Shown: positions 1 through 64,000 of the stretch, one piece after another
How positions within the stretch are numbered: the first letter of the stretch is position 1
Layout: the number at the start of each line of letters is the position of its first letter
NCBI RefSeq assembly: GCF_000275845.1
Contig: NW_006766893.1
Span: 774,632 to 838,631, forward strand
Length of the DNA: 64,000 bases
Source of the DNA: Dichomitus squalens LYAD-421 SS1
Lineage: Eukaryota; Basidiomycota; Agaricomycetes; Polyporales; Polyporaceae
Reading direction: 5' to 3'
The notes under the pieces: generated by a model
The model's input: the letters and a program-made list of their open reading frames with translations, nothing else
Told to the model about the DNA's origin: nothing
The model's database searches: none
Made by a program: the position numbers and the translations under genes

Positions 1-267
1 TTTTGGGGTGCGGTGAAGAACTGGCTTCGAGAGCACTGCGATTATACTTTCGAGACTCTCCGGGAGAACATGCCGAAGGCACTTCGGTCAGTGTCAGTTG
101 AGCTGATCCGAAAATGGGAGCATCGGGCTTGGAGGTTTGTTGACGCATATGCTGAGGGCCTCGGAGCGCGGGAGGCACAGCAGAAAGTGAAGGAATTCAG
201 TTCGCGCAGGTATAAGTCCCACCGCCGTATCCCGGAGCAGCTGGCACAGGCGATGGACGCCACGTAG
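1..267 (+). CDS. DDE transposase-like protein, C-terminal fragment (5' end outside window)
   Basis: The frame is already open at base 1 (it reads FWGAVKNWLREHCDYTF) and stops at 267, so this is the end of a longer gene. The segment, with a WEHR block and a closing KSHRRIPEQ, resembles the tail of fungal DDE-superfamily endonuclease/transposase proteins that I recall from Agaricomycete genomes. No catalytic residue lies in the visible part, so activity cannot be judged. A GTG at 13 is only an internal valine and not a start. Family assignment is from memory of the motif pattern; the remaining sequence upstream would decide it. Confidence 0.5.
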   Translation, partial: FWGAVKNWLREHCDYTFETLRENMPKALRSVSVELIRKWEHRAWRFVDAYAEGLGAREAQQKVKEFSSRRYKSHRRIPEQLAQAMDAT

Positions 268-790
268 CATTATGTAATATTACCTCTTTAGTAAATAAAC
301 GCTCGTGTCACGTGCTGCGGCCTTACTAATGAGGTCAACTTTGCCAGTTTTGACCCGATCGAAAATCGCGTTTAGGGATCAGTCCCTCTATTCAAATCCT
401 TACAATTGACAGATTATGGGAGGGTTTCATAACAATCTAAGTGACTTGTAAGGCGGCGCTTAAGAGCGTACAAAAGTGGATGCCACTAATTGAACTGCAC
501 CATAGAGCAACCTGAGGGCCTGAGAGCAAGCGATGCAAGCCTCGCACACAAGTTTGTCACCTGACATTGAGTCAGCCCTGGGAACGTAGGCAAGGAGCTA
601 TTGATAACGTTGCGCTTCAGGCTGGGGCGAGTCGAGCGGGTCGCTGAATGGGTCAAGAAGGCGGCTGCTCTGTCAAGTTAGTCATGGAATACTCAATGGA
701 CATGGTACGCGCGGTTCCTGGCAGCGCCACATCATACATTGTTAGGGAGTCGACATACAACGCGACATGCTACATGATGGGCATAAACAG
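268..790. other. Intergenic, no gene seen
   Basis: About 520 bases between the transposase tail and the 3' end of the RhoGEF gene. I see only short open frames, no RNA gene and no clear repeat. Confidence 0.5.
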
Positions 791-3700
791 TTACTGAGCT
801 TGACTTCCACTAGAAGCGTACGATGTATTCGAGGAAGGACTCTCCTCCCTTTGAAGCTCCCGCAAGACCTGGTGGAACCTCAGCGTCCACCACCCGCGCT
901 CTTCACGTTCGCCGTCGGCCACGTCTCTTCTCAGACCCTTCTGGGACTCTTCGAACTGAATAGACGGGCTCTTGGGTAGCGGCAGGCCGGAGGAGAGGAT
1001 ACCAACGAGCGATTGCCGCGTGTCTATCTCGAGGTCTTCCATCAAGGCACCTGGGAGAGTGGGCATCGAGAGCGAACGGAACGCGTGGTGCTGGCACTTG
1101 CGCAGAGCGTCGAGGAGCCGTTGCCGTTCCTCGTCGTTGGCATCGTTAGAGAACAATAAGGACACAACAGCGACATGAGCGTTGTCCGGGATGAACCCTG
1201 TGTCGAGGTGCTCGGGTTTGACTGGGACTATGTTCAATGTCAACCCGCCAGCTAGGTGGGCTTTTCGTGAGACCGAGAGCGCTGCATTAGAGCCATCATA
1301 CATACCGCTATCGGTGAAGTCAAGGAGCCTAGATAGGCCAACACCGTCCACGAGGCGACACCTGTCTAGACGCTCCTCGTCCGATCGTGCTCTGGCATTC
1401 CCAGGCACTGCAGTAGTCAGCACAACGACGTCGGTGAAGACCATCATCTTAAGCATCCTATCTCGGGTCCGCTCCCGGCCATCTCGCAGCCGATTTCCGC
1501 TGAGGATCTGCCGCAAGTCCTCGCTTGGCTTCGGTGAATGACGCGCGCGACGGGAGGGAGGTAGACGACCAAATCCGGGCAGCCGCTGATCAGATCGAGG
1601 GGTGACAAGTTCAGAAGCAGAAGAGGTTGAGGAGGTCGTGTCCATAGTCTGCACAGAAAGCGCAAAAGAGGGAGACGACGACATAGAGTCATGCCGAGAG
1701 CGACGTTTGTCCCAATCCCGCACGGCGGTGGCGAGTTTGGTACCCCGCTGAGCTGGCGAGCGAGTCAGATAGCTGCTGTGAGGGCTGCGAGGAGTGTGTC
1801 CGTTGTGACGAGGAGACGCGGCGGGCTCAGAGAGGACGTCAGGTGTTCCAGAGGCCGAAGGTTCTGGGTGCAAGAGGATGCCATACCACAGGAGTCGACG
1901 CGCACGTCTAGCCAAGGGGCACGCCCTCGATAGCCCATCGATCCGAGAGGCAAGGTCCTTCACAAAGTCGTACTCTGCTTCGCGCACCTTGACTTCATCC
2001 ATGACGCGTACTGCCATCCTAGTGGAGTGGAGCAGTGAGATCGAAGCGAGGTAGTCGGGGTGTTCACGCGGTGTGGTGTCACAAAGACGCTACAGACCAT
2101 GATCAACCGTTTGGGCAACATATCATCGCACGCAGCGCGTATGAGACGCACCTGGAAATATTCGACATATCTCTCTAGCCTTGAGCTCGGCTCCCTGACC
2201 AACTTCTCGAGCGCCCATTCGCCGTCACTTTCCTCGTCCGCCTTCAACATCCTAAGGTACTCCCCAAACTCGCCCTCGTCTCTCTCAACGTACCACCGCA
2301 CCGCCTCTTTCGCGCTGTCCAGCTTGACCAGATATGGCATGTAGATCTCAAACTGTGGCACGAACGTCCGGAGCGTGCCCGCAACGCGCTCAACGATTGC
2401 CCCGCCCTTCCACGCGACGACAAGAGGCGTGAGTGCGCGCCCGATCGCCGCGTGTAGATTGACGATGTCCTCAAGCCAATCGAACAAGCGCATCATGTCC
2501 GCAGGCAGGCCGGGGAGCCAGGCTCGCGAGTCGCGCGTGCGTAGTGAAAGGAAGTATGTGTGAATGACGTGCATGGAGGACTTGACGAACTCTTTGTCGA
2601 AATTGACGAGATCATGGATGACTTCCTGGCGTTCCATTTCCATTTGGCTGTGTTGCCTGAGAAGGTGATTGTAAACGCCAGGAGGGAGCGTGGATCGCCA
2701 AGAAGTAAGCGCATCTCGAACAACCAGTTGAGCAGGGGACAGCGTCGGAGGATCTTCAGGGATAATCGAGAGGACAGGACAAGCTCGAGTAGGCTCATCG
2801 TAGACAGATCCGAGACTAGAACAGGATGGCTCAGCAGCAGACGCCAGAGAACGTTGCTTAGGGCTTCGGCCATGATCAGGAGCAGCAGGAGAAACAAGAC
2901 TAGGGGACCGAGTCGAAGGGCTCAGGACGTTCCGGGGCTTCCAGATCCTCGGTTCAGCTACAGGTGTCCTATCTTGTGCTTGCTCGGTGTTGTCGTGTCT
3001 GGGTAGAGAAGGAGACTTGCGACTGCTAGATTTGGCTACCTTTGACGTCAATGTCTCAAACAGCGCTGCGGCGCCCCTGCTGAGCTCTTTGCTGAACTTG
3101 TGGTGGTGTAGCTGCCATCCACCGTCTGAAACCTCGCTAGATGCGCGCTGCAGACCAGGTTTCGAAGCGGTGGAAGCTGCACTGTTGAGCCTTGACCACG
3201 GCGGCCTGATAGACATAGACTCATCCTCGTCCGGAGTGATATCATTGCTGCCACAGAACGAAAGTGAATCCGGGATACCAAAGGCAAGACGTTCGTCGCG
3301 CAGGTGCGTGTCGCCTTGTCGCCCAAACGCCACAGAGCCAGACTCAGGACTAGGTATAGAGCGAGGAGAACGTGAGACAAAGCCAGAGCTAGCAGACGAA
3401 GGACTCTTGAGCTCTCGATTCCCCCGCTGAGCTGAGACGGACATGCGCATAGACAGCCTGCTCTTATGCTTGGTAGAGCTAGAGTGTGGATCCCCAATGC
3501 GAGCACAAGATCCAGGCGAAGCAGCTGCAAGTAGAGGAGAATTAGACCGAGGAGATCTGACGGTAGTCCGAGGTGATTTGGGACGCAGAGACGCGCGGGT
3601 TGGCACAGGAGATGCAGAACGTTGGCAAACATCAGAGTCCAGGAGCGCTATAGAAGGTCGGTTGTGCTGCTCTAGGTGTACGCTCTCGCGCAAAGCTAGG

Positions 3701-5550
3701 GAGCTAGGAGGTCTCTTCCAGGACTGTCGACCGTTTGCATGCTCTACAAAGCGCGTCGTATTTGAAGAAGGCTTGGCGTCGCGGATGTCTTCATCTGAGT
3801 ACGTAGATTCTTCTTCCCAGGCGTCCTTACGGCGCTGACTCTGCGTGTCGCGGAACTCTCGACTGGAGCTGATTGTATGAGCCGTGGGAGCTTCTATTGA
3901 GTCGCTGATAGCGAGACCTTGGATGCTGTAGTCAGCGCCGCTATCACTCTGCACCATACTCGCCCTCGGATTGGAAGCAGCGCTTCTGCGATAGTCACGG
4001 TGGAACCCGTCAACGAGCTCCATGAGTGTCTCTTGACGTCGATCGTCATTCGTATGGTGCACAGAGCGTCGCCTTCTGTCGCTGGACTCCGGAGCGAGGT
4101 CGTAATCATAAATGCTTTCGTCGTCGTCCTCAGCAGCGGGGAAGATGACCGGTTCGTCCATCAGGGAGCTGTCGGAGAACTTGTTGTAGATGCCCTCGTC
4201 CTCGCTGTCCAACGACCCCATCGTCCGCCGGCCACCAACATCGACCCCATTCACGTTTAGACCTAGACCAACGCTACCGCGACTATGCATACGAGACGGT
4301 GTCGTGCCACCGCGATGAAGGGGAATCTTGGAAGCTTGTCGAGGCTTGCTACGCGGCGTCTTCTCCGCCGAGGGGGGCATCGCGAGCTGACTACGCTGGG
4401 AAAGCCACCGGGACCGACGATGAGCGGACATGCTGTCTTCGCTCTCGGATGAACTCGGAACGATGATTGCGTTCGCAACCACGAGTCGGCCTGGGGAGAG
4501 CGTCTTATCAACCTCCCTCTCTAGCTCAGAGCCGCTGTCGCTGACGGGCACGTTGATGAACCTGGCCACCTTCGGACGGGGCAATGAGGTCGGCGGAAGC
4601 GGGGACGCGGGCGTACGCCCTGGCTGGGGTGTCGTAAATACCGAGCTCCGCCGTGTTTGCTGGGGGGTGCTAGGGTTAGATTTAGGTTTTGCTTTAGCGC
4701 GGAGTGCTTGAAGAGCCGTCTGTGCTTTTACGGTCGGGGTTGGGAAAGACGGAACAGGAAGCTTTCCTGGTTGAGAAAGATCGACACGGGAACTCAGGTT
4801 GGACTGCTAGGGAAGGATGAGAGATGCGATGCTATTGGATGTTGGACTACCTACGCTTGTCTCAGAACCACGAGACGTATCCGAGTGGTCACCTCGATCG
4901 CGTATGGGAATCACGGGGGTTTGAAACCTGGTAGCTGACGAGGCAGGAGTATTGCGTCGTGCGGGAGACTTGAGGGCGGACTTGGGACGAGGAGATGGTG
5001 CGGGAATACCAGAAACTGGTTGATGTAAGGCAGATGTCGCAAAGCGGGTGGATTGGGGCGTCTGTGTGTCCATAGACTCCCCAAAGTCAGGCCGGGACCG
5101 CGGGGGATGTGTCATACGGTCAACTGTATCTCGCAGAGAAGGAAGAAGTTGAGTTTCGAGTAAGGGGATGTCGACCAGTTGGCTCTTGCGATTGTCTATT
5201 CCTTCTTTCTCCTTCTCTACCCTGGACTCGGAACGTGCAAGAGAGACTGTAAAACGCTTACTGGATACTCTTCGCATCAGTCTGCCCATGGTGCTCGAAT
5301 GTGAAGATTGCGACTCGGATGACTCCACAAGAGGTGCCTCGTCTGCTGGAGTCTGCGTTGGGTATGAAGGCCCATCCTGAGCGACTTCTCGAGAATGGTT
5401 CGGATATGGTATTCCTGCAGCGGCAGCGTAATGAGAAGGGGGAAGGAACGCAGGTGGGCGAGAAAGTTGAGGAGTGAACATCGCTGGACTGCCGTTGTTC
5501 AGAGCTGGAGAACGTGATTTGCTTCGAGCATGGGTGCGACCGAAAGGCAT
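791..5550 (-). CDS. RhoGEF (Dbl-homology) protein, about 1549 aa, 3 exons
   Basis: Guanine-nucleotide exchange factor for Rho-type GTPases, acting in polarity and wall signalling. Exons run 5550-4855, 4806-2152 and 2089-791. The 62-nt intron at 2151-2090 is well supported: joining its flanks gives EYFQ followed by RLCDTTPREHPDYLASISLL, a typical end of a DH domain. The 48-nt intron at 4854-4807 removes an in-frame TAG and keeps the frame. The DH domain lies around residues 950-1130. After it comes a PH-like region (around 1150-1530) interrupted by a Ser-rich insert. Residues 1-900 are Ser/Pro/Arg-rich and predicted disordered, with many SP and TP sites. The start chosen is the ATG at 5550; the frame is open further upstream but looks non-coding there. 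The total exon length divides by three. The product class is secure; the exact 5' end is less so. Confidence 0.82.
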
Positions 5551-6446
5551 TACCGCGTCCAAGTGGCAAGAATCCAAGCTATCACAGCCGCGAAATTCGA
5601 GAGCGATGTGGTGAACGACGAGGGCAAGGACAAATACGTGGTCAACATGACCACGAGCGAGCCGGAGTCTTGGAATAATAAACGCCTGTTTCACATTGAT
5701 TACACATTTCATTCTCCGAAAATATTTATTAGTTCGTCTGTAAGGAGTACAATAATATATCCTGTAAGTTAGGCCTTCGACGGATTTCAATCGCAGGTAC
5801 TTATTACAGTACCCCATCACCGCTCGACTGCAAGGCTCGTTCCTTTGACTGCACCACATTCTCCTCCGTTGATTTGCGACAAACATCCATCCATACAAAA
5901 TCTACATCGTATTATAAAACAGGTGGTACTCTGCTAAACCCGATATAGCGTCGTTCAGCGCTATATCGCCGGTAAAACTTCGCACAGACGCCACCCAGCC
6001 CTGAGACTGATAGGCTGAAGTTTCAACGCTAGAGCCTCCGGAAGCTGCTGAAAGATAAGCCCAGACCCCGAGTCGCCCCTCATCGATTTTGTGACAAAAT
6101 TCAACCCGGACGGACGTGAGCGGGACGGCCTGCTGAAGTATGGTCAGTCAGTCTGGATTAGAGAACCTCCCCCTGATCACCGGTCCAGGAGCAGCCGAAT
6201 TCTGCCTTCATTTGCTTTCGGACTGTTCACCGCGCGCCCGGTGAGCCTTACCGGGCTTCACAGAGCATTGCGAAATAGGCCGGGGGCAGTCGCGGGACTT
6301 CATTGATCCAAGGACCTCCTTATCTACGCGAACCCGCGATTTCGCGTTCGACAACAAGCGATACCGTCATTTGTTACCGTCCCGACAGTTTACCTTCTCA
6401 CTATCACCACCTCGACCGACTCAATGCTTTGCGCACACCTACCATA
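5551..6446. promoter_or_regulatory. Divergent intergenic region between RhoGEF and SulP gene
   Basis: About 900 bases separate the start codons of two divergently transcribed genes, so it should hold both promoters and 5' leaders. The RhoGEF-proximal part (5690-5770) is AT-rich. I could not pick out individual factor sites. Short open frames here show no protein-like pattern. Confidence 0.4.
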
Positions 6447-9400
6447 ATGTCGCGTCATCCTGCCTCAGAGTCGCCGCAGGTTACGTCCATAATGTCGCCC
6501 TTCTCACCCCCGCACACAGAGGAAGAAGACTCGCCTGGCATTCGCGATACAGAAGCTTTCTTGCGATTGCAAAGTGGGTCACCCCCTACGCGCTCTGGGT
6601 ACGTCCTACTGCCTGGTCGCGTGCATGTCCACGCAAAATTACCAGTTGTTCTGACCGCGGATGCTGCACTAATAGGCTGCTTGGCCCGCGAAGCTATGTC
6701 ACGTCCAGCTCACGCTCGTCAGATCCGAGGCACGTTCCCCTCGCCCTCCACTCGCAAGATACCATTCGCGACAGCACAATGGAGATCTCCAGTATCCCTT
6801 TGCACAACTCGTCCTCTGTCGACATCGCGCACTCACAAGGACAAAATTCCGAGGGGTTCATCTTTCCCGACCTCGCGTCCAGCCCTCCGCACGCGCACGC
6901 GGCAGACCTCCTGCCCGCATCTGCCGCGTCTTCAGTGATTTCATTGAGACCTGCGGAAGACGTCAGCGACCTCGAGGCCTCCACATCCACGCTCTCTACG
7001 CAGCACTCCGGGGCCATGACGCCGCGCGCGCAACCAGGGACGTCGCAACCCTCCGCTCTCTCCCTCCTTTTCGCGCGTCACGACGGCGAAGCTGCTTCAG
7101 GTGCAACGCCACCCATCACAGAGTCGCAGCTACCGACGCCCACGGTAGAGCGGCCAGGCGCGATGTGGGGGTCACTGTCCGTGGTACGTGAACAGTCTGT
7201 TACGTCCTCGGGCGCATCACATGCCCGCGAAGAACCCGACCGCGAGACCTCGGACGAGAACATGCCCCTCTTGTCAGACCTTGAGGCCAATCACCGGACA
7301 TATCATACGAATGGTGATTCGCGACCAGAGGCTGTTGGCAAGCGAAGCGCGCGGGGTGCGGTGAAGGACTTCACGGTTCGGATAGCGAGGGAGTCCGCAC
7401 CCGTCGCGAAGGATGCCTTGAGATCGATACCCGCCGCTATACTGGGCACTCTCCTCAACATCCTGGACGGCGTTTCTTGTGAGTACCTTGTCACGCGACG
7501 CGCCCGGTCGGCCTTTCTTTGACGAGTGCGTCATCAGACGGCATGATTATATTCCCTGCTACTGGCGTTTTCGAGCATCTTGGCGGCGTCGGCGTGTCGA
7601 TGTTCTTTGTGAGGTAGGTTTCGATCACTTTATCATCGGCAGGCTGCTGAAGGAGTTTTGCGCAGCGCCATCGTCTCGCAACTGATATATTCCGCCGGCG
7701 CGAGCGGTTTCGCAGGAGCTAACGGGAGTATGATGATTGAAGTCGTGGTGAGTACCATCAGATAATGCACCGTTGACGCATCTCCATCTCCGCTTGTCTC
7801 ACTTCATAGCCGTTCTTCCATCTCATCGCCAATGGTATCGCGGAGGAGATAGGAGAGGAGAACCCTCGAGCAGTGATCGCGACCACGATGGTTGCCTTCG
7901 CATTCTCGTCTATTCTCACGGGTAAGACGAACCTTTGCTTTTACGTTCAGAAATGAATAAGTGACCGACGATCATAGGCTTGACATTCTTCCTCTTGGGA
8001 GCGTTACGTCTGGGAACCTTGATCGGCTTTTTTCCACGTCATATTCTAGTTGGGTACGTCCCCTTCCAGTTTGAACACCTGAGCCTATACTGAGAAATCG
8101 TATAGCTGCATAGGTGGCGTCGGCGTGTTCCTGGTGATCACAGGGTACGTTCGTCGAATTGAAACGCGTCATATCATAATTGACGTCGTGTGTAGCCTTA
8201 CCGTGAGCACCCGGATGTCGGATGACGACTTTTCGCTATCACTGGAGACGTTCAAGTACCTCGTCCTGAACGTTGGCAATCTTGTTCTATGGCTTCCCGC
8301 ATTTGGTCTCGCCGTGCTCCTACGCTTCATCACGCATAAATGGGATCATCAACTCATCTTTCCTATCTGTAAGCGCGTCCCTATTATTTTGCCTAGTAGA
8401 GCCGTCGTTCTGACGATTTTCTGCGCACAGATTTCTGTATCATACCCGCAGTGTTCTATATTGTTGTGACTGCCGCAAGGATAAAGCTCGGAGACCTGAG
8501 AGAGGCCGGGTGGCTGTTTGATATGAGCACGTCACGCGAGCCGTGGTGGTACTTTTACACGCTCTTCGGTACTGCTATCCTCTCATGTCTTGGAATGGAG
8601 GCTAACAGTCACGCGACCAGATTTCGGCGCCATGAATTGGGGAGCGTTTTGGTCTGTCATGCCCACACAACTTGCATTGTAAGCTCTACTTGCACGAACT
8701 GCCTAGGTAGGAGAACATGGTACTGAAGGACATCAATTGCAGATTGTTCTTCAACATCCTACATCCGCCACTAAACGTTCCGGCGCTGGGTGAGTATAGG
8801 CCACATCAACGAATATTTATGAACCTGAATTTCCGTCCAGCTGTATCATTGAACCATGACGCGAACACAGACAAGGAGCTCGTCGCGCACGGATACTCGA
8901 ACCTCCTTGCTGGCCTTATAGGCACTGTGTAAGCGTGAACGACGCTGATGTAGCTTCTTCGAGGAATTGATTGATGTCCTTGCAGACCTAACTACCTAGT
9001 ATATGTCAACACCTTGCTCTTCTACCGGGTAGGCGGTGACACGCGCGTCTCCGGGTTCATGCTAGCAGGCACCACTACACTTCTGCTGCTAGTCGGAACT
9101 GGTCCTATCGCATTTATCCGTACGTCGCACCCGAAATATTGAAGCCCATGGAATACTGAACCAATGATAACGGACAGCGGTCATGGTTGTTGGCGCGCTC
9201 ATCTTCGTCCTCGGTATCGACCTTGTCAAGGAAGCACTCTGGGACACACGGCACCGCGTCAGCCGGATGGAGTACATTACCATCATCAGCATCATGATTG
9301 TAATGACGGTGTGGGACTTCGTGACCGGGGTTCTCTTTGGTATCATCGTCAGCTGTACGTTCGTTCTAGTACAGATGCTCCCCTCAGTCTCAATCTGACT

Positions 9401-10758
9401 TTGCTACTCCGTAGGTTTCTTCTTCGTGGTACAAAGCTCGCAGCGCCAGAGCATCCGTGCCCTCTACAGTGGAGACAGTGTTGTGTCCACCGTGCGCCGG
9501 CCCGGCGCTCATCGCGCGTACCTTCGTGATGTGTCGAAGCAGACGACGGTCATGCGTCTGCAAGGCTTCTTGTTCTTCGGTACCATCACACATGTCGAGG
9601 ACGCTATCCGGGCACTACTCGATGAGCCCGCGTGGCAGCGAACGCCCATACGTTTCCTTGTCCTCGACCTCGCGCTCGTCGCCGGAGTAGATATGAGCGC
9701 CGCGGAGGCGTTCGTGCGGGTCCAGAGGCTGCTTGCGAGCAAGAGAGTCGTGTTGGTATTGTGCGGCTTCCCGGTTGACAGCGGTGTTGGACGTGCTCTG
9801 AGCAATGTTGGACTGTTCGAAATGGCGGGGGTCGAGTTGTTCGAGACGTTCAGCGGTGCTATTGAGTGTGAGTTGTGTTCGCACTTCCAAGTCATAGTTT
9901 GGAGACGCTGATCAGTTCACGCCACGCGCTCAGGGACTGAAAATACCTACCTTCGTGCATGGTTTACTACGCAGAAGACAGAGGTTCTCCCAGTTAGTAC
10001 GTAAACGATGTGATTGTCCGTGAATGATGCATGAGCCTAAAGGCTTCACAGCTCTTCCCGGCAGGCAGGACGATGCCATCCCCTTCTACGGTTCTGTCAT
10101 CGACAGTCCGAGACGCGCTGCCCTCGTCGGCGCAGGTTGGCGTACTATCGCACGAGGTCAGTGAATGCGTGTCTGCTTTGCTTCAGTCCATGCCTGATAT
10201 AATGCCATACACAGATCACTCGCCACCGGACGACCTGCCTGCGCCTGAACCATTCAACACGCTCGTCCGCGCGTTCTCGCCATACGAGCAGATCGATCAG
10301 GAGACATTCGCACCGCTGATACCCTACCTGAAGCGGATGTCTGTACCTGAGAGCACCGTGATCTGGGAACAAGACCAGCCTCCCGATGGTCTATATATCG
10401 TCGAATCCGGCATTCTCCGTGCGACCTATAACTTTGCCGATCCTACGCCTCCTATGATTGAGACGATGGTACCGGGCACCATTGCGGGAGAGTTGTCCAC
10501 ACTGTCTGGGTTGGAGCGAAACGCAACATGCGTCGTGGAGCGATCTGCTGTACTCTGGAAGTTGTCTAACGAGAATCTCGCCCGATTGGAGCAAGAACAG
10601 CCTGAGCTGGCCCGGGTCTTCACGAGATTGATTCTAAAGGGTGAGTGAAGCGTGTTTACAAACCAAAATGGGGTGGTACTAACATCAGCGATGACCTACT
10701 TGCAGTGGCCAAGTTGGATTACGATATGCTCATTACGGCGCTGGCGACGAGACAGTAA
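6447..10758 (+). CDS. SulP/SLC26-family transporter with STAS and cyclic-nucleotide-binding domains, about 1099 aa, 18 exons
   Basis: Membrane transporter of the type of yeast YGR125W (Vsb1, vacuolar). Exons: 6447-6598, 6676-7478, 7538-7613, 7666-7747, 7810-7921, 7978-8053, 8106-8144, 8196-8368, 8431-8568, 8621-8678, 8743-8789, 8841-8928, 8986-9119, 9178-9354, 9415-9867, 9934-9996, 10065-10640, 10706-10758. Every phase agrees and the sum is 3300 nt. The N-terminus (1-300) is a hydrophilic, disordered tail. The sulfate-transporter core begins at DGVSYGMIIFP (about 315-720) and includes [12 protein letters not shown]. The STAS domain in exon 15 (about 755-866) begins [12 protein letters not shown]. 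The cNMP-binding-like domain in exon 17 (about 930-1065) has [14 protein letters not shown] where the phosphate-binding cassette is expected. It ends TALATRQ. The YGR125W family shares this domain order. The substrate is not shown by sequence; sulfate or basic amino acids are both possible. Confidence 0.9.
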
Positions 10759-10936
10759 CAGGGCTGGACGGACCTCATATTTATGTCTGTCTAGCCGTTG
10801 TCTCCTTGACATTGCATCATCCAGACAATACCACGACGCGAATGGGAAGGAAATTACTATAGCACCTCATCCGGAAGCCTCGCCTACTATAAAGTGCTCT
10901 GGGTACTTTTTTAAACAAATGGTAAGTACGTGTATG

Positions 10937-11923
10937 CAGTGCTGTCCGCGTCAAAGTCAATGCGTCAATGCGTGTCAATGCTATCGATCGACCCCCTACT
11001 GACGCGTCAATGACCCGTCAGTGACCCGTCAATCAAACACGTGACCATGAGCCATGCGGTCTAAGGGGCGGTGAGACGCCGGTCAATCCAGACCAAGTCC
11101 GACCTACTGTGCACGGTCCTGAACATTATTCCTGCGTCGGGTTGCCCGTGTGGCTCCCCAGGAGATTGTAGTATGATATAGCACCTGTTTAAGTCTGAGT
11201 TTGCAAGGTCATCAGTCCAGGTCTCTTCAGCTGAAAGCTTGCTGAGGCCGATCCGACCTGGGGCATCAACCTCCCAGTCATCATTGTGGTCTCTCTTGGT
11301 ACTCAAGTAGAGAAGGTGCAGATAATGTTGTAAGCTCTACTACATGAAAGTATTTGGAGAAACAGATGACCACAATTGCAGCATACACGGGCTGTATCTC
11401 CTAGAGAAAACATTTGGCTCAGGAATATTTGGTGCAACTGAGGGCCGTGAGGGGACGCAGAAAGCAACTGTTTCCGAGGACTTCTGTCTGGTGAAGCAGA
11501 ATCCGCACGAATATTTTGTTCTGTGCTTCCCCTCTTCATCGACTTTTTGCTGATGCAAACATGTCCAAATCCCTGTCCCGATATGTATGACCACAACTAC
11601 ATTAAATACAAGTCGTAGTTTCTCTCTCTCCAAATACACAACTGTGGACCCAGGTGCACAACTTACGTTCCAGAGGAAGCAGAGTCAATTCATATCCAAG
11701 ACAAGTCTTACAGGTTCGCACAACTACATATGCAGGCTCGCGACTCGAGTCTGAAGAGCGTGCGGACCGGGTTAGCCGATGACCGGTCCCCGTCATCCCA
11801 TCCTGGGCCAATCACGATGAGGTTCCCACGATTGATTGACAGGTCCATCATTGACGTGACCTATTGACCCTTTGACTTGACGCATCGACCGACCCCGTCA
11901 CTGACGGGTCAATGACAACACTG
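10937..11923. mobile_element. Non-autonomous hAT-type DNA transposon, 987 bp, with 8-bp target duplication
   Basis: The left end reads CAGTGCTGTCC and the right end, read inwards on the other strand, CAGTGTTGTCAT, the usual CAGTG-type hAT terminus. The element is flanked on both sides by the identical 8-mer CGTGTATG (10929-10936 and 11924-11931), the target-site length typical of hAT. Both subterminal 100-bp zones are crowded with GTCAATGAC/GGGTCA-type motifs in both orientations, plausible transposase binding sites. No internal open frame is longer than about 100 codons and none looks like a transposase, so it must depend on an element elsewhere. It sits 179 bp after the SulP stop codon. Confidence 0.82.
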
Positions 11924-11931
11924 CGTGTATG

Positions 11932-12779
11932 TACAGGGGGGCAGATGATCGGGAGCACAGGGTAATATTCGGGTATATCTGAGCCTATTGCTACATTAAG
12001 AGCCACTCAAAACGTTCATGCTGCAGTCTTACGGGCAGGTTCCTGCTCCGTGCCCCGGCCTTGAACGGCACTTCGTTCGCTAGCTGCGATCTGCCTTGGT
12101 GTGTCCTTCGGTGGATCGAAGGCCGTAAAAGAGCAACCTCGGCGGTGAGTTACCTGAATAGAAGTGATGGAGCATGTGCGCAACCGTTGGGATCCACATG
12201 CGTTGATGTCACCTTACTAGGTCATTGCCAGGCACCTTACCTGATGATCTCGGTCTAATCTCTGCCTTGCCAGGGAAAACACCTTGCAACCAAGGGCTCA
12301 GCATGGCAAACATCTACTGCGAATATTCCTGAGGCCCGGCTAGCTCTGGGCAACCTTTCTGCCTCCACCTCCTTGCTATTTTGGGGGCGAGGGAGCGCTG
12401 TGAGGATACAACGGTACTGCCGGTACCGTCGGCTACATGATCCTTCTAATGCTCTTTCCTTTCCATGAACCTCTTGCATCAAAGGGATGTGCATACATCA
12501 CTCACGGGGGCCGCGAAGCAGCACGTCGCAACACAGGCAGGTCCGTGATACGCGATCATGTGTTTGTTCATGTGCAGTGCGCCGCATGGCCCAAGCAACA
12601 TTTTGGTAGCTCATGGTGCTGTGTGCTTCGGTGCACAAGGTACCGCAGACAGTTGCACTGAGCTTGATTGAGTGATTTAAACGCAGTCCCCCAACCTCAG
12701 GTAGCCGACGCGTCCGCCCTCGTCCCCCGTCGCACCTTTACTCATCGTACTCCCGGCCGACCCCCGTTCCATCGTCAAG
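11932..12779. other. Intergenic, upstream of GH76 gene
   Basis: About 850 bases with only short, unrecognised open frames. The last 100 bases before the GH76 start are C-rich and pyrimidine-rich, as in many basidiomycete leaders. No RNA gene or repeat was seen. Confidence 0.4.
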
Positions 12780-14438
12780 ATGGTGTTCAACTTCAAGAAG
12801 CTCGCGTCAATCGCCACCTTGGTCACGGTGATGTCCACCCTCTGCACATATCCAAGTCCCGTCGCCGCGTCGCCGCTTGTTCCCCGCGCGCAGTGTGCCG
12901 CCACTCTCAGCACTGCCGCCGTAAGTGCTCTTGATCGAGGCCGCTGTTTCGCTAACCGACGCGCTCCACTCGCATCGCCACCTCCAACGACGAACGTATT
13001 AGAGCGTCGGGTCTCGCTTGCAGAGTAAGTACTGGAACGGGAGCGGATGGGGCATCTTTTGGACCGACGCTGTGAGTGCTCTCTCGCTCATCCGGGATCT
13101 ACCCTGCTAGTTTAGGGACACAGCTCACTTTGGATGCTCTCGCGGCGTGGTGATGGTAGAACACGATTGAGGACTTCTACAACCTGATGTTGGCGGACGG
13201 CTCGACGACCTTCGACGTCGCGGACAACACGCGCATCGGCCAGCTCGCACTCCAGCAAGACCGGAACGCATGGATCTCCGCGCTGAACGGTAGCAACGAC
13301 GATGCCGGGGTAAGCAACCCTGCCTGGGTTCGACGCGGTACCCGACTGACTCAATCCTTCCCCAAAGTGGATCGTCCTTTCTCTCTGGAAGGTTGCCGAT
13401 TACCGATCCACCCACGGCCAGAACGCTGCACCATACCTTGTTTGTCTCAATTGTCTGATGTGCCGCGTTTGTCCTCTCCTGAACACCCCCTCGTTTGCAG
13501 AATAGCGCGTCCATCGTCTACGACCTGATCGCCGCAGAATGGGACGATTCTGTCTGCGGTGGCGGTGGTGAGTACCTTTGACCGACACGCATATCAGATG
13601 AGGTTACTCAATGTCCACTCGCAGTGTGGTGGTCGAGCGCGCACACGTATAAGAACGCGATCACGAACGAGCTGTTCTTGTACATCTCCGCCTCAGGCTA
13701 CAACCGCTTCGGCAACGCCAACTACCTCGCGAACGCAAAGAAGGTAAAGCGTTGCGCATCATACTACTCGAGCATATGCTAAAGATGAACCTTGATAGAC
13801 ATGGAATTGGCGTAAGTACACCGGACTTGTGATTCGGAGTGATCGTCCTCACCTCGGATGAAGTCCTCAATTCAGGTATCCGTAACTCCCAAGGCCTTTG
13901 GAACGACGGGTACGTCGTGAACTACATGCATCCTACGGATTCCACGTGTCTGACGCGTTCTTTCAGCCTGACGAGCTCGTGCGCGAACAACGGCCAGACG
14001 ACCTGGATATACAACCAGGGCGTTATCGCCTCCGGCCTCGGGGCGCTTTACAAGGCGACGGGCGACTCCTCGCTCATCACGCAGGCCGAGACCACGCTGG
14101 ACGCGACGATCAACCACCTAACGGTGAACGGCATTCTCAAGGAGAGCTGCGACAACGCCAACCCGACGTCGACATGCGACAACGACCAGGCGATGTTCAA
14201 GGGCATCTGGATGAAGCACCTCCAGTTCTATCTCGATAACGTGCCCGACCGCGTATCCAAGTACCAGAGCTTCATCGGGGCGCAGGAGTCGGCGGTGGTC
14301 CACTACGGCACCGGCTCGGGCTGGACGGTCGGCAACGTGTGGTACGCGCCGAGCAACGGCGGCTCGCTCTTTACAGCGGAGACTCAGACTTCTGGGCTTG
14401 CTGCCCACGTCTCCGCCGCGAAGTACGGCCCGTGCTGA
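12780..14438 (+). CDS. Secreted GH76 alpha-1,6-mannanase-like protein, about 397 aa, 8 exons
   Basis: Probable endo-alpha-1,6-mannanase/transglycosylase acting outside the cell or in the wall. Exons: 12780-12920, 13003-13071, 13160-13309, 13368-13439, 13501-13567, 13625-13743, 13799-13811 (13 nt), 13876-14438. Phases agree and total 1194 nt. A signal peptide covers about residues 1-30 (hydrophobic LATLVTVMSTLC, then a VAASPL cleavage region). GH76 hallmarks: KYWNGSGWGIFWTDA, then AEWDD at about 156-160, whose adjacent Asp pair fits the catalytic pair of the family, followed directly by VWWSSAHTYKNAITNE, and later GLWNDGYV and WIYNQGV. The donor at 13440 is GTTTGT, a weak but GT site. The length is normal for the family. 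No wall-anchor signal is seen at the C-terminus. Confidence 0.85.
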
Positions 14439-14871
14439 TGGGTAGGGAGCGATGGAAGCAACCTACGAGGCGACTGTGCCATGAGAGGACCTGGAAAATC
14501 TGTAGATGTAACTTGATACCCTGGCGTAGGAATGTAGCGTAGCTCTTCCAAACAGTACGAAGGCAAACACAGGCATATACCTCGAAGGGTTGAGGGCAAT
14601 CCGCATTCCAAAGCGTCTGACACACGCTATCATACTCATCCCCGATTCTGTCGGTCGCGATGGCCAGTAACGGCAATGGTTCCTCGCGCAGCACGCTGCT
14701 CTGGAGCATAAATGCAGCACAGTGCTTTTTCACTTGAAGTATCCGATGAAAATCCACCCAGAATCATTGATAGCAATAGCATACAACTACAACTTTCCTC
14801 GGTATGATATCGGTAAGGCTGACATTGGATAGAGCGAAGGGTGTAACTCACAGCAAGATGAAAACTTACGT
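14439..14871. other. Convergent 3' intergenic region
   Basis: The GH76 and Dap1-like genes converge here. It holds their 3' untranslated ends and no gene that I can see. Confidence 0.4.
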
Positions 14872-15587
14872 TCAGATAGCATCGTTCTCCACCAGCTTCC
14901 CGCAAACGATGTACTTGCTCGAGAAATGCTCCATCCATCCTGCGTGACAGTTAGTAAGCGGGCCTGAGATGCTAAGCGCGCGGGCGTACCCTTCATGTTT
15001 TCGCTGCATAGAGGGTTGAAGTCAGCTATGTGCAGTTATGAATATAACGAGCGTACGCACATCTCTTCGGGCGTAAGATCGTCGAGCTTGTCGAGGGGTT
15101 GGTCTATGGGAGTGAGCATCTCTGCGCTGCCCGTCAGTACCTCTCCTCAACGCGATACGCACGAACGAGGAGCCCACCCTCATCAAACGACTGCTTCGCC
15201 ATTCCGCGCGACGCGTCGCGCCCGGCGAAGTTGGCATACATGCCGTCTACCAGACGTCAGTTACTACATGCGCTGGAGTCTTTCACACAGAAGTCACTCA
15301 CTAGGTCCGTAAAAATTCCTCCCCGCCGTCACATCATACACCACGCCCTTGATCGCAAGCAGGATACGCTTGCCGTCCTCGCCGTTGTAATAAGCGAGGG
15401 TCTTCGGGGTGAAGGTCTGGTATAGGAGCGTGGGTGGGTGCGACTTTGGCATCCATGTGTAGCCGTTCTTGAACTCATTGGGAACGGTCTGAGGCACTGA
15501 GTTGGAGGGAAAGAGGATCCTCTGGATGGAGTAGAGAATGTAGAGCAGGAGAGCAGTGTTGACTGGGGTTCCGAGGTCGAACGCCAT
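14872..15587 (-). CDS. dap1: Dap1-like heme-binding membrane protein (MAPR, cytochrome b5-like fold), about 165 aa, 5 exons
   Basis: Homologue of yeast Dap1 and animal PGRMC, which bind heme and support P450 enzymes of sterol synthesis at the endoplasmic reticulum. Exons: 15587-15302, 15246-15178, 15121-15061, 15003-14990 (14 nt), 14939-14872; the total is 498 nt with agreeing phases. There is one N-terminal transmembrane segment (ALLLYILYSIQRILF, about residues 9-24). The heme-1 domain includes FTPKTLAYYNGEDGKRI, AIKGVVYDVTAGRNFYGP, GMYANFAGRDASRGMAKQSF and DLTPEEIENMKGWMEHF. The Tyr pair that coordinates heme in the family is present. The length fits the family. It is divergent from the BNR_4 gene across 380 bp. 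Confidence 0.9.
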
Positions 15588-15967
15588 CTTGCAATGCGAA
15601 TCTCGAGAGCGGGGATAGTGGCAGGTGTCAGGAACGACGGGGATAGTGGGAACCAGTGGACCGCCGGCGTAGTCCTCCTAGACGCCTTTGCGCATCGTCG
15701 TGATCGGCGGGTCAAGCGAGGCAAGCGCGGGCCGCAGGTTTTCTCCGTCGTCCATTGCCCGGTCTCGCTTGCTGGTCACGATGTCCTGGTCATGCAGCTC
15801 CAATTGTCACCAGTCCTCGATATTTCGTCAATCACGGGGAGCGTGGCCCGCTTCCTCGCACTTCTGCGACATACGGGACTGCTCAAAAGGCGGGGCGGAA
15901 GGACAGAATGGGGTCAACGACTCGCAGGAGACTCCAACTCCCATTTTGAGTCGCTATATGCGCGAAG
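15588..15967. promoter_or_regulatory. Divergent promoter region, Dap1-like and BNR_4 genes
   Basis: 380 bp between two divergently read start codons, so both promoters must lie here or overlap the leaders. GC-rich; no specific site can be named. Confidence 0.4.
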
Positions 15968-17896
15968 ATGATGCTTCTCGGCGTATTGGGTGCGCTTCTC
16001 TGTCTCTCGGCGGGAGTGTATGGGGCTAGTCTCCGTGTGCTGGACGTTACGACGCTTGGAGTCGACCCCAACACGACCAATCACCTCAACGGCGAGTCGT
16101 TCCAGCAAGACGCGCTGGTGACCTTCAATGGTGAGTACATATTGTCAGAAGATGTTGACTTTAGTGGCTGAACACGTCTCAGGCTACCAATACGCTGCAT
16201 TCTACGTGTCGGACGCATCCAATGCCTCCGTGAGACACCCCAGCCTCGCTCGTCGAGCCCTCACAGGGAGCAACATAACCTGGGAGACCTTCTCGTTCCT
16301 GGACTACAACCAGACCGACGATGATGGACATAATATGTGTGTCGGTACCTCCATGAATGTAGACATGACGTGGGGCTGATGCCTCGCAGCATTTCGCTAG
16401 GGATCTCCCATGGAGACGGAACCTTGCACCTTGGCTGGGATCAGCATGACAACGACCTGACCTACCGTATTTCGCGGACTGGAGTTGCAACCGCCCCTAC
16501 GGAGGTCGACTGGTCTGCAGACCTGTTCGGCCCAGTCCTGGTACGTGCTCTATACCAGAAGCATTGCATCGTTTCAACTGACATGCGGTTCAGGACCAAC
16601 TGCCGGGTACCGAGTCCCTCGACAAGTCCGTGTACTTCATCAACGTCACATATCCCCGGTTCCTTTCCCTGCCATCTACAAAAGTCCAAGCCGGCGGTGC
16701 AGACCTCTTGTTCGAGCTGCGTGTTGGCCGTTCTGGACTCGGAGATGATTGGCTGTACAAGTATACCCCTAATCAGGGATGGAGTCTTATCGGCAGATAC
16801 CTGGAGGTAAGACCTCGCCAGTGTCCTTAAGCATCTAATCACCTAATGAATGTATTTCCCTAGGGCGTTAATAGTAAGTTGACTGCCTCGCTCCGTTGTG
16901 TGCGTCGCTCACGGCATCCCTAGACAATGCCTACATCAACGGACTCGATTTCGATCCCACCGGCGTCCTGATCGCCACATGGTGAGGCGTCTTGCCCGAA
17001 CTGACCCAAGTAGTGATGCTGATGCATTCACAGGACCTATCGCGACTACGTCAACGATGTAGGTCAAAATGTCGCAGTGGAGGCGGGCCCCAACGGTCCT
17101 GAGAACGTAAGTGCACGCTCGCGTGATCCCGCTACCCACAGACTTACGATGAACCCTTCGCAGAACCACGATCTCAATTTCGCGTTCAGCCCGGATCTCG
17201 GCGAAACTTGGCAGAACAACTGGAACCAGACCATTGCGAACCTTACTGCCGAACAGCCTATCCTGCCCGTCTCAGCTGGCATTGTTATATTTGGCATCCC
17301 GAAGTACGGGTGAGTAGTCGAGACCGGTGGGTCTCCCTTGCGACGCCAAGTGCTTACGCGGTGGCAGAGGCATCCTGAACCAGGAGGCTCAGACCGTCGA
17401 CAGTCAAGGTCGCGTTCACGTTCTGAACCGTGAGAACACAACGGGTACCGAGCAATGGTCAGCTATCTCCCACTCATGCATCTCCACGCAGCCTGACTCC
17501 GCTCCGTCTAGGTATCATTACTGGCGCAGCACGACCCAGCACTGGACACGGACCGCGCTCCCGCCCCCGTCCGAGCTGCAGACGATCAACAACATCACCG
17601 GTACGCCCACCGTCATCGGCAAGCGCGGCAAGATCGTCGCCCCGCCTCAGTCTTCGTCTCACTCGCTCCTGCTCATCCTGCCGGACAACGCGGCGAACTC
17701 GACCGGGTTGAGCATCCTCCGCAGCACCGCCGCGGGGCACTTCCGCGACTGGGAGGTCGTGTGGGAGGCTGCGAGCGGGAATGCGTGGGAGCCGCTGTTT
17801 GACCGGTATAGGTTGGAGGAGGACGGGGTGTTGAGCTTGTTCGTGGTGAACGGGACCGCGATCCAAGTCGTGGACTTTGATTTGAGCGGCGTTTGA
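15968..17896 (+). CDS. Secreted BNR-repeat (BNR_4-type) protein, about 480 aa, 10 exons
   Basis: Beta-propeller-type secreted protein of the BNR_4 family, seen in bacteria and fungi beside carbohydrate-active enzymes; the reaction is unknown. Exons: 15968-16130, 16183-16336, 16390-16540, 16594-16806, 16864-16873 (10 nt), 16924-16981, 17034-17106, 17164-17309, 17368-17457, 17512-17896. All phases agree (1443 nt). The signal peptide is MMLLGVLGALLCLSAGVYGA. Family marks are DDDGHNIISLGISHGDGTLH, HLGWDQHDNDLTYRIS, GRSGLGDDWLYKY, DLNFAFSPDLGETW, ILNQEAQTVDSQGRVH and a C-terminal WEVVWEAASGNAWEPLFD. The donor after 17457 is GTCAGC, which is unusual but GT. Family recognition is from memory; it could be a polysaccharide lyase or an inactive lectin-like relative. 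Confidence 0.78.
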
Positions 17897-18866
17897 GCTT
17901 TGCGTTTCGTCTCTGCTGACCGCAGGGCTGTGTCAAACCTCTTGTCACCCCACGGTTGCGCTCGCGTGTTGACTTGTGCCCATCGCCAAGAGATGAGAGA
18001 GGAGTGGTTGAGAGAGGGGCCTCTGCTCGTCATGCCTCGCGTTGAGGACACACTCAAACGGCCTATTCGTCGTGATGGGAAGGCATGTGGGTATCGAAAG
18101 TCCTGTTTTATGCGCTCACTTCGTTGGACACAGTTACTGGAATTTGAAAGCATTCTCCTCTTAATCATGAGACGGGGTGCCCGCACGCGGACATCGCGCT
18201 GCGTACTTGGACTGACTTCGCCGCGGCTCGTTCCACAGGGTCGCCCATGGTGCCACTTGGCAGAGCACAGCCGGTTGTGGAAGTTCTTCCATCTGTCCTC
18301 GAGCATGCAGAATTGGCAAAGCGGGGATCAGATGTCAAATTGCAACATCGAGCTTCTCACGCGCCGACAACTTCAGGGAGGCACTCCCAACACTGAACGC
18401 CTTCGAAAGCAGAAGCGCCGGACGTCATCTGACCACGCTGGCGTTAGAGCCTCCGTCGCTTCCATGAGACTCACTCCGTATCCGGAACACATGCACGTCT
18501 CAAGCATGGCTCCAGATGCTCACAAGCCACAAGAAGCGTTTGGAGGCTCGGGCGTTGAAACTTCAGCTCGCACGGCCGTGCGCGTGGTCATCTGCCTGGT
18601 GCCGGAAAAGGCCGACGAAATCTCGCAGGAAGCCTCGGGCACCATAAGCACGGAAATATATAGGCAATTCGCCCAACGTGAACTGGGCCGGCGAAGGAGC
18701 CTTCAGCCCCACCAATTTCCGTGTATATGCGAGCCTGTTCCTCTTCCTAGGTTCCGCTTCCTTGTTCCCTTCTTGACGCGCGATTCTGGCTCCCCACCAT
18801 CGTCCGCACTGCGGCCGTCTAGCCCCCGCTTTCCACGCCCTGCTGTCGGTTCAATACTGACGGAAG
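17897..18866. other. Intergenic region with an uninterrupted but unconvincing open frame
   Basis: A plus-strand frame stays open from 17900 to 18961 (353 codons) but shows no family pattern, no domain and no homologue that I know, and its end overlaps the signal-peptide exon of the next gene in another frame. I treat it as non-coding promoter DNA. A minus-strand frame at 17659-18306 is similarly unconvincing. Confidence 0.35.
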
Positions 18867-19879
18867 ATGCGTTGCTTGAGCGCGATCCTAGTCCTGGTGG
18901 GTGTCCTAGTCCATACTCTTGGTACGTTGGCTTCTTGTATATTGGGCTATCCAAGTGCTAACTAGCTCCTTTCGTGTGCTAGTAGTTCCCGCACTTTCAG
19001 CCGGTACAGGTGATCCCATAAGCGCCGGCGGGATTGGAGAGGATGTCGCATTACCAGACATGATTGGGCGTTTCAAGCGCGCGGTACGTAGTTTGCCAAG
19101 ACAGTGTTCTGCACTCGCACTCAACGTCGAATCTAAGATCTTCGCGCCTTCAGGGGCAACGACTACGACCACCACCCAGACCGCGGCCTTGTCTACGTCT
19201 CCTGCTACCGTGACGTCATCAACCACCACGACCGAAACCACTGATAGCGCGACCTCATCCACAACAGCCGCGTCCTCCTCAAATCCCCCCACGACGCAGA
19301 CTGCCAGCTCAAGCACCCCAGTCACCAGCCCCAGTACCACCACATCCCACGCGACATCTGGTTCTAGCAGCGCGATCTCCAGCTCAGCTCCTCCCAGCAC
19401 TGAACCAAGCACTAGCGGTGGAGCCGGGACGGTCACCATCCAGACAACCGCTGCTACGGTAACTGTCGGAGGATCCGAGACCGTGCCAGTGGTGACCAGC
19501 GTTGTAAGTCGCATCTTTTGCCCTTGCCACACCATCTGTCCCACGTGGCCCTCCGAGCCCACACTCCGTCGCTCCCGGACTGTCTTCGCTTACGATTCCT
19601 CTCCGTTTTCCCTGTGCACAGACGACAGTTGTCTCCTTCACGATCACCGCGTCACCTTCCCTGTCCGACACCTCCACAGCACCAGCTGTCCCCTTCCCCG
19701 GTTCGAGTGGCGGGTCGGTAATTGTGGTCACCCACACGTCGCTGAGCCTGCCACCTACATCGAGCGCGTCGGATCTGCCGACGAACGGCGCAGCTGCCCT
19801 TAGTGAGGTCGCTCTTGATAGGAGAGTTGTTGCCGGGTTTGTCTTTGGGGTTGCGTTTTTGCTTTGTGTTCGCGTTTAG
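18867..19879 (+). CDS. Ser/Thr-rich secreted protein, probably GPI-anchored, about 276 aa, 3 exons
   Basis: Exons: 18867-18921, 18986-19503, 19622-19879 (831 nt, phases agree). Exon 1 encodes a signal peptide (MRCLSAILVLVGVLVHTL). The middle (about 75-195) is almost all Thr, Ser, Ala and Pro, as in O-mannosylated wall stalks. The end has a short hydrophobic stretch (VVAGFVFGVAFLLCVRV) with no basic cytoplasmic tail, which suits a GPI-attachment signal or a tail-anchored segment. No catalytic domain is seen; I do not recognise a named family. Bases 19084-19153 look like a possible intron (GTACGT to TTCAG), but its removal would break the frame, so they are kept as coding. It is likely a cell-wall or cell-surface protein of unknown role. 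Confidence 0.6.
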
Positions 19880-20498
19880 CTTCGTGGTACGTTCCGTTGC
19901 TGAGCGGAAAACTTGCGGGACTCCGTGTTCTGACACTGCTCCCTCCTTTTTCTGCCCTTAGCTCACGGACTCGAGGGTGAACGCGACTTCTGGTACCATA
20001 CCCCCTGGACCTATTCATGTTTATCCTGTTCGTCGGCAATATACCCTGTTTCTGTTTCCTTCATGTCTCGCATTGGAGCATCGCAGCCGACTTGGACCCC
20101 TACCTTTCTTCTACATCCTCGGCGGCCATCGCGCCATCGTTGGCTTCATGAAGAGGATGATGTTCTATCGATCTATCCTGGGTTCAAGCTTGGACTCTGT
20201 CTGGCAGGATAATCATTTCATTCTCAATCGATCGAGACTTCGATGGTTTTGCTTTTGATATGTGAGCGCGTTCTCCTGGGCGGGACGACCAATGCTTCTC
20301 ATCTCATCGGGGTATGGCAGCTCGGACATTCGAGGTTGACCTGCTGACATAGTCGAGATACGAATCCGACTGTAATGGCTGACTGTTGTCATACATGTTG
20401 CGGTCAGCCGCTGAACTTCTCCTATAATCATAGCGCATCTCTCTGAGCCGCTGCACTACGCTTCTTCCAGATCCCTCTCTGCACCACTCTTCGTGAAG
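19880..20498. other. Intergenic region
   Basis: About 620 bases with no convincing gene. It should hold the 3' end of the Ser/Thr-rich gene and the promoter of the small secreted protein. A TATAATCATA-like stretch is at about 20420. Confidence 0.35.
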
Positions 20499-20850
20499 AT
20501 GGTCATGATCCACACCTACGCTGCTCTCTTCGCTGTCTATCTATCGACGTATGCCGGTGTCGGCGCAGCCAGTAAGTGTTCGTTGTCCCCTCCTGCTCCG
20601 TGCATCACGCTCAAGACCGCTTGCACGCGTTCTGCAACTTTCAGGCGTTTCCAGGATAGCAGACCACGGGCATATAGCCAACACGTCTGCAATTGCGTCC
20701 GCCTTGCCTTCGGACGTGACCGCGAGTGCGCACGCCCATCTCGGTCCAGACCCATTCGTCAAGCACACAAGCACACATCGGTCAGCCGCAACTTCTGCTT
20801 CCACAAGCAAGACCCGGGGCCCACATGCGTCAGCCGCACTCGCTGCGTAG
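20499..20850 (+). CDS. Putative small secreted protein, about 92 aa, 2 exons
   Basis: Exons 20499-20571 and 20645-20850 (279 nt). The GTAAGT donor and the TTCAG acceptor join in phase. Residues 1-24 form a plausible signal peptide (MVMIHTYAALFAVYLSTYAG, then VGAA). The mature part is Ala/Ser/His-rich with many small residues, no cysteines and no recognisable domain. The size and signal fit the broad class of small secreted proteins common in basidiomycetes, but short signal-like frames also occur by chance. I do not recognise the protein. Confidence 0.4.
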
Positions 20851-21746
20851 GCTTTGATGCCCGTACTTACTAGAAAACGGTGAGTCCGAGCTTAGGGAGG
20901 GCCAGCGAAGGGGAGACGGGGTGTAAGATTTAGGCTGAAGCCTTCTATCTGTGTTCAAGGCATTGGAAATCCCGACGTGTTGGCGACTGCAGAACGAGAT
21001 ATTCTGGATGATTGCGCTGCGACTGTGTAGGATTGGGTCTGTTGAACACCAGCCGAGATGTAGTGAGGACGGACTCTCTTTAATAGCCCCTTCCTATGAC
21101 TCGATAGGTTTTGCTGTGTATGGATCACTTCGATGGTGTCGATTCTGCAAAGGAACACGTATTTGTGCGTATTCGTATTGATCAATGTACTCGTGGGCGA
21201 CCTCGCTGTAGACGCGCACCTTCGGTGAGCAGCGTGGCAAGGTAGGTGCGCGCGCTGTTAGGTTGTTTACGAGGGGTGCTGCGATAAATGCTATTGGATG
21301 AGTTTATCATGATTGTTCTGAGATCAACGGTGTAGCAGAGAGGTTGACTGGCAATCCCGAGGAATAGGTTCATTTGTGAGTCTGCTCTATGTGTATCCGA
21401 TGAATGAGCGCATAGTTTGACGTAGACCACTAGCCTGGACCAGACTTCGCATGAGATACAGCCGTCCACGTAAGGCCTAGCTTCGAGGTCCACCCTCAAG
21501 TTTACATCAAATTGAGATGATGACATTGACATTGACATCGCAAGATAGGACGGCCGTGTCAGGATAAGCCGGGTAGTAAGGAGAGCACTCATGCTGGCGA
21601 TGGAATCATCTGGCATATACTATAGTACAGCTGAATCAAATCCCTTCACGTCATCTGGACATCGTATAGATAGCCCGTCTAGAAATGGAGACATGGTCCT
21701 ACGCAGAAAGACACTATAAACCCGTACGACGAACATAGCTTCAAAA
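20851..21746. other. Intergenic region, no gene seen
   Basis: About 900 bases. A 144-codon minus-strand frame at 21182-21616 has no recognisable pattern. No RNA gene or terminal repeat was found. Confidence 0.35.
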
Positions 21747-23974
21747 TCAACAGACGGCGCGCTTCCTCAGCTGGATGGTCCCGCCAATAGGAGGAAGGAC
21801 AGCCAGGGAGACGTAGACGTTCGGGGGCCTCTGTGGTCTAGAACAACAGTCCTCGGTTTCGGGGAGTTTGAAGTCGTAGTTAAGAATGATGTACGAGAGG
21901 ACCGCCTTGAGTTGGTTCGCGGCGAAGTGCCGCCCTGGGCTGCGATACAGATGAATGGATGGATCAATCACTTGTTAGTTCCGTCAAGGATTTGTTGAAG
22001 ACGAGGAAGAAGCCTCACCAAGCAAGTTGGCCATGTCCAAACGCTATGTACTCTGAGGAGGTACTGGCAAACTGGAGTCTCGCAGAGCCCTCGGAGCCGT
22101 TGGCTTCGCGCATGCGCGCAAAGCGAAACGGCTCGAAAATCTCTGCGTTCGGGAGACGCCCGTTATCGTAATGCGTCGGATGTGCAGCAGCGCCTAGGAG
22201 AGTGCCCTTGGGAATGAACATGCCGTTGGCGAGCACGATGTCTTTCATAGCGATTCGCATCATGGAGGCTGTCAGGCGGTCGATGTCAGGCGCGGCGTGG
22301 GACGTATGGTCAGCCTTAAAGAAAAAGAGGAAAAGTACACACCGAGGGTAAATCCATTGTAACGCTGGGACTCCCGAAGAAGGCTGTCAAGCTTCCACAT
22401 CCTGGCGAAGGAGGACATCGTCCATCCTTCAGTTTCAATACTGGCTTCGATCTCCTCCCGAAGCGGACCGAGGAGCTCTGGTTGTTCGGCAAGATGGTAC
22501 AGTACGTGAGTGATGCTCTGTCAGAGTGAAGCTGCTTCAGCAGGAAGTGAACAGAGAACGGCAAGAGATACATACACTGGAGGAAGTGTGGATGGCGGCT
22601 AGGTTCAACAATAACAATCTCTCCACAATGTCTGCATCAGACTCCTGTTTGGCAACCGCTTTGTCCATAATCCATTGCAAGACATCCTCCTAACACGAGC
22701 CATCAATCCACCTAGGTTCCATATAGCAAACACGGCTTCCTACCGGTTTGTCAGGCCAATCTGTGCCGAGCTCTTGCATGGCCGTCCGGCGCTCCTGGAT
22801 GATCGGCCGGAGGTGCCGTAGAGCACGCTCGGTAGTCCGTCTCACTTTGCTGACGATTGGAGCTGCAATTCTACCGAGATCCATTATCAGAGGATAGTAG
22901 CGCACACATGAAGTATGGCTACTGACGGTTTGAGAATGTCAGGGAAGAGGAAAAGCACAGTTCCGGCTTTGACGATCTCGACGGCAAATTGGACGGAGAC
23001 ATCATTGTATTCTTCATTCAGGCCTGTGGGTTAGACGCATATGAGATCTCAGTTCCAACATTCCTTGCAGGAGCGCGGGATAAGATCAGAATAGGGTTGA
23101 AGAAGCAGCTTGTTCTAATCGACGTCTCCCAAGTGTACGTACATAATGGTGATCCGACAAATACACGGTTGCTTGTGCGCGCTACGACTTTCAAGGCGGC
23201 TGCTAGGACATCAACACTAGTCCACTCTTTTCCCAATTGTCAATCATGAGATGAGCGAGATCCGGCATAGGAATACGAGCGGCACGCACGCACCATGATC
23301 CGTAACAGGCATATATTTCTGTACCGTTGGGGGGACCTCTTCAATCAAGCTTGGCATTACATTTGGAAGCAGCCGGTTCTGAAGTTTCTCCTTCACGACG
23401 ACAACATGGTACGGATCATCTTGCATCTTCCGACCAACGGTGTACTTGTACTGTAGTAACTGACAGGAAGGTCAACGAGAGGGGCTCACAAAACATCTCA
23501 TGAGAGAACTAGGAGGACATACCGTTTGGACAGTCTCCGTGAAGGACAATTCGTCTTCCGGCCGTCTCCTGATGTCTTCGATCATCTTTGGACCTGAGAT
23601 AATGACCATCCATCGATCTAGTAGCGCAACTTTGAAGGCAGAGCCATAATACTGAGAGATAAGCGGCAAGTGGTTCAGAAACACGGTCTGTCGGGAAGGA
23701 AGGAGAGAGGGATGTACTTGTCTGTAGCCCTCCTGGAGGGTCTCCCTCCCGCGCCGAATGAAGGAGAGCGCAGCGAGATACGACAACCAAGTCGAACTTG
23801 AGAATCGCCCAGCAGTGGGGATGTCATTTAGCTGAAAGCAGTCCACTTAGCCGCACTTGACTATGTATGCGTGCACGTATCACTCACCGGATTGATGTTC
23901 CACCTGAAGATAACGATTCCAAACAATATACCGACACAGACAAACGCCCAGGGCTGACCTTGAGCTTGATCCAT
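21747..23974 (-). CDS. Cytochrome P450 (ent-kaurene-oxidase-like group), copy 1, about 508 aa, 11 exons
   Basis: Membrane-anchored heme mono-oxygenase of the endoplasmic reticulum; substrate unknown. The start at 23974 gives an N-terminal anchor (WAFVCVGILFGIVIF). I could join all 11 exons in phase. Family marks in order: LLDRWMVIISGPKM; RRPEDELSF; VVARTSNRVFVG; I-helix NLAAIHTSS; ExxR as ESQR within LLRESQRYNGFTL; PERF-region FEPFRFARMRE; heme loop FGHGQLACPGR, whose cysteine codon is rebuilt across the last intron (donor after GCT TG). It ends LRKRAVC. It is intact. The order of exons and all phases match the second P450 at 33392-35616, so the two are paralogues from one duplication. Confidence 0.9.
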
Positions 23975-25785
23975 CGTTTCGGAAAGGGAAGGGGGTACGA
24001 GCCGTACAAGAGCAGCGATGGAAAGCAAAGCCGTCGAGCTTATATATCCATGCATATTGGCGCCTTTACACAGGGGGCTTGTCGGTCCTTGGTGATTGGT
24101 CTGGAGTCCACGAGGCCTATCTTGGTCAAGTTGAGGCACCCTGCTGCCGACAAACCCTATCGCAACCTGGGCAGGGATATCCCTGCATTCTTCCAGCACA
24201 ACGTGTACGGCTTCGCCGGTTTGTAACGGAAGCGTGTTGTTCAAAGGACGTCTCCGGAGTTCCGTAGGAGCTGAACCTGAAGAGCCGATCGGCGTGCAAT
24301 GAGTCGTACGCGGGTGTCACGCACATGAAGGTTTGACCCTATTCAGCATCGGAGGAGAGGGTCGAACGAGTGCTTGTCAAACCATCGCTGACAGGGAAGT
24401 GCTTGAGTACCTGAGCGATACGCTCATTCATGAGCAGTGCCATAGAAGGGGATGGGGGACGTCATACTTGTCTTCGTGCAAGGATGCGCAACGTCGACCG
24501 AGGACCTCCGGCGATACCGGAGTTAGCAATTCCCCCAATGATAGCATGGACCAACTCCGCAATGCTTACAGTAGTTTGAGAAAATAGTTCGCTATTCGTT
24601 GAAAGCAACGCTCCGTCCATCGATTGCACGACTGAGAAAAACCTTGTGTGGGCGCATCGCCGTACCAATCGGAAAGTCAGCCAAGGCGTCTTCAAATTTC
24701 ATATGGTCGCCTAGATAGACCTCTTCGTGATCTTCACGAACCGTGACACATTCGTCTGTGAATCATGTCTGTACCGCTGACATGAAGGAAGTGAGATGAT
24801 ATCACTGTATTGAGAATGTACCATGTAGCATGCACAGGCTTCGTTATCGTAGCAGCTGCCTCAAATGGATCAGCAATACGACCGGCTTCGGGCGTTAGTG
24901 CGCTCTTCTGTTTCCCCACCAAAGTCCTTCAGTTGCTCGGCACAGAAACATGGCGTAAGGATGAGCGATATGACGCTAGTGGATGCTATGGTCAGCCAGC
25001 CCTCCTACTAGCGTCATCAGTACGTACCCTGCTTCGGATTACAACGGGGTCCATACTCGAAATTCAGCGCCATTTCTCAAGCGCCGCTAACTTCGCCATG
25101 GTGTTGGGTCGATATCGTGACAGTGATTTCACACATCAGTCGAGTCCTTGAGATCTGCCCACTTGATGATATCCACCGGAGAGACGGAGGAGGTGTGTGG
25201 TGGCAATAGTGAAGGACAGAGGGGATGCACAGCCACCGACGCTGTCGCGGCAAGTCCTCGCCGACCTCCCTCCTAAGTTCTTGGGACCCCACAACTTGAT
25301 TTGGCGAAGCATTTTATAGTCACCTACTATCGAGAGCGAAGGCGCGAGGCAAACCGCCACGCTCCGCGCACAGCTTGCGAGATACAACGTTACTAAACAA
25401 CAACCGGTGGTACAACGGAGCTCGTGCCGCGCCCTGGAGATAGGGAGGCTGGGTCGCGCGTCGCGAGTTATACATAGTTGAAGATACCTACCCAACTAGT
25501 GTAGTGAAGTGGAGTAGCTTTCGGAACATCTAGAGGGAGATAGGGACAACTAGGATAGCTATTCAGGAGAGAACTACTGTATGCATGTCTATATCAGTAG
25601 AAGATGCAAGCTGGAGATAGCGCACAGATAGGGACTAGTTGTGGGGATAGATGGAGGGATGAAGGGTAGCAGAAGAAGATGAGAAGGGTACGGCCAGAAG
25701 GAACAAATGGACGGTTGCTGTTCCGTTGACAGTGCGCGCTGCTCGGGCCTTGCCCGCAGAATTCGACGCCGCGGCGCCACGGAGC
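23975..25785. other. Upstream of P450 copy 1: duplicated promoter and decayed sequence
   Basis: The first 600 bases resemble the region above P450 copy 2: the stretch near 24125-24170 matches 35770-35815 (shared GCTGCCGACAAA/GCCGCCGACAAA block), and 24390-24420 matches 35965-35995 (GTCAAACCATCG). The rest has broken frames with no gene that I can assemble. At 25500-25720 there is a purine-rich tract also found at 38650-38870, before the second AA9 relic. Confidence 0.45.
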
Positions 25786-26554
25786 TTATACTGCCCAGTC
25801 ATCGCCTCTGGACGTTGATGGAGGTCCAGATACGTGGCTGAGTGAGCCCCAAGGGAACAAACCGTCGACGAGGGATCTGTCTAATGGGAGCCCCCAACGT
25901 GCATGACGGGTGGGGCGCTGTGCAGCACGAGGTCTCCATGGCGGATGAGGTACTTCCGGGCGCCATGTAAGACAGGAGCGCGGCATTCTTGGGGAGGCCA
26001 TCGAACACGTCCTTCATCGCCCAAGTGCCGTCCGCACGCCCTCGATTTCGAGACATTTGGCCGAGGACGAATCGAAGTTGACGCAGCCGAGAGAGCCGCA
26101 AGACGCCATGTAGGTCATGAGGCGACGGACTTCGTGGGGCTACTACAAAGAGGGAGATGAGTAGACATGAAAGCCGCCGAGATATAGAAGACGAAGACAG
26201 AGAGACGCACGTCAATACCGGCACTGCTGGCTAACCTGAAGTTGATGCTGCCGGCGTTAGCGGAAGCGATTTCTGCGACCTGCCGAGCACCTTGGCAGCA
26301 AGTCGGATCCGCGCTCGACGTTTTATGGACAGGGACTGAGTCGATACTCTTGATCGGCGACTGGTCCGTACGTAAACGCACTGGCAGGAGGCATTCATTC
26401 AGTACAAACTGGAGGGAGACCGTGACGAGGGGACTTATCGCTGTTGCTGTTGAGAGCGATGTTCTGGTACATCTCCCCATAGACTAAGATGGTGACTAAG
26501 GCATGGTCTGCGACAAGCAAGGAGGGAGAGGAAACCAGCCAAGAAAGCATTCAG
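25786..26554 (-). pseudogene. AA9 lytic polysaccharide monooxygenase relic, copy 1
   Basis: Read on the minus strand it follows the AA9 relic at 39978-40844 piece by piece: a signal-like segment, a DHALVTILVYGEM stretch in place of the mature start, AEIASANAGSINF, an RLMTYMAS-like block, GTWAMKDVFDGLPKNAALL, KYLIRHGDLVLHS and a SATYLD end. The normal ATG has become CTG (26554), and the matching segments lie in different frames, so several indels have occurred. It cannot make a working copper enzyme. Limits are set by where similarity to the other copy fades. Confidence 0.72.
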
Positions 26555-29012
26555 GTTGTCAGCGAGCGCGCGTAGTGGCGACGCAAAAGTCCGAGAGGCG
26601 CCTAAGATGCGTTGGGCGGACTCCAAAAAGCACATGTTTTCGTGGGGAATAACGAACCATTGGGTCCTGCAATACTCTGGCCTAGGAAGCAGGGAGGATT
26701 CGACGCTCACTAGTCGTTTCGTTTCACACATACCGCCCTCTCGTTCTCCAGTCTCGCCTAGGTGGGACCCATCATAGCAGAGAGCTGACGAACCGTAGGA
26801 CGCAGACGGTGGCGGAGGGACATTTTTCCGAGTCGAATGAGGGATATTGATATGTTCTGCAGGCGGTGGCCAGTCTGCCATGATCACGGGTCGTGTGAGC
26901 CGGCCTCGGGTCCGGCAGATACCTGTACGGGTACGGGTCGTACTTCGGTCAATCCGATCAGAATTTGCACTCGACAGAGCGTACCGGCAAAGCCGTCGAC
27001 GAGGCGCAGCTTCGTTATGCTGTGATAGCGAGGGCCTCGTAAATTGAAGTAACACAGCACAGGTGTTCTTCGTGCGTCGAACCTGGACATCCAACGACCA
27101 CCGCCGGGAATATCAGCGTGAGCAGCCACTGAGAACCACTGTATATTCCCGAGGAGAGGGGCTGTGAAGAATGGTAAAGAATACCCGATAACCGCATTGG
27201 TGCTGCTGTTCGCGATTGGGCTCTTGTCGCAGCAATGGCTCCTCGCTTGTCACTGGGGATACTCTTTACACAGAGAAATCTGACGGTGTCTCCGATGGAA
27301 ACCTCTTAGGCTGTGACCTTGACCCCTAGAGATAGTTTACCCTACCTTTGACCCGTAAGTAACATTTGCGCGCGGGTCAGGTCGAAATGTGCACATATCG
27401 ACCTGTGTGCATGCTTTGTAGCCACAGTGCCTAATCTGGAAAGGAGCGTACGCAACACCGACATCAGCGAGGATCGGAACTATAATACGCACACAATATG
27501 GCAAACTCAGTCATCCTTCCCACCCCTTTCCAGGACAAACCGAACCGCGTCTCGACGCCTGAGTCGGCTGCGCGCGGTCGGCCCGGGGAGCTGCCACGGA
27601 GTCTCGAGCTTCTCGAGTAATAAATGATAAGTCAGCTTCCCTTGGCGATCATGGTTCTGCGCTTTGAATTGTACTTCGCGGTCATAAAATTGCTTGGAGC
27701 CGAAACCTCCGCTGTAGACCCGCGGTGCTCGTGGGGCGTCAGCATGTACAGGCGTCCAGCGGAGATGTTGAAGGCGCTCCAGAATTTTGGAAAGAAGCTC
27801 TAAGCGCAGGGAGAAGGCAGCAACGGAACATTCGGATGGACAATCAAAGCGATGGGCTTTGCCTAGACTTGGGCTTGACCGCTTGGCTTCGGCCGAATAC
27901 GTATCTTCTGGACCGACATGCTACCTGCAAGACATCGTGAGGTGTCTACGGGGAGGATTCATGCTGCAGACGTACCATACGACGTCCATCGGCCATTCCG
28001 GAGTAGGGCCCAAGGTATTCCCTTCCCCGTATACTGGCGCGTCTGCACGTCTGGGATGATCAACGCGGCGCTAGGTAGGATTAACAAACATCTCGCGCTC
28101 GAGCTCCGTGTCCAGGAGCACGCTGCATGCCGAGCGGGGAGTAGCGCCTCTGCACCTTGTCCATGTCAAGTGATAAGCAACTTACAGCGCTTTCCGCAAC
28201 GATAGGCTCTCGCTCGAAGAACATGCCCATTTTCGCTGGGAGCCAAATCAAATGCGAGGCTGATAAGGTGTGTAGTCTGCCTCACTGCCAGTGGGCGCGT
28301 CGCTCAACCTCGGTGTTACACTTAAGGCGTATTGAGGGACGGATAGGACCAAACCGTGCGAGCGTTTTGAGAGGGGCTATAGATCGGCAAACCGCTGTGT
28401 CCACGTCCGATACGTCTTCCTTGCCATCTGCCCTCCTGGGGCGATCTGCTGGAGTCCCTCAGCGCGCCTACGACTCAGGTGTGCGGAGGCTCACGAATCT
28501 TCAGCAACAACCTCGCAAGCAGCACATTGGTGAGACAAGTATATAGTCCGATGAGTGTGGCTCGGATTGTGTGTTAGAAGATACCTATGAAGGATGTAGC
28601 AGGCGAGTCAGCTGTGACTCTGACATGCGACTGGGACAGAGCACATTGCGACCTACATGGGATCTTTTCGCACAGATAGTCCCCGTTTCGGCTCCTCCAA
28701 ACATTGAGGTGCTTGACTACGGTCCCTTCAAGACGTGACCTCGAAGGTACTCAGCTTAAGAAGCAATGAACACAACAGTGTTCTTGCGGTCCTCGTGGTT
28801 TGGAAGAGCACTATGTGCGCCGCTACGGAGTACCCCATAGGCTAATATGAAAGAGTATGAATGGTGATAGGTAACTGAGTTTGGGAGACTCCCTCGTTTT
28901 CAACTTCCAGCAAGCAGTGGCCGAGCGTAAAGGTGGAAGGATGGGTCGGCGGTTGCCGAAGCAATACCGCTTGATTTTCCCGGGCTGTGATTGGCTGGTA
29001 CAGGGCGCAATA
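26555..29012. other. Gene-poor stretch between AA9 relic and MITE
   Basis: About 2.5 kb with many short frames on both strands and no protein family that I recognise. It is probably old repeat or decayed gene sequence. No tRNA or long tandem array was seen. Confidence 0.4.
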
Positions 29013-29465
29013 CAGTCGACACCCTCTTAACCCATAGCCCTCGGGACAGGCCCAAATATATGGGTTTTGAGGGGTTATGGGCTACCAGAACTTTAGCGCC
29101 TCATAAGCGCCCTGATAAGTCCCAGTTAGCGAGGGCTGAACAGGCGTCTACTGACCCTTTGAGGGAGCGCTATGGGATTTCGAACACACTAACCTACCCA
29201 CAACATGGTCGAAGCGTGGATGGACACTGGGAGGACACTGGGAAGAATGTGTCAAGTATTTTGTGGGTTATTGGTGAGCGAAATCTCAGTGTGACCACTA
29301 TTACCGTATGGGTTTTGAGCCCTAGAAGGCTATGGGTTATGGGGTATTGGGGACCTATGGGTTATGGGGTCGAATTCCCCCTATCCCGACTTGGGAAAGC
29401 CAAAATCCTATGGGTTTTCGGAGTTTATGGGTTACCAGGGGTATGGGTTAGGAGGGTGTCGACTG
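29013..29465. mobile_element. Tc1/mariner-like MITE, 453 bp, flanked by TA
   Basis: The two ends are inverted repeats: the left starts CAGTCGACACCCTCTTAACC and the right, read inwards on the other strand, CAGTCGACACCCTCCTAACC; the match continues through CCCATA(G/C)CCCT, giving about 32 bp with few mismatches. Both ends abut TA (29011-29012 and 29466-29467), the target of Tc1/mariner elements. The interior carries at least seven copies of TATGGGTT or TATGGG, many extending into TTATGGGG. There is no coding capacity. It lies 258 bp before the ZIP gene start. Confidence 0.75.
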
Positions 29466-29723
29466 TATACATATGTGACCGGTGCGGTCCTCGTCGAACA
29501 TCCGCCCGGCGATGGCGCACGACGCATCGCTCAGCCCACACGCTCTCGCCTCTCATCCACGACTCCTTGCTCAATATCCGACATACGGTCTCGAGGATAC
29601 TGCACAGATCTGCTCTCTTGATTCCCTCATACTTGCCTCAACAGTATCACCTTCCTCCCCGGCTCTCTCATCGGCCTCAGCTTCGGCCTGGGGCTGATCA
29701 CAGCTGCTCCCATCTATCCTGAG

Positions 29724-32523
29724 ATGTCAATCTGCAATGCGACCGGGAAGCTCCCTCAACATGCTTTTGTTCAGGTGGAGAACGAGCCTGGAACGAGCGA
29801 ACGCATGCTGATCATGCTCCTCATCTTCGCTGTCTCTCTTGCCGGTACGTCTGCCCCTGTATCGTCCGCTCAATCGCAATGAGCTCATTACGGGAGTACG
29901 CGCTTGCTCTTGACGTTCAGCTGTCTCCTTTCCCACCGTCACTGCAACCTTCCGCTCGATCCGCGTACCCAGCATCGCCTTCTTTATCGGCAAGCACTTT
30001 GGGACGGGGGTCATCCTCTCAACGGCCTTCGTGCACCTCTTGCAGGATGCGTTCAAAGCACTGCAGAAACCCATCGTCAACGAGCGATGGAAGGTTGAGA
30101 AATGGGCAGGGCTTATAGTGTGAGTCCTCCGTTTCTCGTTCACTCTGAGCGACACGCCACAATCTCCCACACGCTCTACCCATCGCTCTCCACGGAGCCT
30201 CTGTCCTTTATGGGAACTGGTGTGCGGCAACACGGGCATTGTATACGGCTCATGATCCCCAGCTGTTACGACGCTGTGATGAACGTATGTCGCGCCTTTG
30301 TGGGCACAAACTTGTTTTCGGGCGAGTGTGGGACAGCCTATGACGCAATTTGCGTCTTAGTCTGGTACGGCTGCTGCGACTGTGGCCTTAGCGTACAGCA
30401 TGCTTGCTAGCTGCATTTAGTTCTCAGGGTCCCTCATACCTGCTCAGGGATCCTGCATTGCCTCCTGTCCCGCATGCAGAGTATGTGCAATGCATGGAAG
30501 CCGATCTGGAAGGGCGACCCAGTGCGGCACACGTTCGCATCACTCAACGTGAGGGCAGTAACCTACCCAAATCTAGCTAGACTCCTGCCGTTCTAGCTCT
30601 TGGATTGTCAGCTTCGTGACGAAACAAGGACTTACAACTCTATGTGATAGCCTAGGATCCCTCCTCAGCATCTTTCTTGTCGAATGTAAGCAGCAGACCA
30701 TTCATATCGCCTCACGCACTACCGCTGATACCCTTTTCGCACCATCAGACATCTCGACAGCCTTTGTGGACCGCCTTCAATCGTATCCCTCCGCTCCGTC
30801 CACCCCAACCGAATCGGTCGTAGCGTCTCCCGCGGCCTCCATCCGGGAACTAGCCCTCGACACACCTCAATCCCTCTCGGCGGTACTCGTCCAAAGTCCG
30901 GATGGCACACACAATACGTGGCTCGAGGGCCTTCCCGCCACTGGCGACCAGACCAAGCATCAGGTCGGGGAGTTCGACGCGCGCGGCCATCCTTCCGGCG
31001 CGCCGCTCCCCCTCGCGCCGCCCGAGCTTGTCAACGAAGAGGCGCAGCCGCCCAAGTCCCACAACACGTACTCCCCACCTCAGTCCCTGGCCACGAACGA
31101 GCGCACCCCGCTCCGCTCTTCTACGGACCCTCACCCGTACTCGCATCCGCAGTCCCATATACACCGAGACGTATCTGAACCTCAGCGCAGCTACGGCGCG
31201 ACGCACCCGCGCGCTGTTCCTGCACCCCCTCCTTCGGCGGGTAGGTCGCCAGCGCGCCCGGGGATCAGGCACACACACGTCTCTGCGCCTCCCGCAGGAA
31301 ACGAGTTCTTCCAGGGGGGCCACCACAGACACGAGCCGCGGGACTCGCATGCGAGCCACCACACGCGGGTGTCTCGCTGGCGGTGGCTGGGCATCGCCTT
31401 CCCGTGGTATAACGGGAGTGGGGATGATGCGGCGGACGGGGACGCGGAGCACTCGCATGCGCATGTGCACTCCGAGCATGTCCCTCGTGTTTCGAGTAAC
31501 AAGCCAGTAGTGGCGGCGGCAGTCACCCCGAAGAGCGGGCACAGTCACCATAGTTCACCTTCACATTCGTACTCCAGTTCGGGCTCGGGTTCGCGGCCTA
31601 GTCGGCAGCACAATGGGCACCAGCACCAGGGGCACGCGCATATGGACATGGAGCGGTGGATGAGTGGGATCGATGGGGCAGCTGAGGATAATGGACATGG
31701 GCATGGGCATGGGCATGGGCACGGGCACGGGCACATGCATAGCGGGGGTGTCGACGAGGAGTGCGCGCCTGGAGGAGTGGACGGTGGAGAAGCGGCGGAG
31801 GTGACGAAGGTGGGGAGGCGCAGGCAGGTGATCGGGATCCTGGTGCTACAGTTGGGCATCATGATCCATTCGCTGGTCATTGGACTAACGCTGTCAATTA
31901 CGGCTGGTTCGGAGTTCAGTACGTCGTTTTCCTTCCGTTGTGTAGTGGTGCGCAGATACATGTGCTGACTACTCCACAGCGTCGCTCGTGATCGCGATCG
32001 TCTTCCACCAGTTGTTCGAGGGACTCTCGTTGGGGATCAGGATAGCTGCGCTGCCGTCGTCTCATCATGAACGTACGTACACATCGACCTTCCTGGAACA
32101 TGAGAAGGAGAAGAGGTGGAGCTGACTTGACTCTTACAGATGGCATCCGCCATCTCCCTGGACGCACCCTCAAGCCTCTACTCGCCATCGCATTCGCTAC
32201 GACGACGCCCCTGGGCATCTTCCTCGGCCTACTGACTATCTCCGGCCACTCGCGCGGACGTACGTCCTCTCATGTCTTCCGTCTCACGTTGCATCACGCA
32301 TATACTAACCCGTTCTGGGACATCGCACACAGCGAAACTCATACTGGTACAAGGCGTAATGTCCGCGATCTCGGCAGGGATGCTGATATACGCCGCATGC
32401 GTCGAGATGCTCGCGGGAGACTTCGTCATGGACGCGCACCTGTGGCGAAGCAGCGTCAGGAGGCAGGTGCTCGCGCTCGTGAGCTTGTTCGCGGGTGTGA
32501 CCGCCATGGCGGCCATCGGGTGA
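29724..32523 (+). CDS. ZIP-family zinc/iron transporter with long His-rich loop, about 642 aa, 7 exons
   Basis: Membrane importer of Zn2+ or Fe2+ of the ZIP (SLC39) family. Exons: 29724-29844, 29921-30119, 30651-30685, 30749-31918, 31980-32072, 32140-32259, 32333-32523 (1929 nt, phases agree). Marks: KHFGTGVILSTAFVHLLQDA (TM2), LIVLGSLLSIFLVEY (TM3), VIGILVLQLGIMIHSLVIGL (TM4, with the metal-site His), VFHQLFEGLSLG (TM5), then AISAGMLIYAACVEML. The cytoplasmic loop between TM3 and TM4 (about residues 125-490) is very long and disordered, with a GHGHGH array. Intron 2 is 531 nt, ten times its neighbours. The stop used is TGA at 32521; splicing from GTGAGC at 32522 to 32614 would instead end in Gly-Leu. 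Confidence 0.88.
31695..31740 (+). repeat. In-frame GGGCAT/GGGCAC hexamer repeat coding for Gly-His
   Basis: Tandem 6-bp repeat inside the ZIP coding exon, giving about seven Gly-His pairs. It is typical of metal-sensing or metal-storing loops and is likely length-variable between strains. Confidence 0.8.
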
Positions 32524-33391
32524 GCTCATCGCGCTTTCTTCGACCCGGGAGAAGAGAAATTCTGACCGCACGTGTCTTGTGCCCGTCTCCGTTTCGATCG
32601 TCGCGCTTACGTAGATTGTGAGTCTGTTCGCCTCTAATGTGCCTGAGCGCATGTACTCACGGACATTCTTAGCCTGGATTGAGAGACTTCGCCTTGGATA
32701 ACGTACGAACTCTCGATCTCCATTGCGCCATCCGGCTTTATGTAATATCATATTGTAGTGTAGGGTAGACCTCGACGATATCGGACACCGTAGGATAGAA
32801 CCGCCGTAACAGGATTAGCGGAATAGTATATGAGCACATGAGTGCATGCTGCAGAACGATTCACATTCATGCAATCCTGCATGAACTCACGCAGCACGAA
32901 TAGCATAAACCGGCCAAAGCCCACGTATGGGCATCTACGTTCTTATGTAGTAGCTGTGCTCCAGATAAAACTTGTATTTGGAGCGCCTATGTTCGGCAAT
33001 ATCGCGCTCTCAGAAGGTCGGAGACAATATAGCATATGTATAAATTCAACTGTTGAGAACGAAGATTGAAAATCCGAATAGGCACCCCTCATCGAGCAAG
33101 GATACAAAGTATGGCGGGGGCCACCAAAAATTCACCGAATCATAGTGTCAAAGTCAACGTCGCTTATGCGGAGATGACTCGGACACAATTGTACTGTAAC
33201 TGCGACCCAGTTGGGCACGCTGCTGCTGCGTGCTTCAGTGTTCATGCAACCAGCTACGCCCCGTCGTTATCTCTCTGGCTGGAGCGAAACCTTCGCGACA
33301 TGTAATATCCTACAAGTATCTCGTCTGGGCGTGGGGCATGATCTTACGAAGACAGGCGCTGTAAATCAGCACCACGGCCATTGTCCGAACT
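32524..33391. other. Intergenic region, no gene seen
   Basis: About 870 bases between the ZIP stop and the 3' end of P450 copy 2. Short frames only. Confidence 0.4.
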
Positions 33392-35616
33392 TCATACCGC
33401 GGCGCGCTTCCTAAACTGGATGGTCCCACCGATGGGAGGGAGGATGGCTAGGGAGAGGTAGACGTTCGAGGGCCGCTGCGGCCGCGGGCCATCGTCCTTG
33501 CTGTTGGAGAGCTTCAGGTCGTAATTGAGTATAATATGCGAGAGTATCGCCTTGAGCTGGTTCCCGGCAAAATAACGCCCAGGGCTATGATAAGGTTAGA
33601 TGGATGCGGCCGGCAATGCTGCAAGTTAGCGCTGCTCGGGGTCTATATGATGATTGGAGGAGAAGCGCACCACGCAAGCTGTCCGTGGCCGAAAGGGAGG
33701 TACTCTGGGGAGGTGCTGGAAAACTGGAGCCGCGAGGAGCCCGAGGAGCTACCGGCTTCGCGCATGCGCGAAAAGCGAAACGGGTCGAACAGGTCCGCAT
33801 TGGGGAGATGTGCGTTGTCGTGGTGTGCCGGATGCGCGGCTGCGCCGAGGAGCGTGCCTTTGGGGATGAACGTGCCGTTGTCGAGCACGATGTCTTTCAT
33901 CGCGACTCGCATCATGGATGCTACATGGTGTTTGAGTGCTTAGTCTGGTCACTTGCAAGCATGGGATAGGCGGAGTGCGTACCGAGAGTAAACCCGTTGT
34001 AGCGCTGGGATTCGCGGAGAATACTGTCAAGCTTCCACATCCTGGCGTAAGCGGACATCGTCCATCCCTCTGCATCAACACTGGCTTCGATCTCTTCCCG
34101 GAGGGGTTCGAGGAGCTCTGGCTGCTCAGCAAGATGATACAGGACATGAGGGACGCTCTGCCGGAGAGAAGCATTTTAGAAGAGGGTCTGAGCCTAACGT
34201 GTGAGGAGGTACGTACGCTGGAGGATGTGTGAATGGCAGCCAAGTTCAGCAGCAACAATCTCTCGGTGATATCTGCGTCGGTCTCATCCTTGACCACAGC
34301 TCGGTCGATGATCCACTGCAGAACGTCGTTCTACGACACGTTAAGATGTGGTGTCAGATTCAAGGGCAGTCACATCACAATTTAGTCCCTTACTGGCTTG
34401 TCAAGCCACTCTTTACCCTGCTGATGCATAGCCGTCCGGCGCTCCTGGATGATCGGCCGGAGGTGGTGTAGAGCGCGCTTGGTTGTTCGTTTCACCTTGC
34501 TGACGAATGGGGCCGCGAGTCTGCCATGACGCGGTATCAGTAAATATATTGGAGAGCTCCTGTGGAGCTTGACAACTGACGGTTTCAGTAAGTCTGGGAA
34601 GAGGAAGAGGGCCGTTCCAGCCTTAACAATTTCGATGGCAAATTGGGCGGAGGTGTCGTTATACTCTTCACTCAGGCCTGGGATTGGACGCATCTCAGTA
34701 AAAAAAAACTCCGACATAGTGAACGTGAGACAATCCAACCGGGACGTTGGAATGGAGTTGTACGACCATTTGAATCTATCCCGACGTCCCTGTGAGTGTT
34801 TAAAGCCTTACTCACATAATGGCGATCCGACAAACACGCGGTTACTGGTGCGGGCAACGATCTTCAAGGCAGCGGCCGAAATGTCGACGGTAGTCCATTC
34901 TAGTGACAGTCGTCAGAAGACACAAGGTATAGCAACACTAGTATCACGCACCTTCATTTGTAGTGGGCAAATATTTCTCCACCGCTGGAGCGACTTCGTC
35001 GATCAAGCTGGGCAATATAAACGGGAGCAGGCGATTTTGGAGCTTCTCCTTCACGACGACGGTATGATATGGATCGTCTTGCATTTTCTGACCGACAGTA
35101 TACTTGTACTGTAATATCTATCCGAAACGTTAACAAGACCCACAGCGCACAAGAGGGCTATGAACACATACAGTTTGCACGGCCTCGGTGAAGGACAGCT
35201 CGTCCTCAGGCCGCCGCCGAATGTCTTCAACCATTTTCGGGCCTGAAAAGATGACCATCCATCGGTCGAGCAAGGCGATCTTAAACACAGAGCCGTAGTA
35301 CTGGAAGGGGCATGGCACGGGGTTGAGATATGGCGTCGAGAGTTAAATGAAGTGGGGCGTACCAGTCTATAGCCTTCTTGGAGCGTCTCCTTCCCGCGAC
35401 GGATGAAGGCCATCGCAGAAAGATATGACAACGCGGGAGTCGAGAAGTTGCCGACGGTGGGAATGTCGTTCAGCTTGACGTATACAGTCCAATTAGCTGC
35501 AGTCTACAATGTCTGCGTGCATACATACTCACCGGGCTGATGTTCCACCGAAATACTACAAGTACAATCAATACACCAACACAAATAAACGCCCAGGGTT
35601 GGCCTTGATCCATCAT
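33392..35616 (-). CDS. Cytochrome P450 (ent-kaurene-oxidase-like group), copy 2, 11 exons
   Basis: Paralogue of the P450 at 21747-23974, also intact. The start at 35616 (or the next ATG at 35613) gives the anchor WAFICVGVLIVLVVF. All 11 exons join in phase at the same places as in copy 1. Marks: LLDRWMVIFSGPKM; RRPEDELSF; VARTSNRVFVGSPLC; AAIHTSS; ESQR; FDPFRFSRMRE; heme loop FGHGQLACPGRYFAGNQ with the Cys codon again split by the last intron. In exon 3, 38 of 43 residues equal copy 1, while the C-terminal 60 residues differ more. Ends RKRAAV. Substrate unknown. A poly-A run of eight lies in one intron (about 34698). Confidence 0.9.
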
Positions 35617-38600
35617 CGCGGGAAGTAGAGGGTAGGACGGCAGGATATATGTCCTGATATGACAGAAAACTTGTAAGCCGCCAAGGCTATATATCTAGAG
35701 GGAGGAGCGCTTATACGATGGGCACCCCCGAGTCAGTCAATCACTAACGGTCTAGAGGCTATGATACTCACTATGGCCAAGCTCGGGCACTCTGCCGCCG
35801 ACAAAACTCTATCTTGACATAACAACGATGCCCTTACCCCCCACCTTGCCCAGGGTTTGTCTACATTGTCGCCCCCTTGTCGGTGCAGCGGACTCTGCAC
35901 GAGCGCTACTCTAGCATGATTTACCGACCTGAACAGCATCGGTGAGAAGGGCCAAACCAGAGAGCATGTCAAACCATCGTTGACGGGGATTGGCGTAAGC
36001 GCCTGAGCCAAGAGCTCGTTTTGTGTAGCCGTCGGAATAGACGGTGAACGAGGATGTCGCGTTGGATTTCTGCAAGGGTGCGCTGCTACCACTCACGGAG
36101 TCCGGAGGCGCTGTCGGAATATGTCCGGAATCTCTATGATCCAGCTCTGCGGGACTGACGGGACATTCAAGCAACACGTCACTACCTGTGAAAGACCATG
36201 CTTTGTTCATTTACTTGGGGACAATCAGACTAACAACTCACCTCCGGCAAAGTCCACTACGTAGACATTGACGTAGCAAAACCTGTTGTGTGCGCTCTGG
36301 CACCGCCTGCACCGGGTGTATTTGCAAGGTTCACTTTCTCGCTTGGACAGATCCCGGGACAATGCAGCTCTGAAAATCGGCACGACGCATCCGTCCTGGA
36401 TACATGCGTGCGACGCCAAGATAGAAGGTGCGAGAAGACAGTCGATCGGTGGCATAAGCCTAGACGTGACGCAGCTGGTGGAAAACATGCCAGATAGCCT
36501 CAATGGGCATGGGCATCACTCAAGTCAATAGCGGATTCTTCGACAAGATCAGCTGCACGCCACAACGAGATTGTTGTACCCCTCTGTTTCCGCCCTCGGG
36601 TCCCTGAGCTCCACGTATCTTCTTCTTGTCAAGGTTTCTCCAGGGCGCTTCGAGGATGCTGGCGGAAGACGTTTGAGAGATAGCTGGCAGGACTGCCGTC
36701 ACTGATAATGATACGGACATACCGTCCTTCCGATAACGATGCGGTCGGTGCTCGACAGGGGGCGAGTCTCGAGCACGTCATCTCCGCCAAGAGCGTTTGA
36801 CGGTCGGGACCGGGGTCGACAATTTGAAGCTGTGGTAGAGTGCTTGCAATCCGCGGACTGGATTCGTCGTCATCTTGAGGACCAGAGGACGTGGCCTGTG
36901 GCGAGCGTTTAAAAGACTGGTATTTTCGTCGTTTCTCTCTCGGGGCGTGCAGTCTGAGACGCAGACTGAGGCACGAGCATGATCTTGCCATTGGACTGAT
37001 TTGTACATTCCCCGATCGATGAACCCTACTTGAGGGTTTCATACGTTTAGCGTTCACGTCTCCCGAGGACTTACGGTCGGTTCCGCTGAAAGACTTTCCG
37101 AAGATTGTTGGACGTTGAACGGTGAGCTCTGACCTGCAGTTTTGTGCACTAAAGACGAGACAACACCTGGCGCTGGTCTGGATAAATCTCATTTAAACGC
37201 CGCATATTGGAACCGCGTAGAGCTAGAAAACACGTCAACATCAGAACGGCGTTACGTTGGACTCGCGTCTGTGCCTGACATACCTGTGCCACCCGATGTA
37301 CCTCCTGCGCTGTTGAGCAGCTCAGCGCCAAGACGCGCAGGGTACCGAAGAAGGATGGTTCTGTGCTGCAGATATGCCCCCTCGCTCACCTCAGATTCGG
37401 TCTTGTGGCGGGTGGATAAACGGTTCATACACTGCCTCTGCCCGACTATCCCCACCATGACCGCTAGAATCATAGCGGGCGTCTAGACGGACAGCGGGCT
37501 GCTACCTAGCGTAAGCCTCGTTCCCAGGCTCTCGCCCCCTCCATCTCTGCTCCACTCTTCATCTCCGCTCTGCATGCCTCGGCAGGCCGTAAAGCAAGCG
37601 TCTGTGAACTTCCTGGTGTGCATCTGACAAGGTAGAGCCATATTACGACGTCGGCATCCTACCAGTTGCGCGCATAGCAGCGTTGCCGCTACTATTTCTG
37701 GTGCATGTTCATATCTTGATTGGACAATGCGTCTCGACCTCCGGCGGAGACGGAGGTTGCGGGACTGAGGTGGCGGGCGGGATTGACTAGCATTTCGAGT
37801 CTGTCGCTGTGAAGCGTACGCGACGCTATGATTCGCTGGTGACGCCGTTCGTAAAGCCGCGTACCGTTGTTGTGGGACTATGTGACTAAGACTATTCCAT
37901 CCTGTGGGTCTTCTCTTGTTCTTGTGCGTTAGTCACTTAATGGAGTGTCATATGTTGTGGACGAAGATTTGCCGAACCTTCTTCGGGGATAAGGCCCATT
38001 TCACTGCTTCCGCGCGGCGCCGGTGCGGTATTTGTGGGGCAGAGGGCGATGCTGTCTTCACCTACCTCGGGTATCTGCAGAGCTCATGACAGTTTTGCTT
38101 GAGTTCCCCGTGTCCGCAATGGATAGTTTCAGCTCGGCCAGACACGATTCCCACGGCCGCCGATTGGAGGGCTGATTCCTAGCTAATCAGAGCAGCGAAT
38201 CATTGAGGAGGGTGCGGGCTCTGCAAGGACGACCGCACTCTGCGGGGAAACGGACATGCTGGTCTCAAGAAGACGAGAGAGGGGGGCGCGGTGGGCCACT
38301 ACCGCTGCTCGCTAGGATACATGTCTCGTAAGTTCTTACATCGTATGTATGAGATACGACTCGTGGCCCACTACCCCCAATACGGGGCCCCTAGTGCGAC
38401 GGTTCGTTGTCGACCATTATCACCATCATCATCACCACCATCATCATCATCAGAGTGAGGCACAACGCAACATATTTGACAAGCGACTATGCAGTATACC
38501 AAGTACTTTCCGGAGTAAAGGCACGGAGCGCGGGGCCGTTGCGTTCGACGTACAACTACTGAGAGTGACACCCATATACTGACACAACGCCTGGGGGACA

Positions 38601-38911
38601 GGCCCGAACGTGCGTCGCGCGCCGCAAGCTATGGCTAGGGACATGATCCGACCCAATTGGTAGCGTAGGAGATAGCCTTTCGGAACATTGAGGGAGTGAT
38701 AGCAATCGTGATAGCTTTTTGCGGAATTAGATAGGGAGGTCTATATCCGGGAAAACTGCGACTAAGGAGATAGGAGGTAGTGACGAGGAAGAAGGGAAGG
38801 GAGACGGAGGAAGGTGAGAAGTAGGTAGAAGATGAGAAGAAGGTGGAAGGTGAGAAGGACCGCGGACGCTCAGAGCGCGTGCATGACCCGGCTGACCTGG
38901 CCGGAAGGAAA
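35617..38911. other. Upstream of P450 copy 2: duplicated promoter, then gene-poor DNA
   Basis: Bases 35700-36130 align in patches with the region above P450 copy 1. Minus-strand frames at 35911-36210 and 36629-37192 are open for 99 and 187 codons; they could be exons of decayed genes, but I recognise no family. Bases 38640-38900 repeat the purine-rich tract of 25500-25720. The remainder holds nothing that I can name. Confidence 0.4.
38415..38453. repeat. CAT/CAC trinucleotide microsatellite
   Basis: A 39-bp run of CAT, CAC and CAG triplets in non-coding DNA (a 77-codon frame across it reads poly-His by chance). Likely polymorphic. Confidence 0.8.
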
Positions 38912-39977
38912 GTCATCAGGAAAAACCCCCTCAGCTAATCGAGCTAAGCGAGCTAATTTAGCGCTAAAAAGAGCTATTAGTCCATTAGTCCCATTATTTT
39001 AGTCCCCTACTAATTTAGAGCCATTACTTGCGTTACTGACGCAGCGGCAGTCGTTCGGGATCTTCAAGCATCCATTCATGCAGTCATAGGTGTTATATAG
39101 ACGATGATCTGATTCACTTGGAGACAGTACATATTACAAGACTATGTATATACGTTTACGACCTCCTAGATGTACTAAGTCCCCACGCCATATCCTAAAT
39201 GCAACCTCGTCCCGACTATGTAGAGTACCACCACACGGCAGGGACCCTTTGCCCCAAAGCTAAGAATGTAGAGGCTCACCTAATAACAGGACAAAACGCT
39301 GACTGCAGTTGCACGATGATATATGAAAAGACCTACCTTCAGTGTTACGCTACACACCCCGCCGCTGCCTAGGCAGCCTCACGCCATCACGCCACTCACC
39401 TGATTGTTGGCTGCTATTACTCACTCACCATCTTAAGATACATCTCGTTGGGAGGGTATGGCGGTACTGCACGCTCAACCTGGACGCACCGATAAACGTT
39501 AAACCTTGAAGCTACGCATACTAAGCCTGCCGCCAGCAAATTCAAGGATAGTTTATGTTCATAAGCATAGGAAGGGGGAGAGTCCCACGATTATCGAGCA
39601 GGTATACATGAAGCAAGCCTTCACGATAAAGCAAGACTAGGGACGACGAAACGACGTCGCGGAGCAGGGGGAGACGTGGCAACAGGGACCATCAAGCGCG
39701 CACTCGGACGCGGCTCCAGAGGGAGCGCCCATGTTTAGGGCAAGCACGCAGAGACTTGGCGATGTGCGGGAACGGTCGTTCTCTCCTTGAACCTCTCTGG
39801 AACATGCATTGGTCGAGTTTTGAGCAGGTAGAACTGTATTTCTATTGATAATGAGATGCAAGGTACCAGTTTAGCACTCAAAACTCCGGATACAAGGTAG
39901 ATTCCTAGAAAGGGTCTGATTAGTCGGCATTAGTACTAAGTTATTGCTAATTAGCGCAGGGGGTTTTTCCTGATGAC
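38912..39977. mobile_element. Inverted-repeat element without coding capacity, about 1066 bp
   Basis: The ends are a perfect 20-bp inverted repeat: GTCATCAGGAAAAACCCCCT at 38912-38931 and its complement at 39958-39977. The subterminal DNA on both sides is AT-rich and full of CTAAT, GCTAAT and TTAGTCC motifs. No open frame exceeds about 75 codons. The flanks do not show a clear target duplication (at most 2-3 bp), so the superfamily is undecided. It directly abuts the 3' part of the second AA9 relic. Confidence 0.68.
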
Positions 39978-40844
39978 GTCGACGGCCGCCGTCTCATTGA
40001 TAGCACGCGCCACGATGGGCTCATGCGCCAGGCTCGACGCCGCATGTCCCGGGAGCGTAATGTCTTATCAACGGGCAGACGTTGATGAGGATCCCCGAGT
40101 CGGTCGCCGAGTACGCCCCAGGGAACGAGACCATCTACCCCGAACTGCGAGCCCCCGATGCGGAGCTGCGCGCATTCCGGGTAGAACTCTGCGCCGCCCT
40201 CGGTCTGGGCGTTTGCAGCGCGGGGATCTCGTGGCAGATGAGGTACTCGCCCGGCGCGATGTTCGAAGGAGGGCGACGTTGGCGGGGAGGCCACCGAACG
40301 GGTCCTACATCGCCCAGGCGCCGTCGGAGCGAAGGCCGGACTCTTCGATCTTGAACCAACGGGCGGAGGAGCAATAGGAGTTGGCGCAGCCGCCAGACGC
40401 CAGGTAGGTCATGAGAGGGCCAGCCTCGTGAGGCCACTACACGGAGACAGAAATGAAGATAAGGGTGGAAGAGGAAGGGGAAGAGACGCACGTTGGCACC
40501 GGTACCGCTGACCCACTTGAAGCTGACAGTGCTTCCAGGGTTAGCGGAAGCGATCTTGGCCGCTTTCTGCGCGCCTTGGCCCCAGGACAGATCCGAGCTC
40601 GACGTGTTCTGGATAGGGCTGACCGAGTTGATCATCGTGATCGGCGATTGGACTGAAAAAGCGAGAGCGGTTTAGTAAAGACCAGGCATGGTTGAGACGA
40701 CAAAGGAAGCGCACCGCCATTGCTGTTGGGTGTGTTGCCCTGGCACGCTTCCGACCCGTCGAGGGAGAGGGGGACTACGTAGGCATGGCCTGCGACGACG
40801 GGCACAGCTGCAAAGAGGGAGAGGAACGTCGATAAAGCGTGCAT
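39978..40844 (-). pseudogene. AA9 lytic polysaccharide monooxygenase relic, copy 2
   Basis: A clear AA9 start: ATG at 40844, signal peptide, then HAYVVPLSLDG with the mature N-terminal His of the copper brace. Introns follow GGC G (40720s) and GTGAN. Exon 3 begins WPHEAGPLMTYLAS, holding the second brace His. Decay: an in-frame TAG in GAWAM-stop-DPFGGLPANVALL (about 40300), a frameshift to SNIAPGEYLICHEIPALQ, another to NAQTEGGAEFYPECAQLRI and a third to VSFPGAYSATDSGILINV. The first half is well preserved, so inactivation seems recent compared with copy 1. Its 3' flank is taken by the inverted-repeat element. Confidence 0.78.
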
Positions 40845-42236
40845 GGTGTCAGTAACTGCGGGTAGGAGCAGTGCGGAGGTCTGAGACGTGAAGGAGAGGT
40901 GCGAGGCTGACCGCGTAGGCGAGATTGTGACTCGACGACAAGCGACCATTGAGTCCTTCCTCCTGCCTAGACCAAACTGTTTATGCATTTTCTCGACTCT
41001 GCAAAACGCGGTTGTTCGGTTTTCTTCTCGGGAAGATGTTCTGAGGCACCTGAAACAAAAGAAAGGGGACTATCTATATCTGATGCAAGCAGTGGTGGAA
41101 GAAAATGCGTGTCCGAGAGTCGAATGAGATACGTCCGTATGTTCTGCCGAATTATTGCCCCACTACCAATCTGGGCCTCAGTGCACAAAAGCGACATCGT
41201 CAGCGAGGTCCAGAGGTGGGGCAGATACGGTTCAGCTCACCCAATCAAGACTCCCATCCAGTCCGAGCAAAACGAAACCACGACTCACAGCTTGGCGGCC
41301 CGCGGCCGGTGCAAACGGACCGGCTCCCCCAAACATCTACATGGCGGCGTAGAGATAGTGTCTGTACAACTTCGTTCAGTCACAAAGTTGTAGGGCTTTG
41401 AACAGCCATCCGGGAATCGCAGGCTGGCATCACGATAGCGCTCGAATGGAGCGGGACCACGGACTCGAAAAACCGCCATACATACCACTCAGCACCCATA
41501 GGATACATTGGGAGCCGGAAAATTACTGAGGAAAAGAATAGTGCATACGGTCCGAAGGACTCAAATTGCTGCCCGTATCTTTGCACTCTTCCCCCTTCCG
41601 AGACGCGAAGCACAGGTAGAGCAACGCGCAAAGAAGGCTGCGTCAGACTGGTGTGGCATCAACGACAATAGTTCAACTCGACTGTAAGCACATACTGTTC
41701 AAAGTGAAAATTGAGGCTGAAGGCTACAGCGCTGAAGTTGGAATTGCCCCGGGTAGGCTACTGGTACTTGTGGCTGTGCAGCATCCGTGATCTCCGGTGT
41801 CGGTCTTTCCTCCCGTTTGTGATCTCACGGTCACTCTCGGCCTCCTACGCCCTCCGCCAGCAAAGCAGCTTGAGCGTATGGCTCGTCACGACGCCAGCGT
41901 TGAACATACGAACAAACCGTGTAGTAGAACGTTGCACAACGCTGTCACAGCCTCTCTCTGTCGCTGCCATGTGAGCAAACGCTGTCATCCAGCCACGCAG
42001 TCCTGACCTCGAGTCAGATCAACGAGTCGGAGTCGCGACGAACTGCCATCTGCTGCGATCTGGCTGTGAGTCCCGGTTGCCCTTCGTTCTACGCCGATTC
42101 GGAGACGGACCACTGACGTTATCCCTAGTGATCGGCGTACGACACGCAACTTAAGATCCCGTCGTTCCGTTGAGGACGTTACGTCTCTCCTCTGGCTCGC
42201 TCCTCTGAACGTGCTATCTCCTGGCTTGATGCAATA
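40845..42236. other. Gene-poor stretch, no gene seen
   Basis: About 1.4 kb. Short frames only. The 5' part should hold the old AA9 promoter, and the last few hundred bases the F-box gene promoter. Confidence 0.4.
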
Positions 42237-43087
42237 ATGACTCCACGGTCTATCACCCAACCAACTATGCAATCTACCCCCACATACGTAGTCTTGACGA
42301 GCTACGATATCCTACTCTATCTCTTCGATCAGTTCCAGTGGTGCCATGGCCCCAGCCGGGATTACCTTGCATCTTGTGCGCGGGTTTGTCGCGCTTGGCA
42401 AGACCCCGCTTCGTATGTCTTATGGAGAAAATTACCGGCTTTGCATCCCTTGTGGAATCTTCTTGCTGCGCGGAATTTCTCGCCCGAATCCAAATGGCTT
42501 TCTGCCTACTGGCAGGTAAGACAGCCGATCTCCCACTTCAATGCAATGCTCAGCCGCTTTGCAGTACATAGACGCCGACGGCTTCGTAAAGAACGTAATC
42601 ACCCGCGATAGGGAACGGTGGAACTACTTCCTTCTCCGCGCTTCGCACGTCCGTGAAGTCGGCATAGCCGCCTGTGGCCCAAGTGAACTTGCCCTAGCTC
42701 GGGCCCTGACTGAATACAACAAGGGGAAGTCGTTGCTACCATCGCTTCAGCGACTCTCTTGGAGACATGCCGTACCCACGGACACCTCAGTGCTCCTGTT
42801 CAGCTCGCCGTCTCTTCGCGATCTGGAGGTGGCCGTCTCACGTCTTGGCACCGAGACCGGCATGACGATCAACTCAATCGTCCCAGCTGGGCCGGAACTA
42901 CGATGGGGGAAGGCTGGAGAAGGCGATTATTGCGGAGTATATTGACCATCTCTTCCCGAACCTGGTTTTTAATGATCGAGAGGTCAACGTGGTAGGGCCG
43001 AAGCAACTGCCGGCGATGTTCACATGGGAGGCTGTCGAAGAGGAGATTAGGTTGTTGAGGCAGCACCAAAGGTCCGCCATCGTATAG
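42237..43087 (+). CDS. F-box-like protein with a frameshift near its 3' end
   Basis: Exon 1 (42237-42515) encodes an F-box-like start: TSYDILLYLFDQF, YLASCARVCRAWQDPASYVL, WRKLPALHPLW. It would recruit a target to an SCF ubiquitin ligase. Exon 2 starts at 42565 and runs in phase to a stop at 42945, giving about 219 aa. The neighbouring frame from about 42899 reads YDGGRLEKAIIAEYIDHLFP and continues to a stop at 43087, the usual style of C-terminus in basidiomycete F-box proteins. A single inserted base (or two lost) near 42899 would explain it; I see no intron there. So this is either a truncated allele, a young pseudogene or an assembly error. The next in-frame ATG (42267) could be the start. 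Confidence 0.6.
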
Positions 43088-46000
43088 TAGCTAGAGACGG
43101 GCAGTATCCGCTATTGGAATCGCACTGAATCAACGGGCCATGGATTGTTGCACCGCTTTCATCTCTTCGCCTGTCATCTTGTTGTTGGCTCGGTTCGATC
43201 TTTGTGGGCACTACATCAGGAGGTACCCAAAGTTGGACGTCACGCTCGTTTTCTCCGCGATAGCCCTATGCATGCAGGTTTGTCCCGTGCTGCGATAACT
43301 GAGACCGAACAGGTAGGATAATTCTTGACATAGGACAGCATGGCCTCAATACCGTCTCAAAGAGAAGTGACCTGGAGCGATGCATTGGCGCGTGGGCAGC
43401 TCAGTAATAACCGAGGTAAATGAGTGAGTCAAGATTCAAGGAATGCTTTCGATCTACCCTATTGACCAACGTCGCATATATTTGGCCGTTCACGCTTTGA
43501 TCACATGGCCGTTCATCTTTCACGCGCGGTTAACGTGACAGTTGGCACCGTTTCTTCTCGCTGTCAACTGATCGTTACCTGCTATTTGTCTCTAAAGTGG
43601 GGGGCTGTCAAGGACGCTATTTCTGATAGTTACAGATAGATTCCATACGCAGAACCTGGAGACGAACATGGTTCGTCTCACAGTCTGCCAGATTAGAATC
43701 AGGTCAGCATCTTAAAAGGTGGACGAATATTCTTCAAACGCCTATATCCAGGATCTGAAACTCGACCTCTCCCTGACACATTGCTGTAAAGTGCGTTCCC
43801 ATAATGAAGATCGTCCTGCTCGTTCACAATTGACAGCGAATGTCGGTGTCGGTGATCCACACGACCACAGCTTCAAAAATCAACTGAGACGGGACATCTC
43901 GCCGTCACTGGGTAAAGCATATTACCGCTTTACATTGTGACCAGCATCGTAATTTTGCTTTGGTGAGTCGGTCCTGCGTATCTGCCAGGGGGGTGAACCA
44001 TGGATTGCTGAAGCTCGACATGGAGTTGCTAGTCCTCTGCGGTTCACAATCGACAAAGGTCATACTTCCTCGGACCGGGCCGTATATCTTCCTTTGCCAG
44101 GCACGGTAGGATTGCCACGTATTCATATAGTTCCACCACTCATATGGCCATGAAAGTAGTTGTCAGATTCATATCCAAGATGCCACGTAATAGTGGTCGT
44201 GGCCTCGATACCAGTAGTCGCGAGAGCCCGCGTCTCACGGATCCTGTCAACCTCCCCTCCAAATACGCAGAGCTACGTGCAGAAGCCGAGAATCGCCGAC
44301 GCAACGAGGCTCAACGTGATCCCATGGAGCCACCGCAGACAGAACGCGAAAGCGATTCGGGAACCACATTGCCGCAGTACGACACAGAGGATGTGATGAG
44401 CGAATCTACGCCATCTACCGCCCCACCCGCCTATTCTATGTGATAGTATGGAGTTTTGCACCTTGATCGAAGCTGTTGACAGATTAGCGGTGACGACGGT
44501 AGCTTGAAAGGTAGTAGATGTCGAGGTTACCCAATGAGACGTACTATTTATAGGCTCCAGCTTTCGTACAGAAGATAACTCCCATTGCTGTAACAGTAGA
44601 AAGGCAGAGATGCTAGATGTCCAAACCTTTGGATTAGATTGACTCAGTGAGGTCAAGTTGCATCCCCCGGGCCATCGCCGCCGCGCTCAGCCTGCCATGC
44701 GGCTGCCAGTGGGCTCTTCGGGCCGGTTGCGACGGGGCAATCCAAACACGTGATACTCCCGGGTGCCACCGCGGTTCTACAGTCCGACAACGGGTGGTTT
44801 CTTGCCTTTCTTCCAAGTTGTGCCGACCACGCCCGCGTCCGTACGTCTGCTTGTATGCGCATTGCTGAGCAAAGTTTCCTAACTCGACAGGCAGTAAACC
44901 AACAGTCCTTCTAATCAAGATGCCTCTGGCAGCTGTTCTGGCTGTTTCTCGTCATCGGCTCACCACTAACAATAGCTGCAGGCGTTGCTCTAAGAGTCAA
45001 CCAACATAGGGAACATCGTCGTGGGGAGTCATCTCCGGTGAGTCTTGATGTGTCCTTGCTTGATCTACTGGGAGCACGTGTACGCGACAGTGATGCTTCT
45101 AGGGAAGCTCGACATGGCACTTTGAGCTCGAGCAGGCAAGGTTCTGCCCTTCTTGTACTCTCTGGTATGTCATGCTTGGGTTCTTGGCGCTATCTGAACG
45201 TGTCGCGAGGGGAATCTATCGTTCATAGGAGCCTGAAGTGGAGATGATACTAGAGCTCTCAGTATCCCGATTTCGTCCACTATAAAGACGAGTGTAACAT
45301 GACGGGTAGTCAACGAGACTAGTGGAAGACGGAGGGCAACCAAAGTAAGACCGCGAAGAGCTCGCCTACTACTAGGTATCTTTACTGGCATGCGATCTAG
45401 AGAATCTGACTGTGCTGTCAATCAGATTGGGGAGTAGTGATGCACGATTATTTGGCTACCGAGTTGTGGTCCCTCTGCTACAGTATGTATGCGGACAACA
45501 GCATGTTGACAGCTTCATTACCCCATCATCACGACAAGTCTCCTACACCAAACTGCTTACGGGTCCTGCCTTCTATGTTGGTCACAGGGGTCCTCAATGA
45601 TCTTCTTCGTACTGAAGGGATTTTACCGGCTTTCCGAAGGGCTGCATGCTCATCTTCGGCCTTCCAAATGCGCCAGCAGTCGAGCCGAGACAACGGCCCA
45701 GCTATGGGGACATATGCAAGCGATCCCGCTGATACACATGCTTCCACAGCTTATGCACATCTACTTCCCAACGATACGACAGTCTGAGCACGCTGGGATT
45801 GGGATCGAGATGCTTGTTTCACTTGGTCGCTCGGGTTCCGCTCGCGTCCAGGTCGCTGTGTGCCGCCTCGCGGCCCTTGCAGGCCCCACGTACGTATACA
45901 TGCCTGCGGTGAATCGAGAGGAAGCTTCGCTCGAAATACTGCGATATAACAGCGCTCCGATCGGGTGTAGGCGTTGCACTGAATCACATCTAGGCGTCGC

Positions 46001-46251
46001 ACCAGACCAGATCTACATAGCTATAGGCGTCTTCCAAAATCAATGATGGCAAGATTTGCGCATGAACAATTGAGCAGTGGACCGTGCGCAATCTTTGATG
46101 GCATAGCCCATATGGTCGACCTGCATGTGACCGACTGTGAACATCGTATCGTCATTGGTAACGGACATTCTAGACTCGAAACCAGTCGATCGGAACGCAC
46201 GTGGGCCTGCCTATCGTGGAAGAGCGGAGAGTGAAAGGCAGGGCGTTCCTT
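43088..46251. other. Gene-poor stretch before the DUF6589/helicase element
   Basis: About 3.2 kb. Apart from one 99-codon frame (44144-44443) and two overlapping frames at 45437-46046 that match no family I know, nothing stands out. No RNA genes were seen. Confidence 0.35.
44144..44443 (+). CDS. Hypothetical open frame, 99 codons
   Basis: A hydrophilic frame with a central YAELRAEAENRRRNEAQR helix-like stretch and a C-terminal APPAYSM, a possible PY-type WW-domain ligand. No intron, signal peptide or family is recognised. The acid/base pattern looks more protein-like than its surroundings, but chance is not excluded. Confidence 0.2.
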   Translation: MAMKVVVRFISKMPRNSGRGLDTSSRESPRLTDPVNLPSKYAELRAEAENRRRNEAQRDPMEPPQTERESDSGTTLPQYDTEDVMSESTPSTAPPAYSM

Positions 46252-46322
46252 AACGACTGGTCCAACTCGACGCCCTTTTGGCAGGCGACCGCATTTGGTA
46301 CCCCGTGTGAAAACGTACTTAG
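46252..46322 (-). repeat. Left inverted repeat of the DUF6589/helicase element
   Basis: Read on the minus strand it starts CTAAGTACGTTTTCACACGG and ends near GTTGGACCAGTCGTT. It matches the right repeat at 65 of 71 positions without gaps. Confidence 0.75.
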
Positions 46323-46418
46323 TGGAATCGCGAACAGCGCTCTTGGAGAATACCGACGTGCCGCTGTGTAGCGTTCTGTCCCCTCAAATGTCGCCCCGTT
46401 TGTGATCATATTGTGTTA

Positions 46419-49400
46419 CTACCAGTCGTCTATGTCTAAAGACAGGTTATGTTCCTCTGCAAATGCCGCGCGCGGCTCATAGATGTCCCCCTCAAGTTGT
46501 CGCCACATCTCTGCCTCGTCGTCGTCGACGATCCGGGCCTCAGTGCTCGGATTGGATGGGTCCTCTACAGCCTCGAATGTATTCTAGTGAGGAATCAGTC
46601 TGATATCAAGTAAACGGTGGAATTATCACTCACGGAGGTCCGGCTATCCGAGGACACGACGTCCCCCACTGTTCCGACCGCGTCCTGTGGGGCGCTCACA
46701 GGTTTCGCAGCGAGGGCCAGTGGCGTGATGCGGCGCTGACGCTGCAGCTGCTCGAACGTGCGATTGTAATCGTTGAGGGGACCTGGCAGCTGCTTGAGTC
46801 CAGCGCTCACTATGTTGAGCACCTCACCTTTGGACGGGTTGTCTGAATAGATGAGGCGGCCCGCTTCTGGCACAAGCACGTTGTATTCACGAAGCCTGTT
46901 GCATATTGTCTCGTAGTCCTTCGTAAGGTCCGGTGACCGATGTTTGCTACCCAGGTGCGCGCCGAGGGAGTCATTGATTTGCGTCGCGAGCTTCCGAAGC
47001 ACGCCGACGCATGGAGAAATCATCTCCAACCATTCCCATGACGCGTTGCTTCCCTGCGCTTTGTACATTACCTAAACGATGTTAGTGCGGCGATATGTTG
47101 ACAATTATAGGCATCGAACCTTAATCCAAAAGTTAAGATGTTCCTGCAGTAAGTCCACGGGCACAAACGCGTCGTCCTTGCCTGTTGGATTGACTAGCCA
47201 GTTATTGATCATGATATTTCTAGAGAAGCCATGTTTTATTCCGAAATTATGGCGACCAATACGAGCACACGTACCGAAGAGGGGCGGGCCACAGGTGTGT
47301 CAGGTTATGTATAATGTGCAGCATCTCGTAAGCGTACTTAGTTCGCCCACTGCCACGATACATGAGCGCCAGAATCTTGAGGGTGCGGATGATTCGCCCG
47401 GAGTACCCCCCTTTGATAGCATCGTTGAACTCCCGGAGAACGAGGGCGTCGCGCATGAATAGACACATGTTCTCAAAGACCATGTCGCCAGCTGTGATAT
47501 TTGCCTCAGTGTGTATTTGTTCGCTGGAGGCAGGCACGCCAGCCTGAGGCTGCACGACTGGGTCAGTATGCGGCGCACGATGAGAGACATTGCATTATGG
47601 GCGTACATCAGACAGCGCGAGCTCTGCACCTTGTTGCGACGAAACATCTTGACTTTCTGGCTGAGACTCAGCATGCCCTGAGTGAGCAAGTCCGCTGACG
47701 GCGACCTGGGACGAGTGGAGAGGGGTAGGTGGAGTGTCAAAGTGCTCGCCTTCCTGACCGCATTCGAGCTCTTCGTGCCTGGCTTGTCGCAGCGTTGAAG
47801 CAACTGTGGGACGCACGTAAGTGTCGTATATCTCAGTAACATGGTTTTGCAGTTCTTCAAACTCGACGTTTGCTGCATAGTCTTCGAGGGATTCGCAGCG
47901 AGAAACTAGTTCCAGGCAGTGGAGAAGGGAGCCAGTTAGCGTGGTGAAGATCAGATCGCGGCATACACGATAAGGGGGGAGTGACGACATCACAATGGGC
48001 TTGCGATCGAGGGAGGTGTTTATGGCATGAAGGGAGGCGGGGCTTTGAGAGCCTGCTTGAGGGTCGCCCCAGTGGGTCTCCATGATACCGTGCACGAGTG
48101 TCATCTGATGATGGAAGAAACCGGGGCCGAATACGAGAGATGAGAAGGATCGATGGAGAGCATCGTGTCCGGCGCGATTGGCATTAATAGACCTAAGGCG
48201 CGAGATGGAAAGCTGATCACCAAAGGTGAGTTTGGCGAGTTCCCCAAACTCGAGTGCATTCACGTCGAAACCTAGATCCGTAAATATAGTGTCGATAACC
48301 TCCGCGTTGCCGGTGATGCTGGACTCGTCGATGTGCATTGCCGGCAGCGGATACACATCGGTCTTGTGCACTGGAATCTTGTTATCTGTGGCCGGCAGAC
48401 ATGAGTGGACAGCATCTCGGAAACGTTCGAATAGAGGGGACTGAGAGACAATGACGCGCAGGATGGTGTGCTCGAGTGATTGCCGGAAGAGCGTGGTTTC
48501 AGCAGGTGTATGGATAATGTCTTGTACTGAGAGGGGGGGCGCGGCATTGAAGCGTTCCAGAAGATGGGATGCCTTCATGTCCGAGAGGGAGGCCTGCTGC
48601 AAAGCGAATATGGTGGCGCAGGTACCGTTTTCCTGCGAGTCTTTGCGCCCGAGGATTTGCTCGGCTACCTTGAACATGAAATTTATATTATCATACACAA
48701 GTCCAAAAGGAGCTGTGTGCGCGCGAGTCGCAGCTGAGGCACGACATGATGTGGAGAGTTTGCGGAGGAGTCCTGCGCCTCGGTGAAAGGCGCGCTGGAG
48801 GCTGAGCGCGATAGACGCTAGCGCGGCCTGGGCGCCTGACGCGGGTGTGACCGTGTCTTGATCGCGCGCGACCATCGCGTCGTCTGCACCGATCGCGACT
48901 GGTCAATGCTAATAGCTAGTGAAAGGATGGAACTCAATTTCTCACTGGGCAACACTGTCTCCTCTTGCTCTCTGATCCCTTGGACAGTCTCCGGATGGGC
49001 TTCTCGTGGGGGCGCCTGCTCTTGAGCTTCTTGGGCGTCACAGACTGACTGGCGTGGGTGCGCGAGCGTCCTCATCTCTGTGTTTCCCTCCTCGCTCGTG
49101 CTCTCGTCTTGCGGCGCCCTGACCGGTCCCGACACACCTCCTTCCCATGCCACAGTGGACTTCGAAGCCGCGCGCATGGAGGAATATGCAACGTCCTCTG
49201 GCTCTGTCTCGTAATCTGACGACAGACTCTCTAAGTCCCCATCTGGCTCCCAGTCTGGATCTTCCCCGTCCGAGGAGTCGTCGCAGAGCTCTCGACCGGC
49301 CTCAGGAGCACTCCCTCTGTGGTGAGTGTCTACCATCTCCTTTGTGGACCCGCTGCCTACAAGGGCTGAGTAGCTAGTCGCCACATTCAGACTGGAGAGC

Positions 49401-50527
49401 AAGGAGAGGGTCTGTCGCGATGCCCCGGTCGCGTACAAGTATAGCCCCATAATATAGCAGACATACGAGTTGTTCTGGCTCCTTTGCCCCAGGAGATCTA
49501 CCAGGGCTGTGCCAACTCTCTGGAAAACCGGTGAGTTGCCTTTGTTTGGGTGATGTGGACGAGGAGTACATACCAGGTCTCTGCGGTCTCGGCGGCGCTG
49601 CACTATCGCTTCCTCCTGGGGAGTTTTGTGGTTCTTAACTTCGAGTCGGGCGTGGCGGGAGGTGGTGCAGAATTTGCGCATGAGGGTGGTCATCGCTGGA
49701 CAGACATCAAACAAGCGCGAGTGGATGGCGCGCAGGTTAAAGTCGAGTACGAAGGACTCGGAGATGGACATTCGCGGGGTGAGGAGAACACCATCCTTGG
49801 TCGTGCGACTCGCCTCTTGCCCCAGCAGGTCTCCAAGGTACGTCAGAGCCCATTGGCGAATGGTAGTCTTTGCGGATTCCGAGTTTTTCGTTGTCCATAG
49901 ATCGAGAACCTCGCGTACTTGTACCCTGTTGATGAAAAACCCATTCCATAGATCATTACGGCACTGTGAGGACGGCTGTGCAATCCACTGAATAAAGTCT
50001 CCCCAGGTCACCCCGTGCTTCGCAAAGTCCTCCAGTACCCATCGGAAGTAGGTGTCCTTCCGGGACATATCTCGGCGGGCAGGCTCCTGGTGAAGGATCC
50101 TGCTCTCGCGGGCTGAGGCCTGTAGGATCCTGGTTTGCACGGCGTCATGGGTAGCCTGTCTGGCAGCGAGAGTCTGCCGGCGTTTTTTCTGACCCTTGGC
50201 TATACGGCCTTCTTTTGCAGTACGACCTCCATGGCGCAGCGATGAGGTCGACATGATGCCGTCCATGGGATCGCTCTCTGTCTCGGACTGAGGGGATTCT
50301 GTGTCACTGAGTCGGACCCCATCGTGAGCGTTCCGGCTCAGCGTTCCACGGGTAGGTCTCTCGGGTGTCGCAGGCAAGGGCTGATGGGTCTCGGGTGTAG
50401 GTGTCGCAGGTTCCTCGCGCTGAGCGGCCTGGGGTGAAGGAGATCGCGAAGGGATCGTCGTCAAGTCTGAGAGCCCAAGTATGTAGTCCAGGTCGTAATC
50501 CGAACGTCGGCTGACAGACTCGTCCAT
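46419..50527 (-). CDS. DUF6589-domain protein, about 1260 aa, 7 exons, intact
   Basis: Exons: 50527-49574, 49519-48946, 48883-47607, 47549-47275, 47219-47120, 47071-46634, 46583-46419. All phases agree (3783 nt), and every intron is 48-62 nt with GT-AG ends. The protein matches the DUF6589 family of Agaricomycetes as I know it: MSRKDTYFRWVLEDFAKHGV near 170, LTFGDQLSISRLRSI near 730, FHHQMTLVHGIMETHWG after it, DMVFENMCLFMRDAL, NIMINNWLVNPTGKDD, DLLQEHLNFWIK and AQGSNASWEWLEMISPC. Residues 1-140 and a stretch around 440-510 are disordered and acidic. The family has no proven function. The conserved GDQ, H/MxxxH and acidic positions could form a nuclease-type active site, which is inference. 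The frame is undamaged over 4 kb, implying recent selection or recent arrival. Confidence 0.85.
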
Positions 50528-50716
50528 TTTAACAGCAGTAGAGTGCAGAAGGGAATAAGAGCTATGGTGCAGGCCCGATTGTACTGGGTGGTGTACAACC
50601 CCGACTGTCCGGGAATTGGCCGCGCTGTCTCATGAGCACCTCCAATCGCGCCTCCTCTCTACCTTGCCCCTGTACTTATTCTACTCCTATACTGTATTCA
50701 TTGTCTACTCTCTCTA
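50528..50716. promoter_or_regulatory. Bidirectional promoter of the DUF6589 and helicase genes
   Basis: Only 189 bp separate the two start codons, so expression is probably coupled. The helicase side carries a pyrimidine-rich run ending TCTACTCTCTCTA just before the ATG and a TATACTGTATTC stretch about 30 bp upstream of it. Confidence 0.55.
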
Positions 50717-53700
50717 ATGGCACCCCCAACGCGCACCGCACGATGGAAAACAAAAGTTACCACACCACGCCCTTATATACCTCGCCCCCGCCTCACACAG
50801 GACCAGCTGGACAATCTCGCCGCCAAAATGCGCATGACGTACGGGTGGGATTCAGACCCGAAGCCCTTCCAGCTCGAGGCGGTCAAGGCCCAGCTCGAAG
50901 GGGTCGACATGATCGTTCAAGCACCGACAGGTGCAGGCAAGACGGCAATCGCTGCAGGACCCCATCTGTGGCGAGGAAGTGAGCAGACTTTCACGATAAT
51001 GGTTTGCCCCCTTCTCTCCCTGGAAGAAGAGATGGTGCGCGTTTTCACGTCGTCTTTTCGGACCGAATGCTAATTTGTCTCGCTCCGACTAGGAGAAAAC
51101 TTTTGCAACTGACTTTCATTTGAAAGCCATCGCCCTCAACTCGGGCAACGGCGGATGTTCCCCCCGTAAGATCAAGGTGAGCCAAGGGCGAGCCTCACAA
51201 GTATACATGACATGATCATGCGTGGAGCTGTGCACGACACCTTGTTATGCCTCGCACTGGACGGAGCTCACACGACTTCACTCAGGAAATACTGGCACAC
51301 AAGTACCAGGTAATACTCATCTCTCCAGAGATGCTGCAATCGCGGACGTTTACAGACCGCGTCCTACGCAATGCGGGCTTCATGCGGCATATAATGTCCT
51401 TGTTCATCGACGAAGCGCATTGCATAGCTCACTGGGGCGCGGATTTTCGTAAGAAATACGGGAGCCTCGGTAAGATACGCGTGTTCTTCCCCCGCGGCAC
51501 TCCTGTCATCGCTGTGACCGCAACCCTCACCGCGCGCGTGCGGCGCACCATCCACCACACACTGCTTTTCGCACAATCGCCATCCCAGAGCCGCTTCGTG
51601 AATGTCGGCAACAACCGGCCGAATATCTCCATCGTCGTCCGAGCCTGCGAGCACCCTCTCAATTCCTATGTTGACCTCGCGTTCGTCATCCCACCCAATA
51701 TACAAGACCTTCGTGACATACCCAAGACTTATCTGTATGTGGACGACATCGCTAGCGGAACCGAGATCATCAACTATCTAGGCGACAGACTCGAAGCGAC
51801 TGCTCATCCCTCCATTCAAACATCGACCAGGCTCACATCTCTTCGGGAGGTCATCCGCCCTTCCAACGCGACCCTATCACAAGAATACCGCACGGAGGCC
51901 ATGGCTCGCTTTCGCTCGGGAGATGTCCGAGTGCTAGTATGTACCGACGCAGCTGGGATGGTACGTTAACCCCCTTTTCCCACATTGTTCACAACAGACC
52001 GCGTTCGGCTTCCTACATGCACTCGAGCAGCATCTGCGCGATGCAAGCTGCAAGGTCGTCTGTGTTTCCAGCACCATCGCCGCTTCTAACATGATCACTC
52101 TACATAGGGCTGCAATATGCCTGATATAGACCGTGTGGTGCAATGGAAGCTGCCCGCGACGTTCTCCCACTTCATTCAACGAGCAGGACGTGCCGCACGA
52201 GGACCCGGTCGCATGGGCGTGGCTATTCTCCTCGTGGAGAGATCGGCTTACAACACTGACCTTGTCAACCAGACTTCTATGCCGCCACCATCGCTGCCGA
52301 ACACCAATGTTGATGTCAGACGAACCAAATACATGATCCCAAACAAAGCCGCGGCGACAGGGAAGAGGGACACCAAGAAGATCCGCGAGTATGCCATAGC
52401 GCATGGAGTCAACCGAGGTGGGTCCCTCAAGCAGGATGACTTACCTACCGGTGAACAACCTCGCATCGACCTGGACCGCGCCGATGAGAGCCTGTTGACT
52501 CTTGTACAAAGCACCCGCGTTTGTCGCCGACGCATCTGGGCGGAAGTTTTCGAGAGCCCTATTTGCGAGACTGGTGAGTGCTCCCTAACGCGCTTCGCCA
52601 TAATAGCCATTCAAGCTTGTCTGAAAGCACCATATGTGCGTTGCTGTGACATCTGCTGTCCTGACCTTCTGGATATCGCACGACCACCCCCCTCAACTCG
52701 TCAAGCTCAGGTGCGCCAGGCGAAGAAGGGGTTACACAACCCTTGTGCGCGCGATCACTTCAGAGCCTGGCGCAAACGCATATATGCTCGGGATCACACG
52801 GACGCGATGTACGACGAGACAATTATATTCGATGATGATCTCATTGCCGCCCTTGACTGCGTTGGTCCCCTCTCCCCCGAGTACATCACATCTGTCTTGC
52901 AAGGCAAATGGGCGTTCTGGCCCAAGTATGGGGAGGAACTTATAGCATTCACGCGCACTTTCACGAGTGACTTCATCCAACCACCAACCAAGCCGCGCAA
53001 CCCCTCAAAAGCCCCTCAGATTCCACGCTCACGTTCAGCAACTCCCGCACCCACGCCGCCGCCGTTGCCAGCAAGGCGTACAACGCCCGGAATGCCTGAC
53101 CACCCAGTCACGCCAGATTCTGCTGCCCCAACCCATCCTGTGCTCTCGTGGGCCTCCAAACGCCCCTTGAGCGACAGTTTTCTCCAGCCCGCCCTGATCG
53201 ACCAGGACGCCTTCGCAGGCACGTCAATGCCACCCACGAAGCGCACGAAGCCCAGCGCCTACTTACCTGAGCGCGTCTCCACACCCATGTTCCCTCCAGA
53301 GCGCCCGCTCTCTCTCATGCCGTCATCCACCCATCGCCACCCTCTCCCTACTACGAATATCATTGTACCTGCAACTCCCACACTGCCCTACCCACTGTAC
53401 ACACCGCCGACTGCCATTGTCCCCTCCCCCTCTCATGCGCAACCAGGCGCACCCTACTGGGCCCGAAACCACCTCCCTGCTCTCGCCTCCCCAGTCCAAT
53501 ATCTCCCTCCTAAGCCCGCATTCACCACGCCCAGTCCATCGCCTTTGAATTATCCTCCTCTCTCCTACCATGCCGACGTCATCCGATCCGCGCCCATGTC
53601 GCCATCGCCGTCTATCATCCTCTCACCATCTCCATCGCCTCACCCATACCCCACCCGGTCCGCACGAGTAGCGACGTCTGATGTCGCTTCCTACAATCCA

Positions 53701-54006
53701 AATTCAAACTCTTCGGTACGTTACCCTCATGTTGCCTTAACTGACCAGTTCCCTTCAGTATCAGCTCTGCCCACACCAATGCCATCGCGGCCTCCTAGCA
53801 CCACATCCTCCCATCCCATTCACCAGTACGTGGCCCCAAAGCTTGAGCCTGCCCAGATGCTTCATCCAGGAGGACCTACATCTTATATTCCATCGCCCGC
53901 GACGTATACGACATCTGTTGCGACAACCTCAGCACGGCGACCTTCCACCCCGCACACCCCAGCTCCCGCTTTTCTCGAGTTCACCTGGGATTCAACACTC
54001 TCATAG
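50717..54006 (+). CDS. RecQ-like superfamily 2 DNA helicase, about 991 aa, 4 exons (a fifth in-frame intron possible)
   Basis: 3'-5' DNA helicase of the RecQ type. Exons: 50717-51034, 51093-51176, 51286-51960, 52108-54006. Motifs: motif 0 (KPFQLEAVKAQLEG), Walker A (APTGAGKTA, about 69-77), Ia (MVCPLLSLEEEM), DEAH at 176-179 (FIDEAHCIAHWG), III (VIAVTATLTA), V (VLVCTDAAGMGCNMPDI), VI (FIQRAGRAARGPGRMG, about 380). A RCCDICCPDLLD cluster suggests a zinc-binding site. The last 340 residues are Pro/Ser-rich and disordered. Bases 52574-52627 look like a 54-nt intron (GTGAGT to AAAG) that keeps the frame; removing it puts the Cys cluster closer to the core and gives 973 aa. No HRDC or RNase domain is visible. 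All helicase motifs are intact. Confidence 0.85.
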
Positions 54007-54132
54007 CTCATATTCTGACTTTGATACACATCATGTAGTATTGAACAAACATTGTTTGCAAGTAGGGAATTTTGAGCAGGCGCAGTGAGACATTTCGCTC
54101 GTGTACGCTCAACACGTACATCTCCAATTTCT

Positions 54133-54203
54133 CTAAGTACGTTTTCACACGGGGTACCCAATCCGGTCGCCTGCCAAAACGGCGCCCAGTTGGACCAGCC
54201 GTT
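54133..54203 (+). repeat. Right inverted repeat of the DUF6589/helicase element
   Basis: Starts CTAAGTACGTTTTCACACGG and ends near GTTGGACCAGCCGTT, facing outwards. It is the mirror of 46252-46322 with six substitutions in 71 positions. Confidence 0.75.
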
Positions 54204-54447
54204 CGGTGATCCTCACGTGCGGAGTGTGAATCTGGATCACCGAATCTCGGCAGGGGACGAGCCTACGGACATTCCCCTCTTGGCGAACTCACGTCGTTTC
54301 AAGGTCTGGCGCGGAGACAGTATGATAGCGGCTGACCATACGCAACCAGCAGCGCGCTCGTCTCACAAATGTTCCGATCTCCCTTCGGACAGAATGTCTA
54401 TAAACACAGGCTTGGAGCGACTTGTCCGAGAACCTTGGCCTCCCACC

Positions 54448-55443
54448 ATGCGCTCCATCTTGCTCGTGGCTGCCCTCCCGGCGTTTGTGGGCGCCAAAAC
54501 CTTGTCGGTCGACTTTTCGACCTTTGCGTCGTCAGGCTTGACGGTCGCCCAGTTTCTCGACCAGAGCTCCCTATACGTCTCAGCTTATGAGGTCCAGACG
54601 TCCTACCTCAGTGATCCCACCGCGGACCCATTCTCGCATACATTCGTCACTGATAACGTAGACATCCAGGATGGATACCTGACGCTTAGAGTCTCCGGAC
54701 CCACCGGGCAGGGCGCGTCTGTCCTGAGCGCGGAGGTGGGCACCTACGACGCGAACATCCTCTATGGGTGAGTCTTTCGCCTCTCCCATAGATGCCCAAA
54801 ACGCTCTTCATCGACTTCGACTTCCGCCGCTTGCAGGACATTCAAGACCGTCGCCATCGCATCCCCTGTACCCGGCGTCGTCCATGGGTAAGAGATTATC
54901 GGCCTCTCATATTGAACCGGAACCTGGATCGTGATTCCATCAGCTTTTTCACGTACAAGAACGACTGCCAAGAGTCCGACATCGAGCTCCTGACGTCGTT
55001 TTACACCACGGGCAACACCTTCGTGCACCCTGGCCTCCAGCTCACTAACCAGAACCTCCAATGCGATCACACCCAAAACACCCACACGCAAGTTGCGTAT
55101 CCAGCTGATCCCACTGCTGATGAGCATGAGGTTCGTGTTATTGATCCTTCATTCCCTTCTCTCCTCATCTCCGTTCTGCCCCTGTCCGCGTGCTTCACAA
55201 CTTCGGCCTCCGCCGAACATCGTCCGACACATGCAGTATACCCTGACCTGGAACTCGAGTGCCACCACATACCTATTCGACGGCACAGTCGTTGCGACAT
55301 TGAACAGCAACGTGCCTACTGAGCCCTCATCCTTCCTCTGGAACTCGTGGTCTGGTGGCAACGAGCGCTGGTCTGCAGGCCCGCCTACTCAGGATGCTAT
55401 CCTGAAGATCAAGAGCATCTCGCTCGATTACGAGACGGCTTGA
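54448..55443 (+). CDS. Secreted GH16-like (beta-glucanase/concanavalin-fold) protein, about 254 aa, 4 exons
   Basis: Exons: 54448-54767, 54837-54887, 54944-55130, 55237-55443 (765 nt, phases agree). Signal peptide MRSILLVAALPAFVGAKTL. The catalytic motif of GH16 (E-x-D-x-E) is seen as ESDIE at 134-138, after GFFTYKNDCQ. Later come DEHEYTLTWNSSATTYLFDG, VPTEPSSFLWNSWSGG and the usual GPPTQDAILKIKSI end. It probably hydrolyses or remodels beta-glucan outside the cell. At 254 aa it is shorter than most GH16 members. Intron 3 (106 nt) has a GTTCGT donor. The start lies 245 bp from the right repeat of the mobile element, so its promoter may overlap the element edge. An upstream in-frame ATG (54394) would only lengthen a hydrophilic leader. 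Confidence 0.78.
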
Positions 55444-55661
55444 GTCTCGACCATACGCTCATAAACTCTGTATCGATCGTTCGGGAAATGTGATTCATGT
55501 CATATCAGTGTGCAAACGGCTGCAGTGCGAGAAGCGCAGAACAGCGGTATTCCTACATGTCATTTGCGCGATTGCCACTTCGGGTCGCAGCGTACAGCTT
55601 TGGCAGTGCTACAAGTTACCCCACAACCTGGACTGTGAACACCAATGGCCTCATTTCGGGC

Positions 55662-56994
55662 TCAATCGGTCTCCTGCAGGCGCACGACTAACTTGACCCC
55701 GCTAACTTGGTCGTTCTTCATGCGCTCCAGTCCACCGACGATGCCGTTCAACCCTCCTGGGAGCACTTCCCAACGGTTTGGCTACGCGGCGCGTCCAGTC
55801 AGCTCAAGCAGGGGTCGCGCAGATACATATAACAGGTCGCCTAGCTTGATATCGCCGCTATTAAGCAATTCAGGCAGCTTCCACAACAACGTCCCACCGA
55901 TCTCGTGGTTGATGGGGGTCCTGAAGACACCGTGAACCATATGTACAGCTTTCCCGTCTTTCTGAGCCTGGGCGATGAGTTCCTCTGGCGTGAATTGGAC
56001 GACGATCACGTTGCCCCCAGGCGCAGTCAAAGCCAGCGCGAAAGGGAGCGTCGCGGCGGTGGAGACAGCGTCGTACACGAGCTCGACGGGTCCGCCAGTG
56101 ATCTGGGTCACTTAGGCTTTGATCTCTTCGCAGGAGAGCTTGCCGTCGAGGACGTGGGTGGCACCGAAGTACTTGAGGAGGTCGGTGTTGTGCAGGGGGC
56201 CGGTGGTGATGATGGGGGAGAACCCGGAGAGGCGGGCGAATTGTATGGCTGAACACAGTTGTAGTCGGTCAGATCTATCGAGTACATTGAACTGCGAGGC
56301 TACGGACCGTATTGGCCGTGGGACGTCCCTCCGCCAAGGATCACGATCGGCTTCCCCGCATACTTGCCTCGGCCTCCAGGCAGCCAGGGTGCGAGATACT
56401 TGGCGGAGGGTGCGGAGTCGGCCTGGTTGTAGATAGAGAATGCCGCGGTGGCGACGCCAAGATGCACCGTAGACGCAGCTTCAAACGAGATGCTGTCGGG
56501 TATCTCGGGAATACATTCAATCAGTGAGCACCCTCATAAGTCTTCGAGTCTTACCCCGGACAACTTGAAGGGGACTCACTTTGACGGCGAACTGCGCAGA
56601 ACCGGTAAAGTACTGAAGGAAGGTGCCATAACTCGCGCCTGCAATGGTATCCCAGTTTCCATGAAATGTACTTGAGAGAATGGTGAGCAGTCGTACCAGC
56701 AGCGAATGCGAATAGCGGGATGGAGACGTACACTCGATCACCAACTACAAACGTCGTGACGCCTTCGCCGAGCTCGACAACCGTGCCAGCACCATCAAGC
56801 CCAAGAATGGTAGGATATTCCGTGATGAGGATACCCCAGGCTTGGATCTTCCTTTCGACACCGCCGAGGGCCGCTGCTTCGACTTTCACGACGATGTCGC
56901 CTGGTCCAGGCTTGCGAAGTTCCGTAGTCCTGACAGCCCACTGGCCTTGCTTGGCCTCAAGGAAAAGAGCTTCCTGATGAGAGGGAGTTGACAT
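55662..56994 (-). pseudogene. Zinc-type alcohol dehydrogenase/enoyl-reductase-like (MDR) pseudogene
   Basis: Medium-chain dehydrogenase/reductase of the toxD/trans-enoyl-reductase type. Exons 56994-56697 and 56638-56580 join in phase (FAAGASYGTFLQYF); exon 3 starts IPDSISFEAASTVHLG, then VILGGGTSHGQY and, after an intron, AIQFARLSGFSPIIT. The GROES-like start (DGAGTVVELGEGVTTFVVGD) and Rossmann domain are recognisable. Two in-frame stops interrupt conserved parts: TAA at 56112-56114 within EEIKA-stop-VTQITGGPVEL, and TAG at 55782-55784 within TGRAA-stop-PNRWEVLPGGL. The frame is otherwise preserved to KLVVRLQETD and a final TGA at 55662. So the loss is recent, or a stop-codon readthrough/assembly problem exists. 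NADPH oxidoreductase in origin; substrate unknown. Confidence 0.68.
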
Positions 56995-57619
56995 GACGTA
57001 GGATAAATGTTGAGGGCACTGTGGGACGGCTGTGAGGAAGGTGCGAAGTAGGGCGGAGTGCTGGGGGACCCTTTGCGAGCAACCTGGCCCTCTTTATAGC
57101 TGTGGAAGGGTGTGATTGACTAATCATCGCAAAATGACAGGGCTGACTTGCGCCACCGCGGCCGGTCGAGATGAATGAAGCAGGCGGCGGGCAATCGACA
57201 GTATGGTGGTGCATCCGCCTGCAGAGTGCGTTGGGACGGATTTTGGGGTGGACGCCTTAGTAATCGTAGCAAATTCCTGATTAGCGAACATCGGATTGGA
57301 ACAGGATTGGTGCAAGAGACTTCGGGGAAGATTACTTTGTCGAGCTTGCACTCAATTCTTGAGTGGTCCGAGAACCTCGGGCTCGGGATATACGGAATCC
57401 TACTCCTGGTACACACGAAGTTGACACATACTGATAAGATAATTGCATGTCCAGAGGCTGCTGAGACCAAAGAAGGCGGATATGAGCATCATAGGTGTGA
57501 CGAGCTGAAAGGGGAGTGCCAACAGATGTTGAGGCAGCCACACTCAGGACGTGGGCACAGCGGAGGTTCTTGAATATGCACTCTAGACAACGTGTGACCA
57601 AAGATGCTTCTTTGCATCA

Positions 57620-57988
57620 CTAAGATAGATTGGACGTTACCGAGTCATCCGATAAGACGGGATGTACATGCCGCGATGCTCCGCCGCCACCGCTCAACGT
57701 CTCGACCGAGTCCGCGCCCCAGCCCTTGCCAATTTGCACGAGTGCGAAAGGGGGCGCGTACACCTTGTACATCGTGATAACCGCGCTCTCCAGCGTGGGT
57801 GTCCCGTCCTTGACGCACTTCGAGAACGCCTCGACATCGAGGCCGTGTGGGTATTGCTCCGCCGAGCGTAACTTCGGCTCGTTCACGACGTGATCTGGGG
57901 TCTGCTCTGGATCTGGCTCGGGAGCTGAGGCGGTTCGTGGGGAGCTGGGAATGATCCAGGAAATCTGGGGAGCCTTGGGCGCGGTCGG
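57620..57988 (-). CDS. Hypothetical open frame, possibly a terminal exon
   Basis: A minus-strand frame open from a CCTAG just upstream (a possible splice acceptor) to a stop at 57620, reading APQISWIIPSSPRTAS, then EPDPEQTPDHVVNEPK, EAFSKCVKDGTPTLESAV and MYKVYAPPFALVQIGKGWG. Composition looks protein-like, but there is no ATG at its head and no companion exon was found. It could be the last exon of a decayed gene. Family not recognised. Confidence 0.25.
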   Translation of the reverse strand, partial: PTAPKAPQISWIIPSSPRTASAPEPDPEQTPDHVVNEPKLRSAEQYPHGLDVEAFSKCVKDGTPTLESAVITMYKVYAPPFALVQIGKGWGADSVETLSGGGGASRHVHPVLSDDSVTSNLS

Positions 57989-58391
57989 CTAGGCCTTAGG
58001 CGTCCAAGTCGAATTCCGTCTCAATGTCTCAAAACTCCAGCGTCGAGCTGAACATGCTTGATACACAGGCTCCTAATTCCGCATCCGAGCCAATCGACCC
58101 CACCACATGCTCTTGGTTGTGTCGTCATGAAAGTATGAGATGCAGGGCCGAACAGGGAGTCGCCTCAGCATGTTTTGTAGATTTCCTGGAAGACAAGTCA
58201 GCGACCGGTACATTATGAGAGGGTCGGGTAGACAGACCAAGCTTAGCACTCCCCCACCGCCCAGCACTTCAGCGTTGTTGCAACCATTGACATCACCTCT
58301 TGTTGGAGGGGCGCGGCTCGTGAGCAAAGATATCAGTGCTTCAAGGCAGACCCAACGTTCGGTGGCTCGAAGAGACCGACGGGGTAGGTGT

Positions 58392-58430
58392 CTATCCTCC
58401 ATCCTCCATCCTTCATCCTCAATCCTCCAT
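58392..58430. repeat. CCTCCAT-type 7-bp minisatellite
   Basis: Five imperfect copies of a CCTCCAT/CCTTCAT unit in tandem. Non-coding. Confidence 0.7.
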
Positions 58431-58890
58431 GGGAATATACGTATCCATGCACGCGCCACTTCAAGAGGTGCACATATAGTCATAGACCAGAGGCCTGGCA
58501 GGACACATGGGCCCCCGCTTCAACTTGAAAAAAATGGCAGCAGCGGCAGCACCCCGTGGGAACCGTCGTGACGAAGTCTAGCGCCCGCGCTGCAGAAAAG
58601 TTATTTTCAACAACTCAGGCTCTGGACTGTGATCTACAGGCCGCGCATTGACTTTCTGGTGCCAAACGGAATCCGTGACGTACATACTCAAGCAGTGGCC
58701 TACATGAAGTTGCTGCGTTCGATTTGACTTACCACTTCAGATTGAAGACTCAGTAGCAAGTCTGCCAGCATCGAGGTCCGCTCCGGCTTCGAACGCGATT
58801 AGGGGCCTTGACCTTGCGTCAACTTAAATGGAATATCACAGAGATACCAGGGATAACGAGAGTATTCCTTCTCCATCAAGAATTCCTACG

Positions 58891-60236
58891 CTACCTCAAC
58901 AGACGAACACGCCTACCACGTAAGGTCCTCCCGCGCAGCTCCTTCCGACCAACTTTCCGTCGTTTCTTCATGTGTCCAGAGCAAGTATTAGTGGGTATGT
59001 CTGACGCAGTGCTAAAACTTCCGGTGGAGCCCGGGACAGCTGTGGTCTGCTGAGTGCTCCCAGCGACATTTGTGGACGATGTGTTTGAAGGCGCCATGGA
59101 GCTTGTCGAACTTGCAGCGTTCCCATCGGTACCCGACGCATTTCCGGAAGAAGATACAAGCTTCGCAAGGGGTCCACCGGGCGGCTGGTACTGCGATTTT
59201 TGCCCGTCTCCGGGCTAGGCGAGCCAGTCAACACGGTGGGTCAAGAGATGGCCTTGACACGGAGGCAGTATCGGGTCTTACTCACAGCAAACGTTAAGCC
59301 AGGGTCAGTGGCCTTGTACGCTCCAGGGAAGTGGACGTAGTCCGAGGATTGCGGCACGAGCTCCCCGCTGCTTTGGACTGATAGTTGTAAGCACTGCGGG
59401 TACATCTCCGCACCACTTCCTCCCATATTAGCGACCAGCGCCAGATTGATGAGCTGTTGCGATAGGAATTGAAAGCTTCAGATTCGCAATGGAGATGTGC
59501 GAATACAGCATTCGGCCGCACCTCGTGTCTCAATAGGTATTGTCCAGCCTTGAGGTTTGCTGGGATAGTCAGGTTGTAAGGCTTTCCAGGTTCCACTGAA
59601 TCAGGCATTGAGATAGGAGTTTAGCGCAATATGTTGCAGACAAGGTGCAAAACCACCTCCACCCACTGAAGATCTCCGCCATGTACCAATCGCCAGTGGT
59701 TGGATCGATGCCTTTCTCGTCGATATTGAACCACTGGGCTGAGGCAAGATCCTGGAATTGGGTGCAGTTCATCCCGCCACACTCTGCCATCCACGCAGTC
59801 ATGGCTCCTGTGTTGTGTGGCCACTACGTAACCAACCCAAACTAGCGGTCAGTTCTACATGTCCATGGGCGTTCATCGGAGGGCGCGCAACATACCGTAC
59901 TTGACCAACGAATCTCGACGATGCTTCCTGCATCGACAGGAGCTTCTACTGAGACGACTTTGGCTTGATTACCGCAGGCAGTGTATGAACTTGTCACGTC
60001 TACAATTGGCCCGTTTCCGTTAACGGTACGGATGGCGGTTGGGACTAGGGCACGCGTCATTACACCGTAGGTTCCGTGAGGATTACAGGCTGAAGAGACG
60101 TACTCCCTTTCGGATCAAATTCGTCGTCCCCAGTGTAGTTCCTGCCGTTAGCTATGAACCATTCCACAACACCATGTGCTGCCGTCTGAGAAGCAAGAAG
60201 AGCAAGCGAGATAAGTGTGGCGGCGATGTGAACCAT
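58891..60236 (-). CDS. AA9 lytic polysaccharide monooxygenase, intact, about 326 aa, 6 exons
   Basis: Secreted copper enzyme that oxidatively cleaves cellulose or other beta-glucans. Exons: 60236-60104, 60044-59896, 59823-59667, 59595-59522, 59453-59286, 59190-58891 (981 nt, all phases agree). Signal peptide MVHIAATLISLALLASQTAA, then mature HGVVEWF with the N-terminal His of the copper brace. Second brace His in WPHNTGAMTAWMAEC. Then EPGKPYNLTIP, AGQYLLRHE, GGSGAEMYPQCLQLSV and DYVHFPGAYKATDPGLTF, the usual AA9 core with the axial Tyr (DYVHFPGAY region). After YQPPGGPLAKLV comes a Ser/Thr linker (about 245-300) and a tail of about 25 residues, more than half Arg/Lys (HMKKRRKVGRKELRGR, then RTLRGRRVRLLR). 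No CBM1. It is the only live AA9 of three in the window. Confidence 0.88.
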
Positions 60237-60666
60237 CGCGGGAAATGTGGCGTGAGGGAAGAGTCAAATTCTGTGTGAAAGGAGTGAGGGATTCGCAGAG
60301 CAACGGCTCTACGAGGTCTAATACCTTAGGACCGTCAAAGAGTGGCAGTGGGATTATATAGTTGGTGAGGATGACATGCCCATCACACCCTTATATCCTG
60401 TGCGATAGCGAGTTTCAGTACTCTACTCTGTTACATCCTGGCAATGAACGTTTGGAAACTCAATGGTCCCATTCTGTCGTTACCACAAGCGACAATTGGA
60501 AGTGAGTTCAACTCACATCGACGAAATTACAGCGCCCACTGTCAGGCGAAAACAATAGCTCTCGTCGTCTTGTGGGTGCTGGAGTATGCGGGAATCTAAA
60601 CTGAGCCCGTCTCGAGTGACGATTATTGTGATGTCCAGCTACCGTGTTATTCAAACCGTGCTCCCT
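60237..60666. promoter_or_regulatory. Region between AA9 start and reductase stop
   Basis: 430 bp upstream of the AA9 gene (read leftwards) and downstream of the reductase. It contains the AA9 promoter; a GGGATTATATAG stretch near 60350-60361 could be its TATA region. No gene. Confidence 0.35.
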
Positions 60667-63600
60667 TTAATTGAGTTCATCCGTTCCAGCTACACGACAA
60701 GCCGTTGAGGTAGGTAAGAAGCCCGAACGCCTCCAAGCGGCAATCCAACTCCTCGCCACTTCCTCCTCGAGGTGAGGGAGATTTCTGAGCGTTTCAGACG
60801 CAGCCTGAGCTTTATCCGTGAGCACATGAAGACCGCTCACTGGCCCAGGACCGGACCCTGAGGTCCATGAACGGAATAGACCAAGCAAGCGTAGGGCCGG
60901 ATTGTTCCCGACGGCGTCTGTATGCCCCTCATCGAGGGATTCGCTATCGCATTCCTCTAGCGCGGCGAGCCAATCTTGGAATGGTACGAGTGGAACGCCA
61001 AGCTCTTCTGCGATGGGTTCCAAGAGTGTACGCCATGCTACTGGGTGAGGATGTACGAGATGGAGGACGGGGGAAGGCGAGCTGCGCATTTCCAGCAACG
61101 CTTGTGCGGCAGGATAACTTGGGATGAAGCTTACCACAGCCTGCGTATATATTCTCCATTGTTATGAGAGGGAAAAAGACGGTTAACCTAACGAACAACT
61201 TCGCACCTCGAGAACAGGTAAGCAACGCGTGGAAACCGCAGACTTGACGAGTGCCGGGAACCATTCCTTCTCGTTCCAGTGGCCTAGACGGTCTCCGCAC
61301 ACTTGACCAAGCCGAACCACCGTCACGGGAACGCCATGTTGCTTGGATACGTTGAATAGGACTTGCTCTGCAATCCATTTCGCTTCGGAATAACCCGTGC
61401 CCAAGGCAGACAAGGGCTCAAGGGGTACCTCGGCAATGGGTACAGTCGCAGTGCAATCTACGGTCAATACATTCAGCATCCTCGCAAGATGGGAGGAAGA
61501 AACAGCGCCTCACTGCGAAGCACGCCAACTGAGCTTATGAACTGAATACGGGGTGGTTCGACATATGGCGAGCCCAGAGCTAGCTCGACCAGGTTACGGA
61601 CCGCCTTCAGATCGACCTCATACGAAGCGAGTGCGAGATTGAAGTCGACTTTCCAGGCTTAAAAAGAGGATCCATCAGCGTAGGTCTTGTCTCGGTAGAT
61701 CAAACTGACCATTATGTATGATATGAGTGACCGATTCCCTGATCTGTAGATTTTCAGCACTATGAACGCACTCCTATGAGTGTGTAAGAGACTTACTCCG
61801 TGCAGCAGTTCCGGATGTATACCAAAATCGGGTCGGTCTAGCTCAACCTCGACCATTACGAACTTGGAAGAATTTAGTTTTCCCTCGTCCAGCCCTCGGG
61901 CACGGAAGCTAGCGCATTGCCTAGCCATAGTCTGCGCATCTCTTCGATTGAAAGCATAGACAACGAAGACCCTGTCGTCGGCAAGAAAACGCTCCAAAAC
62001 ATCGCAGCCAAAGCCGTTGGTAGTTCCAGTGATCAGGACCACATCTTTGCCACCCGGTTCTCGCTGTCGGCGCCGAGCAGGTCTCGGATTGAGATCAGAC
62101 GAGTAGGTCTTGGCCGTCTGGAGGAGCTCTTCTGCCGACATGGTGCCCAGAGACTCTCCAGAACGATTGATGGCACTTAAGATCGTATCAGTGAGTTTGG
62201 TGATCGTAGGCGCTCTGTATACAAAGTCGACTGGAGCCCGAGTAGCGGCATCGGATGAGACTCCGCGAAGAGCTCGCAGGATGGTATTGCGAATCCATGT
62301 CGCTTGCAAGCTACGTACCATAAAATTAGGTTTCCGATGAAACATTATCTGAAATTGCATACCTATCGCATCCGCTGCGGAAGATATCACAAGTGTCGTC
62401 CAAGGGCTTCAGCAGGACCTTATGCACGACGGCGCGAACGAAGGTCCTGGCACTATCTGGTTCCCAATGAGCAGGGGCTCTGAGGTCGCTTTGAGTGCTC
62501 TCCTGGATAGCATCATACAAAGCTTCGATCTCCTCCGTGTAACGCTGCAAGATTGGATTACGGCGGATGTTACCCTTCGCGTTATAGTCGAAAGGCTTCA
62601 GCGGAGATGCGACGATGATCATCTACAAGACAGCTATTCATGATGTGGAAAGTCATACCCGAAAATTCTCACCTCTTTGAAGATGCGAGAATGCTGGGGG
62701 GCATACGCATTGGCACGCTCCACGCTGGGCCTAGAACGGATCAGCGCTTCAACGGAATAAGTCTCTCGCAGAATGGCATCACCATATCTTTGACCTGAAC
62801 TCCGAAAGTCGACTTTGATCGTGTGGGCCAACGGCGAAAGCGGGTTCGGGCTCCACCAGTACCCCATTCTGGAATTTGGAAGAGCCGAAGACAATGCAGT
62901 CGCGGACATGAGCGTCCTCCTTTATGATGCGCTCTATGGAAGCAAGGATTCAGACATCTCGAAAACATTTGAGTCGAGACAGAAAATATTAGGCACACCT
63001 ATAGGTATGGGATTTGTCTACGACTTCATCAATAGTCGACTTGTAGCGCTCAAAGGAACGCAGTCACCTTCTCGCCATTAGATAAAACGATCTGTTCATC
63101 CATACGACCGTATAGCTTCCATAGACCTTTCCGCGTCGGGTGAGGAATGACGAGATCATTTGTGGCGTATGCGTCTACGCCATCTATCTTCAAATTGACG
63201 ACTGGCAGAGGGCAATCTGACGAGGACTGCTCATTGTCAACTATGGGATGGAATAGATCAACGAAGGCTGCTTGCGCACCAGGACAACGATCTCAAATTT
63301 CCCATCTCCCGCATCCCTGACGGTACTTTGGATCCATGGTGTAATCGAGAAATAACCCCAGTCCATGCCCGGATTCGCTGAGATTCACGATGAGATGCGA
63401 GCGCCTCGTTCGGAGAACTTCGCGTGCTACCTGGAATGATGTTCGCCACAGCTCCAATTTCGGTACTGATAGGGAGTCAGCTGACGTAGAAATGCCCAGA
63501 AGAACAAGGACATACATGCCATACGCCAAAATCAAAGAAATACCGCGAGAAGCTAGCGAGTTTCCGACCTCCGCGTTCATCTCCGCACCTCCAAAAATCT

Positions 63601-64000
63601 AAGGTACTGATGTGAAAGACGTCTAGCAGCTCACGAGAGAGATACGCACAACTCCTTTCATCTTTCTCATACGATCGATTTTGCCCGGGTCCCGAGCCCA
63701 CTCCTACCATTGTCATGTCGACGTTCGCTTTCTCCAGAATGGGTGGAGTTCTTACCTCGACGAAAGTAGGAACAGTAGAGATGTATTCGGCCCCCGTTGC
63801 GACTGCATTGTCGAAGACATTTTCTGGTGTCGGAAAGATCGGCGGTGATGACGGCACAAACACCCCTAGAATAATGCCCGTTGTAACCTGCGGAATATGG
63901 TGTGTAAGGATGAAGTAGGTCGGGGGCTCATCACTTACTGTAGTGGTGTAAAATGAGACGCCTTGCGCATGGAACATTGGCGTGCCGGCACACGCAAGCG
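60667..64000 (-). CDS. Adenylate-forming reductase (NRPS-like, A-T-R), 5' end outside window
   Basis: Multidomain enzyme that activates a carboxylic acid as adenylate, carries it on a phosphopantetheine arm and reduces it, like fungal alpha-aminoadipate-reductase relatives. The visible part, read right to left, holds the second half of the adenylation domain (VTTGIILGVFVPSSPP; GGAEMNAEVGNSLASRG; LAYGITEIGAVANIIP; LWKLYGRMDEQIVLSNGEK), then KANAYAPQHSRIFKEM, a carrier domain whose Ser is rebuilt across an intron (FRSGCDSLQATWIRN), and a thioester reductase with a TGTTNGFG Rossmann turn, catalytic GYSEAKW (Tyr and Lys), and VRLGQVCGDRLGHWN. About a dozen 50-60 nt introns could be joined; for example 56 nt after GVLR leads to NCTATVPIAEVPLEP. 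No damage is seen. Stop at 60667. The substrate cannot be told from this part. Confidence 0.85.

What the first reader, a model, noticed from the sequence alone, without database searches (positions are those of the whole stretch)
46252..54203. Possible undescribed DNA transposon made of a DUF6589 gene and a RecQ-like helicase
Seen: two intact divergent genes fill the space between ungapped 71-bp inverted repeats (65/71 identical) that lie about 100 bp beyond each stop codon. Known: DUF6589 is a large, functionally unassigned family of Agaricomycetes; RecQ helicases unwind DNA. Inference: DUF6589 may be the transposase, or replicative partner, and the helicase its accessory, giving a two-gene mobile element. 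I know of no described transposon class with this pair.
Basis: partly seen in the sequence, partly recalled or inferred. Interest (0 to 1): 0.88.

Follow-up and report, generated by a model that had tools for sequence, protein, structure and literature searches.

The report
Fungal jumping gene with RecQ helicase
This stretch of a wood-rotting fungus genome is a complete mobile DNA element carrying its own cutting enzyme (so far filed as a 'domain of unknown function') and a DNA-unwinding enzyme; it fits a transposon group already described, AcademH, so it is real and informative but probably not a new class.

Summary
It is a DNA transposon, but its ends lie further out than reported: 46171-54265 (8,095 bp), tips TAGACTCG...CGAGCCTA, flanked by a perfect 9-bp target-site duplication (TSD), CGGACATTC. 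The reported 71-bp repeat (65/71) is an inner inverted repeat. In the same genome (Dichomitus squalens), 8 of 9 DUF6589 loci found have a RecQ-like helicase or a helicase remnant beside them. Ten copies show both ends: 7 have a 9-of-9 TSD, 3 short ones 7 of 9. A confident model of the DUF6589 protein aligns with DDE recombinases (Hermes, P element, Tn5, RAG1) in the first 22 rows of a structural re-alignment, so DUF6589 is very probably the transposase (proposed triad D579-D737-E1058). It is not an undescribed class: 'RecQ Helicase in Academ' and 9-10 bp TSDs for AcademH are in print. Best filing: an AcademH-type element, new member of a known kind; sequence homology to a reference Academ transposase could not be tested. 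Not found in print in the library searched: the link from Pfam DUF6589 to a DDE transposase. Also noted: left/right-handed ends in all seven window-type copies with both tips.

The parts
46171..54265 (.). whole transposon, 8,095 bp
   Evidence: end alignment with copies on C16, C25 and C9; TSD
46162..46170 (+). left target-site duplication CGGACATTC
54266..54274 (+). right target-site duplication CGGACATTC
46171..46204 (+). left (L-type) tip, TAGACTCGAAACCAGTCG...
   Evidence: L-type tips of 7 copies: mean identity 0.82
54232..54265 (-). right (R-type) tip, read on the minus strand TAGGCTCGTCCCCTGCCGAGATTCGG...
   Evidence: 8 R-type tips: mean identity 0.83; L against R 0.47
54127..54203 (-). 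right arm of the inner 77-bp inverted repeat
46419..50527 (-). DUF6589 gene (proposed DDE transposase); exons 50527-49574, 49519-48946, 48898-47607, 47549-47275, 47219-47120, 47071-46634, 46583-46419
   Evidence: manual splice model; PF20231 E 6e-143; structure of the annotated protein P0001
48690..48692 (-). codon of proposed catalytic D579 (YDNIN)
   Evidence: conserved 77 of 78 rows, one gap
48216..48218 (-). codon of proposed catalytic D737 (GDQLS)
   Evidence: conserved 78 of 78 rows
47141..47143 (-). codon of proposed catalytic E1058 (DLLQEH)
   Evidence: conserved 77 of 78 rows, one gap, and 71 of 73 C66-type proteins with a residue there
50528..50716 (.). 189-bp spacer between the two divergent start codons; presumably both promoters (inference)
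   Evidence: gene models
50717..54006 (+). RecQ-like helicase gene; exons 50717-51034, 51093-51176, 51286-51960, 52108-54006 (a further small intron near 52574 is likely)

Best explanation
It is an AcademH-type DNA transposon (an Academ element with a RecQ helicase) of Dichomitus squalens. DUF6589 is its DDE transposase: it would bind and pair the ends (tips plus inner repeats), free the 3' ends at the TAG tips, and join them to target DNA at two positions 9 bp apart; repair of the gaps leaves the 9-bp duplication. The RecQ helicase is an accessory that would unwind DNA at the ends or in the strand-transfer product, or help repair. Shown here: boundaries, duplications, other copies, linkage of the two genes, conserved acidic residues. 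Supported by a predicted structure: the DDE fold. Inferred: the chemistry, the end binding, the helicase's role, and identity with Academ.
Confidence: 0.85

Rival explanations
1. DUF6589 elements are a DDE transposon superfamily of their own, separate from Academ, that came by a RecQ helicase and a 9-bp stagger independently.
For: No library tool here names DUF6589 as Academ: Pfam calls it a family of unknown function, NCBIfam has nothing for it, no paper held contains the term DUF6589 or 'Academ transposase'.
Against: Helicase type, TSD length and fungal, low-copy occurrence all agree with what is printed on AcademH.
Confidence: 0.1
2. It is a KolobokH element (Kolobok with a RecQ helicase, reported only from fungi).
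For: KolobokH carries a RecQ helicase and is fungal (PMC9587614).
Against: Kolobok makes TTAA 4-bp TSDs; here they are 9 bp and of varied sequence. The C/DxxH signature of Kolobok is not present at a majority of rows between D423 and E696 in the 78-row alignment. The helicase is a separate divergent gene, not downstream of the transposase domain.
Confidence: 0.02
3. It is a MULE (MuDR) element that captured a helicase gene.
For: MuDR makes 4-10 bp TSDs (PMC10045372) and often has long inverted repeats (recalled).
Against: Pfam shows DUF6589 only, no MULE domain, up to E 0.01; no majority C/DxxH motif; the helicase recurs with DUF6589 in many species, unlike one capture.
Confidence: 0.02
4. Two host genes that happen to lie between chance or recombination-made inverted repeats; no transposon.
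For: C29 shows that a DUF6589 gene can stand without repeats or helicase.
Against: Repeats far above shuffles; copies at other loci with 9-bp duplications exactly at the tips.
Confidence: 0.01

Closest known systems
AcademH (Academ DNA transposons with a helicase; Kojima 2020, known here only through papers that cite it)
   Same: DDE transposase plus RecQ helicase, 9-bp TSD, low copy number in a basidiomycete
   Different: No difference in a tested trait; transposase sequence, tips and gene order of published AcademH elements could not be compared
KolobokH (Kolobok with RecQ helicase, fungi)
   Same: RecQ helicase partner, fungal
   Different: TTAA TSD and C/DxxH motif, neither met here; helicase in a separate divergent gene
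hAT / P element / Tn5 / RAG1-Transib transposases
   Different: 6-11% identity in those rows; no RecQ partner in those families (recalled)

Membership tests
AcademH | helicase gene together with the transposase gene inside the element | tested here: met
   both genes inside 46171-54265; 8 of 9 DUF6589 loci have a helicase or remnant
AcademH | 9 or 10 bp target-site duplication (PMC10045372) | tested here: met
   9 of 9 at 7 of 10 two-ended copies, 7 of 9 at three short ones
AcademH | helicase is of the RecQ type (PMC3627910 for Academ) | tested here: met
   best PDB match RecQ; recQ_fam E 5e-43 but under its cut-off; zinc-type motif in 101 of 120 listed relatives
AcademH | DDD/E transposase | tested here: met
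   by predicted structure: first 22 rows DDE recombinases; two Asp and one Glu conserved; plain Foldseek not significant
AcademH | sequence homology to reference Academ transposases | not testable with these tools
   no Repbase; Kojima 2020 not held
KolobokH | TTAA target-site duplication | tested here: not met
   9-bp duplications of different sequences; Kolobok rule
KolobokH | C/DxxH between second D and last E | tested here: not met
   no pair of columns with C/D and H in over half of 78 rows
KolobokH | RecQ helicase | tested here: met
MuDR/MULE | MULE transposase domain | tested here: not met
   only DUF6589 in the Pfam scan to E 0.01
MuDR/MULE | TSD within 4-10 bp | tested here: met
   9 bp; range
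hAT (Hermes) | shared transposase fold | tested here: inconclusive

The most novel reading that the evidence does not exclude
DUF6589 elements are a separate superfamily of fungal DDE transposons, not Academ, with handed left and right ends in the window's family and a RecQ helicase that takes part in the reaction itself, for example by unwinding the ends or driving a copy step.
Probability: 0.1. Interest if true: 0.65.

Novelty: new member of a known kind. Interest (0 to 1): 0.42.

Why it matters
DUF6589 stands in databases as a domain of unknown function; one search finds 323 relatives of this protein and another 179 of a distant type. Reading it as a DDE transposase gives these fungal genes a likely function, lets annotators find low-copy families that repeat counting misses, and warns that the RecQ-like genes beside them are probably transposon genes and not host repair genes. 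The handed ends and the constant helicase make it testable why a cut-and-paste element should need a helicase.

Tried and rejected
E653 as the catalytic glutamate: first taken because it is 78 of 78 in the window lineage, then dropped because it is mostly H, Q, R or Y in the C66-type lineage while E696 is kept. Nested insertion in the C9 copy: written in my notes, then rejected, the interior is a run of N. C65 as a complete copy: its outer left end is not recognisable and the sequence to the right runs into N. Profile search of PDB with DUF6589: nothing at E <= 1. Foldseek alone: nothing significant. Subtelomeric RecQ genes as an explanation: contig positions noted only; several copies lie mid-contig. 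Ten literature searches: 'DUF6589' 0 papers, 'Academ transposase' 0 papers; that covers only the open-licence library held.

Limits of the counts: score only the best candidates, so copy numbers are lower bounds; at least one annotated D. squalens DUF6589 protein with a helicase on its contig (P0010, P0134) has no close match among the loci compared here. One search compares contig lengths typed from the listings (120 of 323 and 120 of 2,697 proteins listed); one helicase length (P0228) was mistyped, which changes no match. It shows equal contig lengths, not distances; species were compared only by eye for some pairs. On contigs under 100 kb, 14 of 40 DUF6589 proteins had such a match.

Full report
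Observation. Two divergent genes lie between the arms: a seven-exon DUF6589 gene on the minus strand (Pfam E 6e-143) and a RecQ-like helicase gene on the plus strand. My helicase model reads through one small likely intron near 52574 that the annotated protein P0121 appears to splice, so its C-terminal part is less certain.

True ends. The inner repeat was used to search the genome the window comes from. Aligning the ends of copies on contigs C16, C25 and C65 with this one shows similarity running outwards to tips TAGACTCG (left) and TAGGCTCG (right, other strand) in C16 and C25; C65 is too worn outside the inner repeat. Just outside this copy lie two copies of CGGACATTC. The element is therefore 46171-54265. 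In this copy the base before the duplication is also shared, so 10 bp could be read; the matching TA tips and the other copies favour 9. A shared 9-mer anywhere in these flanks arises in 133 of 2,000 shuffles, so the weight rests on its lying exactly at the tips, copy after copy.

Other copies (for lengths and duplications). Window type: C16, 7,787 bp, CGTAGAGCC, both genes; C25, 1,145 bp, TTTATCATG, no match to either protein; C9, GCCTTTGAC, ends 23 kb apart with a long run of N between, parts of both genes present; short copies C17 (467 bp), C75 (79 bp) and C106 (72 bp), each 7 of 9. Single or partial ends were seen on C45 and C6:1018 kb. Distant types: C7, 4,744 bp, 63-bp repeats, tips TAGTCTCG, CTATTTCCT, with a short helicase remnant (49 residues aligned, 41%); C66, 6,288 bp, 184-bp repeats at 98.9%, AACCACCGC; C6, 6,580 bp, about 250-bp repeats at 79%, GAAAGTGCC, both with tips CAGGCTCC and a helicase. 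C1 has a C7-type left end and a helicase; no right end was found and N begins to its right. C65 has both genes but no resolved outer ends. C29 has neither repeats nor helicase in 7.8 kb reaching a contig end. So of 9 DUF6589 loci found, 6 have both ends, all 6 with a 9-of-9 duplication, and 8 have a helicase or remnant. In C11, C16 and C65 the two genes diverge; in C1, C6 and C66 the helicase is on the left and the genes converge.

Linkage elsewhere. Of 120 listed DUF6589 relatives (of 323), 58 are on a contig whose length equals that of a contig carrying one of the 120 listed helicases (of 2,697); 44 of the first 60, and 14 of 40 on contigs under 100 kb. Several pairs have neighbouring locus tags, for example EVJ58_g10195/g10196, NM688_g6203/g6204, NM688_g6046/g6047 and GSI_01526/01525.

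The helicase. It matches RecQ helicases best in the PDB and the RecQ family profile, below that profile's cut-off. A CRRxxW...CxDxC-like zinc motif is in 101 of 120 listed relatives; Pfam RecQ_Zn_bind is only a weak hit. DEAH is in 117 of 120, GxGKT/S in 112, the motif VI pattern in 95.

Handed ends. In all seven window-type copies with both tips (C11, C16, C25, C9, C17, C75, C106) one end is L type and the other R type: mean identity over 34 nt is 0.82 among 7 L tips, 0.83 among 8 R tips (one is a single end on C6), 0.47 between L and R, also within a copy; the ranges do not overlap. The C7 and C66 elements are symmetric at their tips. This suggests, but does not show, that the two ends play different parts.

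Comparison with what is known. Passages seen, not whole papers: PMC3627910 lists 'RecQ Helicase in Academ' among accessory proteins; PMC10045372 states that AcademH makes 9 or 10 bp TSDs and AcademX 3 or 4, and links the difference to helicase and nuclease; PMC10799480 says AcademH is low-copy in Basidiomycota, Ascomycota and Mucoromycota; PMC9587614 describes KolobokH and the TTAA rule. Kojima 2020 itself was not held. The element meets each AcademH trait I could test; KolobokH and MULE fail tested traits. I file it as a new member of a known kind, with the transposase-sequence test open.

Mechanism. Most likely cut-and-paste by a DDE transposase with a 9-bp stagger; the helicase may open the ends or help finish the joint. 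The chemistry and the helicase's role are inference.

Noticed in passing
window 46171-46204 and 54232-54265; copies on C16, C25, C9, C17, C75, C106: The two ends differ beyond the shared 8-bp tips (L type and R type), and each of the seven copies has one of each.
   Followed up: partly
L032:1472-1550 (C75) and L042:1470-1541 (C106): Copies of only 79 and 72 bp that consist almost wholly of the two tips, with imperfect (7 of 9) flanking duplications.
   Followed up: partly
L070:1079-7366 (C66), L072:1118-7697 (C6): A distant DUF6589 lineage with tips CAGGCTCC, E653 replaced, genes convergent; C66 repeats are 98.9% alike, which suggests recent insertion.
   Followed up: partly
L073 (C29:338500-346347): A DUF6589 gene without inverted repeats or helicase near a contig end; worn copy or a gene taken over by the host.
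   Followed up: partly
window 54448-55440: The element ends 182 bp before the start codon of a predicted secreted protein; a downstream ORF has a weak glycoside hydrolase 16 match (E 0.0018, below cut-off). The insertion may lie in its promoter.
   Followed up: partly
G000 C11, C29, C25, C1: Several copies lie about 4-40 kb from a contig end, others mid-contig; a subtelomeric bias was not tested (contig lengths).
   Followed up: no
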